Position numbers and translations under genes: made by a program
Shown: piece after piece, positions 1 to 64,000 of the stretch
Layout of the letters: every line of letters begins with the position of its first letter
Numbering within the stretch: the stretch's first letter is position 1
DNA from: Halichondria panicea
Taxonomy: Eukaryota; Porifera; Demospongiae; Suberitida; Halichondriidae
Direction: 5' to 3'
Length of the DNA stretch: 64,000 nt
Assembly: GCF_963675165.1 (NCBI RefSeq)
Contig: NC_087381.1
Span: 4,030,001 to 4,094,000 of the forward strand
Notes under the pieces: model-generated
What the model was told of the DNA's origin: nothing
What the model saw: only the letters and a program-made list of their open reading frames with translations
Databases searched by the model: none

Positions 1-136
1 GTACCTCAGGCAGAAGTAAAGGTTGAGTGACACTTTGTAGTGAATTCGCTAGTAGTTCATCATACTTTTTATGCACTGTACACCTGTCGATTTTCTCTTT
101 TTCTCAACAATCCGTTTAGCCTCTTGCCTTTCCTGC

Positions 137-331
137 TGTAAATAATCAGAATTCACTCTTACTTAACCGTTCAAACTATTATTATTTTCGTTATACTACA
201 GGATTCAATTAGATTGACTCTTGTTCATCTTTCATTCATTTCTCACAACATGTGTCTGATCATGTGATTACAATACTGATGACATAATGTGTAGTGACAC
301 AATAACTAGTAAGATAACATAATTTCCAACA
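137..331 (-). repeat. 3' LTR of the BEL/Pao element (195 bp)
   Basis: This is a direct repeat of 6111-6327. It starts TGTAAATAATC and ends CCAACA on the plus strand. It lacks the 22-bp internal expansion seen in the other LTR. The target duplication CCTGC lies immediately to its left. Confidence 0.93.
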
Positions 332-342
332 CACTCCCCCCG
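332..342 (-). other. Polypurine tract next to the 3' LTR
   Basis: On the minus strand the bases just inside the LTR read CGGGGGGAGTG, a purine-rich tract in the position expected for plus-strand DNA priming in an LTR retrotransposon. Confidence 0.75.
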
Positions 343-399
343 TTGACCAAACATGGTCAACAATCGGGATAACATAATCATACGTTCAGTTCATTAAGT

Positions 400-1164
400 T
401 CAATCGTCTTCCAGTTCATACATACAAGCCTTCCTGCGTTCATCAGCTTTTTGGGCTGCAACGCGTGTTGTTCTTTGTCGAGTTTCCACAGGATCTTCCG
501 TGACCACGTCAGCTTCTTGTTCGGTGTCAGGTTCCTTGGCATCGTTAGTCGGCATCTCTGATCCATTGGGACATCTCACTTCTAAGGGGTATAGTAGTTG
601 GATCGGTCGATGCAGCAGAGTCTGTTGGCGACCTCTCGTGGCCATCTTGACTGTGGCACCCCTGAATTGTCCATCTCGACCCTTCATGAGTTCCTGTATC
701 CTCCCGAGCTTCCAAAGTCCACGGGGTAGGTGTTCGTTGTGTACGATCACGATATCTCCAATCGACAGGTTGTGGTCTCCAGTATTGGCAATTTTCTTCA
801 CAGAATTGTAATGGGCTACCCTTAGTTCTGCTAAATACTCGGTTCTCCATCTATTCCAAAAGTGATTCAATGTACTGCTGAGATGCTTAACGCGTTTCGC
901 AAGTTGTGTAGCATTGATTGAGAACTCTTCATCCTCGGTAGAATCACATAGATATCCAATGTGGTCGGGTAAGTTTAGAATTCGACGTCCCACAATTAAA
1001 TGAGAAGGAGTGAGTGCTTCCTCCAAATCGTTGGCCGAGATGTATGACAATGGTCTTGAGTTAATAACGGCTTCGATTTCCGTGACTGCAGTGAGGAGTT
1101 CATCTTGCGAGAGGTGGGCTCTCCCTATCACTTTTCGTAGGCAACGTTTTGTCGATTTGACCAT
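400..1164 (-). pseudogene. BEL/Pao integrase C-terminal part with DUF5641-like domain
   Basis: This 254-codon segment begins in the distal part of the integrase core, with VEAVINSRPL-like sequence (EIEAVINSRPLSYIS) and the LTPSHLIVGR motif. It continues into the tail typical of BEL/Pao polyproteins: WRTEYLAELR, the GDIVIVHNE strand, LPRGLWKLGRI and a terminal basic stretch. It is in a different frame from the upstream integrase ORF. The shift lies near 1195-1205, where the conserved WWGG-type motif just before this segment is read out of frame in the upstream ORF. The product would normally be part of the polyprotein and take part in insertion of the cDNA. Confidence 0.85.
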
Positions 1165-2147
1165 TCTCTCGAAGACACCTCCCCACCATGGTAGCGTTCA
1201 ACGTTGAACACCCATTCGCAGCTTAGTTCCGCTAAGTGTTCCTTGACAGTACCGTCCTGGAAAATAGCCTTCATATACTTGGCTGCTGCTTTGAACGTTT
1301 TTCCGTTGTCAGACAAGAACTTTCGGGGTAAACCTCTTCTGGATGCAAATCTCTTCAAACATCTTAAGAACGTTAACGTGGATTGGTTTGAGACGATGTC
1401 CAGATGTACAGCTCGAGTGACTAAGCACGTAAACAGACAGATCCATACTTTGTCGGGTGTAACCGAACCACGGATGCTCAAAGGGCCAGCAAAGTCGACA
1501 CCAGTGTACGAAAAGGCTGGATCTTCCTTCACTCTGAACGTGGGTAGAGGTGGTGGTGGTGTAGTCTTGAAGGGTGCTCCTTCGAATCTTCTGCACAGAA
1601 CACATCGGTGAATGATGCACTTCGTTAGACTTCTCCCTTTCGGTATCCAGAAACTTCTCCTGGTCTCAGTCAGTGTTTCCTTCACTCCGTTATGGCAAAC
1701 CCGCTCATGGGCTCTTCTCACAATCAGTTTAGTCAGAGGATGGGTTCTGGGTAGGAGTATTGGGTGCCTGGTAGCATACGGGATTTCTGCATTGGAGAGT
1801 CTTCCTCCACAACGCCATATTCCTTTCTCGTCTTTGAAGAGGTTTAGCTGTTTCTCCTGAGCCTTGAAGTTTTTCTCTTGGACCAACTGTCGCTGTGCGG
1901 TCGTTATCCACAATCCTTCCGCATGGGCTAGCTCTTCTGGGGTCAGGTTGGCTGAGATGTCAATGTAACTCCTCTTGAATACTCCAACTGCTCTCAGGAC
2001 TTGGGCCGTTACTCTCAACAGTCTTGACAATGTACCAAAACTCTCGCAGTCCAACAACTCACTTATGCTGCCCTCGGAGTCAGTCGCTACAAGGTTGAGC
2101 GATCTCAGGGCACTTGTCTTCAGTTCTGCAGAACATTCTTCTGGCAT
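1128..2147 (-). pseudogene. BEL/Pao integrase region
   Basis: This 339-codon segment contains the integrase zinc-binding domain: H-x-H-type residues in the RRAHERVCHNG region and the CVLC pair about 40 residues later. The first catalytic aspartates of the integrase core follow (YTGVDFAGPL and FLSDNGKTF). The last catalytic Glu lies beyond the frameshift, in the segment 400-1164. The upstream boundary is also a frameshift: the RNase H segment ends at 2080 in another frame, overlapping this one by 68 bases. An intact integrase would bind the LTR ends and catalyse insertion. Confidence 0.88.
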
Positions 2148-3153
2148 CAGATGCGTTTTCGCTTCTCCGCAAGGTGTGTTGTCTGCATCTAGCCAGCCAC
2201 TCAGGACCTCTTCGCCACAGTTGATTCACTGACAATTCCAATGGTGGAAGTCCTCTCGAAGGTAGGTCGGCAGGATTAGATATTCCTGGGCAGTGTCTCC
2301 AGTGATTGGGGTGGACGTTTTTCCGAATCTCATTAACCCTGTTTTGTACGAAGGGTTTCCACTCTTTGCTGATGCCACGAATCCAATAGAGTGCAACTTG
2401 TGAATCCGTGAAACACGAAATCTCTAATTGAGATAGGGTTGGCTGGAGACTGTCTGAGACTGCTACAATCAGTTTGGAAAGAAGGAAGGCTGAGAGGAGC
2501 TCCAAGCGTGGTATAGTCTGAGCTTGAAGTGGTGCAACTCTCGTCTTGGAAACGACAAAGTGGACGGTCGTGGTGGCCTCTGTCCTCAGCACCAAATAGA
2601 CCACTGCAGCGTAGGCTCTTGTCGATGCATCACAAAATCCATATAGAGTCATGGAGAGTGGAGTACCATTAACATTGTGGAAGTAGCTTCTGGGTATCGA
2701 GACCGGACCACCTTCCCTGAAATCGGCCACCAAGTCCTTCCATTCTTGCATCAATTCCTCTGGTAAGGTACTGTCCCACTCAACTTTGTTCTGGCATAGC
2801 TTCTGGAACAGGATCTTGAACTTGATAGTAACAGGTGCTAGAAATCCCAATGGGTCGTAAAACTTCCCAATCAGGCTAACAACGTTCCGTTTGGTTGGTC
2901 GCAGACTTGTCGCGAGTTGAGCCAACTCCGAGACGTCAAAAATGAGGCAATCGGCAGTGGGGTTCCAGAGTACTCCTAGAATCTTGTTCTCTTCGACTCC
3001 TTCAGTGGGTGAACATCCGAGCGTAGCCTTGGCATACGTCTCGTCCTTATTCTCTTCAGTGGGTGAACATCCGAGCGTAGCCTTGGCATACGTCTCGTCC
3101 AGGCAGCTTTCTTGGGGTTGGGATTTTGTTGGTTGGATCTTCTGCACAGTCAA
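2080..3153 (-). pseudogene. BEL/Pao RT connection, peptidase-A17-type and RNase H region
   Basis: This segment carries the LGVLWNPTADCLIF and RNVVSLIGKFYDPLGFLAPVTI motifs typical of the region downstream of BEL/Pao reverse transcriptase. The RNase H-like motifs GFCDASTRAYAAVVYL and CFTDSQVALYWI follow. Near its start an 18-residue stretch is repeated (DETYAKATLGCSPTEENK, then again), caused by a 54-bp in-frame tandem duplication. It is out of frame with the RT segment upstream; the shift lies around 3100-3150. Confidence 0.87.
3001..3100 (-). repeat. 54-bp in-frame tandem duplication in the BEL pol gene
   Basis: A 46-bp block at 3001-3046 recurs without visible change at 3055-3100, giving a period of 54 bp. 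Because 54 is divisible by three, the frame is kept and the protein gains 18 residues between the RT and RNase H regions. Confidence 0.9.
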
Positions 3154-3829
3154 TACGTTGCTGTAGCTCTCTTGAGTTGGTCAGGAATTTCCTGAGGTTG
3201 AATCCTCCGTGACGAAACATATCCTTAGCTTGGACGTATAGATCAAACGCTGCTTCTTCCGTTTCTGCACCTGTGACGATGTCGTCAACGTAAGTTGATT
3301 GGAGTAGGCGTCGAACGGTGCCCTCGTTGGATTCCAAGTAACCTTCCAAGTGAAACTTGATCGTGGCATTGAGTAGGAAGGGGCTTGAGGATACGCCGAA
3401 CACAACTCTGGCAAATCGGAACACTTGTAACTCTGGATTGTCCTTGGTGATATCGTCTATCCAAATAAACCGCAGGACATCACGGTCACTGTCGTTAACT
3501 GCTATCATCAGAAACGCCTTTTCGACATCAGCTGTCAAGGCAATCGGATATGATCGGAATCGCAGCAATAAGTCGAGAATCAGTTGGTTGAACTTCGGAC
3601 CTTTGTGCAAGCATTCATTCAGTGAGGGGCCGTCGGACTTGGCTGAAGCATCGTAAACAATGCGTAATTTCGTAGTAGTCTTGTCACTGCGCACGACGGC
3701 ATGGTGAGGCAGGTAGTGTACCCGTTCCGGGTCCTTGCCTCCGATTTGGACAGTCTCGATGACTCCCTTTTCCAGTTGCTCCTTGATAGTGCGGTCGTAC
3801 CGTTCCAATATTGCTGGATTCTGCCGGAG
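3056..3829 (-). pseudogene. BEL/Pao reverse transcriptase region
   Basis: The segment includes the RT palm motifs: TADVEKAFLMIAVN with the first catalytic Asp, and YVDDIVTG with the catalytic Asp pair. Between them lie FRFARVVFGVSSSPFLLNATI and the basic LRIVYDASAKSDGPSLNECL region usual for BEL/Pao. It is in the same frame as the gag-protease ORF and separated from it only by a single in-frame TGA at 3830-3832. The two ORFs may therefore have been one polyprotein, or TGA may be read through. The 3' end is a frameshift into the RNase H segment. Confidence 0.9.
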
Positions 3830-5947
3830 TCAGCATAGCATTCCTCGCATTCGTTTGAGGCTTAGTTGGTAGTTGTCCGGTAGAGGATCGTGGAACTCCT
3901 TCCATGGGAGCGACACCTTGTACCGTCCCTCGTGGAAGGTGATGTCGCTAGCAAATTCATCGTACAGGGTCTTTTCTTCCTTGTTTATGCCTAACGACTT
4001 GAGCTCCCAGAATGATCGTAACTGCTCGTCCAGCGCCGTGGACTCAAGTTCCTGGGTTTCGGCTCTGAGTACATGTGTGGTCGTCAGATTCATCGAGCAT
4101 TGGGCTTGGTCTTTTGCTGGTGTAGGGCCAGACAGTACCCATCCTAATTTGGTGTGAATGGCGGTAGGTCCACCTTCACTCCTACATACACTTCCCGTTA
4201 CTAGGTCCCAGTAATAATCGGAGCCGATAAGGACATCAACCTCTAGACTGGACCTCCCATCGGAATAATCGGCAAAATCTAGTCCCATAAATTGTTGGGT
4301 ATTCTCAAAACAAGTAGTAATGTGCTGACCAACTAAGGGTCCACATATGGTTGGGACAACATACAGTGACAACGACATGGGTGGATATCCTTTCAAGCAC
4401 ATTCCCACATTCACAATCGTACATACCTTCGCTTGTTCTCGGTTGGATCCAAAGGTAGCAATGGAAAGAAGTTGTTCTCCACTAGGCTCCAATGCCAGCA
4501 GATTCTTGGCTCGTTCAGTGATGTAGGACTTCTGGCTGCCGCTGTCGAATAAGAGTCGAACTTCAATCGAGGTCTCCGATTTCGCAGGGTTGTGCACGAT
4601 ACTACGAGCGGTCTGTAATAGGATGGCATTTCCTTTGTCAGAGCATAAAGCGTTGTTGGCCAAAGTAGGTGTGTACGGGGTTGCATCGGGACTCAGCGTT
4701 GTTTCAGGTTGTACTGTGTGGGGTCGAGGATTCAGCTCAGCGACTTCTCGTTCACAAATTGACGTGTGATGCCGTCCCTTGCATTTTAGGCACTTGCTTG
4801 TGGATCGACAATTGCGGCCCATGTGGCCCTTGCGTAAGCAGTTGAAGCAACGACCACTATCTCTCAAAGTTTGTTTGCGAGCGGTGAGGCTGATTACAGT
4901 CTTGCAGTCGGTCGACGGGTGGGATTGCTGGCAGTAGCTACAACTTACTCCAGCTCTTGGTTCCTGCGCCCTTGACAATAGGGCAGAGGAAGTTTGACGG
5001 CCTCGATCTTGATTTCGGCGTGGTGGTGTATGGAAGGAGTTGGAGTTGGAGTTGGAAGCTCTCTCTCTAGCGACCAGTTCTTCTTCGAAGGGTTTAAGTA
5101 AGCTATCCATGTTCAAATCTGTGGATGCGACCTTACGGCTGACAATGAGACGTAGATCGGTAGGTAGCTTGGTTAGCAGCACAGAGGAGAGCATAGCCCC
5201 ATACGATTCTGATTCCACTCCTAGGGACTTCAAACTTCTCATGTGTGATTCGGTGCTGTCGTAGAGTCGTCGCAGATCCTTCAGGTTCTGGTCTGATGTC
5301 ACAGCCTCCACCGTCAACAGTGTCTCCATATGCTTCGAGATTATCAGTAGTTTATTGCCAAACCTTTTCTGCAGGATCTCAATCGCTTCTTGATAGTTAA
5401 CGGACGACAGGGTGAGTCCGGAAATGGCATCATACGCAGTTCGTTCCACCAGGGACCTCAGATAATTGAACTTGTCCGTGTCTGTTAGCCCATCGTTATT
5501 GTGAATAGCGGACTCATATGAGTCCCAAAAGGTTGGCCATTTCATCAGGTCACCATTAAAGTGTGGAAGTGTTAGTTTGGGCAGTTGAACTCTCGCCCCT
5601 CGTTCAGGACCTCGAGTGGCCGTAGGTGGGACAATCCCTGGTGCTGTAGCAGTAGGTTCAGCTCTTTTGATTCGTGTCAAGGCTTCATATATTCGCTCCC
5701 GATAGTCATCGGCTTGTTGGATTTCATCATCAAGGGTTTCCTCTGGGGTAAGTTCAATAATCTCAGTATCTAATCCCTTTAGTGTTTCCAACTTTTGTTC
5801 GAGGGTCTGCTGAAGTAGAGACAGTCGATCTGGGTTTGGGTGTGTTTCTCCAAGAGCAACAGCCAGTTGACCCAGAGTGCGCGTGGCCGACGCCTTGTGG
5901 CCAGCGCGTATTCTTCTCTTCCTTGTTGAGACTTCTGTGTCGGTCAT
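3830..5947 (-). CDS. BEL/Pao gag and aspartic protease ORF
   Basis: The frame is open from inside the LTR (6130), but the first Met in the internal region is at 5947 (MTDTEVSTRKRR), which I take as the start, giving about 705 codons. In order it contains a DUF1759-type gag domain (LTLPHFNGDLMKWPTFWDSY), a CCHC zinc knuckle (CFNCLRKGHMGRNC) and a second Cys/His cluster (CLKCKGRHHTSIC). A retroviral-type aspartic protease follows, with the LLFDSGSQKSYI active-site motif (DUF1758-type), and then the DVLIGSDYYW strand. It ends at an in-frame TGA (3830-3832) in sequence that still looks coding. Gag packages the RNA, and the protease cuts the polyprotein. Confidence 0.9.
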   Translation of the reverse strand: MTDTEVSTRKRRIRAGHKASATRTLGQLAVALGETHPNPDRLSLLQQTLEQKLETLKGLDTEIIELTPEETLDDEIQQADDYRERIYEALTRIKRAEPTATAPGIVPPTATRGPERGARVQLPKLTLPHFNGDLMKWPTFWDSYESAIHNNDGLTDTDKFNYLRSLVERTAYDAISGLTLSSVNYQEAIEILQKRFGNKLLIISKHMETLLTVEAVTSDQNLKDLRRLYDSTESHMRSLKSLGVESESYGAMLSSVLLTKLPTDLRLIVSRKVASTDLNMDSLLKPFEEELVARERASNSNSNSFHTPPRRNQDRGRQTSSALLSRAQEPRAGVSCSYCQQSHPSTDCKTVISLTARKQTLRDSGRCFNCLRKGHMGRNCRSTSKCLKCKGRHHTSICEREVAELNPRPHTVQPETTLSPDATPYTPTLANNALCSDKGNAILLQTARSIVHNPAKSETSIEVRLLFDSGSQKSYITERAKNLLALEPSGEQLLSIATFGSNREQAKVCTIVNVGMCLKGYPPMSLSLYVVPTICGPLVGQHITTCFENTQQFMGLDFADYSDGRSSLEVDVLIGSDYYWDLVTGSVCRSEGGPTAIHTKLGWVLSGPTPAKDQAQCSMNLTTTHVLRAETQELESTALDEQLRSFWELKSLGINKEEKTLYDEFASDITFHEGRYKVSLPWKEFHDPLPDNYQLSLKRMRGMLC

Positions 5948-6092
5948 TGCACACTTATGTGCGCAGACAGCAGAGTAATCCGTTGAGTAGTCTTCGCAAC
6001 TTGTTCTTGCACACTTTCGTGGGCACCAATTAGGACAGTAGAGTGATCCGTTGAGTAGTCTTCGCAAACTTGCTTTTAGACTTCCGATTCCA

Positions 6093-6110
6093 ATCCGGTT
6101 CGAAGGACCA
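6093..6110 (-). other. Primer-binding-site-like sequence next to the 5' LTR
   Basis: Directly inside the LTR the minus strand starts TGGTCCTTCGAACCGGAT. The TGG complements a tRNA CCA end and the position is right for a primer-binding site. The complementary strand contains a T-loop-like GGTTCGA only a few bases before CCA, which does not match the spacing of an ordinary tRNA 3' end. I cannot name the tRNA. Confidence 0.6.
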
Positions 6111-6327
6111 TGTAAATAATCAGAATTCACTCTTACTTAACCGTTCAAACTGTTATTATTTTCGTTATACTACAGGATTCAATTAGATTGACTCTTGTTC
6201 ATCTTTCATTCATTTCTCACAACATGTGTCTGATCATGTGATTACAATACTGATGACATAATGTGTAGTGTGTGTAGTGACACAATAAGGTGACACAATA
6301 ACTAGTAAGATAACATAATTTCCAACA
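6111..6327 (-). repeat. 5' LTR of the BEL/Pao element (217 bp)
   Basis: This is a direct repeat of 137-331. It differs by one substitution (A/G in the run before TTATTATTTTCG) and by a 22-bp expansion of the GTGTAGTGACACAATAA segment around 6264-6300. The target duplication CCTGC follows at 6328-6332. Confidence 0.93.
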
Positions 6328-6440
6328 CCTGCATAAATTTGTTTTGCAAGAACATGTTCATTCTTTTTTCTGCTGTTTCTAGTCCTTCAATTTGCTGGCT
6401 AAATTCTTCCCTTTTTTTCCATCGTTTACACAAGTTGTTT

Positions 6441-7112
6441 TCAAAAAGAATCACGCTTTTGTGCTGCCACTATTGCCTTCTTTTTATTTTGGTATTGTTG
6501 TCGTCTTCTTTGCTTTGACTTTATAGACCGCTGTCCTCTACAAGGTGACACCTACAGGGCACGAAAACAGTAACATTGTAACAATTGTAAATACACTTAC
6601 TTGATCTTTTGGCCTTGAACTTTTGGCCTTGAATGCTTTGTGGAGGAGTCTGATCAGTGAATGTATGATCTGTAATATTCAACTTAGTGCCTGCTAAGGA
6701 TTCAGGGAGAGGAGAGGGGAGAGGGCAACAATGAAGGGGCCATTAAATACATACTCTGCATAAAATAATAATTATTAATTATGATAGAATGTAGGCCTAC
6801 GTATGTCTGCTCACCATCATTTCTGCGTCTTGATGGTCATATCCCTTGCTCATCAAAATATTGAAGCAGTGATCAGATGATCCTGGGTCTTTAGATGGGC
6901 TGCTCATGATCTGAAGTAGCAAAATACAAATCTTGATGCGCTTTAATTCATATCTGTTCACATGCGACCTCTGACCCCAGATTGAGATTTGATGGCAACC
7001 AATCAGTATTTAGTGGAATCCCAGTTCAGTACAGTGTCTAATATCTAGATACTGATATAAGTCGCATATCATATTATTGAGCCCTCTATTGAAAATAGTT
7101 AGCTAGCTAGCT
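6441..7112. other. Mostly non-coding stretch
   Basis: Some coding-like codons for the interrupted coiled-coil gene may continue on the minus strand to about 6490. Beyond that I see only AT-rich sequence with short local duplications, for example TTTTGGCCTTGAAC twice at 6607-6635. No ORF or RNA gene is supported. Confidence 0.4.
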
Positions 7113-7340
7113 GCAGGAATGTGTCGGCGATCTTGCCTCACGGCGGTCTTGTCTTGTAGGCAGGAATGTGTGTGTTGTGTTTGAGTGTTTCCTGACCGGC
7201 GATCTTGCCTCACGGCGGTCTTGTAGGCAGGAATTGTGTGTTGTGTTTCTGACCGGCGATCTTGCCTCATGGCGGTCTTGTAGGCAGTCTTGTAGGCAGG
7301 AATGAATGTGTGTGTGTTGTGTTGAGAGTGTTGTGTTGAG
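7113..7340. repeat. Minisatellite, about three diverged units
   Basis: The unit includes GGCGATCTTGCCTCACGGCG, followed by TCTTGTAGGCAGGAATGTG and a GT-rich tail. It occurs three times with length changes in the GT-rich part. The array is followed by more TGTGTTGAGAGTG repeats. Confidence 0.8.
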
Positions 7341-7680
7341 AGTTTGCTGCTTATAATAGTTGTGGTTGATTATTTTACATGTATACGCTATACTTATATA
7401 TTATGCTTATGTAGGAACCAAGAACTTTGAATTGAGCTCAAGCCTGCATGCTGAGTCTACAGTGCTGAGTCTACAGATCATTGTAAACAATTGTAAACTT
7501 CATATGTCATTGTAAACTATGTGTAGATTTCTTCAAGTGTTCAGTGCAGAACACTCCACATATCAGACAAGGCTATGTACACTGCATAGTGCTATGCCCC
7601 ATTTACAAAATTGTACACTACTGTACACTAGGACATCTGGCCCTGTGATATGTGTATCATTAGTATCCATTTACTCTTAG

Positions 7681-7823
7681 GAACCAAGAACAGCTGAACA
7701 GACCAGGAAAACGCGAAAACGTTATCGTGAAAACAACCCATGGAAAAATCGAAACAAACAATATCAGCAAAATGTACAAGAAAAGGCACTGAGAAAAGGA
7801 TACTTGAAATGTGCAGAATGGTA
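7681..7823 (+). CDS. Possible exon of an unidentified basic protein
   Basis: After a splice-acceptor-like TTACTCTTAG, a frame of about 47 codons reads EPRTAEQTRKTRKRYREN and then NPWKNRNKQYQQNVQEK, ending at TAA after LKCAEW. The composition (Arg/Lys/Gln/Asn) is protein-like rather than random. A 15-bp local duplication (ATGTGCAGAATGGTA) lies at the end. The phrase GAACCAAGAAC after a TAG also occurs near 7410, so the acceptor region may be duplicated. The family is not recognised; a nuclear DNA-binding protein or transposon accessory protein is possible. Confidence 0.3.
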
Positions 7824-8514
7824 ATGTGCAGAATGGTAGTTATATTGAAGGTGGATCAAGAGGTGGGGTGATGGTACGTATGGCAATGGAAGCAAAATCA
7901 ATCTGACGATCCACCACTATGTCATGCTCCATGAATTTATATTGTGATCTGATCGATAATTGTACTATACATAATTATGTTTCACAATGTTTTAATAATA
8001 GCACAACATAATTATAATGCACGATAAAAAGTAATGTTATTTAATTCGAAGCAATGGTGCTACAACATACACCGATAAATTACCAAATGTTTCAATGCAT
8101 CTGGAATAGACTACACGAGATTTTATGCTTGGTGACTTGACAGTTGTCCAAACCTGAACAGGATTACCATACCACAACTTGCACGGATGCCAACCAACCA
8201 TACATGTACACTCCAGAAAGTACTCAATTTCCGCCAAATGAATCACACCAGAACGATCCACTAACACTAAAGACGATGTCGAGATCCTTTTGCGCCGATT
8301 ACAAAATTACCAATAGCTAACGTCTTGCTATGTTTGCAAAGAGGTAACCTACTATTAGTCCTATTAGTCCTACGTGCGAGCAAAAACCGTATGCTAATAC
8401 CGGATATACTAAATATAGCTATCCGTGCACCTTGGATGTGGGCTTGGATGTTGGATGTACACAGAGATACTAAGAATTTACAGCCTTCTTTCCCGGGTAA
8501 AAAAGTGCTAAGCA

Positions 8515-8711
8515 TGGCTGCAAGGGCTGTTGATAGTTCGTCTCCTGCTCCTGTCAAGAAGGGTCTTAAACGTGCTCGACCATCTCGATGCAGTAAAGAG
8601 AAAGCCAAGTAGTTCTATGGAGGATATGAGTATGGATATAGGTAGCCTTGAAGATCAAGATATAGATGTACTACTACTTGAAGTTACAAGCATACCTACG
8701 TCTCAAGTGAA
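8515..8711 (+). pseudogene. NLS-like and acidic ORF fragment interrupted by a TTAA element
   Basis: Two overlapping frames look coding. One gives MAARAVDSSSPAPVKKGLKR followed by a basic tail. The other gives an acidic SMEDMSMDIGSLEDQDIDV segment. Together they resemble the N-terminus of a nuclear protein with one frameshift. The second frame stops at the TAA contributed by the left end of the foldback element at 8716. On the far side of that element, from 9217, an open stretch (SPEVATSTLPVLI) could be the continuation if the duplicated target was AATT rather than TTAA. No family is recognised. Confidence 0.3.
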
Positions 8712-8715
8712 TTAA

Positions 8716-9212
8716 GGACTGGGTCCTTCAATTATTGCTGATTCAGCTAAAACGAAGCTCCGCCCACGCTTTTTACCAGCAATTGTGCATAAAAATGGAT
8801 CTCAAACTGCTTAAATCTTTAGCTCTAATTCCGGAGTCCTAAACGCTCCTTGAAGCACTTACTTTTTAGTGTAGTAGCTAGTTCTAAGGCTAGTACAAAC
8901 AGTAATATTCGCTCCTTCAACTAAAGGTGAGATATTCTATAAAACATAGTTTTCTAACTTAATTTTTTACATGTAAAAGCTAATAACTTACTCTACGTAG
9001 TGCAGACGGCTCCTTCCGAATATTACTGTGTGTACTAGCCTTAGAACTAACTACTACACTAAAAAGTAAGTGCTTCAAGGAGCGTTTAGGACTCCGGAAT
9101 TAGAGCTAAAGATTTAAGCAGTTTGAGATCCATTTTTATGCACAATTGCTGGTAAAAAGCGTGGGCGGAGCTTCGTTTTAGCTGAATCAGCAATAATTAA
9201 AGGACCCAGTCC
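8716..9212. mobile_element. Foldback (near-palindromic) TTAA element, copy 1
   Basis: The 497-bp element is bounded by TTAA at 8712-8715 and 9213-9216. Its two halves are almost perfect inverted repeats of about 210-220 bp with only a short centre between them. The ends read GGACTGGGTCC and GGACCCAGTCC. A second copy with the same ends and organisation lies at 43115-43625. It has no coding capacity. TTAA duplication suggests mobilisation by a piggyBac-like transposase, but the duplicated bases could also be AATT in this copy. Confidence 0.88.
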
Positions 9213-9216
9213 TTAA

Positions 9217-10300
9217 TTCACCTGAGGTGGCTACATCTACCTTACCTGTATTGATTTGTAGCTAGAGTGTTAATATTATTATGACAGTATACTAGTCATA
9301 TTCATGCAGTAGAAAATTTTTTTAAGTACGTGCTTGGTACTTGGTGTATATATGTATCTATTTATCGAATAGTTATAGCTTTATCATCTCACAGATGAAA
9401 TGGATGATAATTTGCATACGTTGTTGAACGAGAAGTATTAGCTGTTTGAAAACTGTTGACGAGTGCTGTGAAGATGGAGAAAAATGGATGATATACCTAC
9501 CATTATTTTTAACAGTTGTTTATTTTCGGTTCAAAACCCTTGCATATGTATTGTTAACAAAGATGGGGCACATCGTTATCTGCCAAGATATTTTACAGTA
9601 CTGTTGCTGAAGGGATGTACAATGGTCCCACGGATATTGAAGAATATTAAAATATCCTGAGGAGGTTCGATTTGTTACTAAGAATCTTCGGATGCCCTTT
9701 GAAAGAATCATGCTCTTTATGGCATATTCCCGGCATATTCCCAACAATATATTCCCAGCAACATTAAACAGCAACGTGATAGTATCGCCTTTAATTGCTG
9801 TAAGGCATGTAAGGAGCTACTACATAGCATAAATAAGCTATCGTTAAAGTCTAGGAGTACAACGAGTACAACCACTGCTCTAATTATCCCATAGCAAAAT
9901 TGTTCCCATAGCAAAATTGTCCCCTGTAAGCCAAAAAGTGCGTCAATAAGACTATCATTGAACGAAAGGACATGTCTCACAAATTGTCTAAACTCACAAA
10001 TTGTCTAAATTGCAACCATTTGACTGTGAAGTTAACGAAAAGCAAAGTGCTGAATTACTGCAAATAGTCTCTGAAATCGACAATAATGGTTCAAAAATAA
10101 TGGTTCAAAAGTCATCAATGAGCTAATTGAAGAGCTAATTGAAGAGACAATATTTTAAGAGAGGCATGGCACCAGGACGTCATAGAGAGATTGCAGTATG
10201 AAAAAGATCAGCATAATTGCAGTAAGAGCTGTTGTTTCAGGGCAAATAAAATCACATACCTATCTCTTCTAGTTTCCAGGGCAGGGCAACTAAAAGCAAA
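9217..10300. other. Gene-poor stretch rich in short tandem duplications
   Basis: No convincing ORF is present. Several perfect adjacent duplications occur, such as TCCCATAGCAAAATTGT at 9887-9903 and 9904-9920, and a CTCACAAATTGTCTAAA pair around 9975-10008. Confidence 0.5.
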
Positions 10301-10308
10301 GGTAACAA

Positions 10309-11875
10309 GTGGAGCAAAATAAGTATAAGGATGGGAAGTTCCTGAGTATTGGTTTTCTCGTTGCAGCTCTGGCAGTGTACTGTCGTAGTCCGGCAGCATA
10401 TGCAGCCCTTTTGAGTTTCAAGATGGTGCAACTTCCGTGTGTCCGTACTGCAAATTTGGAAGGTGCTGGTGATTGCACACCAAGGATTAAATTGATCAGG
10501 ACGCGCCATGTTAGAAAAATGTTAGAAAAATGTTAGAAAAAAATGAAGCTTCCAAGAAAACAGAAAACAGGTATGATAAAGTTGCTTAAACAATTAACTG
10601 TGTTTTAAAATAGTGATAATCGATGAAGTTAAGGTGTGTAGTTAATATCAGAGCCCTTAATATTCACTATATTATTCTAAAATTACAGGTTGGAATGAAA
10701 CTAATCTGGACTGTGCGATACATTGTGCGATGTTTTGTGGAGAGATGCCGCATTACACCAATAGCAAGCCGTTTACACGTTGTTCTCATGGATTCAATTC
10801 ACCAGTTTCATGTATGCGGTTTTGAGACTGATGCGGTTTTGAGTCTTCTAATATGACGATGGATGAGTGGCTCTAAACGTGGAGCATACGGGTGTGTTAT
10901 CTCGTGTGTTAAGTTATCTCGTGTGTTAACGAGATATGTTTATGTACAATATTTTATTTTTCAGTTTTCTTGATGGTTCTGAAAGCATTCAGCCGTCCTC
11001 TCCTCTCTCCATACACTGGAAAACTAGTACATTTTATCATTTGCCCAAGTCATCAGGATGTATAATTATTGTATGGTCGCTACCAAACACACGCACAAAA
11101 CACAAAACACACGCACACGCGCACACGCACATCCACACACGCACATCCACAGTTGAAAAATATGGTATCCGCACTGTTTCAGTCAAGATCACCGGAAAGA
11201 GGAGGAACGAGAGATTTTCAGATTGGGGAAGTAAACTTCGGTTGGTCTGTGCTTGAAGATTTGTACTCAAGAGAAATGTGTCGAATTCAAAGTGGTCAGT
11301 GTTCAAGAGTGCCCAAGCTAAAAAAAAGTCACATAGTTCGAGAATCTTGGACCCGTTTGAATGTGCAGCGTTATGGAGGTAAATTGGAAGTAATTATAAG
11401 TACATGCTTGCATGTCCCCCGTTTAGCAAGACGAAGTACTGGCTGAGTTGCGCGAGTATGCTCGCAGTAGTCCTACACCGAAAGATGCTAAATCAGTGGA
11501 AGCATTGATTCAATACCTGGAAGCTCTGAATAAGTTGTTTGAGAAGTCTTTGTTAGGCAGGAAAGTAAATGTTTACAACTGTCCAGAATGTCAGTACGAA
11601 GGGTGTCTCTACAGAAGATGGAAGGCAACAAGCGATGGAAAGTATTAAGTTTTATAACTTATACCTTTTATTTAAAGGCCACTTAATCCTGGATATTTTA
11701 TCAACCCAAGACGAGTGCCGTTGAGACTATTTTTGGGCAACTGAAACACACAACTAGTAGTAATCTAACGGCTGCTAATTACGAGATGGCAAAAGCAACT
11801 CTCCTCACCAAGTCTGCTTGTGTTTCCCAAGGTAATGGAACAGCTATTAAGACAATCTGAACTAGCCAAAAAGAA
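10309..11875 (+). pseudogene. Eroded transposase-like coding fragments (family uncertain)
   Basis: Three short stretches look like decayed exons on one strand. At 10324-10480 there is GFLVAALAVYCRSPAAYAAL and FKMVQLPCVRT, a pattern like the SPAAY...LPS region in some THAP/P-like transposases. At 11451-11648 there is SVEALIQYLEALNKLFEKS with CPECQYEGC. At 11705-11860 there is SAVETIFGQLKH and MAKATLLTKSACVSQ. Frames change between them and short duplications are frequent (for example 10896-10929). The THAP/P-like suggestion rests only on remembered patterns and is weak. Confidence 0.3.
11084..11150. repeat. CA/CG-rich simple repeat
   Basis: An imperfect ACACGCAC and CACAAAA repeat. Reading frames that cross it on both strands are not believable proteins. 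Confidence 0.8.
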
Positions 11876-12255
11876 GAAATAGTATGTTGGAATTCATTTC
11901 TAATTGACATTTCTAATTAATAATTTTTTTCAATGCATACACTTTTAATTCATCCCTTAACGATACACTACCATCTATTACTTTACTGTTTTCTATGCAT
12001 GTATACTGCGTAGAAATTCATTGCATCTTGCATTAAATACTTTACTAGGTTCAATAGGGATATTGTCATCGATCTCGGCTGCAACGTGTATAAATTCATG
12101 GAGCAATGGAGCAAAATTTGGTTGGAGTTAATTTCTGTATTAGCAATGTCAAAAAGTTTATCCCCATGCTGCCGATAACGTTTATTGTTCAACTGTTCAA
12201 CTATCTTGATTTCTAAAGTATTCATCCATGACCAAAAGATAGGTTTGAAGAATGT

Positions 12256-13269
12256 TAGACCTCCTCGATCCAAGTACTGAACAACAAGTGCTTATCCGAG
12301 CTAGATAGTTTCAATGCATTAGAAAAATCTAACTGTTTGGTAATCTCATCCAGTCGCATTTCGTTTTTATTCACCTTTTCTTCTGCCTCGCGTTGTAATC
12401 CCTTCAAACGATCTAATGTTGACTTCAATGCCCAGCCACTTCAATGCCCAGCCACAAATTCTATGCACAGCTGTACTATCCGAAGGCTTAACATCATAAT
12501 ACCATAATGATCGTTGGAGATAGTACTAGCCATTTCTTGTCGAACGCCACAATGAATGGAGTTTAAAACAATTGCAATTACAGATTGCTGTGTTTCATAG
12601 AAACCTGAACCAAAGTCTTGTCTTTTCTGTTTTTTTCTCCTCACAAGTAAGAGACCAAGCCACCTTAAAAAAAGTTCAGATTCTTTGGCTGCAAAACTTC
12701 CACATACCTGGTACAGCTTTAGGTACTCATCCACAGAATACTTGATGTAACCTCGCTGGGCAAACATTCATGTACTCCCACAATTGAATCTTTTTAGAAA
12801 AGCTCCCCAGACAACTCTTTGTCAACTTGAATAATCACATCCTTGGTTATTTTACATACATCAACATTTACATCAACATTTGACACTGTCGCTTTCTCAG
12901 TAGCTGTTAATAGCACAGTTTTGGTTCCATTCTTTTTACGCTTCTTTATAGCTTTAGCCTTGTTTATAGGCCCTCTCTTACTTGTTTGGACTCTCGCTGA
13001 ATTTACAAGTACATCTACAGCTTCAGAACTTTTTAAAGCTGCAACAAATGGGTGTACAACACATAGCTAATATATCACATGGCATGCAAGCTAGATCAAC
13101 ACACATCAGGCTAGATTAACAGCAATATTAGACTACATGCAGCTGCCAATTAGTGACCAGGTCCTAGTCCTAGCTAGCTAGCCGGATAAATAGCGATATC
13201 GACTATTAGCTACTACTCACCTCTCTTTCTAGTAGTTTTCACCTCTTCTTGGACTAGTCCTACCTCCAT
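12256..13269 (-). pseudogene. Unidentified nuclear-protein-like gene, at least two exons, frame-broken
   Basis: Exon 1 starts at ATG 13269 (MEVGLVQEEVKTTRKR) and ends at a GTGAGT donor after 13221. It joins in phase to an exon starting at 13038 after a GCAG acceptor, giving ALKSSEAVDVLVNSARVQTS and then a very basic INKAKAIKKRKKNGTK segment. After a frame break near 12800 the protein continues with VDEYLKLYQVCGSFAAKESE, LFLRWLGLLLVRRKKQKRQ and a helical tail, EKVNKNEMRLDEITKQLDF, ending at 12256. A 16-bp perfect duplication (12422-12437, 12438-12453) interrupts the last part. The family is not recognised. It converges with the plus-strand fragments at 10.3-11.9 kb, so the two could belong to one element. 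Confidence 0.45.
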
Positions 13270-13389
13270 CGCATAATCAGAAACGGTTTAGAACTTTTGC
13301 GCCTCTCACGTGCAAATCTATTGCGTATTTTTGTATGAAGCTATATTTATGCTCGTGGGCTGTTGCATGGCCTCTTCTCTTATACGCCC

Positions 13390-13458
13390 TTGGTAGAGGC
13401 AGCCACTAAGTCATGATGAACACCTTAAAAAGTAATCCGCCATGCTTGCCTCTACCAA
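13390..13458. repeat. 12-bp inverted repeat
   Basis: TTGGTAGAGGCA at 13390-13401 is mirrored by TGCCTCTACCAA at 13447-13458. It could be the end of a small element or a hairpin. No further support is seen. Confidence 0.5.
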
Positions 13459-14269
13459 ACTAATGTTGTGGACTAATGCTGTGGGTGCAGTTAGCAAACA
13501 TCATCTCTGCCTGACGGTTTGTTTGATTAGTCTCAAATTGTCTGACTGTACGAGCTTAATCACAGAGCTTAATCACATGAGGGCCACTTAAAAACACTCC
13601 ACTTAAAAACACTCTTGCAAGCTTCTGTCCTTTGACCTCCCACACGAAACTCTCGCCAGCCTACACTCACAGCTCATCACTTCATGGACGAAGGCGAAGG
13701 CGAACACCACTGTCTACCAGAACTTTCAAAAAAACTAAGAATTCACCACCACGTAATATTTGCTCTGTACCAATAATATTGTTGAGCATCTTTATTATAC
13801 TCAGGTTTATACTCAGGTCAGTTATTTTCAGGTCAGTTGTCCAGAGGCATCATGTGTTTGACGTTGAGCATGCGCATTAGATTGATGAAGCAGTATGCCA
13901 GCACCTTACTCTCTAGACCTCAGGTGGCGGATGGTGTGGCTCAATTTACATGAAAGAAGGGCAGCACAGACCCTGTCCATTTCAGAGAGAACGGTTGTCT
14001 AACCAAGTTTCAGCCACTTGCTCACGTCCTATTGGAGATCCTCAAACTACTATCTGAAACCCCTAGTAACCCCTAGTACGTCTAAAAGAGCAAGTTGTAT
14101 GGCAAGTTTTGAGTCAGCACTATACAACATGCATGCAGCGCCCTAAAGTATAATTATGGGATATACCATGTCGCTTTACAGCAGTCAGATGAGTTGAGAG
14201 CAAGATTTATGGCTAAGATTTCTACGTACGATCCTGGAACTCTAATTTGGAGTGGTCATGATAAATGAG

Positions 14270-14590
14270 AAAGTATGGCTACAGTATGCCCTGAGGGGTA
14301 CGTCCTATTGAGCTTGTCCGAGGAGTTAGCCATGATGGAATGCAGGATGTTTTCTTAGCCCAAGGGAAAATCAATGGGAAAGATTTGGTCATTTTGTTGA
14401 GGACTACTACTGAGTTGTTGACATGACAGGGGCACATTTAGTATTTTTACCCACATACTCACCTGACCTTAACCCTGCAGAATTAGTTTTGGTAAAGTTA
14501 AATCAGACAACAACACACTTTTCCATTCCAGACACTGTGGTTACGATGTGGGAATTCTATTACAAATTTGTAAAGTGTGTACCGTCGTGA
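14270..14590 (+). pseudogene. Tc1/mariner (IS630-type) transposase remnant
   Basis: A frame around 14420-14510 reads GAHLVFLPTYSPDLNPAELV followed by a Lys-Val-Lys, the typical SPDxNPxE region with the last catalytic acid of Tc1/mariner DDE transposases. Upstream, ELVRGVSHDGMQDVF resembles the preceding part in another frame. The rest is lost, so this is a fragment only. Confidence 0.7.
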
Positions 14591-14599
14591 TTGACTTGC

Positions 14600-15119
14600 A
14601 CTAATTTTACTTATGGTGCACTTCCCGTCAGATATGCTTAGGTGAGATAGCATTATTTGAAAAATATCGGTATCGGTAGCAAGGACGACATATGTCGTCC
14701 AAAACCCTCATTTAATAGTTTTGTTTCGCTAGTGATTACCACTTAACACTACGTGCATGGTTACACTTTTTTCCCTACGTTTATTTACACCATGCACACT
14801 CTTGTGTGTATTGTTCTCTTGTGTGTATTGTTGTAAGGAAATCGATTTTTAACATTGGTATAGTGTAATTGATATTCAAATAAGTATACTAGTTATGTAC
14901 TGTGCAGATCTGTCCAGATCTGGACCCTCATGGCAAAAAACTCATAAATTATTTCAAGCCACTATAATTATATCTTTTTCTGTTGCAAGTCATCATCAGA
15001 ACAAGTCGTCATCAGAAGCTTGATGAAGCTAATGTGTGCTAAGCTGGAAGGTACGATGAACTACTGCATGTAGGCATTCCGGAAGTGAAATTTTTTCGAA
15101 ATATTTTTATCCGCATAAT
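14600..15119. other. No gene recognised
   Basis: AT-rich DNA with local duplications (for example TCTTGTGTGTATTGTT twice near 14800-14832). The right part, from about 15060, grades into the repeat cassettes that precede the next gene. Confidence 0.4.
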
Positions 15120-16065
15120 TGTTCGTGGCACAAAGTTGTAGAGGACTTAAAGTGTTGTTGAAGGACCTCAAAACGCTTTCTGGGGTTATCAAAGGTGCTG
15201 ATTAACGAGGTAAGCTTTGTTTCTTCCCTTAGTGAACGCTTTTACCTGATGTTTATATGAAACTGTGGAGATATTCTGAATGCAAAAGAATGGTACTCTA
15301 TCTTTCTGAAAGAAACACATACATAATTAAACCATCATTAGATACATAGCCTGGCATGCCTAAATCATTCTGGGAGTGTACATATTTGACGCTAGACAAT
15401 AAAAGGTCTGTTTACATAGTGACTATTTGTTTAGATAGGTTCTAATTTCCGATATCAAGGATCTGCACCCGTCCCACATAACTGTAGAAGACTCAAGTGT
15501 AGTTTAAATACCTCAAAATTTAAATACCTCAAAACGCTTTCTGAGCTTATCAAAGGTGCTGATTAACGAGGTAAACTTGATTTTTTTATATGATACTGGA
15601 GATATTCTGGTAAATTTTGGTACTCATTCTTTTTACATGCATGTAGTTAAACATACATGTAGCCTGACAGTGTTATGCTTATGTCATTCTGGGAGTGTAC
15701 ATGTTTGACGCTAGACAATAAAAGTTCTGTTTACATAGTGACTATTTGTTATATAGGCACTAATGTCCGATGTCTAAGGTCTGTACCTGTGGCACAAGAC
15801 TGTATATAGACGACTCAAGTGTTGTTTAAATTATCAAGGGTGCTGATCAACAAGGTAAGCTTGATTTTTTCCCCTTGGTGAATGTTTTCACTAGGTTTTT
15901 ATATGACACTGGATTTATTCTGTGTGCAAAATTGTACATAGTTAAACCATCATTAGGTACATGTATACACATAGCCTGTTATGCTTAAGTCATTCTGGGA
16001 ATGTACACTGTATATACAGCTACACAATTAAAGGTCTGTTTACATGTGACTATTTGTTTATATAG
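15120..16065 (+). repeat. Tandem exon-intron cassettes upstream of a transposase-like gene
   Basis: About three and a half diverged copies of one unit precede the gene at 16072. Each copy has an acceptor-like TATAG, an exon-like block of about 100-130 bp and a GTAAGC or GTAAAC donor. The blocks are 15439-15570 and 15757-15854, plus a partial block ending at 15209. The intron-like parts (15210-15438, 15571-15756, 15855-16065) share a segment CATTCTGGGAGTGTACAT. The last acceptor, at 16065, opens the coding exon. The earlier blocks contain degenerate versions of its first codons: the block at 15757 has ATGTCCGATGTCTAAGG, with a stop, against ATGTCTGATTTCAAGG in the gene. Confidence 0.8.
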
Positions 16066-16071
16066 GCACCA

Positions 16072-19000
16072 ATGTCTGATTTCAAGGATCTGTACCCCAC
16101 CCTGACGTCTGTGGGGCTAACGTCTGAGCGTCTCTTGGCAGTAGCAGATGATTCTGACCAAGGATCAGATATTGAAGCTCTCAATGTGCCTGCATCACAT
16201 ATAACAAACCAGTTTGTTTTGGAGCTGTATAACTTCATGAACAGAAATTCGCCCTGCACTTTCTATGTGCTGTGGTGTTGGATGTCATCCTTGTTTTCAG
16301 CCAAACGCGAGCAAGAAGAATTTCCTACCATCAAATCGATTCGGCAAAGTGTGCTTCGCTTGTCTGCAAAGTTTATGAACCTAAAGAAAATGCCATCCTC
16401 CAGTGACAAGGTCACCATGATTGCTGAGTTTAAGGCTCACTTATACTCCTTACCTCGGGTCTTTGTTTCACAAGGCAAAGTTGTTGTTTCCACTGATACT
16501 GGTGGTGAGGGCAGTAGTTGCTCATCATGTGCAGAAATGAAGAATGTTGTAAAACAATCAAGACAGAAAATGTACGCTGCTCGAAGGAATGGACAAAAGC
16601 GAACTAAAAGGAGAGATGATACTATTAAGGATCAGGCCCAAGAACTCAAGAAAGACAAGAAAGCTATAGACATGCTCCAGAAACAGGCCACTAAGAGTGC
16701 CAAACAAGTGACTTCACTCAAGGCAAAGGTTGATCGACTGAGACACCGGGCTTCCTATTGGAAATCAAAGTTCTCAGAAATCAGTGGAGGTGAAAACTGT
16801 GAGGAACTGGATGAACTAGAACGAGAGTACGGACAGAAACAGAATCTACTTGTAGAAGAAGTCAGGAAGCTTGAATATGACAATGCTGAACTAAAGGACA
16901 AAGTTGATGAAGTGATGTCAGACAATATTGTCACATTCGAAGGGGGGAAATACACCAATGATGTCCGTGCTTGTTGTTATGAATTGCTTTCGCTTAATGT
17001 TGGTGTCAACAATGTCCGGTCAGTGATTGAGAGTGTACTGACAAATCTAGTGCACAAGAAAGCTGACCGTCTACCCAAAAGAACTGCAGTCTGCCAGATG
17101 ATGCTCGAGTGCTTGACAGTCGCTCAAGCACAACTAGGTGAACAACTGGGCTCTGAAGATGGTGAGCACTACACACTACAAACTGATGGTACGACCAAGC
17201 ATGGCCACCATTTTTCCACATTTGATCTGGCCACTTCAGAAGAAACATACACTCTAGGGCTGCGACACGTGTTTTCAGGGTCAGCACAGACAACATTGGA
17301 TACTTTCCGAGAGATTCTTGATGACTTAGATGTCTTGATGACTTAGATGTTGTGAGACAGGAAATTGGGCAGTCGAGCGTGTCATCAAAGATAGTATATA
17401 AGTTGAAGAACACCATGTCTGATCGACATGCTGCCGAAAAGCTCTTCTCTACTCTGTTATCTGATTACCGAGCTAGTATCCTACCTGACATTGTGGACAA
17501 TTGGGACGATATGACTAGTGGGGAACAAGAACAACTTACCCGGATGAATAACTTTTTTTGTGGGTTACATTTTCTGATCGCCTTAGCAGACTCAGCAGAA
17601 GAGACACTAAAGGTATGGGAGGCTGCAAACAGTGAGGAAGAAAGCACCCCAAATTCGAGGAGCTCAGGAACACAAAGGCTCATACGGACAGCATGCAAAG
17701 CATTCCACCACCGCGGGTCTGAACAGTCTGGTTGCTCCACTCATTTCAGAACCTTCTTACGACAGAATGGAATAGCAAGGCTACCACTAGCTTCCTTTAT
17801 TGGCAATAGGTTTAACATTCTATTCTATGATGCTGCAGGAGTGTTCTTCTTGAAGTCACACATGACAGAATATTTGTTGAAATACCATGGGGCAAATCTC
17901 AACCTACTCCTGCAAGCTGTTCTGAAAGACCTCAAGTCACCACTTCATATCGCAGGGTGCAAAGCTTTGGGAATAATTGACAAGTTGGTTAGTGGTCCTT
18001 TTTGGCGCTACTTGCAGACCTCTACATTGTCAATCCTGAAAATGGGTGAAGTCTATACCAAGATGAGAGACAGGATGCAAAAGTGGAGTGACGACGCTCA
18101 GTGTGTTTTAGACAACGAAGCCATTTTGTTCCCAGAGACCACATCGTTTCAGGACGAAGTGATGGATGCATTGTACGCTGAGACAGAGAATGATGCACTA
18201 GTTCAGGAGTTGCTTCAATTGTTATTTAAGAGCTTTGCCCTAACAATGGAACGACTAATGCCTGACCACTTACCTGGAGGTGAATTCCATGCTGTATCAG
18301 ATCCTGTCATTGTGGCACAGACATCATCAGTACCTTTGAGTAATGTAATGCCAGAGCGGGATTTTGCCCTTCTCGACAGGTTCATGGGTCAAAAACCAAA
18401 CGCTACTTACATTGCACTGGAGTCTATGATCTTATTCTCCCAGAACAAGACATCTGCTTGGCTCAGACAGAAGAGTGAGGAAGAAAAAGAGACTTCTGAA
18501 TGCTTCTCGTAAACTCTCCAAAGTCCACAAACAAAATTTTCGGAAACGGACTGACGAAATCAAAGCAAAAAGGTTGGAATTGCTTCTGCAAAGAGAACGT
18601 GAGCTGTCAAAGAAACATGAGAAGGAGCTAAAGGACAAGGAAGAGCTAACTCTAAAGATACAAACTTATGGCCTTTGGACCAGCAGTAGTGAGGTACAGC
18701 TACAGTTGAGTAAGATGAAGACAAAGAAATCAAAATTAGAAGGTGTGAAAGCCCAGATCAACTTTCGCCGGAAAGTGCTCAGTCAGCAAAATGAAAAGCA
18801 CCTGTTCCAATTTTCTCATGATCGTCGGCCCTTGACAGTTCAAGAACTGTGTAGCAACCTGTCTAAGTTGCTTCTTCCCGTACCAACACATGCACAGTCA
18901 AGAGTACCTGAACACAGTGATCTTGTGAGAGACCCCGAACTACTTTTGTATAGGCGAGTCAAACATCTGTTCACCGTTGATGGCACTGATGTTTGGTACA

Positions 19001-19125
19001 GTGGAACTGTGATTTCCTATGATGCTGTGTCTAAGCAATTTAAAGTAGCATACGACAATGAAGAAGAAACATTCTCTTTTCCTCTGCTAGATGATTTACT
19101 TTGTGGTGACTTAAAGATTTTATAA
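16072..19125 (+). pseudogene. Long transposase-like gene with chromo/Tudor-like C-terminus, two frameshifts
   Basis: Three collinear segments (16072-17346, 17352-18512, 18475-19125) make one protein of about 1000 residues. The order is: a helical N-terminal domain; a coiled coil near residues 180-300; a core with TLQTDGTTKHGHHFSTFDL and FSGSAQTTLDTFREIL; then MNNFFCGLHFLIALAD; a second charged coil; and a final small beta-rich domain (YSGTVISYDAVSKQFKVAYD) like a chromo/Tudor barrel. The TDGT strand could carry the first acid of an RNase H-like fold, which is an inference. The first frame break is exactly a perfect 17-bp duplication (17317-17333 and 17334-17350). The second, near 18475-18512, lies in an A-rich run. 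I recall similar uncharacterised proteins in invertebrate genomes but cannot name the family. A TATAG acceptor directly precedes the ATG. Confidence 0.7.
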
Positions 19126-19888
19126 TGCATAGTCATGTCTTTTGTCATTTTTATAATCTATATTTCTGTGTCTTTTGTCATTCTTATGATATAATCTGAT
19201 TCTCCTGTCTTTATTCTCTATGTGTGTCAAATTTGATGTTATAAAACTCAATACAACCTTAGAAATATGTCTTTAACTAAAGCCTACAGTTGGAATTCAA
19301 TTGGAATGTGCGGTTTGTGCCATTTCCTGTGTTCTAATTTAAGGAAATTGTGGAGAAATTTTACAACACTTATAGTGTGCTAATCAAGCTCTAACTCTGC
19401 AACAGTTGAACCAATCGCTACTTGTCATATATCATTTTGATCAGAAAAGACTGTAGAATAAGCTAGTGAGCAAAGCTATTGCATGCAGTGTAGTTTGAAT
19501 TTCCTGCGAAATCACTACTGCATGGTATAATGTGTATAGTATAATTGTGTTTACTGTCTCCTATAGGTACGTCAGTAAAACGTGCTCAAGTTTGCAGTGA
19601 CCCTTTGAAAGAAGAGTTGTTACCAACATAATGGTTTCTATTTTTAGGTATTTTTGGTTTTCTCTAGGCAGACTATCTCAGCAAACGCCCTGAAAAAAGT
19701 ACTTTTCAAGTAGGTTGAATACATTCAAGGTTGAATGTTGAAGTGAGTACTCACACCACTAAACCACAAACCTGACTAAACCAAAACCTGATATGATCTA
19801 TCTACATGTGTAGGTGGCTGTCACAGCCTGTCACATTATGCAGCACTAACTTTAGATGTGTGTGGGTGTGTGGGTGTGCATGTGTTAA

Positions 19889-20790
19889 CCCTTTCCCGGC
19901 TTTAATTAAAAAAACAAAATACAGAATAAATACATATTTTTCTACAATGCATTGAAATCACTTGCAACTATTTCCTACAGGTAGCCCAGATCCTGGGGGT
20001 ACCATGACATCATCATCGTTACCTAGCAACTGACCACCCCCCACTAATTAACGATTTTTTACACATTTCACATTTCACAATTATGAACATAAAGAATATT
20101 GTATGAAGGCATGAAGTAACTAAAAACACTAAGTAAGTGTTCTCAATGTTCTCACGGTGACATGGTTCAATCAGGATCAGCAGAAACTTCTCTGCGAGGT
20201 CGTATCGGCAGACGCTCTTTTCCCGGGAAATGTTTTCTTCACCTGTTTTCTTCACCTACACACAGGTTTACAAGTTCAATGGTGGCTCATGATGTCCACT
20301 TGTGTACTAACTAGACTAAGCATACCATACTGAAGCTATCCAGACTACATATGATACTCCATAGTTTCTTACAAGGTCCAGGACTTTGGTTCATGCTCAG
20401 GAGCTTCTTCCTCCGGCTCTTCAGGCTCTATGTTTATAGCTTGACCTCTGAGAAGTAGTTTCCTCTCTTGGTATGATCCCAGTCACTATCCTCTTACTCA
20501 ACAAGGCCATAAGTATCGTTATTCTCACTGTCTAGCTGCCCTAAGTACAACCTCGCTGAGGTTGTACTACAAAGATCTTGAAGCCATTATCAAACGGTCA
20601 CTTTTCTTTCGACAGTACTGCACAAAGCGTACCTCGAGGCAAGATATTAAAGATACCATGTGAAAGAGCAGCCCAATGCGCATGTGCTGGTACCTACAGC
20701 GTGCGCATAGCTCCAACACAGCGCCCACAACGATTTTTTGAAAATTATCACTACCGCTGCCGTCATATGACGGCTAAAGCCGGGAAAGGG
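19889..20790 (-). mobile_element. piggyBac-like non-autonomous element, copy A
   Basis: TTAA stands at both ends (19885-19888 and 20791-20794), with terminal inverted repeats CCCTTTCCCGGCTTTA and TAAAGCCGGGAAAGGG. TTAA duplication and CCC/GGG ends are piggyBac hallmarks. On the minus strand near 20590-20500 a degraded frame (MASRSL, stop, YNLSEV) resembles the N-terminus of a piggyBac-type transposase, suggesting derivation by deletion. The right end carries a small palindrome, GTCATATGAC. An inverted relative lies at 21403-22158 and a diverged one at 56445-56945. Confidence 0.82.
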
Positions 20791-20831
20791 TTAACTAAAA
20801 TTTAGCTGCTATTTTCAACATTATTATTACA

Positions 20832-21185
20832 ATGCCTAAAGCATATTCTACACTACTTAGCAAACAGCTATACATCAGCAAAAGGAGAATTGTTAATTTA
20901 TTCAGGACAAGTGGAGCAAAGGCGTTGAGTGATTTTGAAACAGTCCTCCTTAAGAGAGCTCCACCCTATAGGAGTTATGATACAGTACAAAAAGCCAGAT
21001 ATATGTGTGCAGGCCTGACCATTTTGCGTCATAACTCATGCGATCAGACTCGCATCTATGGCAAAAGAATTGGTGTGTTGTCATCGCGTGTCGCGTGGTA
21101 TGGAAGACGCACATTTGTTCAGCGTACTCTACTGCCAATTATTCAACCATTTGATGGACAAAATCCTCGATCTATTGTAGTTTAG
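20832..21185 (+). CDS. Uncharacterised small ORF between inverted elements
   Basis: The ORF has 117 codons starting MPKAYSTLLSKQLYISKRRI and ending QNPRSIVV. It is rich in Arg, Tyr and Leu with no membrane segment or motif that I recognise. It lies in the about 600-bp spacer between two inverted piggyBac-like copies, so it may be part of an element or chance. A poly-T stretch and a duplicated CACCGTATTCCCCCG follow. No promoter or splice signals support it. Confidence 0.25.
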   Translation: MPKAYSTLLSKQLYISKRRIVNLFRTSGAKALSDFETVLLKRAPPYRSYDTVQKARYMCAGLTILRHNSCDQTRIYGKRIGVLSSRVAWYGRRTFVQRTLLPIIQPFDGQNPRSIVV

Positions 21186-21402
21186 TTTTGGACTTGTTTT
21201 TTTTTTTCTACCACCGTATTCCCCCGCACCGTATTCCCCCGCAACACACACACCTAGAATAATTGTAGCTCATGCATTCGATATCGATAGTATGCATGAG
21301 TACATAAGACATGCAGGATAATTTAAGATAATTTAACTAGAATCTAGTATAATGTACACTATAAAATAATCGGAGGTTTCACATAGATAGGAATCTGCTT
21401 AA

Positions 21403-22158
21403 CGGCTTTAGCCGTCATATGACAGCAGCGGTAGTAATAATTTTAAAAAAATCGTTGTGGGCGCTATGTTGGAGCACCAACACATGCGCATTGAGCTGCT
21501 CTTTCACGTGGTATTTTTAATATCTTGCCTCGAGGTACGCTTTGTTCAGTACAGTCGAAAGAAAGGTGACCGTTTGATAATGGCTACAAGATCTTCGTAG
21601 TACAACCTCAGCGAGGTTCTAGGGCAGCTAGACAGTGAGAATAACGCCTTGTTGAGTAAGAGGACAGTGACTGGGATCATACCAAGAGAGGAAACTACTT
21701 TTCAGAGGTCAAGCTATAAATATAGAGCCGGAGGAACCAAAATCCTGGACGTTGTAAGTTACTATGGATTATCATAATTATGTCTGGATAGCTAGTCTAT
21801 TAGTACACAAGTGGACATCATGAGCCACCATTGAACTTGTAAACCTGTGTGTAGGTGAAGAAAACGTTTCCCGGGAAAATGCCTCGCAGCATGTCACCGT
21901 GAGAACATTGAGAACACTTACTTAGTTACTTCTTCATGCCTTCATACAATATTGTTTATGTACATAATTGTGAAATGTGTAAAAAAAATCGTTAATTAGT
22001 GGGGGGGTGGTCAGTTGCTAGGTAACGATGATGATGTCCCCCAGGATATGGGCTACCTGTAGGAAATAGTTGCAAGTGAATTACAAGTGAATTACAATAT
22101 GCATGGTTCATGAGATATGTATTTTTAAAGAAAGTATTTTGTTTTTTTAATTAAAGGG
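21403..22158 (+). mobile_element. piggyBac-like non-autonomous element, copy A' (inverted)
   Basis: This is an inverted relative of copy A. TTAA occurs at 21399-21402 and 22159-22162. The left terminus lacks about 8 bp of the CCCTTTCC end but continues with CGGCTTTAGCCGTCATATGA, and the right end reads AAAGGG. A degraded frame near 21581 starts MATRSS, then a stop, then YNLSEVLGQLDSENN, which resembles a piggyBac transposase N-terminus. Confidence 0.78.
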
Positions 22159-22241
22159 TTAAGCATTGATTTGTTCGAGTCTCTCTGTTTCTTAAAGTCA
22201 TCTAAACTTATGGCATGCAAATCTATGCAGATTATGCTTAA

Positions 22242-22930
22242 CCCTTTAACCGCCACGGGCCACGATCGTGGCCCGCAATAAGTGATTTTTTTTGCGAAAT
22301 TCTAATTCTGCGATACTTAGGAAGTAGCTCAAACTACGCACTACGCACATCCCTGTATAGAGGAAGAGCTGTAGAATCATGTGCAATTTAGTCTAGAATT
22401 TTCCAAGCCACGTTGCTAGCATCTTACCCTAGCATCTTACCGCACCTTACCGCACGAAGTTTATAGCTATGGCTAGATTGTTTACTTGTGCCGATGTGCT
22501 TGAACAGCTTGAGGACGCGATGTATCCTCTGGTGGGAGAGGGGATAGTAGGATACCTCCCAAAGGCTACCAGCAGACGCTGATGTACTGTCTGGGACTGC
22601 ATGACATGGACCTAGACGGACCAGGACGGTGAAAGTGGGCTGACTATAGTATAGCTAAAATAGACTTAGCAGTAATGAACAGTCTTTATCCACCTTCTCT
22701 CTGATGTCAAGATATAATTATCTTAGCACTGTTACATGTGAAAATCAAGCTTAGTCAAGCCTTTATGCTGATCCATGAAAAAAATTTTTTGGATTTTATC
22801 TCACTGCTGGCCAGGCATTTAAAATGATAAAAACAGGTGGGCGCAATAACCGTGGTTGCTATGGCAACACATGTTTCTACCGGTTTGAGAGAATACCTTC
22901 ACATTGATACTCATAGTTTTCACAGTTTCC
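22242..22930 (+). mobile_element. piggyBac-like non-autonomous element, copy C1 (right end lost)
   Basis: TTAA at 22238-22241 is followed by CCCTTTAACCGCCACGG and a perfect 18-bp palindrome, GGGCCACGATCGTGGCCC. An ORF-like start at 22469 reads MARLFTCADVLEQLEDAMYP, similar in style to piggyBac transposase N-termini. The body matches copy C2 in the opposite orientation down to the ATAACCGTGGTTGCTATGGC region, after which the match is lost. The right boundary is approximate. Confidence 0.75.
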
Positions 22931-23840
22931 GCTGTGGCCGTGTTAACGGAAGCAGCGCGGTGAAGTCATAGTCCACATTCATCATACTGCCATTTCAGTT
23001 CTGTAGTCGGCATCCATAGGTAGGTACAGGTATACAACAGATCACTTGCAATAGCACAGCACTATATCTACCTATTAAAGATGGCTGCCGTCATGTGCTA
23101 GGACTCGGACTCGGACTCATGCATCATCATGCATCGACAGCCACGCTGCATCGACAGCCACGCTTTGTGGTTTAGTGGTTTAGTGGTGTGAGTACTCACT
23201 TCAACATTCAACTTTGAATGTATTCAACCTACTTGAAAAGTACTGTAATTATTTTCTTTAAAAGGGTGCAGTCCATAATATAAATTTTATAGATTACGAT
23301 CTTCGAAGATTATTATGCTCTATTTGTATAGCCTAAACTGGGTGAAAATCTACAGAGAAGAGTACCTCTGTAGGAAGCAAAAAGATGAGATTGTTGTGAT
23401 AGTCGACTACCCTTTTTGTATATAGAGAACTATTGGATTAAAACTTTGCTTTCCAATTATTTGTGGATTTTTATTAGCGATGGATTATTGTATATAATTA
23501 CTGACCTGTTATACATTATGTTCACCACCTTTTCACCTTCACCATTTTTTTACTATTATAAATATTATTTGCCAGTGAACTTATTTGCCAGTTGCCAGTG
23601 AACTTGTTATAATTATAGTGAGGTTGATTGATGAAATCAAACAATAATTATTGCATTATGGTGCATTTTTCGGACGTGGCCTATGTTATATAATTAAAGA
23701 GGGTAGTTTATTTTTAAATTTCGAATAAACTGTGGAGTAGTGGCGTTGAACCTACATTTTCATTTTGTATTACGGAATAATTGCTTGTACTTTATATACG
23801 TATATAATTATAATATGACGTCATATTATTGAACGATTAA

Positions 23841-24831
23841 CCCTTTAACCGTCGGAGTGAAATGTCTGTAAATTCTCTATCGAGAATGCCCATACAACAT
23901 GGTGCAACATGTGTTGCCATAACAACCACGGTTATTGTTATTACGCTCACCCGTTTAAATGCTCGGCCAGTTTAAATGCTCGGCCAGCGGAAATCAAAAA
24001 ATCAAAAAATTTTTTTTTATGTATCGGAGCAATACAACCATATACCAAACCATATACCAATAGAATGCCCATACAACATGGTGCAACATGTGTTGCCATA
24101 ACAATCACGGTTATTACGGGTTATTACGCTCACCCGTTTTTATCATTTTAAATGCTCGGCCAGCGGAAATGGATCAGCCTATCATATGGATCAGGCTATC
24201 ATAATGGTATAAAGGCTTGACTAAGCTTGATTTTCACATGAATGTAACAGTGCTAAGATATCAATTTGAAGTACAATACGTACATGTATTACTATATCAG
24301 TGAACGATCTATGAAATTTACAAGCTCACATAAAGACTGTTCATTACTGCTAATGCTATACTATACTTACTACTGATATTCTAGCTATACTATACTACTT
24401 GCCAGAGTCACATTGCCAGAGTCACACAGTGAGCCCTCTCCTGGTCTTTCACCGTCCTGGTCTAGCGTCTAGGTCCATGCCCAGACAATTCATCAGCGTC
24501 TGGCATAAATCTGGTAGCCTTTGGGAGGTATCCTACTATCCCCTCTCCTTCATAGGCACTGTCATCAACATCTGTCCTCAAGCTGTTCAAGCCATCGGCA
24601 CAAGTAAACCATCGGCACAAGTAAACAACCTAGCCATAACTATAAACTTCGTGCGGTGAGATGCAACATTTTAACATAGCAACGTGGCTTGGAAAATTCT
24701 AGACTAAATTGCACGTGATTCTACACAGGGATTTGCGTAGTTCGAGCTACTTTCTAAGTATCGCAGAATTAGAATTTCACAAAAAAAGTCACTATTGCGG
24801 GCCACGATCGTGGCCCGTGGCGGTTAAAGGG
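23841..24831 (-). mobile_element. piggyBac-like non-autonomous element, copy C2
   Basis: TTAA lies at 23837-23840 and 24832-24835. The ends are CCCTTTAACCG and CGGTTAAAGGG, and the same 18-bp palindrome as in C1 sits near the right end (about 24800-24817). The element is inverted relative to C1. It contains an internal duplication of about 150 bp (the CATACAACATGGTGCAACAT block at about 23890 and again at about 24070). No intact ORF is present. Confidence 0.8.
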
Positions 24832-24990
24832 TTAATCAAAGTGCGACATGCGATATACATGCATGTGTTCCATTTCTTCAAAACTTCAAATCCGTCATTG
24901 TGCACAAGGATACGCATAATAATATACTGAAATGTTGAAAATTTAATGTTGCTTGTTGTCATTATGTTGAAATGTTGCTTGTTGTCATTA

Positions 24991-25072
24991 TGTTACTGTC
25001 ATTATGACAACTCGTAGTCGTTTTTTGTTGCTATACATGCTAATAATTTGACATAACATATAACATGCACCA
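24991..25072 (+). repeat. Tandem repeat unit 1, split by a CACTA-like element
   Basis: The block with TTACTGTCATTATGACAAC and TAATTTGACA at 24991-25072 continues at 29445-29490 (GACATAATTGTA, then AACAATATAACGT). The joined unit matches unit 2 at 29632-29740. This shows that the element 25073-29444 was inserted into a pre-existing repeat. Confidence 0.7.
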
Positions 25073-27304
25073 CACAGAGAAAAAAGATGTGCTAATTTAG
25101 CACGGAAAACCGAACGTCTCCAGTTTTAGCACGTTTGCACATGATGTGCTAAACTGGCACATGTGCTAAATTCTGATGTGCTGAAACAGCTGTGCTGATT
25201 GTATTGTGCTAAATCAATTTCAAACATTAAACAACAATAAAAACAACAATACATCAATACAGTATTGATGATGATATACAAAAAAGGTTTTTTAAACATA
25301 GTTAGTTAACCATAGCAAGTCTGCACTCAGTTCACTGCAATTGTAAGATACTGCCTTTGACTGCGTGAAGTAGAAAAATATGTCACATAAAGCCATAACC
25401 AAGTATAAGAATAATTAAAGTGCGCATAGATTAGGTACATACCATCAGTCATAGCATGCATGAACAAAGTATGCTAATGAAACTTAAAATTATTATAGGG
25501 CGAAATAAGAAAAGCCTTTGCTGTGATCTATGACAAATGCCGAGTGCATGAAAAAGTACATGAACCAAAAGCAAAGAATTGTAGCTACAGAAAGAGTCCT
25601 ATAACACAATAAGAACAAGAGGAAGAGTACGACACTCAAATAACTCAAATAGACTGTACACAGGAGGCAAACTCACTATTGCATGTAACTTGAGATACAA
25701 CAATAACAATAACAATGCTGATAAGGAAAAGCAATGAATAAAATTAGTGGTAACCTCACTAACGTATTCATCCATCATCGCTAAGATTTACAGTTTATAC
25801 AACAGCATGTGATTGTGACGTAGGTTAGACGTAGGTTAGACAGAATGCTTACTACTGCTTAGTGGAGTTGCGTACTCTTCCTAATGAACTCTTAGTAAGT
25901 CGTTTTTACGCACAATTAAGTTTGCGAGACTATGATAATGCAAATGAGTTCTTGTTGTGCTATTATAGAGCAGCATCAATATTCGGGCCCATCAATTATC
26001 TCCTATAGAGAGCATATAGAGAGCAGATTGAGAAGTTGTCTTCCGACAATACTCATTGTAAGGGTTTACTCATTGTAAGGGTTAAACAACAAATATAATC
26101 CAAAGCTTAACACGAAAGTTGCGTTGTCCTATATAAATATATTGATAGAATTGTTAGCTTAAGAAGAACAGCTATACAGCTGCAAGGCCGGCAGACAATA
26201 TGCTACAGGTGGCAGTATAGATTTGCATTAATTAGGAGGGTGTGTGGCAATCGAAAATCGTTTGCGCGTAAGGATATTGGGATTTCCGTAGCAGCAACTT
26301 TTAACACTTACAAAGTGGTAAATATAAAGTCCCCGTTACATACACTGATAGAGTACATACACTGATAGAGCGCAAATTAAACGCTAAAAAGGACGCTCAA
26401 GATAAGAGCTTTTTTCTGTTGTTACATTTTACTTTGGCCACCCATGCAGCTATGGTTATCACGACATTTTGCAGCTTGCTAGCTTTGCTACATGTAAGTT
26501 AGCTATATAGCAGTTATGCTAAGATTATAGTGCAGTCAATGGTGCGTTCTATTCTTTGTTAGATCTATGTAAAACTATAGGCTTATAGCTAAGCATAATT
26601 TAGCTTGGTATAACCGTTACTAGAGGATTGTCGCTATGCATTCAAAAACACAGCACACCGCATTTGTAATTTGCAATGGTAATAGCAACGGTACAGTAAA
26701 ATACGCACTATTAAAACGGAAACGCTTTAAACGTACTACGTGCACAGAATGGGATCATTTATTATAATTATTAACCGCTATATACGTATAATTATAGGCA
26801 GATAGCTATACTTTAGAGGGGCTTTAAGTCAGTGTTGCTTTTTGGGCAAAGCCACTATACCTAAAACATTGTGGCAATACAGCAGCATAATAATAATACA
26901 TACCTCCAATTGTGTCGATACTTTACAGTGGTCTGGTCATACAAGGGTGTTCAGTATAATGCTCTCTCCAACACGTGTCACTTTCAACATCATTCTGCAA
27001 TTTTTTTTTCACATCAATTCTTACAACAATAATTATAGTATCTCCAAAAAAGTACGACCACCATTTTGAAAGAACTTTAGACGTGAGAGGGAATTGGGTG
27101 TATTTTTGCGAATGGCGTGGTTTCACTCTGTGATTATGTGGCAGTTGGCGTCTGACAACTATAATGTGTACGTGTACGTGAAAAGCAGTAGATCTAGTAT
27201 GTACAATGTATAATAATAATTATAGTAATATTGAAACATAGCATCAAGTATGTACAGCATATAGCTAAGTAGCTAGTCTAGCTACAATACTCGAGGTGAC
27301 TAAG

Positions 27305-27770
27305 CAGGGTTTTATCTAGTTGGGGGGGGGCCCAGAATGCTCAGCTTCCCCCCCTCAAAACAGAGGGGAAAATAGGAAGAGAAATAGAGGAGAGAGGGAG
27401 TTTGAGTACTAACCCAACATTATCTAGATCGACATGGTCTTTAAGCCAACCATGGCTAAATTAATCATCCTCTAGCAAAGCCAGAGGATGATTAATTGGT
27501 CATCATCTAGTCTTACCACAAATCTATCCATTGCTTTTGTATATAATTAGAACATGTGGTTTCTAGTGTTCTATACACTATAATTAGCTACCAAGTTACA
27601 TGGAGTTGCCTGTCAATGCACATTGCTAAGAGTACATTGCTAGGCACCAACAATAAACAATATAGGGAGGGGGGGTGACCAGAAGTGGGAGTGGCCTAAA
27701 ATTGTTCACACTAGCGCGCAGTTCTATTTCAAACTTCCCCCCTAAACTTTAAATCCTAGATGAAACCCAC
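27305..27770. mobile_element. Small inverted-repeat element
   Basis: The inverted pair GGGTTTTATCTAG (27307-27319) and CTAGATGAAACCC (27756-27768) is each followed inward by a G or C run. No coding capacity. A hAT-type MITE (start CAGGG) is possible. A clear 8-bp target duplication is not visible. Confidence 0.5.
27459..27497. repeat. Perfect hairpin with 15-bp arms
   Basis: AATTAATCATCCTCT at 27459-27473 and its exact complement at 27483-27497 are separated by 9 bases. It lies inside the small element above. Confidence 0.85.
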
Positions 27771-28320
27771 TAGGATTGTCTCTTTGTTTTGCAAAACGTA
27801 TACTTGCAACGGTAAATTGCAACGCTTTTAGTACAGTTTTAAAATTATAAACGTACTGACGTACTGCATAAATGAACTTATATTGACCGCTTACTGCATC
27901 TATACAATAATAGTGCAACGTACACTATGACAAGTACAGTTGAAAACGGCAGTGGAATGGAACTAAGCTTTATGGGAACTAAGCTTTATGTGTTTAAAAA
28001 TGTGTTTAAAAATAGCGCTCCGGACATTCACCGGGACCAGAGTAGCCTCACAGTAAACAAGCCAGAACTCAAGCGTGGCTGTATAGTGCGCATGCGATGT
28101 ATCAAGCTTTAAAATGAAACTGTATTTAGCTAGCTTCAATGCATGTGTACAAGGTTTAATTTATACTTCTTAGCTTTTACCCAACTAAGCTTTTTACCAT
28201 TTGAAAATATGTCACAATAATTAACTTTTTTTGTTGCGGCTATCTATCCTAGCTAGCTGTAATAGCTGTAAACGCAGTGCCATGGCATCCAAGTGAAAAT
28301 ACACACACAAACAAACACAC

Positions 28321-28610
28321 TTACTATACCGTCTTTCTTCTAATTACGGTGCCACTAAAGATTTTCAGTGGCGCACAAATAGAACAAGAAAAAACCATAA
28401 CTCTAGTTTGGCACTTATAATATTATTTAGAGTGGTGCTTAGCAACGTAGAGTACTATAGTATAGCTGTTTCAACGAGGCTATCAGATCAGTTGTACATG
28501 TAGCCTCGAATTAAGGATGCGTTCTAATTATGTAAGCGCTAGCAACTAGCCGCTTAATTGTTTGTGAACTTGGCCCTTCAATTAGAGTGGCGCTGTAAGA
28601 AAGACAGTAA
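28321..28610. mobile_element. Probable small MITE
   Basis: The inverted ends TTACTATACCGTCTTTCTT and AAGAAAGACAGTAA, with GGTGCCACT and AGTGGCGC just inside, enclose about 290 bp without an ORF. The match has a short gap. Confidence 0.4.
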
Positions 28611-29631
28611 CTCGTGGTTGGCTTAACTCCAGTTTAATAACTCACTTATTGTGCTATGAAACTTGGGCAATAGGCTTCAATTGGTTTCCACTTTGTTTGA
28701 GCCCCATTCAACCTTTTACTTGCTTGTCCTTCCTGCATATTATATTGTAGAGTTATTACAGGGTGTCATACAGGATTTTGAAGTAGAGGGGGGGAAATAT
28801 AAGGCATTCTTTTAAGCTAAAAAAATCAACTGCATGTTATTTCAATACCCTGGTTAGTATAATTATATGCAGGCTATGGACACTCCAGTCATACAACATT
28901 ACTATTATAATACCTGAATGCAAATTTCAGGGGGGGGGGGGGATTGGAGCCAGAGGGGGATACTCCCCGTGTCCTGGTACAATAATTATTATACGTGCAA
29001 TTACATTGTACAGCATTGTTCAGCATGTTGAGGGAAACTTACCTAGTTCCACAGTTTTGTCAAACAGCTCTTAAACCATGTCTAAACTCAACTTCTTTTT
29101 TTCTTTGTAAGAACAGCAAATTTAAAAAATCTTTGTTGCTATGCAGCTGCAGCTGCACATCTGTTGTACTGCATGCCCTTATTTGGTACTGAAAACAGCA
29201 CGCTGTGCTGAATTAGCATGTGTACCTGTTTCAGCACACCCATTACATTTAGCACAGTCCATTTAGCACATGTAATCGAACATCAAAATTACAAGCTATG
29301 AAAAAGCACACCAATACAAACACATAGGCTGTGCTATATGCCTACGAAACAGCACATGTAGCGTGCTGAATCACTGTTTAGCACACCACGGTGCTAATAT
29401 AGCACACGCTCAGGGTCTAAAACAGCACACCTCTTTTCTCTGTGCATTTCTTACTATGACATAATTGTAAAATTAACAATATAACGTAACTTGACTGGGA
29501 ATTGGTGTAGTAACAGAATTTGTTATAACTTGATAGTGTTGATAGTGTCAAGGTTACACTATACTTAACACATGTGATGGTTATGTTACTAAAATGAAAT
29601 GAATAATGTTATTCTGGCTTAATGACAAAAT

Positions 29632-29740
29632 GTTACTGTCATTATGACAACCCAACATGAACTTTGTACCTGCTAATTTGACAAACTATTTGTTACTGTG
29701 ACATAATTGTATATTTAACAATACAACGTTAACTTGACCA
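29632..29740 (+). repeat. Tandem repeat unit 2
   Basis: This is the uninterrupted counterpart of the split unit at 24991-25072 and 29445-29490. It shares TTACTGTCATTATGACAAC, GCTAATTTGACA and GTGACATAATTGTA. Confidence 0.7.
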
Positions 29741-29797
29741 AACAAATTTGATAGTAAAGGGAAGGGAAGGATTGGAAACAGGGATTTCGCGCGGCCC

Positions 29798-30364
29798 ATG
29801 CGTGTCGCACCGGAGGAAGTACAGCTTGGTGCTTTTATATTGGAAATTCTTTGCAAGAATGGCTACTGGGTATATGAGTGTAGTAGTACTACTATGAGTG
29901 TCTCTCCGTGTAAGTTTTACAAAAAGTCACCTAGCTACTATAATCAAGTGTATGGTAGTAGCCTCAACCCGTACCCCATCATGCCCATTTCCTTGTACTT
30001 TTTGCAGCTGCTATGATGACATGTTCCACTTGGCTGGGACGACAGAGTTCAGCCACTCGTCTCACGAGCAACAGTTTTGCTCCACTTTTGTTTCCTCCGT
30101 TGATATGAAGTCCTTTCTGGCAGCGATACTACAATGCTATTGTTCAAATTGGAAAGATTTTTTGAAGGAACTACCCAGTGTGTTGGAGACCGTTTATTCA
30201 ACGAATTGGTGAAGCTGGCAAGTCCAATAGATAAGCAGGACTGTAACAAATCTAAGGTGGCACAGCAAATGATTGGGTCGATGCCATTCCCGTGTAAACT
30301 GTTTGGAGTTACGAAAGCATTTAACAGTAAAACGATGTTTTGCAGACATGCAAGTTCGTTGTAG
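29798..30364 (+). pseudogene. Unrecognised coding-like fragments
   Basis: Overlapping frames (MRVAPEEVQLGAFILEIL at 29798; FELVKLASPIDKQ-like text and KVAQQMIGSMPFPCKLFGV at about 30200-30310) have protein-like composition but switch frame and stop. No family is recognised. It could be a decayed transposon ORF. Confidence 0.25.
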
Positions 30365-30555
30365 GCAATGGCCAACAATTACTAAAAACTATTTGCAAGT
30401 GCTTGGGTAGAGAATTACAAATCTTCAATGAACACGGCACTGAGGAAGAAACTGACTTCCTCTGCGTAGTTAAGGCCCGGGTCTGGCTGTAAATACCAAA
30501 ATTTAACACTATGTTCCAATATACAGTGTATGGCTGCATCAAAATGATCCAAAAT

Positions 30556-31100
30556 GAAGCTCAATGTTTTCTTTTTCCAAAAAACTAATTAGCTTAATTC
30601 AATTATGCTAATTAGCCCCAAAAATGGTGATGACGTCATGCCACTTTTAATAAGAAGAACTACAAATAAGAAGAACTACAAATGCGGACTACAAATGCGG
30701 CCATGAAGATGCTACAAGGCTAGATGAACTTATCATTGCTAGGTACTAATATCCGGCGGTGGAAGAGTAGGAGTCTTGAGCATAGCCTACCTCTAGAGTG
30801 GCTATTGCACATATTGACTTCCCCCGCTGGAAATATAATCATGACAACCTACTCTATCTTTTGAGGGCCTAAACATTTTGAGGGCCTAAACAACTAGTCT
30901 TACCTTGTGCAAGTCCACCGCATTTGTTGCTAAAGATTCTGTACAATAGCTAGCTAAGCAAGTACCTTGGCTTCTTCTTGACACGTGACATCAATTGCAA
31001 TGAATAACATTAATATTGATTATGAATCTCATTAACACTACATAATCTACATCATCTACATTATAATGAATAAAATTAATCTTATCAGTGCCGCCTTAAG
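30556..31100. repeat. Dispersed repeat L, copy 1
   Basis: The segment beginning GAAGCTCAATGTTTTCTTTT and ending near GTGCCGCCTTAAG matches 48777-49266 over its length. Shared landmarks include GGTGATGACGTCATGCCACT, GAAGAGTAGGAGT and ATGAATCTCATTAACACTAC. Similarity is clearly below identity, with indels. No ORF. The class is unknown; a solo LTR or a SINE-like or MITE-like element are options. Confidence 0.75.
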
Positions 31101-31219
31101 TCTACCCGTGTAGTAAGTATCCTGTACATGTATAGTATTATTATAATGTGTGGCAGATGTGATTGTTGAACTATGATGTAAATATATGTGCTGTTGTATT
31201 ATTCAGTTGTGTTATTAAT

Positions 31220-32440
31220 TCAGTTGTGTTATTAATACTATACTGAACTTAGCTCTAACAACTGCTACATGGTGGCAGCCAATTGAAAAAGCGGACACCT
31301 GGAAAAAAAGATTTGAACAATTTCGAATAGCATCAGGCCTCTCGGGTGGCACGGAGCCTAGACAAGTTAGCACACTATTGTACTGCCTAGGAGAAGATGT
31401 CCTAAACTCTACTAACATCACAGACGCAGACCCATCATACAAGTACGGAGAAATGTAATATTCGAACGAGCCAGATTCAATCACAGAAACCAGCTAGACG
31501 GAGAATCTATTGAGGAATACCTCACAGCTCTTTACTCCTTAGTTGAAAACTGCTGTCAGAACGACTTGAGAAAGCAAGGACGAAGCTGTCGCTATACAAG
31601 GAAAGCGGCCAAGAGTCACCCTTCCTTATCGAGTCCCATACTATGAGTGCGGTAACCACAAGTAGTACCACTATCTCTTCGAGATATCACATTTAAGCTG
31701 GATACTGGAGCAGCTGTCTCAAGAGGAGGCCTACGAGCCCCAGACTGAGTTCTCTATGGACCAGCTAAGCGGTCTCACAACAGACTGTGTTTGTGGTACG
31801 AGGATTATCAGCGTAACTGGTGACATCCGTTCTAAATTTCCGAAAGTGTTCACAGGACTAGGGAACATGGGAGATGAGTATGCTATTAAGATGAGTATGC
31901 TATTAGCTCAAAGATGGGGCTGTACCACAAAATGTAGCATTCCCCAAGGTGAAGGAAGAACTGCTTAGACTCAGAAATCAAAGAGCCCATACAGTGGTGC
32001 TGGTCGTGGTGCCAAGCATGTCGAATCTGTGTGGACCCACTTAACGTCAACGTTAGGAGAGAAGCTTACCCATTCCAAAGGTCGAAGAAACCTTAGCCCA
32101 GCTAGCCGGTGCTAAGATCTTTAGATAGCGGATTCGGATTCTGGCAGATCCCGCTAGCTGAATAATCACTACGTTTATCACACCTCCTTCCACTCCATTG
32201 AGGATCCATGGAGTGGGAAGGAGCCCTGTGTATGATGGACGATGTTCTCGCTCGTCTGGTCGCAGTTATGACACGAATAGAAGCAGCTGGTGTCAACACT
32301 AAATTGTGAGTTAAACAAAAAGCGAGTAAAATTCCTGGGCCACATCATTGATCAAGATGGCATCAGAGCGGGCCCTGACAAAATTGCAGCTATAATCAAT
32401 ATGGAAGCGCTCCCAGAGTTTCCAATGTCCCAGAGTTACA
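31220..32440 (+). pseudogene. Ty3/Gypsy retrotransposon, left part (gag, protease, RT fragments)
   Basis: Degraded but ordered pieces read in one direction. Gag-like WKKRFEQFRIASGLSGGTEP and SIEEYLTALYSLVENC come first, then an aspartic protease site (FKLDTGAAVS near 31690). The linker FPKVFTGLGNMGDEYAIK and RT pieces with VEETLAQLAGAKIF and a DD pair (CMMDDVL near 32236) follow, then the RT tail IDQDGIRAGPDKIAAI. Many frames are broken. The reading frame at the right edge (VPEL at about 32426-32437) resumes at 44566 (LGMANHSPKLA), on the far side of the CACTA element. Confidence 0.82.
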
Positions 32441-32660
32441 CACAGCAAAAGCGCTAGTCATAAACGGGCAACGTGCACGCACACGGGGTATTATACGGGT
32501 CCGTTAACGTATAATACGAAACCCACGCACTCCCGTAATGGGACCACTTTAACGGCACCTTGTAACGGTAGCCGTCTTTTGCACGTCCCTGGCCGTTCTT
32601 CTCCCGTAGCAAGACTCTAACTAACCGTGAACTTCACCGTTAAGCCTAACATTGTAGTTT
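32441..32660 (-). repeat. Right-hand (3') subterminal region of the CACTA element
   Basis: GC-richer than its surroundings, with repeated and inverted ACGGG, CCGTTA, CCCGTA and GTAACGG motifs, as expected for transposase-binding subterminal repeats of CACTA elements. Confidence 0.6.
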
Positions 32661-32938
32661 ACCGTCTCTGTGTCGTCTTGAATTTTGCTAGATCTATATT
32701 TAGAACAATTATTATTAAATACTGAATTTAATCATGCAGTTCAAAGTGCAAGAACACTGAAGATCAAGAATGGATGTAAATTGAAACACAAGCTACAAGA
32801 CGAAGACTAATAAAATAAGACAATATCACAAGTTATAAGTTCATTACTCTGTATTCCAAGATTGTTTGTGGTGTATACTACTGTTGTTACTGCCTCATGA
32901 GATTTTAGCAAAGTATCTACAAAGCTGGAGTGTGACTG

Positions 32939-33480
32939 TGACTGTCCATTTCTTCAGAGTCAAGGTATCTACAGAACGGAAGAACACAGACTAACTATAA
33001 TAATGTCTTACGCATAATTAGTGTGGTTGCTCTTGTAAGACTGTCCATTTCTTCAGAGTCAAGGTATCTACAAAACGGAAGAACACAGACTAACTATAAT
33101 AATGTCTTACGCATAATTAGTGTGGTTGCTCTTGTAATGTGGTTGCTCTTGTAAGACTGTCCATTTCTTCAGAGTTAAGGTATCTACAAAACGGAAGAAC
33201 ACAGACTAACTATAATAATGTCTTACGCATAATTAGTGTGGTTGCTCTTGTAAGACTGTCCATTTCTTCAGAGTCAAGGTATCTACAAATCGGAAGGATA
33301 CAGTGTTAAAGCAACTATAATATAATCATCATACGCACATTTATGTTGCTCGCGGAGCTATAGTGCGACTGTTCATTTCGCACTTACCTTCCTAGTCATC
33401 GTATCTACAAAATGGAAGAATAATAAAGCAACTATCTGTTATGAATATGTGGTTGCTCGTGTAAGTTAGAGTGCAACTGT
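32939..33480. repeat. Satellite array, about 99-bp unit, four to five copies
   Basis: Units begin GACTGTCCATTTCTTCAGAG near 32939, 33039, 33155 and 33254, and a diverged copy follows near 33367. The 116-bp unit contains an extra perfect 17-bp duplication (TGTGGTTGCTCTTGTAA). Confidence 0.88.
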
Positions 33481-33889
33481 CCATTTTCACATGGATGACC
33501 ACCTACATGGATGACCACCTACCGTATATCTCGTTGCGTATGCGAGGCATAATTATGGCAATTAAAATCTCTTACGCATGTTTGAGCACTTCACATCCTA
33601 GTTCATACACTGGTTCCCAGGCCCAATTTTAAAGCGAAAAGTGGTACGTACACAGCACTAGGTCATCGTGTTTCTTGTAAGTTGCCTGCTCCTCGAAGTT
33701 GCCTGCTCCTCGTTTTGGTGTTCATTAGGCAGAGGAGCCTGCAATGAAACATGTTTACAGTAAACACATAAACAGCTAGTGGACAATAACATAGCAATGT
33801 ACTCTAATGTGCACTTCACAATTACTCACAATTACGCTCTCAGTCAAAAAAACACCATATAACACAACTAGGTCCACCTGTACATACAA

Positions 33890-34700
33890 CGACAGGTCCA
33901 CCTGACGAAACTTGACAGGCTGTAGCCAAATTAAAGAATAAAACGTGAAACATCCTGACAGACACAAGGACCCAATGTACACACTACAACACAAAGCACA
34001 AGTGTAACTAAATGGACGGGCCACCTGACGAAAGATGACACATCTTGACAGGCTGTTGCCAAAGAATGAAACATTCTGACAGACACAAGATTCTGACAGA
34101 CACAAGGACCCAATGTACACACTACAACACAAAGCAACAAGCGTAACTAAAGCGTAACTAAATGGACGGGCCACCTGACGAAAGATGACACATCTTGACA
34201 GGCTGTTGCCAAAGGATGAAACATCCTGACAGACACAAGGACCCAATGTACACACTACAACACAAAGCACAAGCGTAACTAAAGCGTACAAATGGACGGG
34301 CCACCTGACGAAAGATGACACATCTCGTAACTAAAGCATACAAATGGACGGGCCACCTGACGAAAGATGACACATCTTGACAGGCTGTTGCCAAAGGATG
34401 AAACATCCTGACAGACACAAGGACCCAATGTACACACTACAACACAAAGCACAAGCGTAACTAAATGGACGGGCCACCTGACGAAAGATGACACATCTTG
34501 ACAGGCTGTTGCCAAAGGATGAAACATCCTGACAGACACAAGGACCCAATGTACACACTACAACACAAAGCACAAGCGTAACTAAAGCATACAAATGGAC
34601 GGGCCACCTGACGAAAGATGACACATAATTATATATTGACAGGCTGTTGCCAAAGAATGAAACATCCTGACAGACACAAGTACAAGGACCCAACCAAACA
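33890..34700. repeat. Satellite array, about 120-bp unit, about six copies
   Basis: Units contain GACGGGCCACCTGACGAAAG, CTTGACAGGCTGTTGCCAAA and CAAGGACCCAATGTACACAC. Some units carry a duplicated or truncated part (for example around 34280-34345). Long open frames on the minus strand are by-products of the periodicity. Confidence 0.92.
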
Positions 34701-35045
34701 CAATAATAATTAAGTCTCTTTTAGCTAGATCTTGACTACGGTACCTCGGGAAAAAACTCACTGAAAAACTGCTGTATCTCCTTCACAGACCACATCTTGT
34801 TGGAAGCGCTGCAGTACAGAGTACTTACTCCGTGCTGCAAGTACAGTGTGAAGCTAGCTAGACAGAGCAGCATAGTCGAGTCATCAGCAGCTGGAAGTGC
34901 ACGTGATTTCGTGTACGCATGCGCAAATAACTATGATAGAAGGTTCAAGTAAGTGTAAATAGTTCATAATGTAATGTTACATTCAGGTCCATGGCTGTAG
35001 TATTACATACACAAGATATAATTATATACAAAGACAAGTCTTAGT

Positions 35046-38000
35046 CTAGTATGCATCTTCACTCGTCACTGAAATCGCTTGAAGTATGTCGGCAGTATTA
35101 AGTTGACGGCGAGCCGGGTTAGAGCTTCCAGCTAACGTAACCCCGGTAGAAGTAACTGGCTCCAAATCGCGTGGCAATGGGTTTGCATCTTTAGCCTGTT
35201 GGTGTAAAAACGATTGATCAATAGCCCAGACAGGCGCATTAGGTGGGGGTGATAGTTTGGATAGCGTTGAGTCGAGTCGTGTCTTGACTTGGATTGGCCC
35301 TTTGATGGCTTGCACAGACTTTTCAGCTCTCTTGTCCAGTCGGCCAAGAAACTTGTTTAAGTCTGTATGTATTAATAGCCATCTTTCTGATTGTCACTCC
35401 AAACCCAACATAATGCAACTCTTGCCGGACAATTATAATTACCAAACTCAGCATAACATGATTACCTTCTGATCTCCATGGCAGTTTATGCCTCCTTACA
35501 ATATCTCCACCTTTAGATTCTGTTTCTTCTGTCATAAAGTTTTGATCAATTTCTTCCCATAGGCTAAGTTCTTGATCACGCTTGAGGTACTATTACATGA
35601 TGTGCACGTACATTTATCCAATAAATAAGGTAATAATAGGCTTGCCCTTTTTTGAAAAGCTTTCCGCTGGCCTTTTTTCCTATTTAATTTCACTTTCTCC
35701 AACCGCATGGGTTGACTATCATTGTATATCCTGCGCCGAGACTCAAAGTATCGATAAACAGCACCTGTATCCCGTTAATACACTTGAAATTAAAGAGTAG
35801 AGTAACCTACACAGCCAAAAATCCACGGGGCGTGTCAGGTCCGTTACATGTCCGTTACAGGACGTTTACCACATCCTGATACGGGACCGTTGGGTAGACA
35901 CTAAGAAACAGGCCGTTCACATACAGCCTGTAAACAGCCCGTACAAACGGCCTGTATTCAGCCTGTATCATACCGTTCTCATGCACAATTTAATAAGCTA
36001 GTATCATGCTTCAAAAGGTCACAATTCAAAGACAAAGAAGACAAGAACAAGATATATATATATATATTAATTTCTGTTCAGCTACATTATGTCTCTCATT
36101 ATCATGTCTGTGTCTTCACATCCCCACGGTGGCACTGCAGAAAAAAACAACCAGTTGAACCGTACGTTAACGCCACATAAGTATACTAACTTACTGTATT
36201 TATATTCGTCTTGTTTTTGTGCACAAAGATAGACTCTGAGGAGAAGAGGCTGGGAATTATACAAAAAATACACCACTGCTTACCGGCGTACTATGAAGTC
36301 AGTGAACAGCTTGAAGGGCCGTTCTTCATCTCCGAGATAGCTCACCAGCTGTACACTAATTCACATAGATTAAACTAAGTTGCTTACCAGGCAATTGTTG
36401 CATTCTCTTTATCATTCGTCTAAAAACTTCAATCTATCAGCCACAACACATACAAAATAATGGCACTTACCTAACACACCCAGACTCCAACTCGGCATGC
36501 CAATAAAGAAATCTATTAAATAACATGTGTAACGAGTGCTAAAGATGAAAACAATAAACAAACCTTGAGTTTTTCAACATCTGGAAAAGAGTTAGAAGAT
36601 TAAAAGAAGAACACACCACTGTGAATAATCTTACCGGCGTACTATGAAGTCAGTCAACAGCTTACAGTGTGCTGTACACATTACAAGGGCTCTTTTTCAT
36701 CTCGAACATATCTCGCAACTGTACACCAATGATACGCTATTCACACAGATTACATAGTTGTTGAATTTTCTTACCAGGAAACTGTTGCTTTATCTTTAGT
36801 TCATTCTTCTGACAACATCTAGTGTCTACAGAAGTAATAACGTATCACAAAACACAATAGAACAGTGGCACTTACATAATTAGTCCAGACTTCAACTCGG
36901 CAGCATTATCTAAAGTCAATTTGATCGCGTGTTTAATAAGAGAATGCTAGTGAAAGAGAACAACAAACCTGGGAGCATTCTTCAACACCTCTTTATCAAT
37001 AGTGAACAGATGGGAGCCTACGATGAGGAGGATTATTTCAAAAAGGAAGCAAAACAAAACGTTTACCTTGTAAAATTGGCCAGTGTTCCAGCTTCAAAAG
37101 TCCATAACAACGTGCAAACCTGAATTTATAAACATACAGTAGAGGTGAAATTTACATACCTTTGCTGCCAACTACACTAGAGGTCAAATTCACTACAGAT
37201 TTGAAATAGCTGTGGAACTAGAGGAACACAAACTGCTATGAGAAAGTTCAATAAAAATAATATAACTGTTTAATATAATAACATGCTGCTACAGCTTCAC
37301 CTTTTTCTGTTCACAGGTAGACTAATAGTAATGGACTGTATAGTCCTCTTCAAGTTGTCTTTTTGGACCAGCAGCTCCTCTTGTGACAAGCAGCAGGATT
37401 TTTTCTCATCTGTCTGTCTCATTATCTTTTTGTAGTCAGGTGATGTCATCCTGCCCCAAGCTAGCGCATGCGCATAAGCTACACAGCTGCAACAGCCCGT
37501 ACACAGGACGTGGGTGCTACGCCCTAATACAGGCCCGTATCCACGGGCTGTAAACAGGACGTGGGCTAACGTCCTGTTTACAGCCTGTGAGAACGGCCTG
37601 TATACAGGACGTCGGTGGGCTACATCCTGTATACAGGCCGTTCACGGGCCCGTAACGGCCCGTTTTCAACTAACGGCCTGAAACGGACCCGTGGATTTTT
37701 GGCTGTGTATAAATAAGCTTGCATGCATGCAGAGAAAATTACGTTTTATAATGTGAGAAGTGTACTTGTCTTCATGCTCGCTCTTTATCTGTTGGATGAC
37801 AAAGTCTGCTACCTTTTGGTTCTGATCACTGCTGTACCTATATGCATGTATGTATGTATGTATTGCATGTATCAATTGGCATATTAATCTCGTTCTCAGA
37901 AGCCAAGATATCTCTAAAATAACGGAGACAACTTGGGAACAAGGCTAAGCATAATAATAATATTATGCGCTATAATATAACTTTTGTGCACTATAGAGTA

Positions 38001-38465
38001 TATAAGTACAGTATACAGAAGTCTTCAGCTGTAAATAACCCATGTGCAAAGTCACAAGTTCGGCTCACAACAAGGACTGGCAAGGTGGAGGGTTTGCCTA
38101 TTGCTGTTAGTCCTCGTGCTACCATACATTAGTTTGTATAGTAAGTAATTTACTATACGCTTACATCTCAGAAGCATTAAACTTGTCATCGTGATCAGTG
38201 GTTTGTTTTTTGACCATGACCTAAAAGAAATTTAGATTCTGTTATATACATAGTGGAACATTATGCACTTACAGATAATGAAGGTGGAACACTTGCACGT
38301 TGTTTATGACCAGAGCTTTGACTAGCCAGATCTACAGAGGTCCTTTGAGATTCTTTGAGATTCTTTCATCTCCGCTAGATCAAGAGAAATTGCTTCCACC
38401 TCTAATGCAAGCTTTTTTGTAGCTGTTTGCTGTTTAATCATTACTTGCTGGGTGGAAGTTAGCAT
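35046..38465 (-). CDS. Second ORF of the CACTA element, multi-exon accessory protein
   Basis: Exons can be joined in phase: 38465-38273 (MLTSTQQVMIKQQ, then a coiled coil), 38220-38165, 37837-37743 (KVADFVIQQIKSEHEDKY), 35764 to about 35650 (YRYFESRRR, then a very basic stretch), 35580-35466 (LSLWEEIDQNFMTEETES and RRHKLPWRSE) and 35362-35046 (DLNKFLGRLDKRAEKS to the stop). Most introns have GTAAG-type donors and AG acceptors. The fourth donor seems to be GC (GCAAGC). The nested CACTA-like element 35810-37707 sits in an intron. A 10-bp duplication (38344-38353, 38354-38363) shifts the first exon. The role is inferred by analogy with the second, DNA-binding, protein of CACTA elements. Confidence 0.6.
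35810..37707. mobile_element. Nested non-autonomous CACTA-like element
   Basis: The terminal inverted repeats are CACAGCCAAAAATCCACGGG at 35810 and its complement ending at 37707. Subterminal regions (35820-35985 and 37485-37690) are crowded with ACGGCCTGT, CAGGACGT and CCCGT repeats in both orientations. The middle has no convincing ORF. The flanks are CTA and TAT, so a 3-bp duplication is not perfect; a 2-bp TA is shared. It lies in an intron of the accessory gene of the larger element. Confidence 0.82.
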
Positions 38466-38490
38466 AGACAAAATCTTTTTTTTTCTTTAG

Positions 38491-39251
38491 TTAGGTTGCA
38501 ACTGTATCGTGGGATTAAAGTTGCTGTCAAGGAGTTTCGGCCACATACCATTTGTGAAGATGTAAAGTACGAAGCAACCATTCTAGCTACACTTAATCTT
38601 CCCTACGTGTTTGGAGTGTGTACAAGATCACGCCCGCACCGTATTGTTATGCAATTTCACGGAATCGATTCTGAAACAGTAACTCTATACAGAGAACTAT
38701 CGGAGCATCCAATTGGCATCACACAACCAATGATGTGGCTTGTTATTTGTGTACAAGTGCTCGAACCAGTACAATACATCCATAGCCATAAAATACTCCA
38801 CAACGATATTAAGAGTAACAATATTCTGATCACCACAAGTCCATTCGGAAGCTCATCTGGAGCATCTATTGCAGCCACAGGACCAAGCGCACTGATTGAT
38901 GTTAGAGCGTATGATCGTCACATTGTACTAATTGACTTTGGAAAAGCTACCATGGAATCCCAAAGTAGGCGCCACCACCTTTCTGAATCTGAAAAGGTTG
39001 AATACTTAGTAAAGTTCCCCCATATTGCCCCAGAAGTTGTGCATGGAGAAAGCAGGCAGACTACTCGTAGTGATATGTTTTCCATCGGGAATGTTTTGCA
39101 GAAAATGTTGGACTATGATTGCTTTCGTACTTTCCCTAACAAAACAAAGGAAGAAATACTTAAAGTCACTAACTGTCTCAAGTCCATTCGTTGGGAAAGA
39201 CGACCATGTGCTGAGAGAACGATAGCAATGATAGATAAATTGATGGTATGA
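38491..39251 (+). CDS. Protein kinase domain fragment inside the CACTA element
   Basis: After a strong acceptor (T-rich run ending CTTTAG at 38490), about 250 codons encode most of a protein kinase domain: VAVKEF with the beta-3 Lys; a catalytic loop ILHNDIKSNNIL (HND in place of HRD, Asp and Asn kept); DFGKA; an activation segment ending in APEV; and then DMFSIGNVL and the C-lobe helices to a stop at 39251. The glycine-rich loop is absent, so an upstream exon is missing or was never captured. No frameshift or internal stop is present. It lies between the two transposon genes on the opposite strand. The style (TKL or tyrosine-kinase-like, CxSLPxR-type hinge text) resembles expanded sponge kinase families, which is recollection. 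Confidence 0.85.
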
Positions 39252-39507
39252 TCATGCAACGTACGTAAGCATGCTTCTATACATTTTAGGCTATGCATGC
39301 ATGTCATATATGCACACGTACATATAATTATATATATATTATGATTACGTCTAGAAGTGTACGACGAATTCTTGATTCTTGTTACTTTCATATCCATGCG
39401 TGCAAATAATTTCCCCCATCATGCATGCATGCATGTGATATCCACAATTCGAGCAACAAATGCATGTAATCATAATATAGCACAAGTTAACTATAAAAAT
39501 TATAAAG

Positions 39508-42500
39508 TCAAATGCTGTATTTTAAAGGAATTGGAATCGCTAGAAACACAGTTTCTTTATGCGTACGAAAATCAACTAGCAATTTTGCGTGAGCACACCT
39601 ACAAGCAATTCGCTGTACAGGCATGAAACAACAAGCATCTGGTGGTTCAGTAATATCTGTACTTACAGTAGCAGATATCCCATACCAAGCAGCATGAGGG
39701 TGAAGCTTTTTCCAATGAACATAGCACAAAATATGGCTAAGCTGTTTAACAGTACCACATGAGGTCTGAAGCTTGATTGTATGTTTAAGATACTGTTGAA
39801 CAAACTGTTGAACAACACCAACCCTCATCCGCCCGTAGTCAATTACTTCAAGATTGTCACCAGTACCAGGCCAGTAACACATTACAACGGATGATGAATG
39901 GCTATTTTGACCTTTCTTAGCAGAACCAACAATATCACCAGCAATCTCAATACGTCCAAATTCCTTGTAAAACAAGGGAAAATGAACAATGTTAGAACCT
40001 GGATAAAGCTGTTCATATATTTGTCGTAGTTGTTTGGAATGAGTCGATATTAGAATTTTCTCTTGAAATGGTGGTAGCAGCTTGATTAGTGACTGCTGAT
40101 CGTTAATACAGAAGCTCTGTATGCCGGAAAGCGGAGAGGTTGCCATGCTTAGGCAAGAAGAAACATCTGCTTCATTTATACAACCACCATCGTAGTACAC
40201 AGAAGTTGAATTTCGTTCTTTGCTGACAAGTAACATTAAATTTAAAAATTCTGGATCACTCGGTAAAGGTAGATGATTCAAGTCTTGTTCTTGGCAAAAT
40301 GTTTGCATTAGTTGACTTTCGATAGATCGGCGATTCGTGTGCACTGAACCTAATATACCATTATACCTTTCAAATGCGTAACACCAAAAGGCTTGGGGAG
40401 GTCCAAAATCTAGTATACACTGTTTGAGGTGAAGGTGCAAATGCATGTTTGGCGTGCATGCTTCTGAGCCATATAATTTCTGGAATGATTGACAAAACTC
40501 CAGCAAATAATGGTCTGCTGATACAACATCATGTGTTTTCAGGATTCGCTTCCTCAGTATCGAGCATGCTCTCACGTACAGTAACCAAGATCGCAGATTT
40601 GAATCAGGCAGAACTCCTTTGAGCAAAATTGGAGAGTAAATGGTTATCCAGTTACTCCACTGGTTTGCTGTGAATCCACCATATCCTGAAGAGACATTTC
40701 CTGAAGAGACATTATACGGAATCCTGTTGGAATGTAGAAGGCTTTGATCTTACTCTCAATCTCTGCTAGATGCTGCTTACTAAACAAGCCCTGGTCAAGC
40801 CAAACCTTAAAGGAATGCTTTCCTGTTCCTAGGAACAGATTATGCATTGGGTCTATAACTGTATATCTAACAGGATCAAAGTAGGGTAGTGTTAATAGAA
40901 TTGAATAACGAACGCCTGAGGCTGACTCGAGCCTTTGCACAGCAGTTGGAGTTACTTCCTTGAGTACTAGAGAGCATTTAACTCTGTGTTCTTCATTTGT
41001 TCTCGGAGTCCAATTTCTGCGATCGTAACCAGAGAAATCCTGTGTTGTCTCCTACCGTGTTAAATTGTTTCAAACATTTATTGCAACCTAGTTTAGCATT
41101 ATGACCAAGGAAGCCACATACTTTTCTGCTTGCTGGAATGTCACACATGACACACAAGAAAGTGCTGCTCTGACTCGAATATTTGCAACTTCGAACCGTC
41201 AATAGTTACGGGCAACAGTAAGCCATTCCATAGTTCATGTAGTTCTTCGACTAGTGGTGTAAGATATGAGTTCATATTAAGCTTCGGTTCTTTTGGACCA
41301 GTATAACTCCAACCAGGATCACATTCTCGTGTCTTCTCGTGGTAGATTTTGAAGTGTTAGATATATTGCACCTGTTGAGTAGATAGATCGTTTGTAGGGC
41401 TGAAACCAGTCGACATTCATTGTGAGCAAATATGAGTGTGGAGTATCCAAAAATCGATTAAGTTCAACTTCAGTAAATTGTTTCCACACTTGTCCATCAT
41501 AGATATCAGCAAGAATATCATTGGCCAAGACAGCCATTCGACTCCTCCATTGTTCGCATTTTTCGATGTAATCTGGCTTACTGAGAATGTGGCATAAGCT
41601 TTTCTTGAGAGATCTATATGGGTAAACTTTGATTGGTGCTAGAATACACTTTTTATGCCTTCTCTGCTGTTTCAGTAGTAGCGCACCACAGGCTTTTCTC
41701 TTTCTTACATGGGGATGATTTGGAGTGGCAACATGGCGACATGTTTTAGATTCTGTTTTACCATTTGCTAATGTACGAACGCAATCACTAAATTCATATA
41801 TCACACTGCACTGAGGGCAAACTACATATTCAATGAAACATTTCTTCTCGAGTCCAATGATTTTTTCAACTGACATTAAGGTAACAGGAATTTGTTCCGA
41901 AGCTTCAACAATTTTTGCACAATTATAAGTGCTACCCAAGAGCTTGACAAAGTACTTAATGCATTTTACGATAAACACCGTTGAAGAAGCTGACACTCTA
42001 AATGCTGCTTTCCAAAATAACAGGAGCAGAAGAAAGTAGTACACAGGTTGTGATACCATTTGACATCCCTGTGGAACATGTACATCTGTTTCTGAATCAT
42101 CATCTGAAGTCCACACTTCCTCCAGCCTTATATCCTACAGAAAATATATTGTGAGAGAATGTATAAATATTATTGGTGCTCATAATTGTGACAGGCTCTG
42201 GGAAAACAGACCAATTGGAGCAGATATTGGTATTGAGCAATAGCCAGATTTATAGACTACAGTGTATAATCTCAAAATTTTTTTCTTGGCTAATAGTTAT
42301 CTACAGTCTTTCTACTACCTCTCTGCAAAATCTGATGCTCTGAATCCGACTCTTTCCATCAAAGCGCTTTGTCTAAGCAGCCACCATTACCTTACTTTTC
42401 CCAATTTAGCAATCTTTGAGTGGGCGTTTCTCAATACTGCTGTTTTACAACTTCGAGTTTCCAACGCGCATAACTCAGGGATGGAACGAGGTATGTGCAA

Positions 42501-43069
42501 ACTAAGCATATCAATGCGTAGGCAATTCTTTGCTCTATCATCTGGTATATAGATCGCAAAAATTATAGCTTGCGCCAATTGGTCTGTTTTCCCAGAGCCT
42601 GTCACAATTAATGCATATGCATGACTGTGTGTGTGTGTGTGTTTTGTGACAGAGGGTGTGGTCTATATAATACTTACGTCATGCGTGTATATTTTATATG
42701 ATATGCATGCATGCATTTAATTACAAGTAAATCACAAATGCATATCTATCACTGACATGTAGTTCATTGTCATCATCACAATCTGAAGAATCTGTGGCAT
42801 CAAAGAATACCCTATCCTCGTCACCCAAGTTGGCTGTTGAACGGGTACAGTTGGACTCTGCATGAATCCAGTGAAAAAAAGCCAGGGGCCCTATTAATAC
42901 AGTATCGGAGCCTTTCAGTATACTCACCTGCATCAATATCAGTATCTTCTGTCTGTTCAAGAGTCTCATCATCAGTGTTACAGTCTTGCTGCACTTCTAG
43001 ACCAGGCCTGCCATCACAAACAGTCTTAGTAAGCCATTGCTTGGTAACTTTATTGTAAAAACTAGACAT
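39508..43069 (-). pseudogene. EnSpm/CACTA transposase gene (Tnp2 / DUF4218 type), frame-broken
   Basis: Segments in order on the minus strand are: 43069 to about 42780 (MSSFYNKVTKQWL, then an acidic part); 42116-41319 (a Cys-rich part with CPQCSVIYEF and VWKQFTEVELNRFL); 41202-40993 (KVCGFLGHNAKLGCNKCLKQ); 40940-40644 (VIDPMHNLFLGTGKHSFKVW, the core of the CACTA transposase domain); and 40626-39508 (CTPNMHLHLHLKQCILDFGP and WCYAFERYNGILGS, the DUF4218 region). The transposase would cut the CACAG ends. Breaks include one near a perfect 15-bp duplication (40684-40698, 40699-40713). A Tc1-type MITE (42185-42608) sits between the first two coding blocks, probably in an intron. Confidence 0.85.
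42185..42608. mobile_element. Tc1/mariner-type MITE (TA duplication)
   Basis: The inverted ends match over about 34 bp (ATTGTGACAGGCTCTGGGAA onward), with TA at 42183-42184 and 42609-42610. The length is 424 bp. It crosses into ORF-like sequence only by chance and has no coding capacity of its own. Confidence 0.85.
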
Positions 43070-43099
43070 ATGTCGGTAATAACTAGACTTCGACAGATA

Positions 43100-44160
43100 C
43101 TCAGGTACATTTAAGGACTGGGACCAGCAATTATTGCTGATTCAGCGGAAACGAAGCTCCGCCCACGATTTTTACTATCAATTGTGGAGTAAAAATGGAG
43201 TTTTGCTGCTCTAATCTTTAGCTCAAATTCCGGAGCGTAAAACCTTAGTTAAAGTGTTTACTTTTTAGTGCAGTAGTTAGTTCAAAGCTATATGCAGGCA
43301 CTACCGTTAGCGCCTAACAGTGGGATCAATGAAAAGTAGGTTATTAGCCTTTACATGCAAAATATTAAGCTGAAAAAGTACTTTATTTAGAAAATCTCAC
43401 CTTTAGCTGATCCCACTGTTAGGCGCTAACGGTAGTGCCTGTATAATTATAGCTTTGAACTAACTACTGCACTAAAAAGTAAACACTTTAACTAAGGTTT
43501 TACGCTCCGGAATTTGAGCTAAAGATTAGAGCAGCAAAACTCCATTTTTACTGCACAATTGATAGTAAAAATCGTGGGCGGAGCTTCGTTTCTGCTGAAT
43601 CAGCAATAATTGCTGGTCCCAGTCCTTAATGTACCCATAGATTGAAGAGAGAGGGATAGGAAACGGAGTGGTGCACGTGATGATTTTACATTGAATCTGC
43701 ATTGGAGCCTCAAAAATTTTCCGCGCTACGCCCTATGAACGAAGCTATTAAGCACACTTTTGCCGGGTAACTCCCAAAGCTGTGTTTCCTCGAGACATAA
43801 TCTCTTTCAGCAACTTAAAACACGCCTAGTCCATGAGCCACGTGTAGTACTTGCTAATAACTGACCACACCCAGTAAAAAGAGACTTTCCAATAAAGTTA
43901 TATGTTCCCAAGGCTGTTTTAGAGCTATTGGAACATGTAACGTGTAAGCGTGCTGGTTATGACTACTACAATAGGTATAGACCTTGAAATATAAGTGAGT
44001 TGCACGGACTAAGCACAGTTACTTGTAGTTTATTATGCACTGAGTGTAGAAATAGATATTGTTGTGATGGCCTCGATTAAACCGCACCGTAGCGCGGATG
44101 TTACTCGAGATACAAACCGTTTCCTATCCCTCTAACTCTTCAATCTATGATGTACCTGAG
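43100..44160. mobile_element. TA-flanked inverted-repeat element interrupted by a foldback element
   Basis: TA at 43098-43099 and 44161-44162 flanks inverted ends CTCAGGTACAT and ATGTACCTGAG. The repeat continues inward as ATAGATTGAAGAGAGAGGGA on the left, but only after the 43115-43625 insertion, and as its complement at 44120-44148 on the right. Without the insertion it is about 550 bp and non-coding. Confidence 0.8.
43115..43625. mobile_element. Foldback (near-palindromic) TTAA element, copy 2
   Basis: The element is bounded by TTAA (43111-43114 and 43626-43629). Its arms of about 225 bp are almost perfect complements of each other, with ends GGACTGGGACC and GGTCCCAGTCC. Blocks such as GAAGCTCCGCCCACG and TACTTTTTAGTG are shared with copy 1 at 8716-9212. 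It is inserted into one terminal repeat of the element 43100-44160. Confidence 0.9.
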
Positions 44161-44339
44161 TACTGGTCACAGTGGGGACACAGAACACTAGCTCTTACTC
44201 TTTTACTAGATGGTTCTAGATCTACAGTAACATCATCAGTAGAAATGTTCTCATTGAAGGTTGCCATTATTTTTATAACAATAGTAATGCACAATAACTT
44301 CAGAATAACGTAATGTACAAATAATATTATTATCTAGCT

Positions 44340-44562
44340 AGCTATATCTACAACGGCGTTCGTTTGAGCCCGTTTTGAGAGCTAGTTTCATGGTTGGTCA
44401 GCTCCGAGATCTTCGCAGCTTTGAACGGTGCCCGTTAGCTCCTCCCCCATGAAAACGGGTCCACACCCCATGCCCGTTCCGTTTAACACCGTATTTATAC
44501 TGTTTGTGCGATACCTAACGGTCCTCCCGTGACACCTGTTTTTGGCACGGGTTTTTGCTGTG
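44340..44562 (-). repeat. Left-hand (5') subterminal region of the CACTA element
   Basis: GC-richer DNA with GAAAACGGGTCC, CCCGTT and ACGGTCC motifs in both orientations, leading to the CACAGCAAAAACCCGTG end on the minus strand. It lies upstream of the transposase gene and probably holds its promoter and transposase-binding sites. Confidence 0.6.
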
Positions 44563-45175
44563 ACACTCGGCATGGCTAATCACTCTCCCAAGTTAGCATA
44601 ACTAAGCAGCATTCTTGGAAGAACAAGCTTTCAACCAAATCAAGAGAGAGCTGACTCAACCCACAGTTTTGGCCTTATACGATCCAACTGCTCCAACAAA
44701 AGTCTCAGCAGACGTCTTACAGAAAAACAATGACCAGTGGCATGCCATGACAGATACGGAAAGAAGATACACTCAGGTGGAGAAGAAGCTCTGGCTGGGC
44801 TTGTGATCGCTTCACATCCTGGGACACGCTTTTGAGATACACAAACCACTTGTCCCTATCCTCAATACGAAGAACTATCTTCAACCGAGATCCACGTACC
44901 AGGAAAACTGCAGATGCACTCTCAAGGGCACCAGTTAACCCCGGGAGCGACCCAGAACAGCTAGAACAGGAAACAGAGTTCTATACAGCAATGGTTGTGA
45001 AGACATTGCCAGACATTGCCAGCAAGAAGACATTGCCAGCAAGAAGACATTGCCAGCAAGGACATTGCCAGCAAGTACAAAGAGGCTCGAAGAGTTCTAA
45101 GATCGAGATCAAAGCATACTGCCTCACACACTGGCCAGAAAAGATAATCCCTTACTGGGAAGTCTATCCATGATG
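44563..45175 (+). pseudogene. Ty3/Gypsy retrotransposon, right part (RT connection / RNase H)
   Basis: The frame resumes directly after the CACTA element with LGMANHSPKLA. It is followed by EEQAFNQIKRELTQPTVLAL and TAPTKVSADV (start of the RNase H domain) and RRYTQVEKK, after internal deletions. DALSRAPVN, the usual end of RNase H, is also present near 44913-44940. Near 45003-45075 a GACATTGCCAGCAAGAA unit is repeated several times. Integrase is missing. Confidence 0.82.
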
Positions 45176-45825
45176 ATCTGTTGCTTTACAATCATCAGCT
45201 AGTGGCAGAGACCCTGACTCAGGGGAGTGTAATTGATTGCCCTACTACCTATACTAAACGGAAAGCGACTTGTGTGATTGCTGGTACCATGGAGGCTTTA
45301 CGGCCACGAGCTGCAGGCACCTGAGAAGTTATTAAGCGAGGTATTTTCGTAACAAACGACTGCAAGACTCCGTATCTTCTGCTGCAGCTTGCAGCAACTG
45401 AATGAGCAAATGCGCCACTTCTATTTGCACTCTTTAACAAGACAAATTATTTTCGTCATCATCAATCCCATAGCTTGAGCATTGTCTTGCTTGGCAAATC
45501 AGTATCAGATCGTAGGGTTTGCAGGTGTGTAGGTGTGCGCACACCGTTATCTGTGGGGGCATTCTCATTCTGGACAAACGTGGCTAGAAGCCTATAGATG
45601 CTGTTAGCATTGTAACAGTTGAGCAGTTATAGCTGACTGACACACACACAGTGTGACACACAATTATTGTCTAAGGTGTCGTGTCGTCTCTTCCAACATT
45701 AGCCTGACTATGCACATCAGGTATTGCATTAGCAATCATTTGGTAACACTTTACGTACTTTAGTTAACACTGTTTAAGAGCTCTCTATACAAAATCGTTG
45801 TCGCTATCTAGGCAGAGACTCTGCG
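45176..45825. other. No gene recognised
   Basis: Unique-looking sequence between the Gypsy remnant and the hAT element. No ORF with recognisable content. Confidence 0.4.
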
Positions 45826-46107
45826 CAGTGGCGTAGCCAGGGGGTGGCAAAGGGGGCAACTGCCCCCGGATCTCTACTACCAGTCTCAAGCCAGCTACCT
45901 CTAGCTAGCTACGTAGCTGCTAGCAGGCTAGCTACGTTCTTTGTGTGATAATAGCTACACGCATGTGCAAACAAATATGGGTGGGGCATGGTGGGTGTGA
46001 TTGCATGCACAATATTTTGGGTTCATGTGATGCTCACATTTGGCCACAAGTATGCAATATTGAGTCCATGTGGCACACTGCTGACCAAGAATCACAAAAT
46101 ATTCACC

Positions 46108-48563
46108 ATGTCTCAAACTCTGGATAAATTCTTTAAGAAAGCAACAGAAGCCAATTCTCAATCAAAGTATTTGACACTTTAAAATGTAAATGTATGAAAA
46201 TGTAAATGTATGATAATAGTATTAAATTATTTATAATTATGCTAACTTTTAATAAATGTCCGACCACAGCGCTTCTGGCAATCGAACCACCTCTTCGTCA
46301 TCGCCACTTGTGATCAATCAGATTTAGACTCTGATGGCGACTCTGATTGACCTTGATTTATCTTCCGACGTTCCTCCATCCCCAAAACAACCACGCTTAG
46401 AGGAGAAAGAAGTATCAATATTGATGTAGCAGATGTAGCCGAGAGAAGAAGTGTCTTAACTGAGACCGAGAAGTACGACTTCTACTGTAATCATGTTTCA
46501 CCTGGCCAGGATTACAAATTTCCAAGGGTAAATTCACGTAGTTTTCGATATCAGTATCTCCAAAGGTACAAGTGGTTGATATACAGCCAAAAGAAGAACG
46601 GTGGGTACTGTCTCCCTTGTGTACTCTTCTCCAGAAGTATAGACTGTCGCAAGGGTAAGGGAACATTTGTAGAGATGGCATTTACAAATTTCAAGAAGAC
46701 CTACGATATTTGTGATGTTCACGCCGAGCGACAGTATCACAAGGAGGCTGTTGTGATTTGTGATGCCTTCATCGAGAGGATGAGTGGCAGACAAGAGAGT
46801 GTGGTAGTTCAACTAAGATCCGAATTACGAGACACTATTCAGAAGAACCGACAAAAACTCCATTCAATTGTGGAGACAATTGTCTTGTGTGGTCGACAAA
46901 ATCTAGCCCTTCGTGGTCATCGTGATGGTAAGGTGTACAGTCAGCAAGCAGAAACCATGGCAACTTTAGGGCTTTGCTAGATTTCTGAGTATCAGCTGGA
47001 GACACCACCCTTGGAGAACATCTAGAGAAGGCCGGTAGGAATGCCACTTATACATCCCCTGACATACAAAACCAGATCATCAGCATCCTTGGTGACCAAA
47101 TCGGTGAGAAGATCTTAAGGAAGGTTCGTAGCAGTGCCTGTTATACTGTGATAGCAGATGAGGTCACTGATTGCTCCAACAGAGAACAACTCTGTATTGT
47201 CCTGAGGTATGTTGACCCAGGGTCTTGTTTGATCAGCGAGGATCTTGTCACCTTTTTGGAATGTGACAGTGGTGTTGCATTGGCCGACAAGATTCTCAGC
47301 TTCGTCACACAGCTTCGTCACACATCACTTGGATCCATCCAAAATGCGTGGTCAGGCCTATGATGGAGCTAGCAGCATGGCTGGCAAGACAAAGGGGGCT
47401 GCTGCTCGGATTTCTTCTCAATACCCTCTTGCTCTATACACTCATTGCGCTTCACATTCTTTGAACCTGGCAGTTGTGGCTTCGTTGGAGGAGACAGCTG
47501 TTCGTAACATGATTGGTGTTGTGAAACGATTGTGTATATTTTTCTTTGCTCACCCTAAACGCCAGATGAAATTGGAAGAGGCCATAACACAGCCAGCTCA
47601 AAGATCTCTGTAGGACCAGATGGATTGAGAGACGGTACTCCTCCATTGTCGCTTGCTTTGAGAGCATTTCAGCCGAGGGTTCTCGCATGTGGTCTCCAGA
47701 CTCAATCAATCACAGATGCAACTACTCTTTTGCTGGCTATCACCAATACAGAGTTCATTAGCGCTCTTGTAATCACCCACAAGTGCCTCCAGTACCTAAG
47801 GGGCCTCACTGTTAGCCTTCAGGAGGAAGCCAAAGACATTGTTCAGGCTGTGTCTGAGATCAAGACCTTGACATCATCGCTCAAGGAAGTGAGAGAGAAC
47901 GATGACTCCTACCATAGTAAGTGGTTTGAAACAATTTCAGCTATATGTAGCGAAGTAGGGACAGTACCAGCAATGCCGAGGATTTGTAGTCGTCAAAGGC
48001 GAGCACACCAGCAATCAATCCTTCTGAGTACTACAAAAGAACAATCACAATTCCTTGCTGAGCTCGACAGGCGCTTTACATCACACCAAAAAACAGCTTT
48101 ACAAGGTCAATACTTAGTGCCATCAAATACTTAGTGCCATCAGTGTTGGTAACAGAGGACTGTGGAGAGGGCATCGATAAAAGTGGGAGACCTTTATGCC
48201 GTAGACCTTTCAGACGTGTCATCCCTCAGTGCTGAGATCCACACTTGGTACATTAAATGGAAATCTGATGAGAAAGAACATGGTCTAAGTGCACTACCCT
48301 CTACTCTCTCTTCAACAATGCCCCGAATTTCAAACTTCTACACCAACATCAAAGCTCTAGTCACAGTTCTCTGTACTCTACCAGTGACCTCTTGCACTGC
48401 TGAGAGGTCTTTTAGTGGGCTCAAGAGAGTAAGATCTAGCATGAGCAATGAACGCCTCACAAGTTTGATTCTACTTCATGTTCATCAAGACATACCAGTG
48501 ATCATAGAAGAAGTCATTGATGAATTCTCAAGACGTCATCCCAGGCGTCTTCAACTTTCTTAG
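46108..48563 (+). pseudogene. hAT transposase (ZMYM/TTF zinc-finger type), several frameshifts
   Basis: A likely start is ATG 46108 (MSQTLDKFFKKATEANSQSK), a common hAT opening. The TTF-type zinc-finger region follows at about 46490-46700 (GYCLPCVLFSRS). A DUF4371-type region has CYTVIADEVTDCSNREQLCI, with the first catalytic Asp. Next come DGASSMAGKTKGAAARI and the CASHSLNLAVV motif. The C-terminal dimerisation domain reads LPVTSCTAERSFSGLKRVRS. Frame breaks coincide with a 13-bp perfect duplication (47297-47309, 47310-47322), which exactly explains the frame change there, and with a 17-bp one (48109-48125, 48126-48142). A normal protein would be about 700-800 residues and cut at the TIRs. 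Confidence 0.88.
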
Positions 48564-48692
48564 TGACAATATCTATGCTAGAATCTAGCCTCCAATGTTA
48601 ATGATGCTGACAGGAAGTGAACTTTAACCGCAACTAATTAAAAGGGGTGTGGCTTCCGGTCAAAAATTTTCGGGCGCTAGCGTGCCCAGGAA

Positions 48693-48723
48693 AAACCTAG
48701 CTGGGCAAAGCCCAGCTAGGTTT
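48693..48723. repeat. Perfect 14-bp hairpin with AAA loop
   Basis: AAACCTAGCTGGGC at 48693-48706 pairs fully with GCCCAGCTAGGTTT at 48710-48723. It lies just inside the right end of the hAT element, about 40 bp from the terminus, and may be a subterminal transposase site. Confidence 0.9.
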
Positions 48724-48776
48724 GCCTCCCCTTCCCACAAATCCTGGCTACGCTCCACTATGTTCATACTGCTGTA

Positions 48777-49266
48777 TTGAAGCTCAATGTTTTCTTTTTC
48801 CAAAAAACTAATTAGCTTAATTCAATTTGCTAATTAGTCCCATAAAAATGGTGATGACGTCATGCCACTTTCAGAAAGAGAAGTGCAAATACGGCGTTGA
48901 AGATGCCAAGATCCCAAGATCAAGCACAAGGCTAGATGAACATCTCATAGCAAGGTATTAGTATCCTTGATGGGAAGAGTAGGAGTTATTGTATACGCAA
49001 AATAGCCTACCTGGCTGCCAGAGCTAAAGAAAGTTTTGGACATTTTTACTTCCCATCAAGGAAACATAATCATAACAACATACTCTATCGCTACCGTTGC
49101 ATCTATAATAGTTCTAGCAGCTAGCTAAGCAAATACATTGACCTTACGACGTCACATGCAATGAATAACATTAATAAACATTATGAATCTCATTAACACT
49201 ACACGATCTACATGATCTACATAAAATGTTGGCAATGAATAAAACTAATCTTATTAGTGCCGGCCT
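48777..49266. repeat. Dispersed repeat L, copy 2 (target of the helicase transposon)
   Basis: Matches 30556-31100 over its length, with the same start (GAAGCTCAATGTTTTC) and the GTGCCGGCCTTA end. The 9-bp duplication of the helicase transposon lies in this end. The continuation TAACTGCGCAGAG is found beyond 55096. Confidence 0.75.
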
Positions 49267-49330
49267 TAGCCTCGAGACCAGGCCCCTTGAGAAGAGGGCC
49301 TGGTACCTATTGCATGTGTGATAGTGCACA
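49267..49330 (+). repeat. Left terminal inverted repeat with internal hairpin
   Basis: It begins TAGCCTCGAGACCAGGCC. ACCAGGCC (49277-49284) and GGCCTGGT (49297-49304) form an 8-bp stem over a 12-base loop. It ends in GTGATAGTGCACA. Confidence 0.92.
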
Positions 49331-49453
49331 TGCGCAAACTGAGTCTCCCAGAATATGGGGATTCGTTTACCTTAGTAAACTATCGTAAACTTATACCGTA
49401 AACTAGTTTTTACTGGGAAATCTATTCCGTGATATTTACTAGATCTCTATGCA

Positions 49454-51179
49454 ATGGCGTCAACCGAGTTTTGTCAAGCTGTGGCTTATGCCCTAAATTG
49501 TGTTGGTCAAGAAGGCCTCACACTGAAGTCGAAGCAAGAAGAGGCTCTCATCCACCTCTACGATGGTCGGGATGTGTTTGCTTGGTTCCCTACAGGCTAT
49601 GGCAAGTCTCTCTGTTTCCAACTTCTGCCCTTCATGTTTGATTTCAAACTAAAGTGGACAGGCTGTCCAAGAGTTGAGAGAAGTGTTGTGCTGGTGCTGT
49701 CACCACTAGTTTCTTTGATGGTAGACCAGGTGTCAGGCCTGCAGAAGAGGGGTGTCTCTGCTGCTATACTCTCTGGCAACAAAGGTAAGCAGCTAGAACA
49801 GCCATAATACTCAGACTTCTTTTGATTGACAGAGTACATATAGAAGGTAATGGCTCTAGGATCTAGAAAGATAGCTAGAAACTGATGTGAACACCGTTTA
49901 ATATAGCATGTACATGTCCAGTCTGTATAATTATGTAATTGCTTGCGTTGCTTGCGTTGTTCATAGATGTCGAGAAGGATCTCTTGGCTAGTGAGAGTGA
50001 CGTTTCCTCGGGTCGGTTCTCTCTCCTCTATAGTGCTCCCGAGGCCATCCTAGACAAAGAAGCATGGAAGCAGCTCTTAGTCCAACGTCCTCTTTGTAAC
50101 ACTGTAGTAGCAGTCGCTGTTGACGAAGCACACTGTGTGTACAAGTGGTAAGAGTCATTTAAATACACATGTACATATACAGTGTTACTGTCAGTAGCCT
50201 TTAAGTTTTAATACACGCACACGTCAGAATAATATACACATAATTACATGTATTGTATATACCATGCATATACATACCTGTACAATTTACGTTTAACGGG
50301 TACCATACATGTTCCTCTCAGTTGTGTACAATGATTTGCACAACTTACAGGAGTAAAGACTTTCGTCCTGCCTTTGATCGTATCTGTGACCTGCGAGCAT
50401 TTGTGCCTCCCGATACACCATTTCTGGCTGCGACTGCCACTGTGACCAAGAGGATGAGGGACAATATTGTTCAGAAGCTTGGCATGGCAGGCTGCTATAT
50501 GGCATCTGAGTCTCCCAACAAGCCCAACATCTGTTATGAGGTTGTACGTAAGACATCTATCGAGGAGGACTTTGCATTCGTTGTGGCAGACTTGTGGGAG
50601 AAGAACATCAAGGCTCGACGCATAGTTGTCTACTGCCAGTCGTTAAACATGTGTGCGAGTTTGTACGAGCACTTTAAGTACACTCTCAAGGATGCGGGCT
50701 ACTACCCTCCAGGAGCTGAACAGATCAGTGACAACAGAATGTTCGGGATGTTTCACTCCTGTACTGACGAACACAACAAAGCAGTTATCATGGAGAGTCT
50801 TGGGAAGCCTGATGGTGTTGTCAGAGTTCTGTTTGCGACGATGGCTATTGGTATGGGGGTGGACTTCAAGAACTTGGACTTCATCATCCACTATGGTGCC
50901 CCTAGGTCATTGGAAGACTACTTTCAAGAGAGCGGCCGAGCTGGTAGAGATAATCAGCAGTCGTTGGCTCGAGTGTACTGGAGCCCAGTTGAAGCTCCTG
51001 TATATACCGATCTGACTATCTCAAGGAATTTGGAGTTACGAGCTGTGAGAGAGTATCTTGAGAACACGAAGCGTAGGAGATTCGTGCTGCTGAAGTATTT
51101 TGATCCAGCTGTTGCCTGGAACATGGAGTCTCGTGACAAGAGGTGGTGCTGCGACAATTGTCGATCCGTTGCTAAGTGA
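49454..51179 (+). CDS. RecQ-family DNA helicase encoded by the transposon
   Basis: Three exons (49454-49784, 49967-50147, 50351-51179) with GT-AG introns join to 447 codons including the stop, without any frame break. Helicase motifs are in order: I (FPTGYGKS, residues 45-52), II (DEAH, 163-166, followed by C), III (ATATVTK), V (ATMAIGMGVDFKNLDFIIHYG) and VI (ESGRAGRDNQ). The C-terminus has the RecQ zinc-binding signature (RRRFVLLKYFD, then WCCDNC at 436-441). No winged-helix (RQC) or HRDC domain follows. The protein should unwind DNA 3' to 5' with ATP; in this context it probably acts on transposon ends or replication intermediates. It runs toward the DUF6589 gene, ending 63 bp from its stop. 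I chose the first ATG of exon 1. Confidence 0.93.
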
Positions 51180-51241
51180 TGAAAATGATGGGGGTAAGTA
51201 ATGTACAGGGTATTAGAATTAGCTACATGTAGTAGTCAGAA

Positions 51242-54200
51242 TCAGGCCTCAATACCATCATATTCAAAAATATCTGAGGCTTGTATATCATCAAGTCCGT
51301 ACGTGGCACTATACACGTCCGCATCCTTGGTGTCTGAGTCAAAAATATCTGAGGCTGGTATATCATCAAGTATATCATCAAGTCCGTACGTGGCACCATA
51401 CACGTCCTCATCCTCGGTGTCTGAGTCAATTCTCATAGCGGTTTCGCTCCTTGTGTATTCTTTAGCCTTCCTCTTGATCCATGTGCTCATTTTTTCTCTG
51501 TTTAATTGATGCAGGGGGTCTGGGGAGAATTTAGGGAACATTCTGTGAGACCGGTTCACAATAACGCTGAGGACCTCAGCCTTCTGAAGCACAGCTACAA
51601 CTGTCTTGACGTCCTTCTCATCTGACCTCGTGCTGTGAGCTGTTGCTTCACGGTGGATGTTAGTCTGCTTGTCAAAGGCCATGGAGATTCGATGAAGAGA
51701 CGATACGGATCGTGCTGCCCAAGTGCTGGCAGTCTTCGTAAAGTTGGCACCCATGTTCGAGATGATGTTCTTGTAAAGCTTGTTTATGTGCTCATTGTGG
51801 AGATCACATGGGATGTTCCGTCCTAGGCCGCCATGAGTGTTGATGAAGCGGCCCCAGGTCAGCTGATGAGAGAGGTATGGCTGGAGAGTGGCAAGTTGAA
51901 ATTGAAGCCTAAGTGCCTCTAGTGCATATTTTGTCTTTTTCTCAGCATGAAAGTGGAGCATTAAAATCTTCCACAGCCTAATAACACGCTCACCGTCTCC
52001 TTCTTTCCAGGCATCCACAAACAGCAGTACTAAGGAGGCGAAATGACATAGCACTCGAGCATACCCGTGCACTTTATCTCCACTGTCTATCACTGTCTAT
52101 CACAGACTCTCCAAGCAGCGCCTCAGGGATCACTGTGAACTCCTTCACCACTGTCTGGGCCACACTACTCAGCAGAGATTGGTTTACCTCTTTGTCTTTG
52201 ATCTCATCATCGGGTCCTATGGTGTATGTTAATGTAAATGTTATTTTATCGGTATGCTGTGTAAGCAATAATTATGTTACCTTCAATGTCAAATTCCTTA
52301 CAGCCTGCTAGGAAGGCAGCTTGACATGTGTGCATGTCATTCTTCGGTTTCTTCGCCTTGGAGCATCCAATGCGAGCAAAAAGACTGCTGAGAGTGCCGT
52401 AATCTTCTTGGCTGTCCTTGTGCAGCTTCTGCCAGATGAGCTACATGTAAAAAGGTAACATATAATATGCTTGCGTGCTTCATGTACATACACTCCTGTT
52501 AGTATATACACTGGTATATAATACTGTACACACGAAGTCAATTAAGTTACTGTAATTATATGTATTATGGTGGGCTTTTAATAATAATTTATCACACGTA
52601 CTTTAAACTTACAATCATCATAAAGTTCATCACACAATGCCAGTCCTCAATGCATGGCTCAAGTTGTTCAATCCTCCCTCCAGGAGTATTGGAGCCACTG
52701 CACATGACGTTTGGCACCCTGCTCTCGCTCTGCTCTCGCTCACATGTGAGGTGATCACCCCCAGACAGGGCCGTGTGCTTGTGGTCTGATCCCAGGTACG
52801 ACACCATTGTTCTCATTATTTCTATCATTTCACTACTCACATTCTCATTGTTGTGCAGTACATCCAATACAACCACCTCTGACCTTACTGTCATCTCTTC
52901 ACTGTATTGATGTGGGATGTGCTTAGTGACCAACCTAATCGCACAGTATTCGACTGACCAGTACTTCTAAGTCTCCTTGGATAACAATGATGTCTTCTTT
53001 GGATGGCAGGAAGCACTCGACAGTCTCTGTGCAAAGCATAGAACGAGACAAATCAGCGATAGGAGCAGGAGGTGAGACACGGGCCTTGACAGCAAATATA
53101 CTAAACATATGCATGAGCTTCCCATGATGGTCACTTGCAATGTCTCGTACATTGACTTGCTTGTCGACATTGTCCCCCACGAACTTCACAAATGCCCCGT
53201 CCTTTAACCACTTATCAAGCACTTTAGTGTGACCTTACTGATCATATTCACACGCTTCAGTATTGCGTTGTAACTGAGGGTCACGTTGATGTGGTTGAGC
53301 CTAGTCCAAGCCTAGAAATTAACAATAATAATAATATTTTTTTATCAGGCTGCATTGAGGGGGGTATTTTTCTCACCCCCCCGGGCCCCCTAGGATACAT
53401 TAGTATAGGCATTTGTACTGCTTACAATGTATAGTTCTAATGACTTGTGCACCAGAATTGATCAAAGGCCTAATTTTTACAGGGGAGCATGCCCTCGGAC
53501 CTCCCTATTATAAATCACACACAATCACACACAATACACAATCACACACAATTACACACAGACCTTCTTCTGGATGTGAGTAGAAAAGAGGGCACTCGAC
53601 AGATTGAACCCCACACATCGTTTTGTTGCGTTCCTTCAAGAGGATAGCCACCGCTGTGCTTAGTCCTGGGAACTGTCGCTCTCCCTTCTTCAGCTTGTTC
53701 CTCTTGGACGAGTGGGTGATAGCACAATCAATAATGTGGTGGAGAGTTGGTGCTTTGGTCTCAAGCTCAGTGACTGTTTGTCTCCAGGAAAAGCTTTCTG
53801 CTTGCTCAATGGTCATGGACCGGAACAGTGACACAGGTTGTGAACTCTTGCTGCACAACGAGGCACACTCATCATCTACTATTCTCGAGATACGAGACAC
53901 AGCTTCGTCCCTGAGCTGAGGGTATGAGAAAACAGCCCTACAAATTGACTGCAGGTTCCCCCCTGTCAGTGCCTTTGCAATCTTCTCAAGCTCTGGACGA
54001 ATGGATACTGTACATATCGCCCTCTTGCTTGGTGAGTACACCGATATCTGTAATAGCACACATTTATATAATTATTTTAGCTGTACTTACTACATGTACG
54101 TGCGTGTACCTTGACTGACTTCATGTCAGTAGCAGTGGTATTGGTACTCTGGGGAGTGCACTGCATTCCAGCTATAAACAAAAAATTCTCATTGTGATAC

Positions 54201-54910
54201 AGGACATTTTTTACCTCTACGTATAAGTGAATGAATATGAGTCCCACCCTTGAATCCCAGCCTTAATTTACATGACCCAAAGGGATTACCGAGTATACTA
54301 AAAATTATAGCACTAAACACTCTGCAGATATACCATTGGGTTGCTGAGTATTGGCAGTCTGGCGAGAACTCTCAACACGAGTAGCTGGAGGAACGTTGCT
54401 CATGTCTCTCAAAGACGCACCACTCCGATCAGTCACTATGATGATCGAAATCACTATGTTTTATCTTACTCTCGTCCTGGACACGGAAACAGAGCCTCCT
54501 ACCAGACGCTCCAACAGTCTGCTGCTTTGCTGTTGGTCTGACTTGTTGTGTGTGTGGAGATACTCCAACCCCACTAGTGTCCTTGGATCTCTTTCTTGAA
54601 GCGTCTTGAAGCGTGAGTGCTCTTGGGGCTGCCGGTGACGCCTGTGAGAGGCCTGGGTAGAGATGTCCTATTCTTCTCATAGCTAGCCTTGGCTAGAACT
54701 CTAAAAGACTCAGCTGATACAAACTTCCTGTTACAAGGCCTGCAAATGTGCTGTGAAAGACCATCATTTGCAATGACTGGCACATCTATGACCCTGCTGA
54801 TCTGCAAGACCTGAGTCTGAGGCTATACATTCTCTGGAGAATAATGATATGCTTTGTTTAGTCAAAGAAGTGCTGCAAATCCTGCACAGTGCGGTTTCTC
54901 TGGTAGCCAT
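51242..54910 (-). pseudogene. DUF6589-domain protein, probable transposase of the helicase element, frame-broken
   Basis: Exons run from ATG 54910. A ZAD-like N-terminal finger comes first (LCRICSTS ... HICRPCNRKF), then a linker. A helical region at 54059 to about 53565 follows (ELEKIAKALTGGNLQSICRA ... NKLKKGERQFPGL). The DUF6589 region has FVKFVGDNVDKQVNVRDIAS, ALSGGDHLTCERE, LEPCIEDWHCVMNF, KLHKDSQEDYGTL, GYARVLCHFASLVLLFVDAW, LSHQLTWGRFINTHGGLGRN and DLHNEHINKLYK. The acidic C-terminus contains a duplicated DDIxASDIFxxD segment. Frame changes near 54595-54614 and 52081-52100 lie exactly at perfect 10-bp duplications, and another is near 54810. Without them the gene would be largely intact. 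Its role as transposase is inferred from being the only other gene in the element. Confidence 0.82.
53330..53560. other. Intron-like stretch with poly-T, C-run and ACACAATC repeats
   Basis: Lies between two exons of the DUF6589 gene. It contains T-rich, CCCCCCC and repeated CACACAATCACACAAT sequence. No coding function is seen. Confidence 0.5.
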
Positions 54911-55024
54911 AGCTGGGAAGTCTATTTAACCACGATTTCGTAGGAACCATGCGGTATAACGTATTCTTATTTTGTGTATTTTCCGTTTTATATCTTGTTA
55001 AATAAGATGCACTACGGCTGAAAG

Positions 55025-55087
55025 TGTGCACTATCACCCATGCAATAGGTACCAGGCCGTATTTTAATCGGCCTGGTCTCGAGGCTA
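55025..55087 (-). repeat. Right terminal inverted repeat with internal hairpin
   Basis: The complement of the left terminus. On the minus strand it begins TAGCCTCGAGACCAGGCC, then a different 11-base loop, then GGCCTGGTACCTATTGCATG and GTGATAGTGCACA. The two arms of the hairpin are kept although the loop sequence differs from the left end. Confidence 0.92.
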
Positions 55088-55096
55088 TGCCGGCCT

Positions 55097-56219
55097 TAAC
55101 TGCGCAGAGAGTAGGTGATATTGGACGCTTTTGGCGCGCCATCCGGAGAGTGAACAGGCTGCCATAATTATATGATGCACTACATACAATTGTACAGATG
55201 AAGACTCACCTAGCCGGTACCTCTCTTGAAGGTAATTTTTTCTTTCATGACATGGTAACAATCTAATATTGTTACTATTATGCTCATAGCTGATCACATG
55301 GAAATTATTGTAGGCAGAAAGCTGTTTATCCTTATTGTGACTTGGTTAATGGACAGCTACAATGGTGGAGACATCGAGATGGTCAGCTCGTTAACATCAT
55401 CTATTAACATCATCTATTTAGTAGTTCTTGGTAGTCGCCTTGAAATATTTCGTTACGTAGTAGTTTCAGACTATCAATGATGTTTTCTTCCCACAGCGGT
55501 GTGTCATAGCTGACACGTATACTTGCACAATTGACCTGGGCAAACAGTGGCAGGTTTTCAGAGGAGAGGGGAGTGAACAGCAAGCTGAAGCTAGCAAGTA
55601 TTAAGCTAGCAAGTATTGTGCACTTCTATCTAGCTCCCCCTCGGCCACGATACAAACAAACCGGTCCTTTCTCAACAGAACGCAAGTCATTTTCGTAGGG
55701 GTAAGCGCTAAAACGTTCGATCTGCAGTTTCACGTGTTTTGATCCAGTTACATGCACAAGGCATTGTTTCCAATCTTTTTTCTGACGGAACGCTGTCGAT
55801 ATCTAGCGACCTTATTTGCCAGGTGCCCTGACAACGAACATTGAAAGTCAGTTTCAAGAGCCGGAGCATCTCGGAGAGCCACAACTGACTGTTTTTACGT
55901 GACATGGTGGGACTACACCAGCTCGCATCATCAGGGCCCCCCTGGCATTCTAGATATGGCAAAATTACAAGTTGGAAGTTGCGAAATAACAGTTGACCTA
56001 TCTCGGAAATAAATATGCATCCAGCAATAACTGACCACAACTACTTGTAATAATTGTCATCATCCCCTCGTATTTAATAACATCTTCATTATTAATTATT
56101 AATCATATATTAGGATGCATGGGTGAGTATGATCAGTTTAGGTGACCAATTATCTCGTACTTTCGACTCAATAATTATTTGACCCTGGGTGCAGAGTGAT
56201 GTCGCACAGCATCCTTTTA
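55097..56219. other. No gene recognised
   Basis: A minus-strand frame of 110 codons at 55708-56040 (starting MWSVIAGCIFISEIG) has no recognisable domain. Short duplications occur (for example AAGCTAGCAAGTATT at 55588-55616). Otherwise it is AT-rich DNA. Confidence 0.35.
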
Positions 56220-56405
56220 CTACATATCCGATCCTAAGTAGCCATCCATAAAATTTGGATCCACAGGATTCCCAGGTTCGATACGCAGTTCCGCGACACC
56301 AGCATTACGTTGAGTTTTGGTCACATAACGAAGTTGACCGTAGCTAGTTTGTTGCATAACGGCGGCGAGTAGTAGAAAAAAAAGTCGAAGTAAAGACACG
56401 CACAA
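56220..56405 (-). CDS. Short ORF with signal-peptide-like start
   Basis: 61 codons: MCVSLLRLFFLLLAAVMQQ, then TSYGQ (a plausible cleavage site), then a hydrophilic stretch RIEPGNPVDPNFMDGYLGSD and a stop. The hydrophobic N-terminus looks like a secretion signal, and the rest is not low-complexity. It could be a first exon or a short secreted peptide. No homologue comes to mind and there is no neighbouring support. Confidence 0.3.
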   Translation of the reverse strand: MCVSLLRLFFLLLAAVMQQTSYGQLRYVTKTQRNAGVAELRIEPGNPVDPNFMDGYLGSDM

Positions 56406-56444
56406 CAGTTTGTCTATGTCACATTATTCACTCACTCACACAGG

Positions 56445-56945
56445 TGGAAGTTGTTAGAGTGACTTCGAAAAAACATGTAAATACATGTTTTTCTCGTATC
56501 TCATGAACCATACATTTCCTATTTCCTACAGGTTATCTTGACACCATCATCGTTACCTAGCAACTGACCACCCCCAACTAATTGTTGTCTCAATGTTCTC
56601 ACGGTGACTGCAGAAACTGGTCGTATCGGCAGACGCTCTTTTCCCGGGAAATATTTTATTTTCTTCACCAGTGGCTACAGACCAGGAATTTCTTCCTCTG
56701 GCTCTTTATTTTCTAGAGCTGGCCCAGTCACTCCCCTCTGACTCAACAAGGCCATAGGCATCAAAATTAATTATCCTACAAAGATGTTGTAGCGATTAGT
56801 AATTGGTCACTTTTCTTTCGACAATTCTGTACAAAGCATACCTCGAGGCAGCACAATGAAAATACCACCACATGAAATCATTGCGCGGCGTGTGCATAGC
56901 TCCAACACAGCAGTAGCCATGCCGGCCATTGTGACGAAAATTAAC
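56445..56945 (-). mobile_element. piggyBac-like non-autonomous element, diverged copy D
   Basis: It shares many blocks with copies A and A', in the same orientation as A: CATCATCGTTACCTAGCAAC, TCGTATCGGCAGACGCTCTT, TTTCCCGGGAAAT, CAACAAGGCCATA and CATACCTCGAGGCA. Deletions are common and neither TTAA end is clear. Confidence 0.7.
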
Positions 56946-57169
56946 ACCAGCCACGCCACAGTTATATGAACTCGTATATATGAACTCAGATGGACCAACC
57001 AGATTCTGCTAATCACCAAACAATGTTCTAAATTACGTTTCTCTAGTGGTCATTTGTTGTGCACGCTGTATGCTTTAATATGCGTACCTCAAGCTAGAAA
57101 ATATAGAGCCGAGGAAGAAGCTCTTGCGATGTTTTAATTTGGACTTACTTACCATGTGTTAGAGACCCT

Positions 57170-57700
57170 GCTGTATTCAATGGGGAACTCGGCGGCATGT
57201 TGACTCCTCGAAGCATTGCCCGACCTGTGTTCCCTACTCTCTCTGCGCACTATCAAAACCAAGGTGTAATAAAACCTGTTACTTTTCTGAATGGGCTGCC
57301 CCAATTGTACCGGTGGTCAAGCATGAAGGCAACTACAAGCTGACGGTGAACGCTGTAGCAAAGACTCCCTCGAATCAAAGACATTTTTGCATCTCTCGTG
57401 GAAAGACCCTCACACAGGTCCCCCTAACTGAATACCAGCGTCTACCTTTTGGCACTCCTGGGATTTTCCAGCGCACTATGGACCCTCGTGGAAGTTTTTC
57501 GGCGCCCAGACAAGGGCCGGCTCAAGCGAACGAATTTATGTTGCCCTACCTGGGACACCGCATCTCTTCTGCTGAAGGGTTGCAACCGACTGACAGCAAG
57601 ACCCCTCATTCCTCGGGTTACTAAACTGTTCTTGCCCCCCTCCTTCCGATTACGTCAGGAGGTGCTCCTGACCTTCAGCTGACCTCTGATGACCAGATGA
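57170..57700 (+). pseudogene. Ty3/Gypsy reverse transcriptase remnant
   Basis: Fragments read WAAPIVPVVKHEGNYKLTVN, then TEYQRLPFGTPGIFQRTM, then YLGHRISSAEGLQPTDSK, in RT order, with the middle of the palm domain deleted and several frame changes. Plus strand. Confidence 0.8.
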
Positions 57701-57839
57701 AGCCATATGGCATTGGCGCAGCACACATGCCCAATTGCTCGCACCTTACCTGAAGAACTATCATTTGAGGAGAAACTGAAAACTGAAAACTGTCCTCATC
57801 AAGCGCAGGTGAAGACAGTGGGACGGGTGAGAATAAAAA

Positions 57840-57912
57840 CAATAATGACATAATTATAATAATTATTATAATAATTATTATATTATTTTTTATAATTATA
57901 TATTTTTTTCAA
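57840..57912. repeat. AT-rich microsatellite (AATAATTAT type)
   Basis: Imperfect ATAATTATA repeats followed by a T run. Confidence 0.8.
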
Positions 57913-58469
57913 GCTGATGCAAGGTCAGCTCACCGACCCTGAGACGGGTGAGCGGTGGTGCAGAGGTACCGGTGGTGCAGAGGTACAGTAGATGAGCAGT
58001 GCAGGGAAGGAAGATCGGGCATATTACGTATATGCTCAATCAGAGGCCGCTCTTGTATAAAGGCCGTGCACGTGGCAGCCAAATAAATTATTACTAGCAG
58101 CTAGCTACATGTACGTAGCTATGAGTAGCAGCTTGTTAGTGCTTCACAAAGACTTTCTCATGGCAGAGTTCAGGTGAAAACAACTTTTGATGACAAACTA
58201 AATTATCTGGAGCTAATAAACGCCGCTCTTGGAACAGTGGCCCCAGTGGCCCCTCTTGCCTCCTCTTCCAGCAAAATGAAACATTTAGTAGCTGATCAAG
58301 CATATACGGTATATATCTTTTAAGTTTTAATGTTATACAAGATGCAGCTAACTCGGCTGGCACACTGTCCCATGTGTTATACACCACATCTCTGGGTCTA
58401 TCTCTGATTCTTAATTAAGAAGGTACAATTTAATTAAGAGACTGTGCAAACATTGTATTCTTTTTAGGC

Positions 58470-59078
58470 ATGAAGGGAAGATACCTGCTGACGAGATCTG
58501 GGTCAAGTTGGGTGGAGATAAGGGAGGAGATAAGGGAGGAGGGAGGGAGTTTTAAGATGGTGTTTCAGATATGTAATGTAGAGCATACCTGTGCTTTTTG
58601 TGGACGATTGCACTACAGAGGTTCGAAGATGAGGTACAGAGCAAGACATGGAGGCAGAATATTAAACACTGAATGTTTTATAATTGTAACGTGTACAGAG
58701 GTCCGAGTATTCCTTAGCGGGGATTATGAGTTCCAATCAAGCTGGCGCTGTGCTAATGCCTCTCGCCATGTTTTTGCTTCGCTTTTGCTCAAAAGTATTA
58801 GAGTGTTATCTATAATGAACTATATAAAGTCACTGAGAAGAAAAGGCTTATTTACATGCATCTATTGTTGTTGTAGAACCAATCTAGCAACACAAAAATG
58901 GACGTTACAGAAGTTAACTGATTATATTACACTACGTGAGGCCAGTTCAATCCAGTGTGTATCCAGGGCAACCATGTCGCACCCTCCCATGTCAGCCATG
59001 TATATCCTCTGTGAGAACGCAAAAAAATTATGTCCGAAGTATTTTCACCTTATTTTGGATATCAGTTGTTTTATGTAG
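58470..59078 (+). CDS. Uncharacterised ORF of 202 codons
   Basis: The frame starts MKGRYLLTRSGSSWVEIREE and ends DISCFM. It contains Cys-rich parts (CNVEHTCAFCGRLHYRG and CIYCCCRTN) that could be zinc-binding, but the overall composition is irregular. A GGAGATAAG duplication lies near its start. It is not recognised as any transposon protein. It may be chance: the length is only moderately unusual for this base composition. Confidence 0.25.
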   Translation: MKGRYLLTRSGSSWVEIREEIREEGGSFKMVFQICNVEHTCAFCGRLHYRGSKMRYRARHGGRILNTECFIIVTCTEVRVFLSGDYEFQSSWRCANASRHVFASLLLKSIRVLSIMNYIKSLRRKGLFTCIYCCCRTNLATQKWTLQKLTDYITLREASSIQCVSRATMSHPPMSAMYILCENAKKLCPKYFHLILDISCFM

Positions 59079-59574
59079 GAGCTCCGTCGCAGTAATAGTG
59101 GATTCATACCTAGACCGAAAAAAGAAAGTGATGTTATTATAAGGTCAGCACAGTGCAATGTGAGTGACTGCAGTGAGATCAGTTCGCTAAAATGATTAAG
59201 CAATGTGTTAAAACTAGAGTTGATTCTAGCAACAGAGACCACTTTAACAGATACCACTTTAACAGATACCAATTAATTTACTAACCAATTAATTTACTAT
59301 GATCATTATAATTATAGCAAACTTATTATGCCGATTCATTCCTGAAGCTTTCTTCAGAGAGAGTGTGTTTTACCTGTTACAAATTCATATCTAATTGTAC
59401 TTAAAACACACTCGGGGCTCACTTCAAGTATTGACGAAGACCTCATTAACCCGAGGCCTCGCGAGCGACTTGTCCTAGAGGGAATGGCGCGCTGCGGCGC
59501 CATGGGTTATACTGTATGTCGTTCTGTGTATTCTGAGTCTACTCACTCGGATGTGATGGCACCGTGTTTGTACC

Positions 59575-59817
59575 ATGGATAGCCTCAACACAACAAGATA
59601 CAGTAGTAATTTTAAATTTAATGTTAATCAAGCTTCGTTGTCGAATAAAAGCGATCAGAAGCTAAAAAGCTCGAACTTGAACATTAGCCTAGATGTACAC
59701 ACGGCTTTAACTCGAGGTTGTAGACTAACTAAACCTCAAATAAATGCAGATGGTTTGCACTTCAGTGCTCTAGCTTTTACATCGCTATCCACAAATGAAA
59801 TAACGGTTCAGCTGTAG
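59575..59817 (+). CDS. Uncharacterised small ORF
   Basis: 80 codons from ATG 59575 (MDSLNTTRYSSNFKFNVNQA) to TAG, rich in Ser, Asn and Leu. The 59455-59520 region upstream is GC-richer (CGAGGCCTCGCGAGCG, GCGCGCTGCGGCGCC) and could be a promoter-like island. No domain is recognised. Confidence 0.3.
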   Translation: MDSLNTTRYSSNFKFNVNQASLSNKSDQKLKSSNLNISLDVHTALTRGCRLTKPQINADGLHFSALAFTSLSTNEITVQL

Positions 59818-60252
59818 TTGCGATTCATAGGAGAACTAAAAAACAGACTGCTCTATTATTATCTGTAGTGTTTAAAGGTCGCAGTTCTTACAGTACAATA
59901 TTCACTAGGTTATGCTTACTTCAAGAAGCACACGTTTGCCATCATTCCCAACCCCAATGAATCCTTAATAAGAGCAGTGTATGGCTTGATCTTATAAGGG
60001 ATTGAACAGACATTGGAAACGTTCATGTTGGGGTTTATTGTGTAAAGGGCCAAGCAACCTCAATATACCCACCACTTCAGCTTCATGGATGGTAACAACC
60101 TCAAGATCAACTGGGATAGCGACAACAACGTCACTCCATTTAGGTGTAAAAAAAGAACAGTATTGTATTTTTCCAAGATCTTGCAATCATTTTGGTGAAA
60201 GTCCAAAAACGTCACTGCGCACGCGCACAGATCTAACACATGTAAACGTACA

Positions 60253-61441
60253 ATGGCTTACAGTGCAAGTGATCGTGAGGCAACAGCTAGGCAACCAGCT
60301 CCAAGCAGAAGAGTAACAGTCACTGTTCTGCCACCAGGGTTTATGAGTACGAGTGGATGTATGCAAACAGTAAGTGTGCACAATTAGATTGTCATGTAGG
60401 AAGATCTATATCTATAGTGCTCACTTAATAGAAACATAATTGGTGACAATAAATACATTATTTTGTGGAGCTAGATCTAAACTATAAGTGCGCTAACTGC
60501 TGATAATAATTGTTTACGTGTAAATGTTTTCATAGGGAAGTACAACTTCTGACACGACTCGTACTCCTGCTCCGACACCACTAACACAATCTCAAATTTT
60601 GTACCGAGTAAAGATCATCAACCCGGCAAAAAAAACAGACATGGTTGTTAGAGACATGAGGACTTTTCATAGCCATTTCTCATCTATGACAGATATGAAG
60701 GTCAGGTTAATGGAAGAATTCAAGAGTCAAGTACCAGCAACAACATCATTTTCAATGGGTTACTTTGCTGGCCGCCCATCTGCTAAATATTGGATTTACA
60801 CAGAAGAAGATTTAGCTTCGATGTATAGCAAGTCTATCACTCAAGAAATTATGTTGTGGTGTGATGGCCGAAATGTTACTGATAGTGAAACTCCAAATCC
60901 TAAGCGGCGAAAGACTGGAGAAGGGTGTTTGTCAAGAAGAGAGGAAAAGGAGCTTGAGGTAGAAGAGTTAACAAAAGAATTGAAGGAACTGAATAAAGAA
61001 AAATTAAATTTAAGCGAAGTGCAGTACCGTCTGTGGGCTCGCATGATTACAACAGGGATCCATTCAAGTAAAGATACACCTCCACAAGTCCCTATGATTA
61101 CTGGTATTACTCCAAAAAGGAAACAAAGAAAGGATGACTTGACAATGTCAGATACTATTGCGAGCACTGCGGCAGCCGTTGTTAAGGCAATAAATTGTGT
61201 TTCTCCAGTCACCCAATCAGCTACTATTCAACAGACTATTTTAGATTCATGTACACCTACCAGACGTTCAAACGATTTATCACAATTGGGAATTCCCCCT
61301 GGTAAAGCCTCTGAAATACGTGGAAAATCCTTTGGACAGCTAAGCACTCTCAAACAGTTGTATGATGACTGTGTCTTAACACAAGATGAGTTTGAAGAGC
61401 AAAAGCGAGATATTTTATTCGGACTGAAAAGGCTTCAGTGA
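60253..61441 (+). CDS. Accessory protein with SHOCT-like C-terminus in the Tc1/mariner element
   Basis: Exon 1 (60253-60369, 39 codons starting MAYSASDREATARQPAPSRR) joins in phase through a GTAAGT...CATAG intron to exon 2 (60536-61441), giving 340 residues without a break. A central helical domain (residues about 65-150) is followed by a basic KRRK segment, a coiled coil (EEKELEVEELTKELKELNK) and a last 40-residue part, SFGQLSTLKQLYDDCVLTQD then EFEEQKRDIL. The last part matches the SHOCT short C-terminal domain pattern, known mainly from bacterial proteins. The function is unknown; DNA binding or oligomerisation with the transposase is inferred. It is convergent with the transposase. Confidence 0.75.
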
Positions 61442-61533
61442 CATGAATATAATGTACTTGCAACTTAGTATGTTGTATAATTATGTTATTTATGCCGTTT
61501 TGTTATTTGTACATAATAATTAGTGTTTGTATT

Positions 61534-62547
61534 CTAGTATATTCCTATACTTGAAATCCAGGCTTGACAATCTGCTACTGTTATTGTTGAAAATGCATAT
61601 AATACAATAGTTTCAATATCATCGATTGCTTGCATTTCTGTTTCCAATGATCTCATCATATACTTGACTTTCGAAAAAGCTAGTTCTATGGGATTAAAAT
61701 CCGGTGAGTACGGAGGCAGGTAATGACTGACCGATCCAGCATCACTGATAACTTGCTCAACTTCAGGCACATGGTGGATGGAACAGTTATCCATGATGAC
61801 AATACTATTTTCGTTAGTACCGTTGAATGGCAAAAGATGAGGAAAAAGGGAAGTGCACACAAAATCATAAAATCATAGAAATGATCACCATTTACACCAC
61901 CTTGTACAATTTCAATCCTATAATTCCATTAATCGACATCGCCGCAATGGCAGAAATATGTTCTCCTCTCACAAACAATTTCTGGGCTTTCAATGGTTTG
62001 CCTCTCAAGCTGTAGCCATACGTGCGTATAGAATCCCTTGCGTCGGTGCCTGTTTCGTTAATAAACACAAGAGAACTCTTTTCATACAAAGAAACATCAG
62101 TTACAAATTCATTTCGGAGTAAATCGTCTCTCTGTAAGGCAAATGTAACCAGCTTCTGCCTTGTAAATCCGCTTTTTTTCAGCATCTTACACACAGCGCT
62201 TTCACTCACATCTAGCCCATCTAGCCCAAGTGTTGACTTTACTTCACTTGTGATTTCTCGGAGGAACATCCCCGGCCTTTGGAGTATGAGATGGATGATG
62301 AGAAGAGCTGCACTGGTTCTGTGATTACCCGAAATGCTCTCTGAACTGGGTATTCTTTTTTGGCAACATCTCCAGTGGTTCTAAAGATGTGCATCACTCT
62401 CCAAACAGTTGACACATCAATGTTGAGATTATGAGCTATCACTGATGGTTTATAAAGAAGAGCCTCACTTTGCCATATGATCCTCCAACGTAGATCTTCA
62501 CTGTAAGCACTAGATCTCTTTGATTCACAAGAAGTATTAGTAGCCAT
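61534..62547 (-). pseudogene. Tc1/mariner transposase, frame-broken, with catalytic Asp changed to Asn
   Basis: It starts at 62547 (MATNTSCESKRSSAYSEDLR) with a helix-turn-helix (YKPSVIAHNLNIDVSTVWRV). The DDE domain follows: SLVFINETGTDARDSI, where Asn (codon 62057-62059) stands where related enzymes have Asp; SIVIMDNCSIHH with the second Asp; and YSPDFNPIELAFSKVK with the third acid (Glu, D34E spacing type). One frameshift lies near 62330. Another at 61861-61876 is a perfect 8-bp duplication (AAAATCAT). The N substitution alone should abolish cutting. Confidence 0.88.
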
Positions 62548-63029
62548 TGCTCAAATTCAAACAGATCTACTGCGCATGCGCGTGAACAGAATAAACCTAT
62601 CGTGGGCTCATTTTGCAAGATCTTGGAAAAATACAATACGTGCACCTGGCAAACTTACCTCTACAGTTAAGTAGCACCCGCACCTTGCATGGAGCAGCCA
62701 AGTAGCTCAGAATCAGAAACAGACGATAATTATAGTTAAGCAAGTATTTGGTGATTTTTTACTTACATAATTATAGTTTAGCCAATACAATATAATATAT
62801 AAGAACCAGACAGCCCCTAGTATGATCTTATGACAATATTTAAGCACCAGACAGTCCCGATTATGATCGAGATGACATGGATGAACAATTTGTTATAATT
62901 ATTGACTAACTTTGTATTTTCATAAAACGATAACTACAACTGGGAAGTATAGCTCCTAAAATTTTATGGGGGGTGATCAGTGCCAAAACCCCACCTTTTT
63001 TTATTTAGTACTAAAGTGATTTACATGGT

Positions 63030-63316
63030 GAAGTTGTGCATGCAAATGATACACTCTCTCTCATTTGCATGGTTGTACATGCAAATGATATTCTCTTATT
63101 TGCATGGTGAAGGTGTACATGCGAATGATTCTCTCATTTGCATGGTGAAGTTGTACATGCAAATGATACTCTCTCATTTGCATGGTGAAGGTATACATGC
63201 AAATGATACTCTCTCATTTGCATGGTGAAGTTGTACATGCAAACGATACTCTCTATTTGCATGGTGTACATGTGATCTTTTATTTGCATGGTGAAGATGG
63301 TCATGCAAATGCAAAT
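63030..63316. repeat. Minisatellite built of octamer motifs (ATGCAAAT / ATTTGCAT)
   Basis: Units of about 40-47 bp alternate ATTTGCATGGTGAAG and GTACATGCAAATGATACTCT. About 13 exact ATGCAAAT or ATTTGCAT octamers fall in under 300 bp, in alternating orientation, so each unit is itself an inverted repeat. The octamer is the classic POU-factor binding site. The array ends about 150 bp before a possible gene start. Confidence 0.85.
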
Positions 63317-63462
63317 TTGTGCAACATAGCTGGGCGTGGCCCGACACCTGAACACCCACGCCCAGCTAGTCTTACCGGTATATCAAGTGTGTGGGTGCCC
63401 GGACGCGCATGCGCGTGTTAGCAGCCACGTGTACGTGTAGAGCTAGAGCAGAGGGAGAAAAG

Positions 63463-63843
63463 ATGTCTACTGATTCCAGAACCGAAAGGCTCAAAAATCT
63501 TCTAGGACAAGCTGTCCAGTGTCTCTCATCACCTGTTAATACTTCTTCATTACCTGTGGAAGCGGGGCCTTCAACACCTGCCGATCAGCGGGGTGCGAGA
63601 CCATTTCAGCCCTGAGGGCAAGGAAGGGGGCTAGCTTGGCAAACAGAAGCTCATAGCGAAAGAAACAGTCTTTTTAACTATCACAGTGGCAGTAAACGGA
63701 GCCGTAAGAGTACCGACAGAAAAGGAAAAGGACCCAACAAAAAGAAGCGTGTTGCAAGTTGGAACCACCCTTTTATATGCTTGGCTAAAGCAGACCAGGA
63801 CAAGACACCTTCTGCCCTTGAGAGAAGCGTGCTCATCAATGCA
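63463..63843 (+). pseudogene. First exon of an unidentified gene running off the window
   Basis: ATG 63463 (MSTDSRTERLKNLLGQAVQC) opens a Ser/Pro-rich frame with an in-frame TGA at 63613-63615. The same frame then stays open and looks coding: SERNSLFNYHSGSKRSRKS, a Lys-rich nuclear-signal-like run, and WNHPFICLAKADQDKTPSAL, ending at a CAG/GTATTG donor near 63843. I recall similar N-terminal regions in uncharacterised multi-copy invertebrate proteins annotated near G2/M-phase ubiquitin ligases, but this is weak. A stop inside suggests a pseudogene, read-through or a base error. The region upstream is GC-rich with the octamer array. Confidence 0.45.
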
Positions 63844-64000
63844 GGTATTGCGATTTTAATATAATTAGTATACTATTGTCTACAGCTTGTACCATGTGTC
63901 CTGGCCCCACGCCCATTTCCTCTCAATAATTACTCCTGGTTGGGTCTGGTATGAAATTCGGATAGCGATGTGACCTAACGTAAATGCTTTATTCAACCAC

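Follow-up and report, generated by a model that had tools for sequence, protein, structure and literature searches.

Does a RecQ-type helicase gene that lies between inverted ends in the genome of the sponge Halichondria panicea belong to a transposon, and if so, to which kind? The question arises from a 64,000-nucleotide stretch of DNA (the window), in which a segment of 5,821 bp (49267-55087) flanked by a perfect 9-bp duplication, TGCCGGCCT, carries a helicase gene and, convergent to it, a gene for a DUF6589 protein. Our data show that the segment is a mobile element whose two genes travel together in several families, and lead us to read it, with a probability of about 0.86, as an AcademH-type DNA transposon with two genes.

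Structure of the window element

Both ends of the element read TAGCCTCGAGACCAGGCC inward, from 49267 and from 55087, and the 9-bp duplication that an earlier, sequence-only reading had seen is present on either side (Table 1). That reading had also described 64-bp inverted ends with hairpins: a hairpin does fold at each end, but the match over ~64 bp is imperfect, with 92% complementarity over a 39-bp core and with loops that differ. The element stands above chance because its end and its duplication length recur across the genome, and it is confirmed as a genuine mobile element.

Table 1. Features of the window element, in window coordinates.
Feature	Position	Strand	Basis or remark
Left 9-bp target duplication copy, TGCCGGCCT	49258..49266	.	
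Left terminal inverted repeat, begins TAGCCTCGAGACCAGG	49267..49330	+	End recurs genome-wide
Terminal hairpin, left end	49277..49304	+	DNA fold, 12 pairs, -11.9 kcal/mol for 50 nt
RecQ-type helicase exon 1, Walker A GYGKS	49454..49784	+	Joined open frame, Pfam
RecQ-type helicase exon 2, DEAH box	49967..50147	+	Joined open frame
RecQ-type helicase exon 3, Helicase_C and Cys cluster, including stop	50351..51179	+	Joined open frame, Pfam
DUF6589 last coding piece, EH motif (third acidic candidate)	51245..52096	-	Pfam 77.5 bits, cut-off 27
DUF6589 piece, GGD motif (second Asp)	52592..52966	-	Pfam 31.5 bits
DUF6589 piece, GDN motif (first Asp)	52938..53234	-	No Pfam match alone; motif conserved
Upstream coding piece of DUF6589 gene	53511..54071	-	No Pfam match; compare L036, P0001
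First exon region, ZAD-like Cys pairs, split over two frames in window copy	54577..54925	-	
Right terminal inverted repeat	55025..55087	-	End recurs genome-wide
Terminal hairpin, right end; loop unlike left one	55051..55077	-	DNA fold, 9 pairs
Right 9-bp target duplication copy, TGCCGGCCT	55088..55096	.	

The helicase gene is intact and spliced, as had been proposed: three plus-strand exons with GT/AG borders join into an open frame of 446 amino acids, in which Pfam finds DEAD and Helicase_C domains. Its top relatives in the PDB are WRN, RECQ1 and bacterial RecQ (E 7e-46 to 2e-43), and these RecQ-type relatives together with the DEAH core place it in the RecQ family.

The convergent DUF6589 gene also bears out the earlier description; it lies on the minus strand in several pieces, two of which exceed the Pfam cut-off. 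The ZAD-like finger described at its start fares less well: ZAD-like Cys pairs are present in the first exon region, but the match stays under the Pfam cut-off of 28 bits (24.1 bits in the window copy, 21.1 in the relative L036). Compared with its sister copy L030, the window gene lacks 5 bp and has 10 bp duplicated in tandem, and compared with a second sister copy, L029, it has another 10-bp tandem duplication; L030 itself lacks 8 nt at the likely start of the gene, and L029 has stop codons within its DUF6589 matches. These small indels split the DUF6589 frames of the window copy, which therefore probably makes the helicase but no intact transposase and, against the earlier claim, is probably not self-contained.

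A structure model with modest scores predicts an RNase H-like core for the DUF6589 protein, with two conserved Asp at DDE positions, consistent with the proposal that this protein is the transposase. A profile search of solved structures with the DUF6589 core gave no match at E <= 1. The best relative of the element protein carries the source label Em0007g1424a, presumably a protein of the freshwater sponge Ephydatia muelleri.

Copies across the genome and the pairing of the two genes

We searched the sponge's own genome (131 Mb, 39 contigs) for further copies. The left end found 427 candidate places and the right end 661, and 40 of the 40 scored in each search matched; matches to the helicase numbered 116 and those to DUF6589 68. 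Pairing was counted over 72 of these helicase matches and 52 of those to DUF6589, after weak matches and additional pieces of one and the same place had been set aside. DUF6589 lies within 3 kb at half of the helicase places (36/72), and at 35 of these 36 the two genes are convergent as in the window.

The pairing seen in the window recurs inside shared ends: in five further elements, from three families, inverted ends enclose the two genes and the flanks show exact 9-bp duplications. The two genes thus move as one unit. Three copies of family B (L049, L050 and L051) are 99.9% identical across ~5,350 bp and have perfect 69-bp ends, and by this identity the family is young; exact 9-bp duplications flank L049, L050 and a copy on C17. 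L036 (5,643 bp) and L052 (5,601 bp, ends TAGATGGGCG) each stand for a separate family, with both genes and an exact 9-bp duplication. The L052 element, from a divergent family, occupies 1345-6945 of a piece joined from L056, L052 and L057 (C3:5810500-5820000). At L058 we looked for a pair of ends and found none, and the right end of the family-B copy at C1:10.68 Mb was not found at its expected place.

Two inverted family-B copies lie ~22 kb apart on C10, at 1594000-1599500 (L051) and 1620600-1626200 (L059/L060), and neither has an exact duplication at its own ends. Each copy has one flank that matches the other's in reverse complement (ATAGAACCA and TGGTTCTAT), as would be left by an inversion through recombination between the copies. 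Undoing this presumed inversion restores the duplication of one copy and not of the other.

Places with a match to one gene only were judged by eye from open frames, without a profile, at 4 of the 52 such sites, and all four hold decayed or deleted remains of the partner, so that the genes do not appear as separate there. Both DUF6589-only sites examined (of 16) have a decayed convergent helicase, and both helicase-only sites examined (of 36) resemble one internally deleted derivative that keeps a ZAD-like stretch next to its helicase. A host-gene origin of RecQ finds no support at these four sites. At L067, L068 and similar places, the helicase matches contain one internal TAA and are accompanied by a ZAD-like remnant (by eye). 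This helicase-only derivative appears to have multiplied without the DUF6589 exons, presumably moved in trans.

The duplication length recurs across copies. Of 19 loci found by end sequence, 16 have both ends, and 14 of these have an exact 9-bp duplication, an unfiltered count for ends 300-1000 bp apart in which two of the 14 share flanks; one of the remaining two has a single mismatch and the other no duplication. Among coding elements, listed where a pair has at most one mismatch at 9 bp, six have exact duplications, the window element included. At position 1 the duplications favour G, and at position 9 they favour C. Two short relatives have paralogous empty sites: the joined flanks of L019 match L030 gap-free across the junction with one 9-bp copy, and L008 has an empty paralogue with few differences. 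At L020:1501-2337, two elements from different families, one of 730 bp and one of 98 bp, stand head to tail with three copies of the 9-bp GATGCATGC, as if the second had landed exactly in the duplication of the first.

Terminal hairpins and hairpins that stand alone

Hairpin pairing is kept in eight ends of different families despite differing arm sequences. When arms were reassigned among these ends, which we picked together with their arm limits and with the L052 ends left out, only 10 of 40,320 assignments paired as well as the observed one. By this comparison of arms, the terminal hairpin is conserved and covaries between families. In the L052 family, the first ~60 nt of an end self-pair from beside the very tip, giving an almost complete hairpin per end.

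We propose that the DUF6589 protein would act as a DDE transposase with an RNase H-like core and, at its N-terminus, a ZAD-like finger, pairing two hairpin-bearing ends and cutting the element free. It would then join the 3' ends of the element to the target with a 9-bp stagger, giving the 9-bp duplications. The convergent RecQ helicase would most likely have one of two roles, either to process the hairpin ends by opening the DNA there, so that the terminal hairpins are unwound or extruded, or to aid repair synthesis after cutting.

Hairpins made of two element tips also occur alone. Five were seen in the examined loci, three with exact duplications, one with one mismatch and one with two. A sequence-blind scan for palindromes with flanking repeats covered 308 kb after removal of nine overlapping loci. 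Repeats of 9 bp flanked four palindromes: two such hairpins, a relative of 98 bp and, at window 63175-63205, an unrelated one. Repeats of 7 bp flanked seven, of which five are shifted readings of the same type of place and two are others. The unrelated palindrome, 31 bp long (CATTTGCATG...CATGCAAATG), is also found at L037:6127-6157; the flanks on both sides are ATACTCTCT in the window and ATACTCT in L037. Genome-wide, the exact pattern of a stand-alone two-tip hairpin is present at 264 places, and a reversed control pattern at none.

We examined the sites of 50 listed hairpins among the 264. All but two lie on C1, and because flanks are shared within several groups, the number of independent places is below 50. 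Exact 9-bp duplications flank 26 and duplications with one mismatch 10 (together 36/50), the other 14 having more mismatches; exact flanking repeats of 5-8 or 10-13 bp were found at none of the 50. The hairpin at L012 lies inside a dispersed repeat, and in 17 paralogues, counted by eye, the two flanks overlap by exactly 9 bases, as in an empty site; a pair with a one-base overlap, C2:3346645/3346780, was left out. In one paralogue of this site (C9:1960939-1961671), the flank stops at the insertion point and resumes ~500 bp on, 26 query bases short. A longer element may be present at this very spot; if so, it would speak for an origin of the hairpins by collapse of longer copies.

In such a collapse, for which the geometry of the hairpins offers a reason, the two ends would be joined, or undergo deletion, at their hairpin apices or arms; everything else would be lost, and two tips would stay as a short palindrome inside the original 9-bp duplication. 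The outer arm of either end forms a short direct repeat with the inner arm of the opposite end, so deletion between these repeats would leave just the two tips. The 50 hairpins are 32-60 bp long. Two different tips, as in longer elements, are present on 26, and 40 distinct sequences with varied junctions are what repeated independent collapse would be expected to give; inter-arm deletion or apex joining would account for both the two-tip class and its junctions. Snap-back synthesis from one end, which five cases had first suggested, was rejected as the main model because 26 of the 50 carry different tips, for which inter-arm deletion or apex joining is simpler.

The hairpins could instead be an independently mobile class, moved by the DUF6589 transposase and not derived from collapsed copies, a reading that we take as a real if lesser possibility. 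It would suit the 36-nt loop-to-loop core that is identical at 34 places, the two examined (L083 and L101) having different duplications, and the GATTCC tip, which is present at both ends of 13 of the 50 hairpins and, combined with a GATTAAAATAC loop, on no long element among 55 exact-start ends. It would also suit the L054 hairpin: of 119 candidate places, 40 were scored, and at 39 of these (counted by eye), its own place aside, the hairpin recurs without its flanks. Almost all of these matches span the full 47 bp, but two have a second match within 200 bp, and some may belong to longer elements. A scan of viral contigs for the hairpin gave no match. Weighing these points against the differing tips and varied junctions, we slightly favour collapse for most stand-alone hairpins.

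More doubtful is the wider idea that transposition works on the terminal hairpin as its unit, the hairpin of two tips and a loop, 32-60 bp in all, being itself mobile through the DUF6589/RecQ machinery. If it held, double-stranded DNA of this length could not form an ordinary loop between paired ends, and the hairpin would move as an extruded cruciform or as a single-strand hairpin made available by the RecQ helicase. The hundreds of hairpins with 9-bp duplications would then rank with the smallest transposons known and would correspond, in the nucleus, to orphan mitochondrial hairpin elements.

Classification and known systems

In passages of PMC10045372, AcademH duplications are 9 or 10 bp and AcademX duplications 3 or 4 bp, a difference tied to the encoded helicase or nuclease; a title cited there, Kojima 2020 (Mob DNA 11:15), gives animals and fungi as AcademH hosts. 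Passages of PMC9587614 list Academ as a DDD/E superfamily. We file the window element as AcademH because a helicase, found within shared ends in several families, and duplications of 9 bp, exact in 14 of the 16 two-ended loci and in the six coding elements counted above, match this published description; we also infer that DUF6589 is the Academ transposase. The novelty that the sequence-only reading had implied for a helicase-bearing element does not hold, since helicase-bearing AcademH with 9-10-bp duplications is already in print (passages of PMC10045372). What is new here is the covariation of the terminal hairpin between families and the 264 stand-alone two-tip hairpins; a literature search, which did not cover the original AcademH paper, found no hairpin-only AcademH derivatives.

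An undescribed superfamily of its own, similar to AcademH in no more than its helicase and 9-bp duplications, would agree with our literature search, in which no paper naming DUF6589 was found. The fit of helicase and duplication length to the AcademH description, with animals and fungi in the cited title (passages of PMC10045372), makes it improbable.

We consider it very improbable that the element belongs to another helicase-bearing superfamily, either KolobokH (RecQ plus a transposase) or a relative of Helitrons. Helitrons do carry helicases and 3' hairpins, but they combine a Rep/HUH protein with a PIF1-type helicase and make no target duplication, and Kolobok duplicates TTAA. The duplications here are 9 bp of mixed sequence, neither TTAA nor absent; the helicase is RecQ-like by its solved relatives, and a Pfam scan of 15 pieces and proteins, a part of the coding capacity, found no Rep domain. 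KolobokH and Kolobok-1_CCri differ from the element in their TTAA duplication and in having another transposase. Both have, like it, a RecQ helicase and a DDD/E transposase, the latter predicted for the element, and Kolobok lineages with RecQ do exist, one with RecQ on the complementary strand (passages of PMC9587614).

Least credible of all is a RecQ gene present by chance, as a host gene or passenger: 36 of the 72 helicase places have no DUF6589 match within 3 kb, but near-identical copies from different contigs hold the same gene pair within the same ends, divergent families also have the pair between their ends, and the one-gene sites examined (2/36 helicase-only, 2/16 DUF6589-only) all hold partner remains by eye.

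If DUF6589 is the Academ transposase, AcademX belongs to the same superfamily as the AcademH-like window element. The AcademX nuclease is of the XPG type. AcademX differs in its 3-4-bp duplications and in having a nuclease in place of the helicase (passages of PMC10045372). With AcademH, as described in the passages on it, the window element shares an encoded helicase, duplications of 9 or 10 bp, an animal host and, putatively, the DDD/E superfamily; the terminal hairpins and hairpin-only derivatives described here set its family apart from those passages. A young AcademH-like family, with three copies 99.9% identical, in a compact animal genome makes the role of a transposon-borne RecQ testable.

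Through the 264 hairpin-only places, hairpin repeats that stand alone can be linked to a family of transposases, and the mitochondrial hairpins are, in the passages on them, without a known mover. Yeast mitochondrial GC clusters, among them GC42 with 42 nt, have short direct repeats on either side (passages of PMC4478555 and PMC2800124). They and the sponge mitochondrial hairpin elements are, like the present hairpins, stand-alone short palindromes that multiply. Those palindromes, as the same sources describe them, are mitochondrial and have repeats of AG or ACT, whereas the hairpins reported here are nuclear, have 9-bp duplications and share their tips with a coding transposon.
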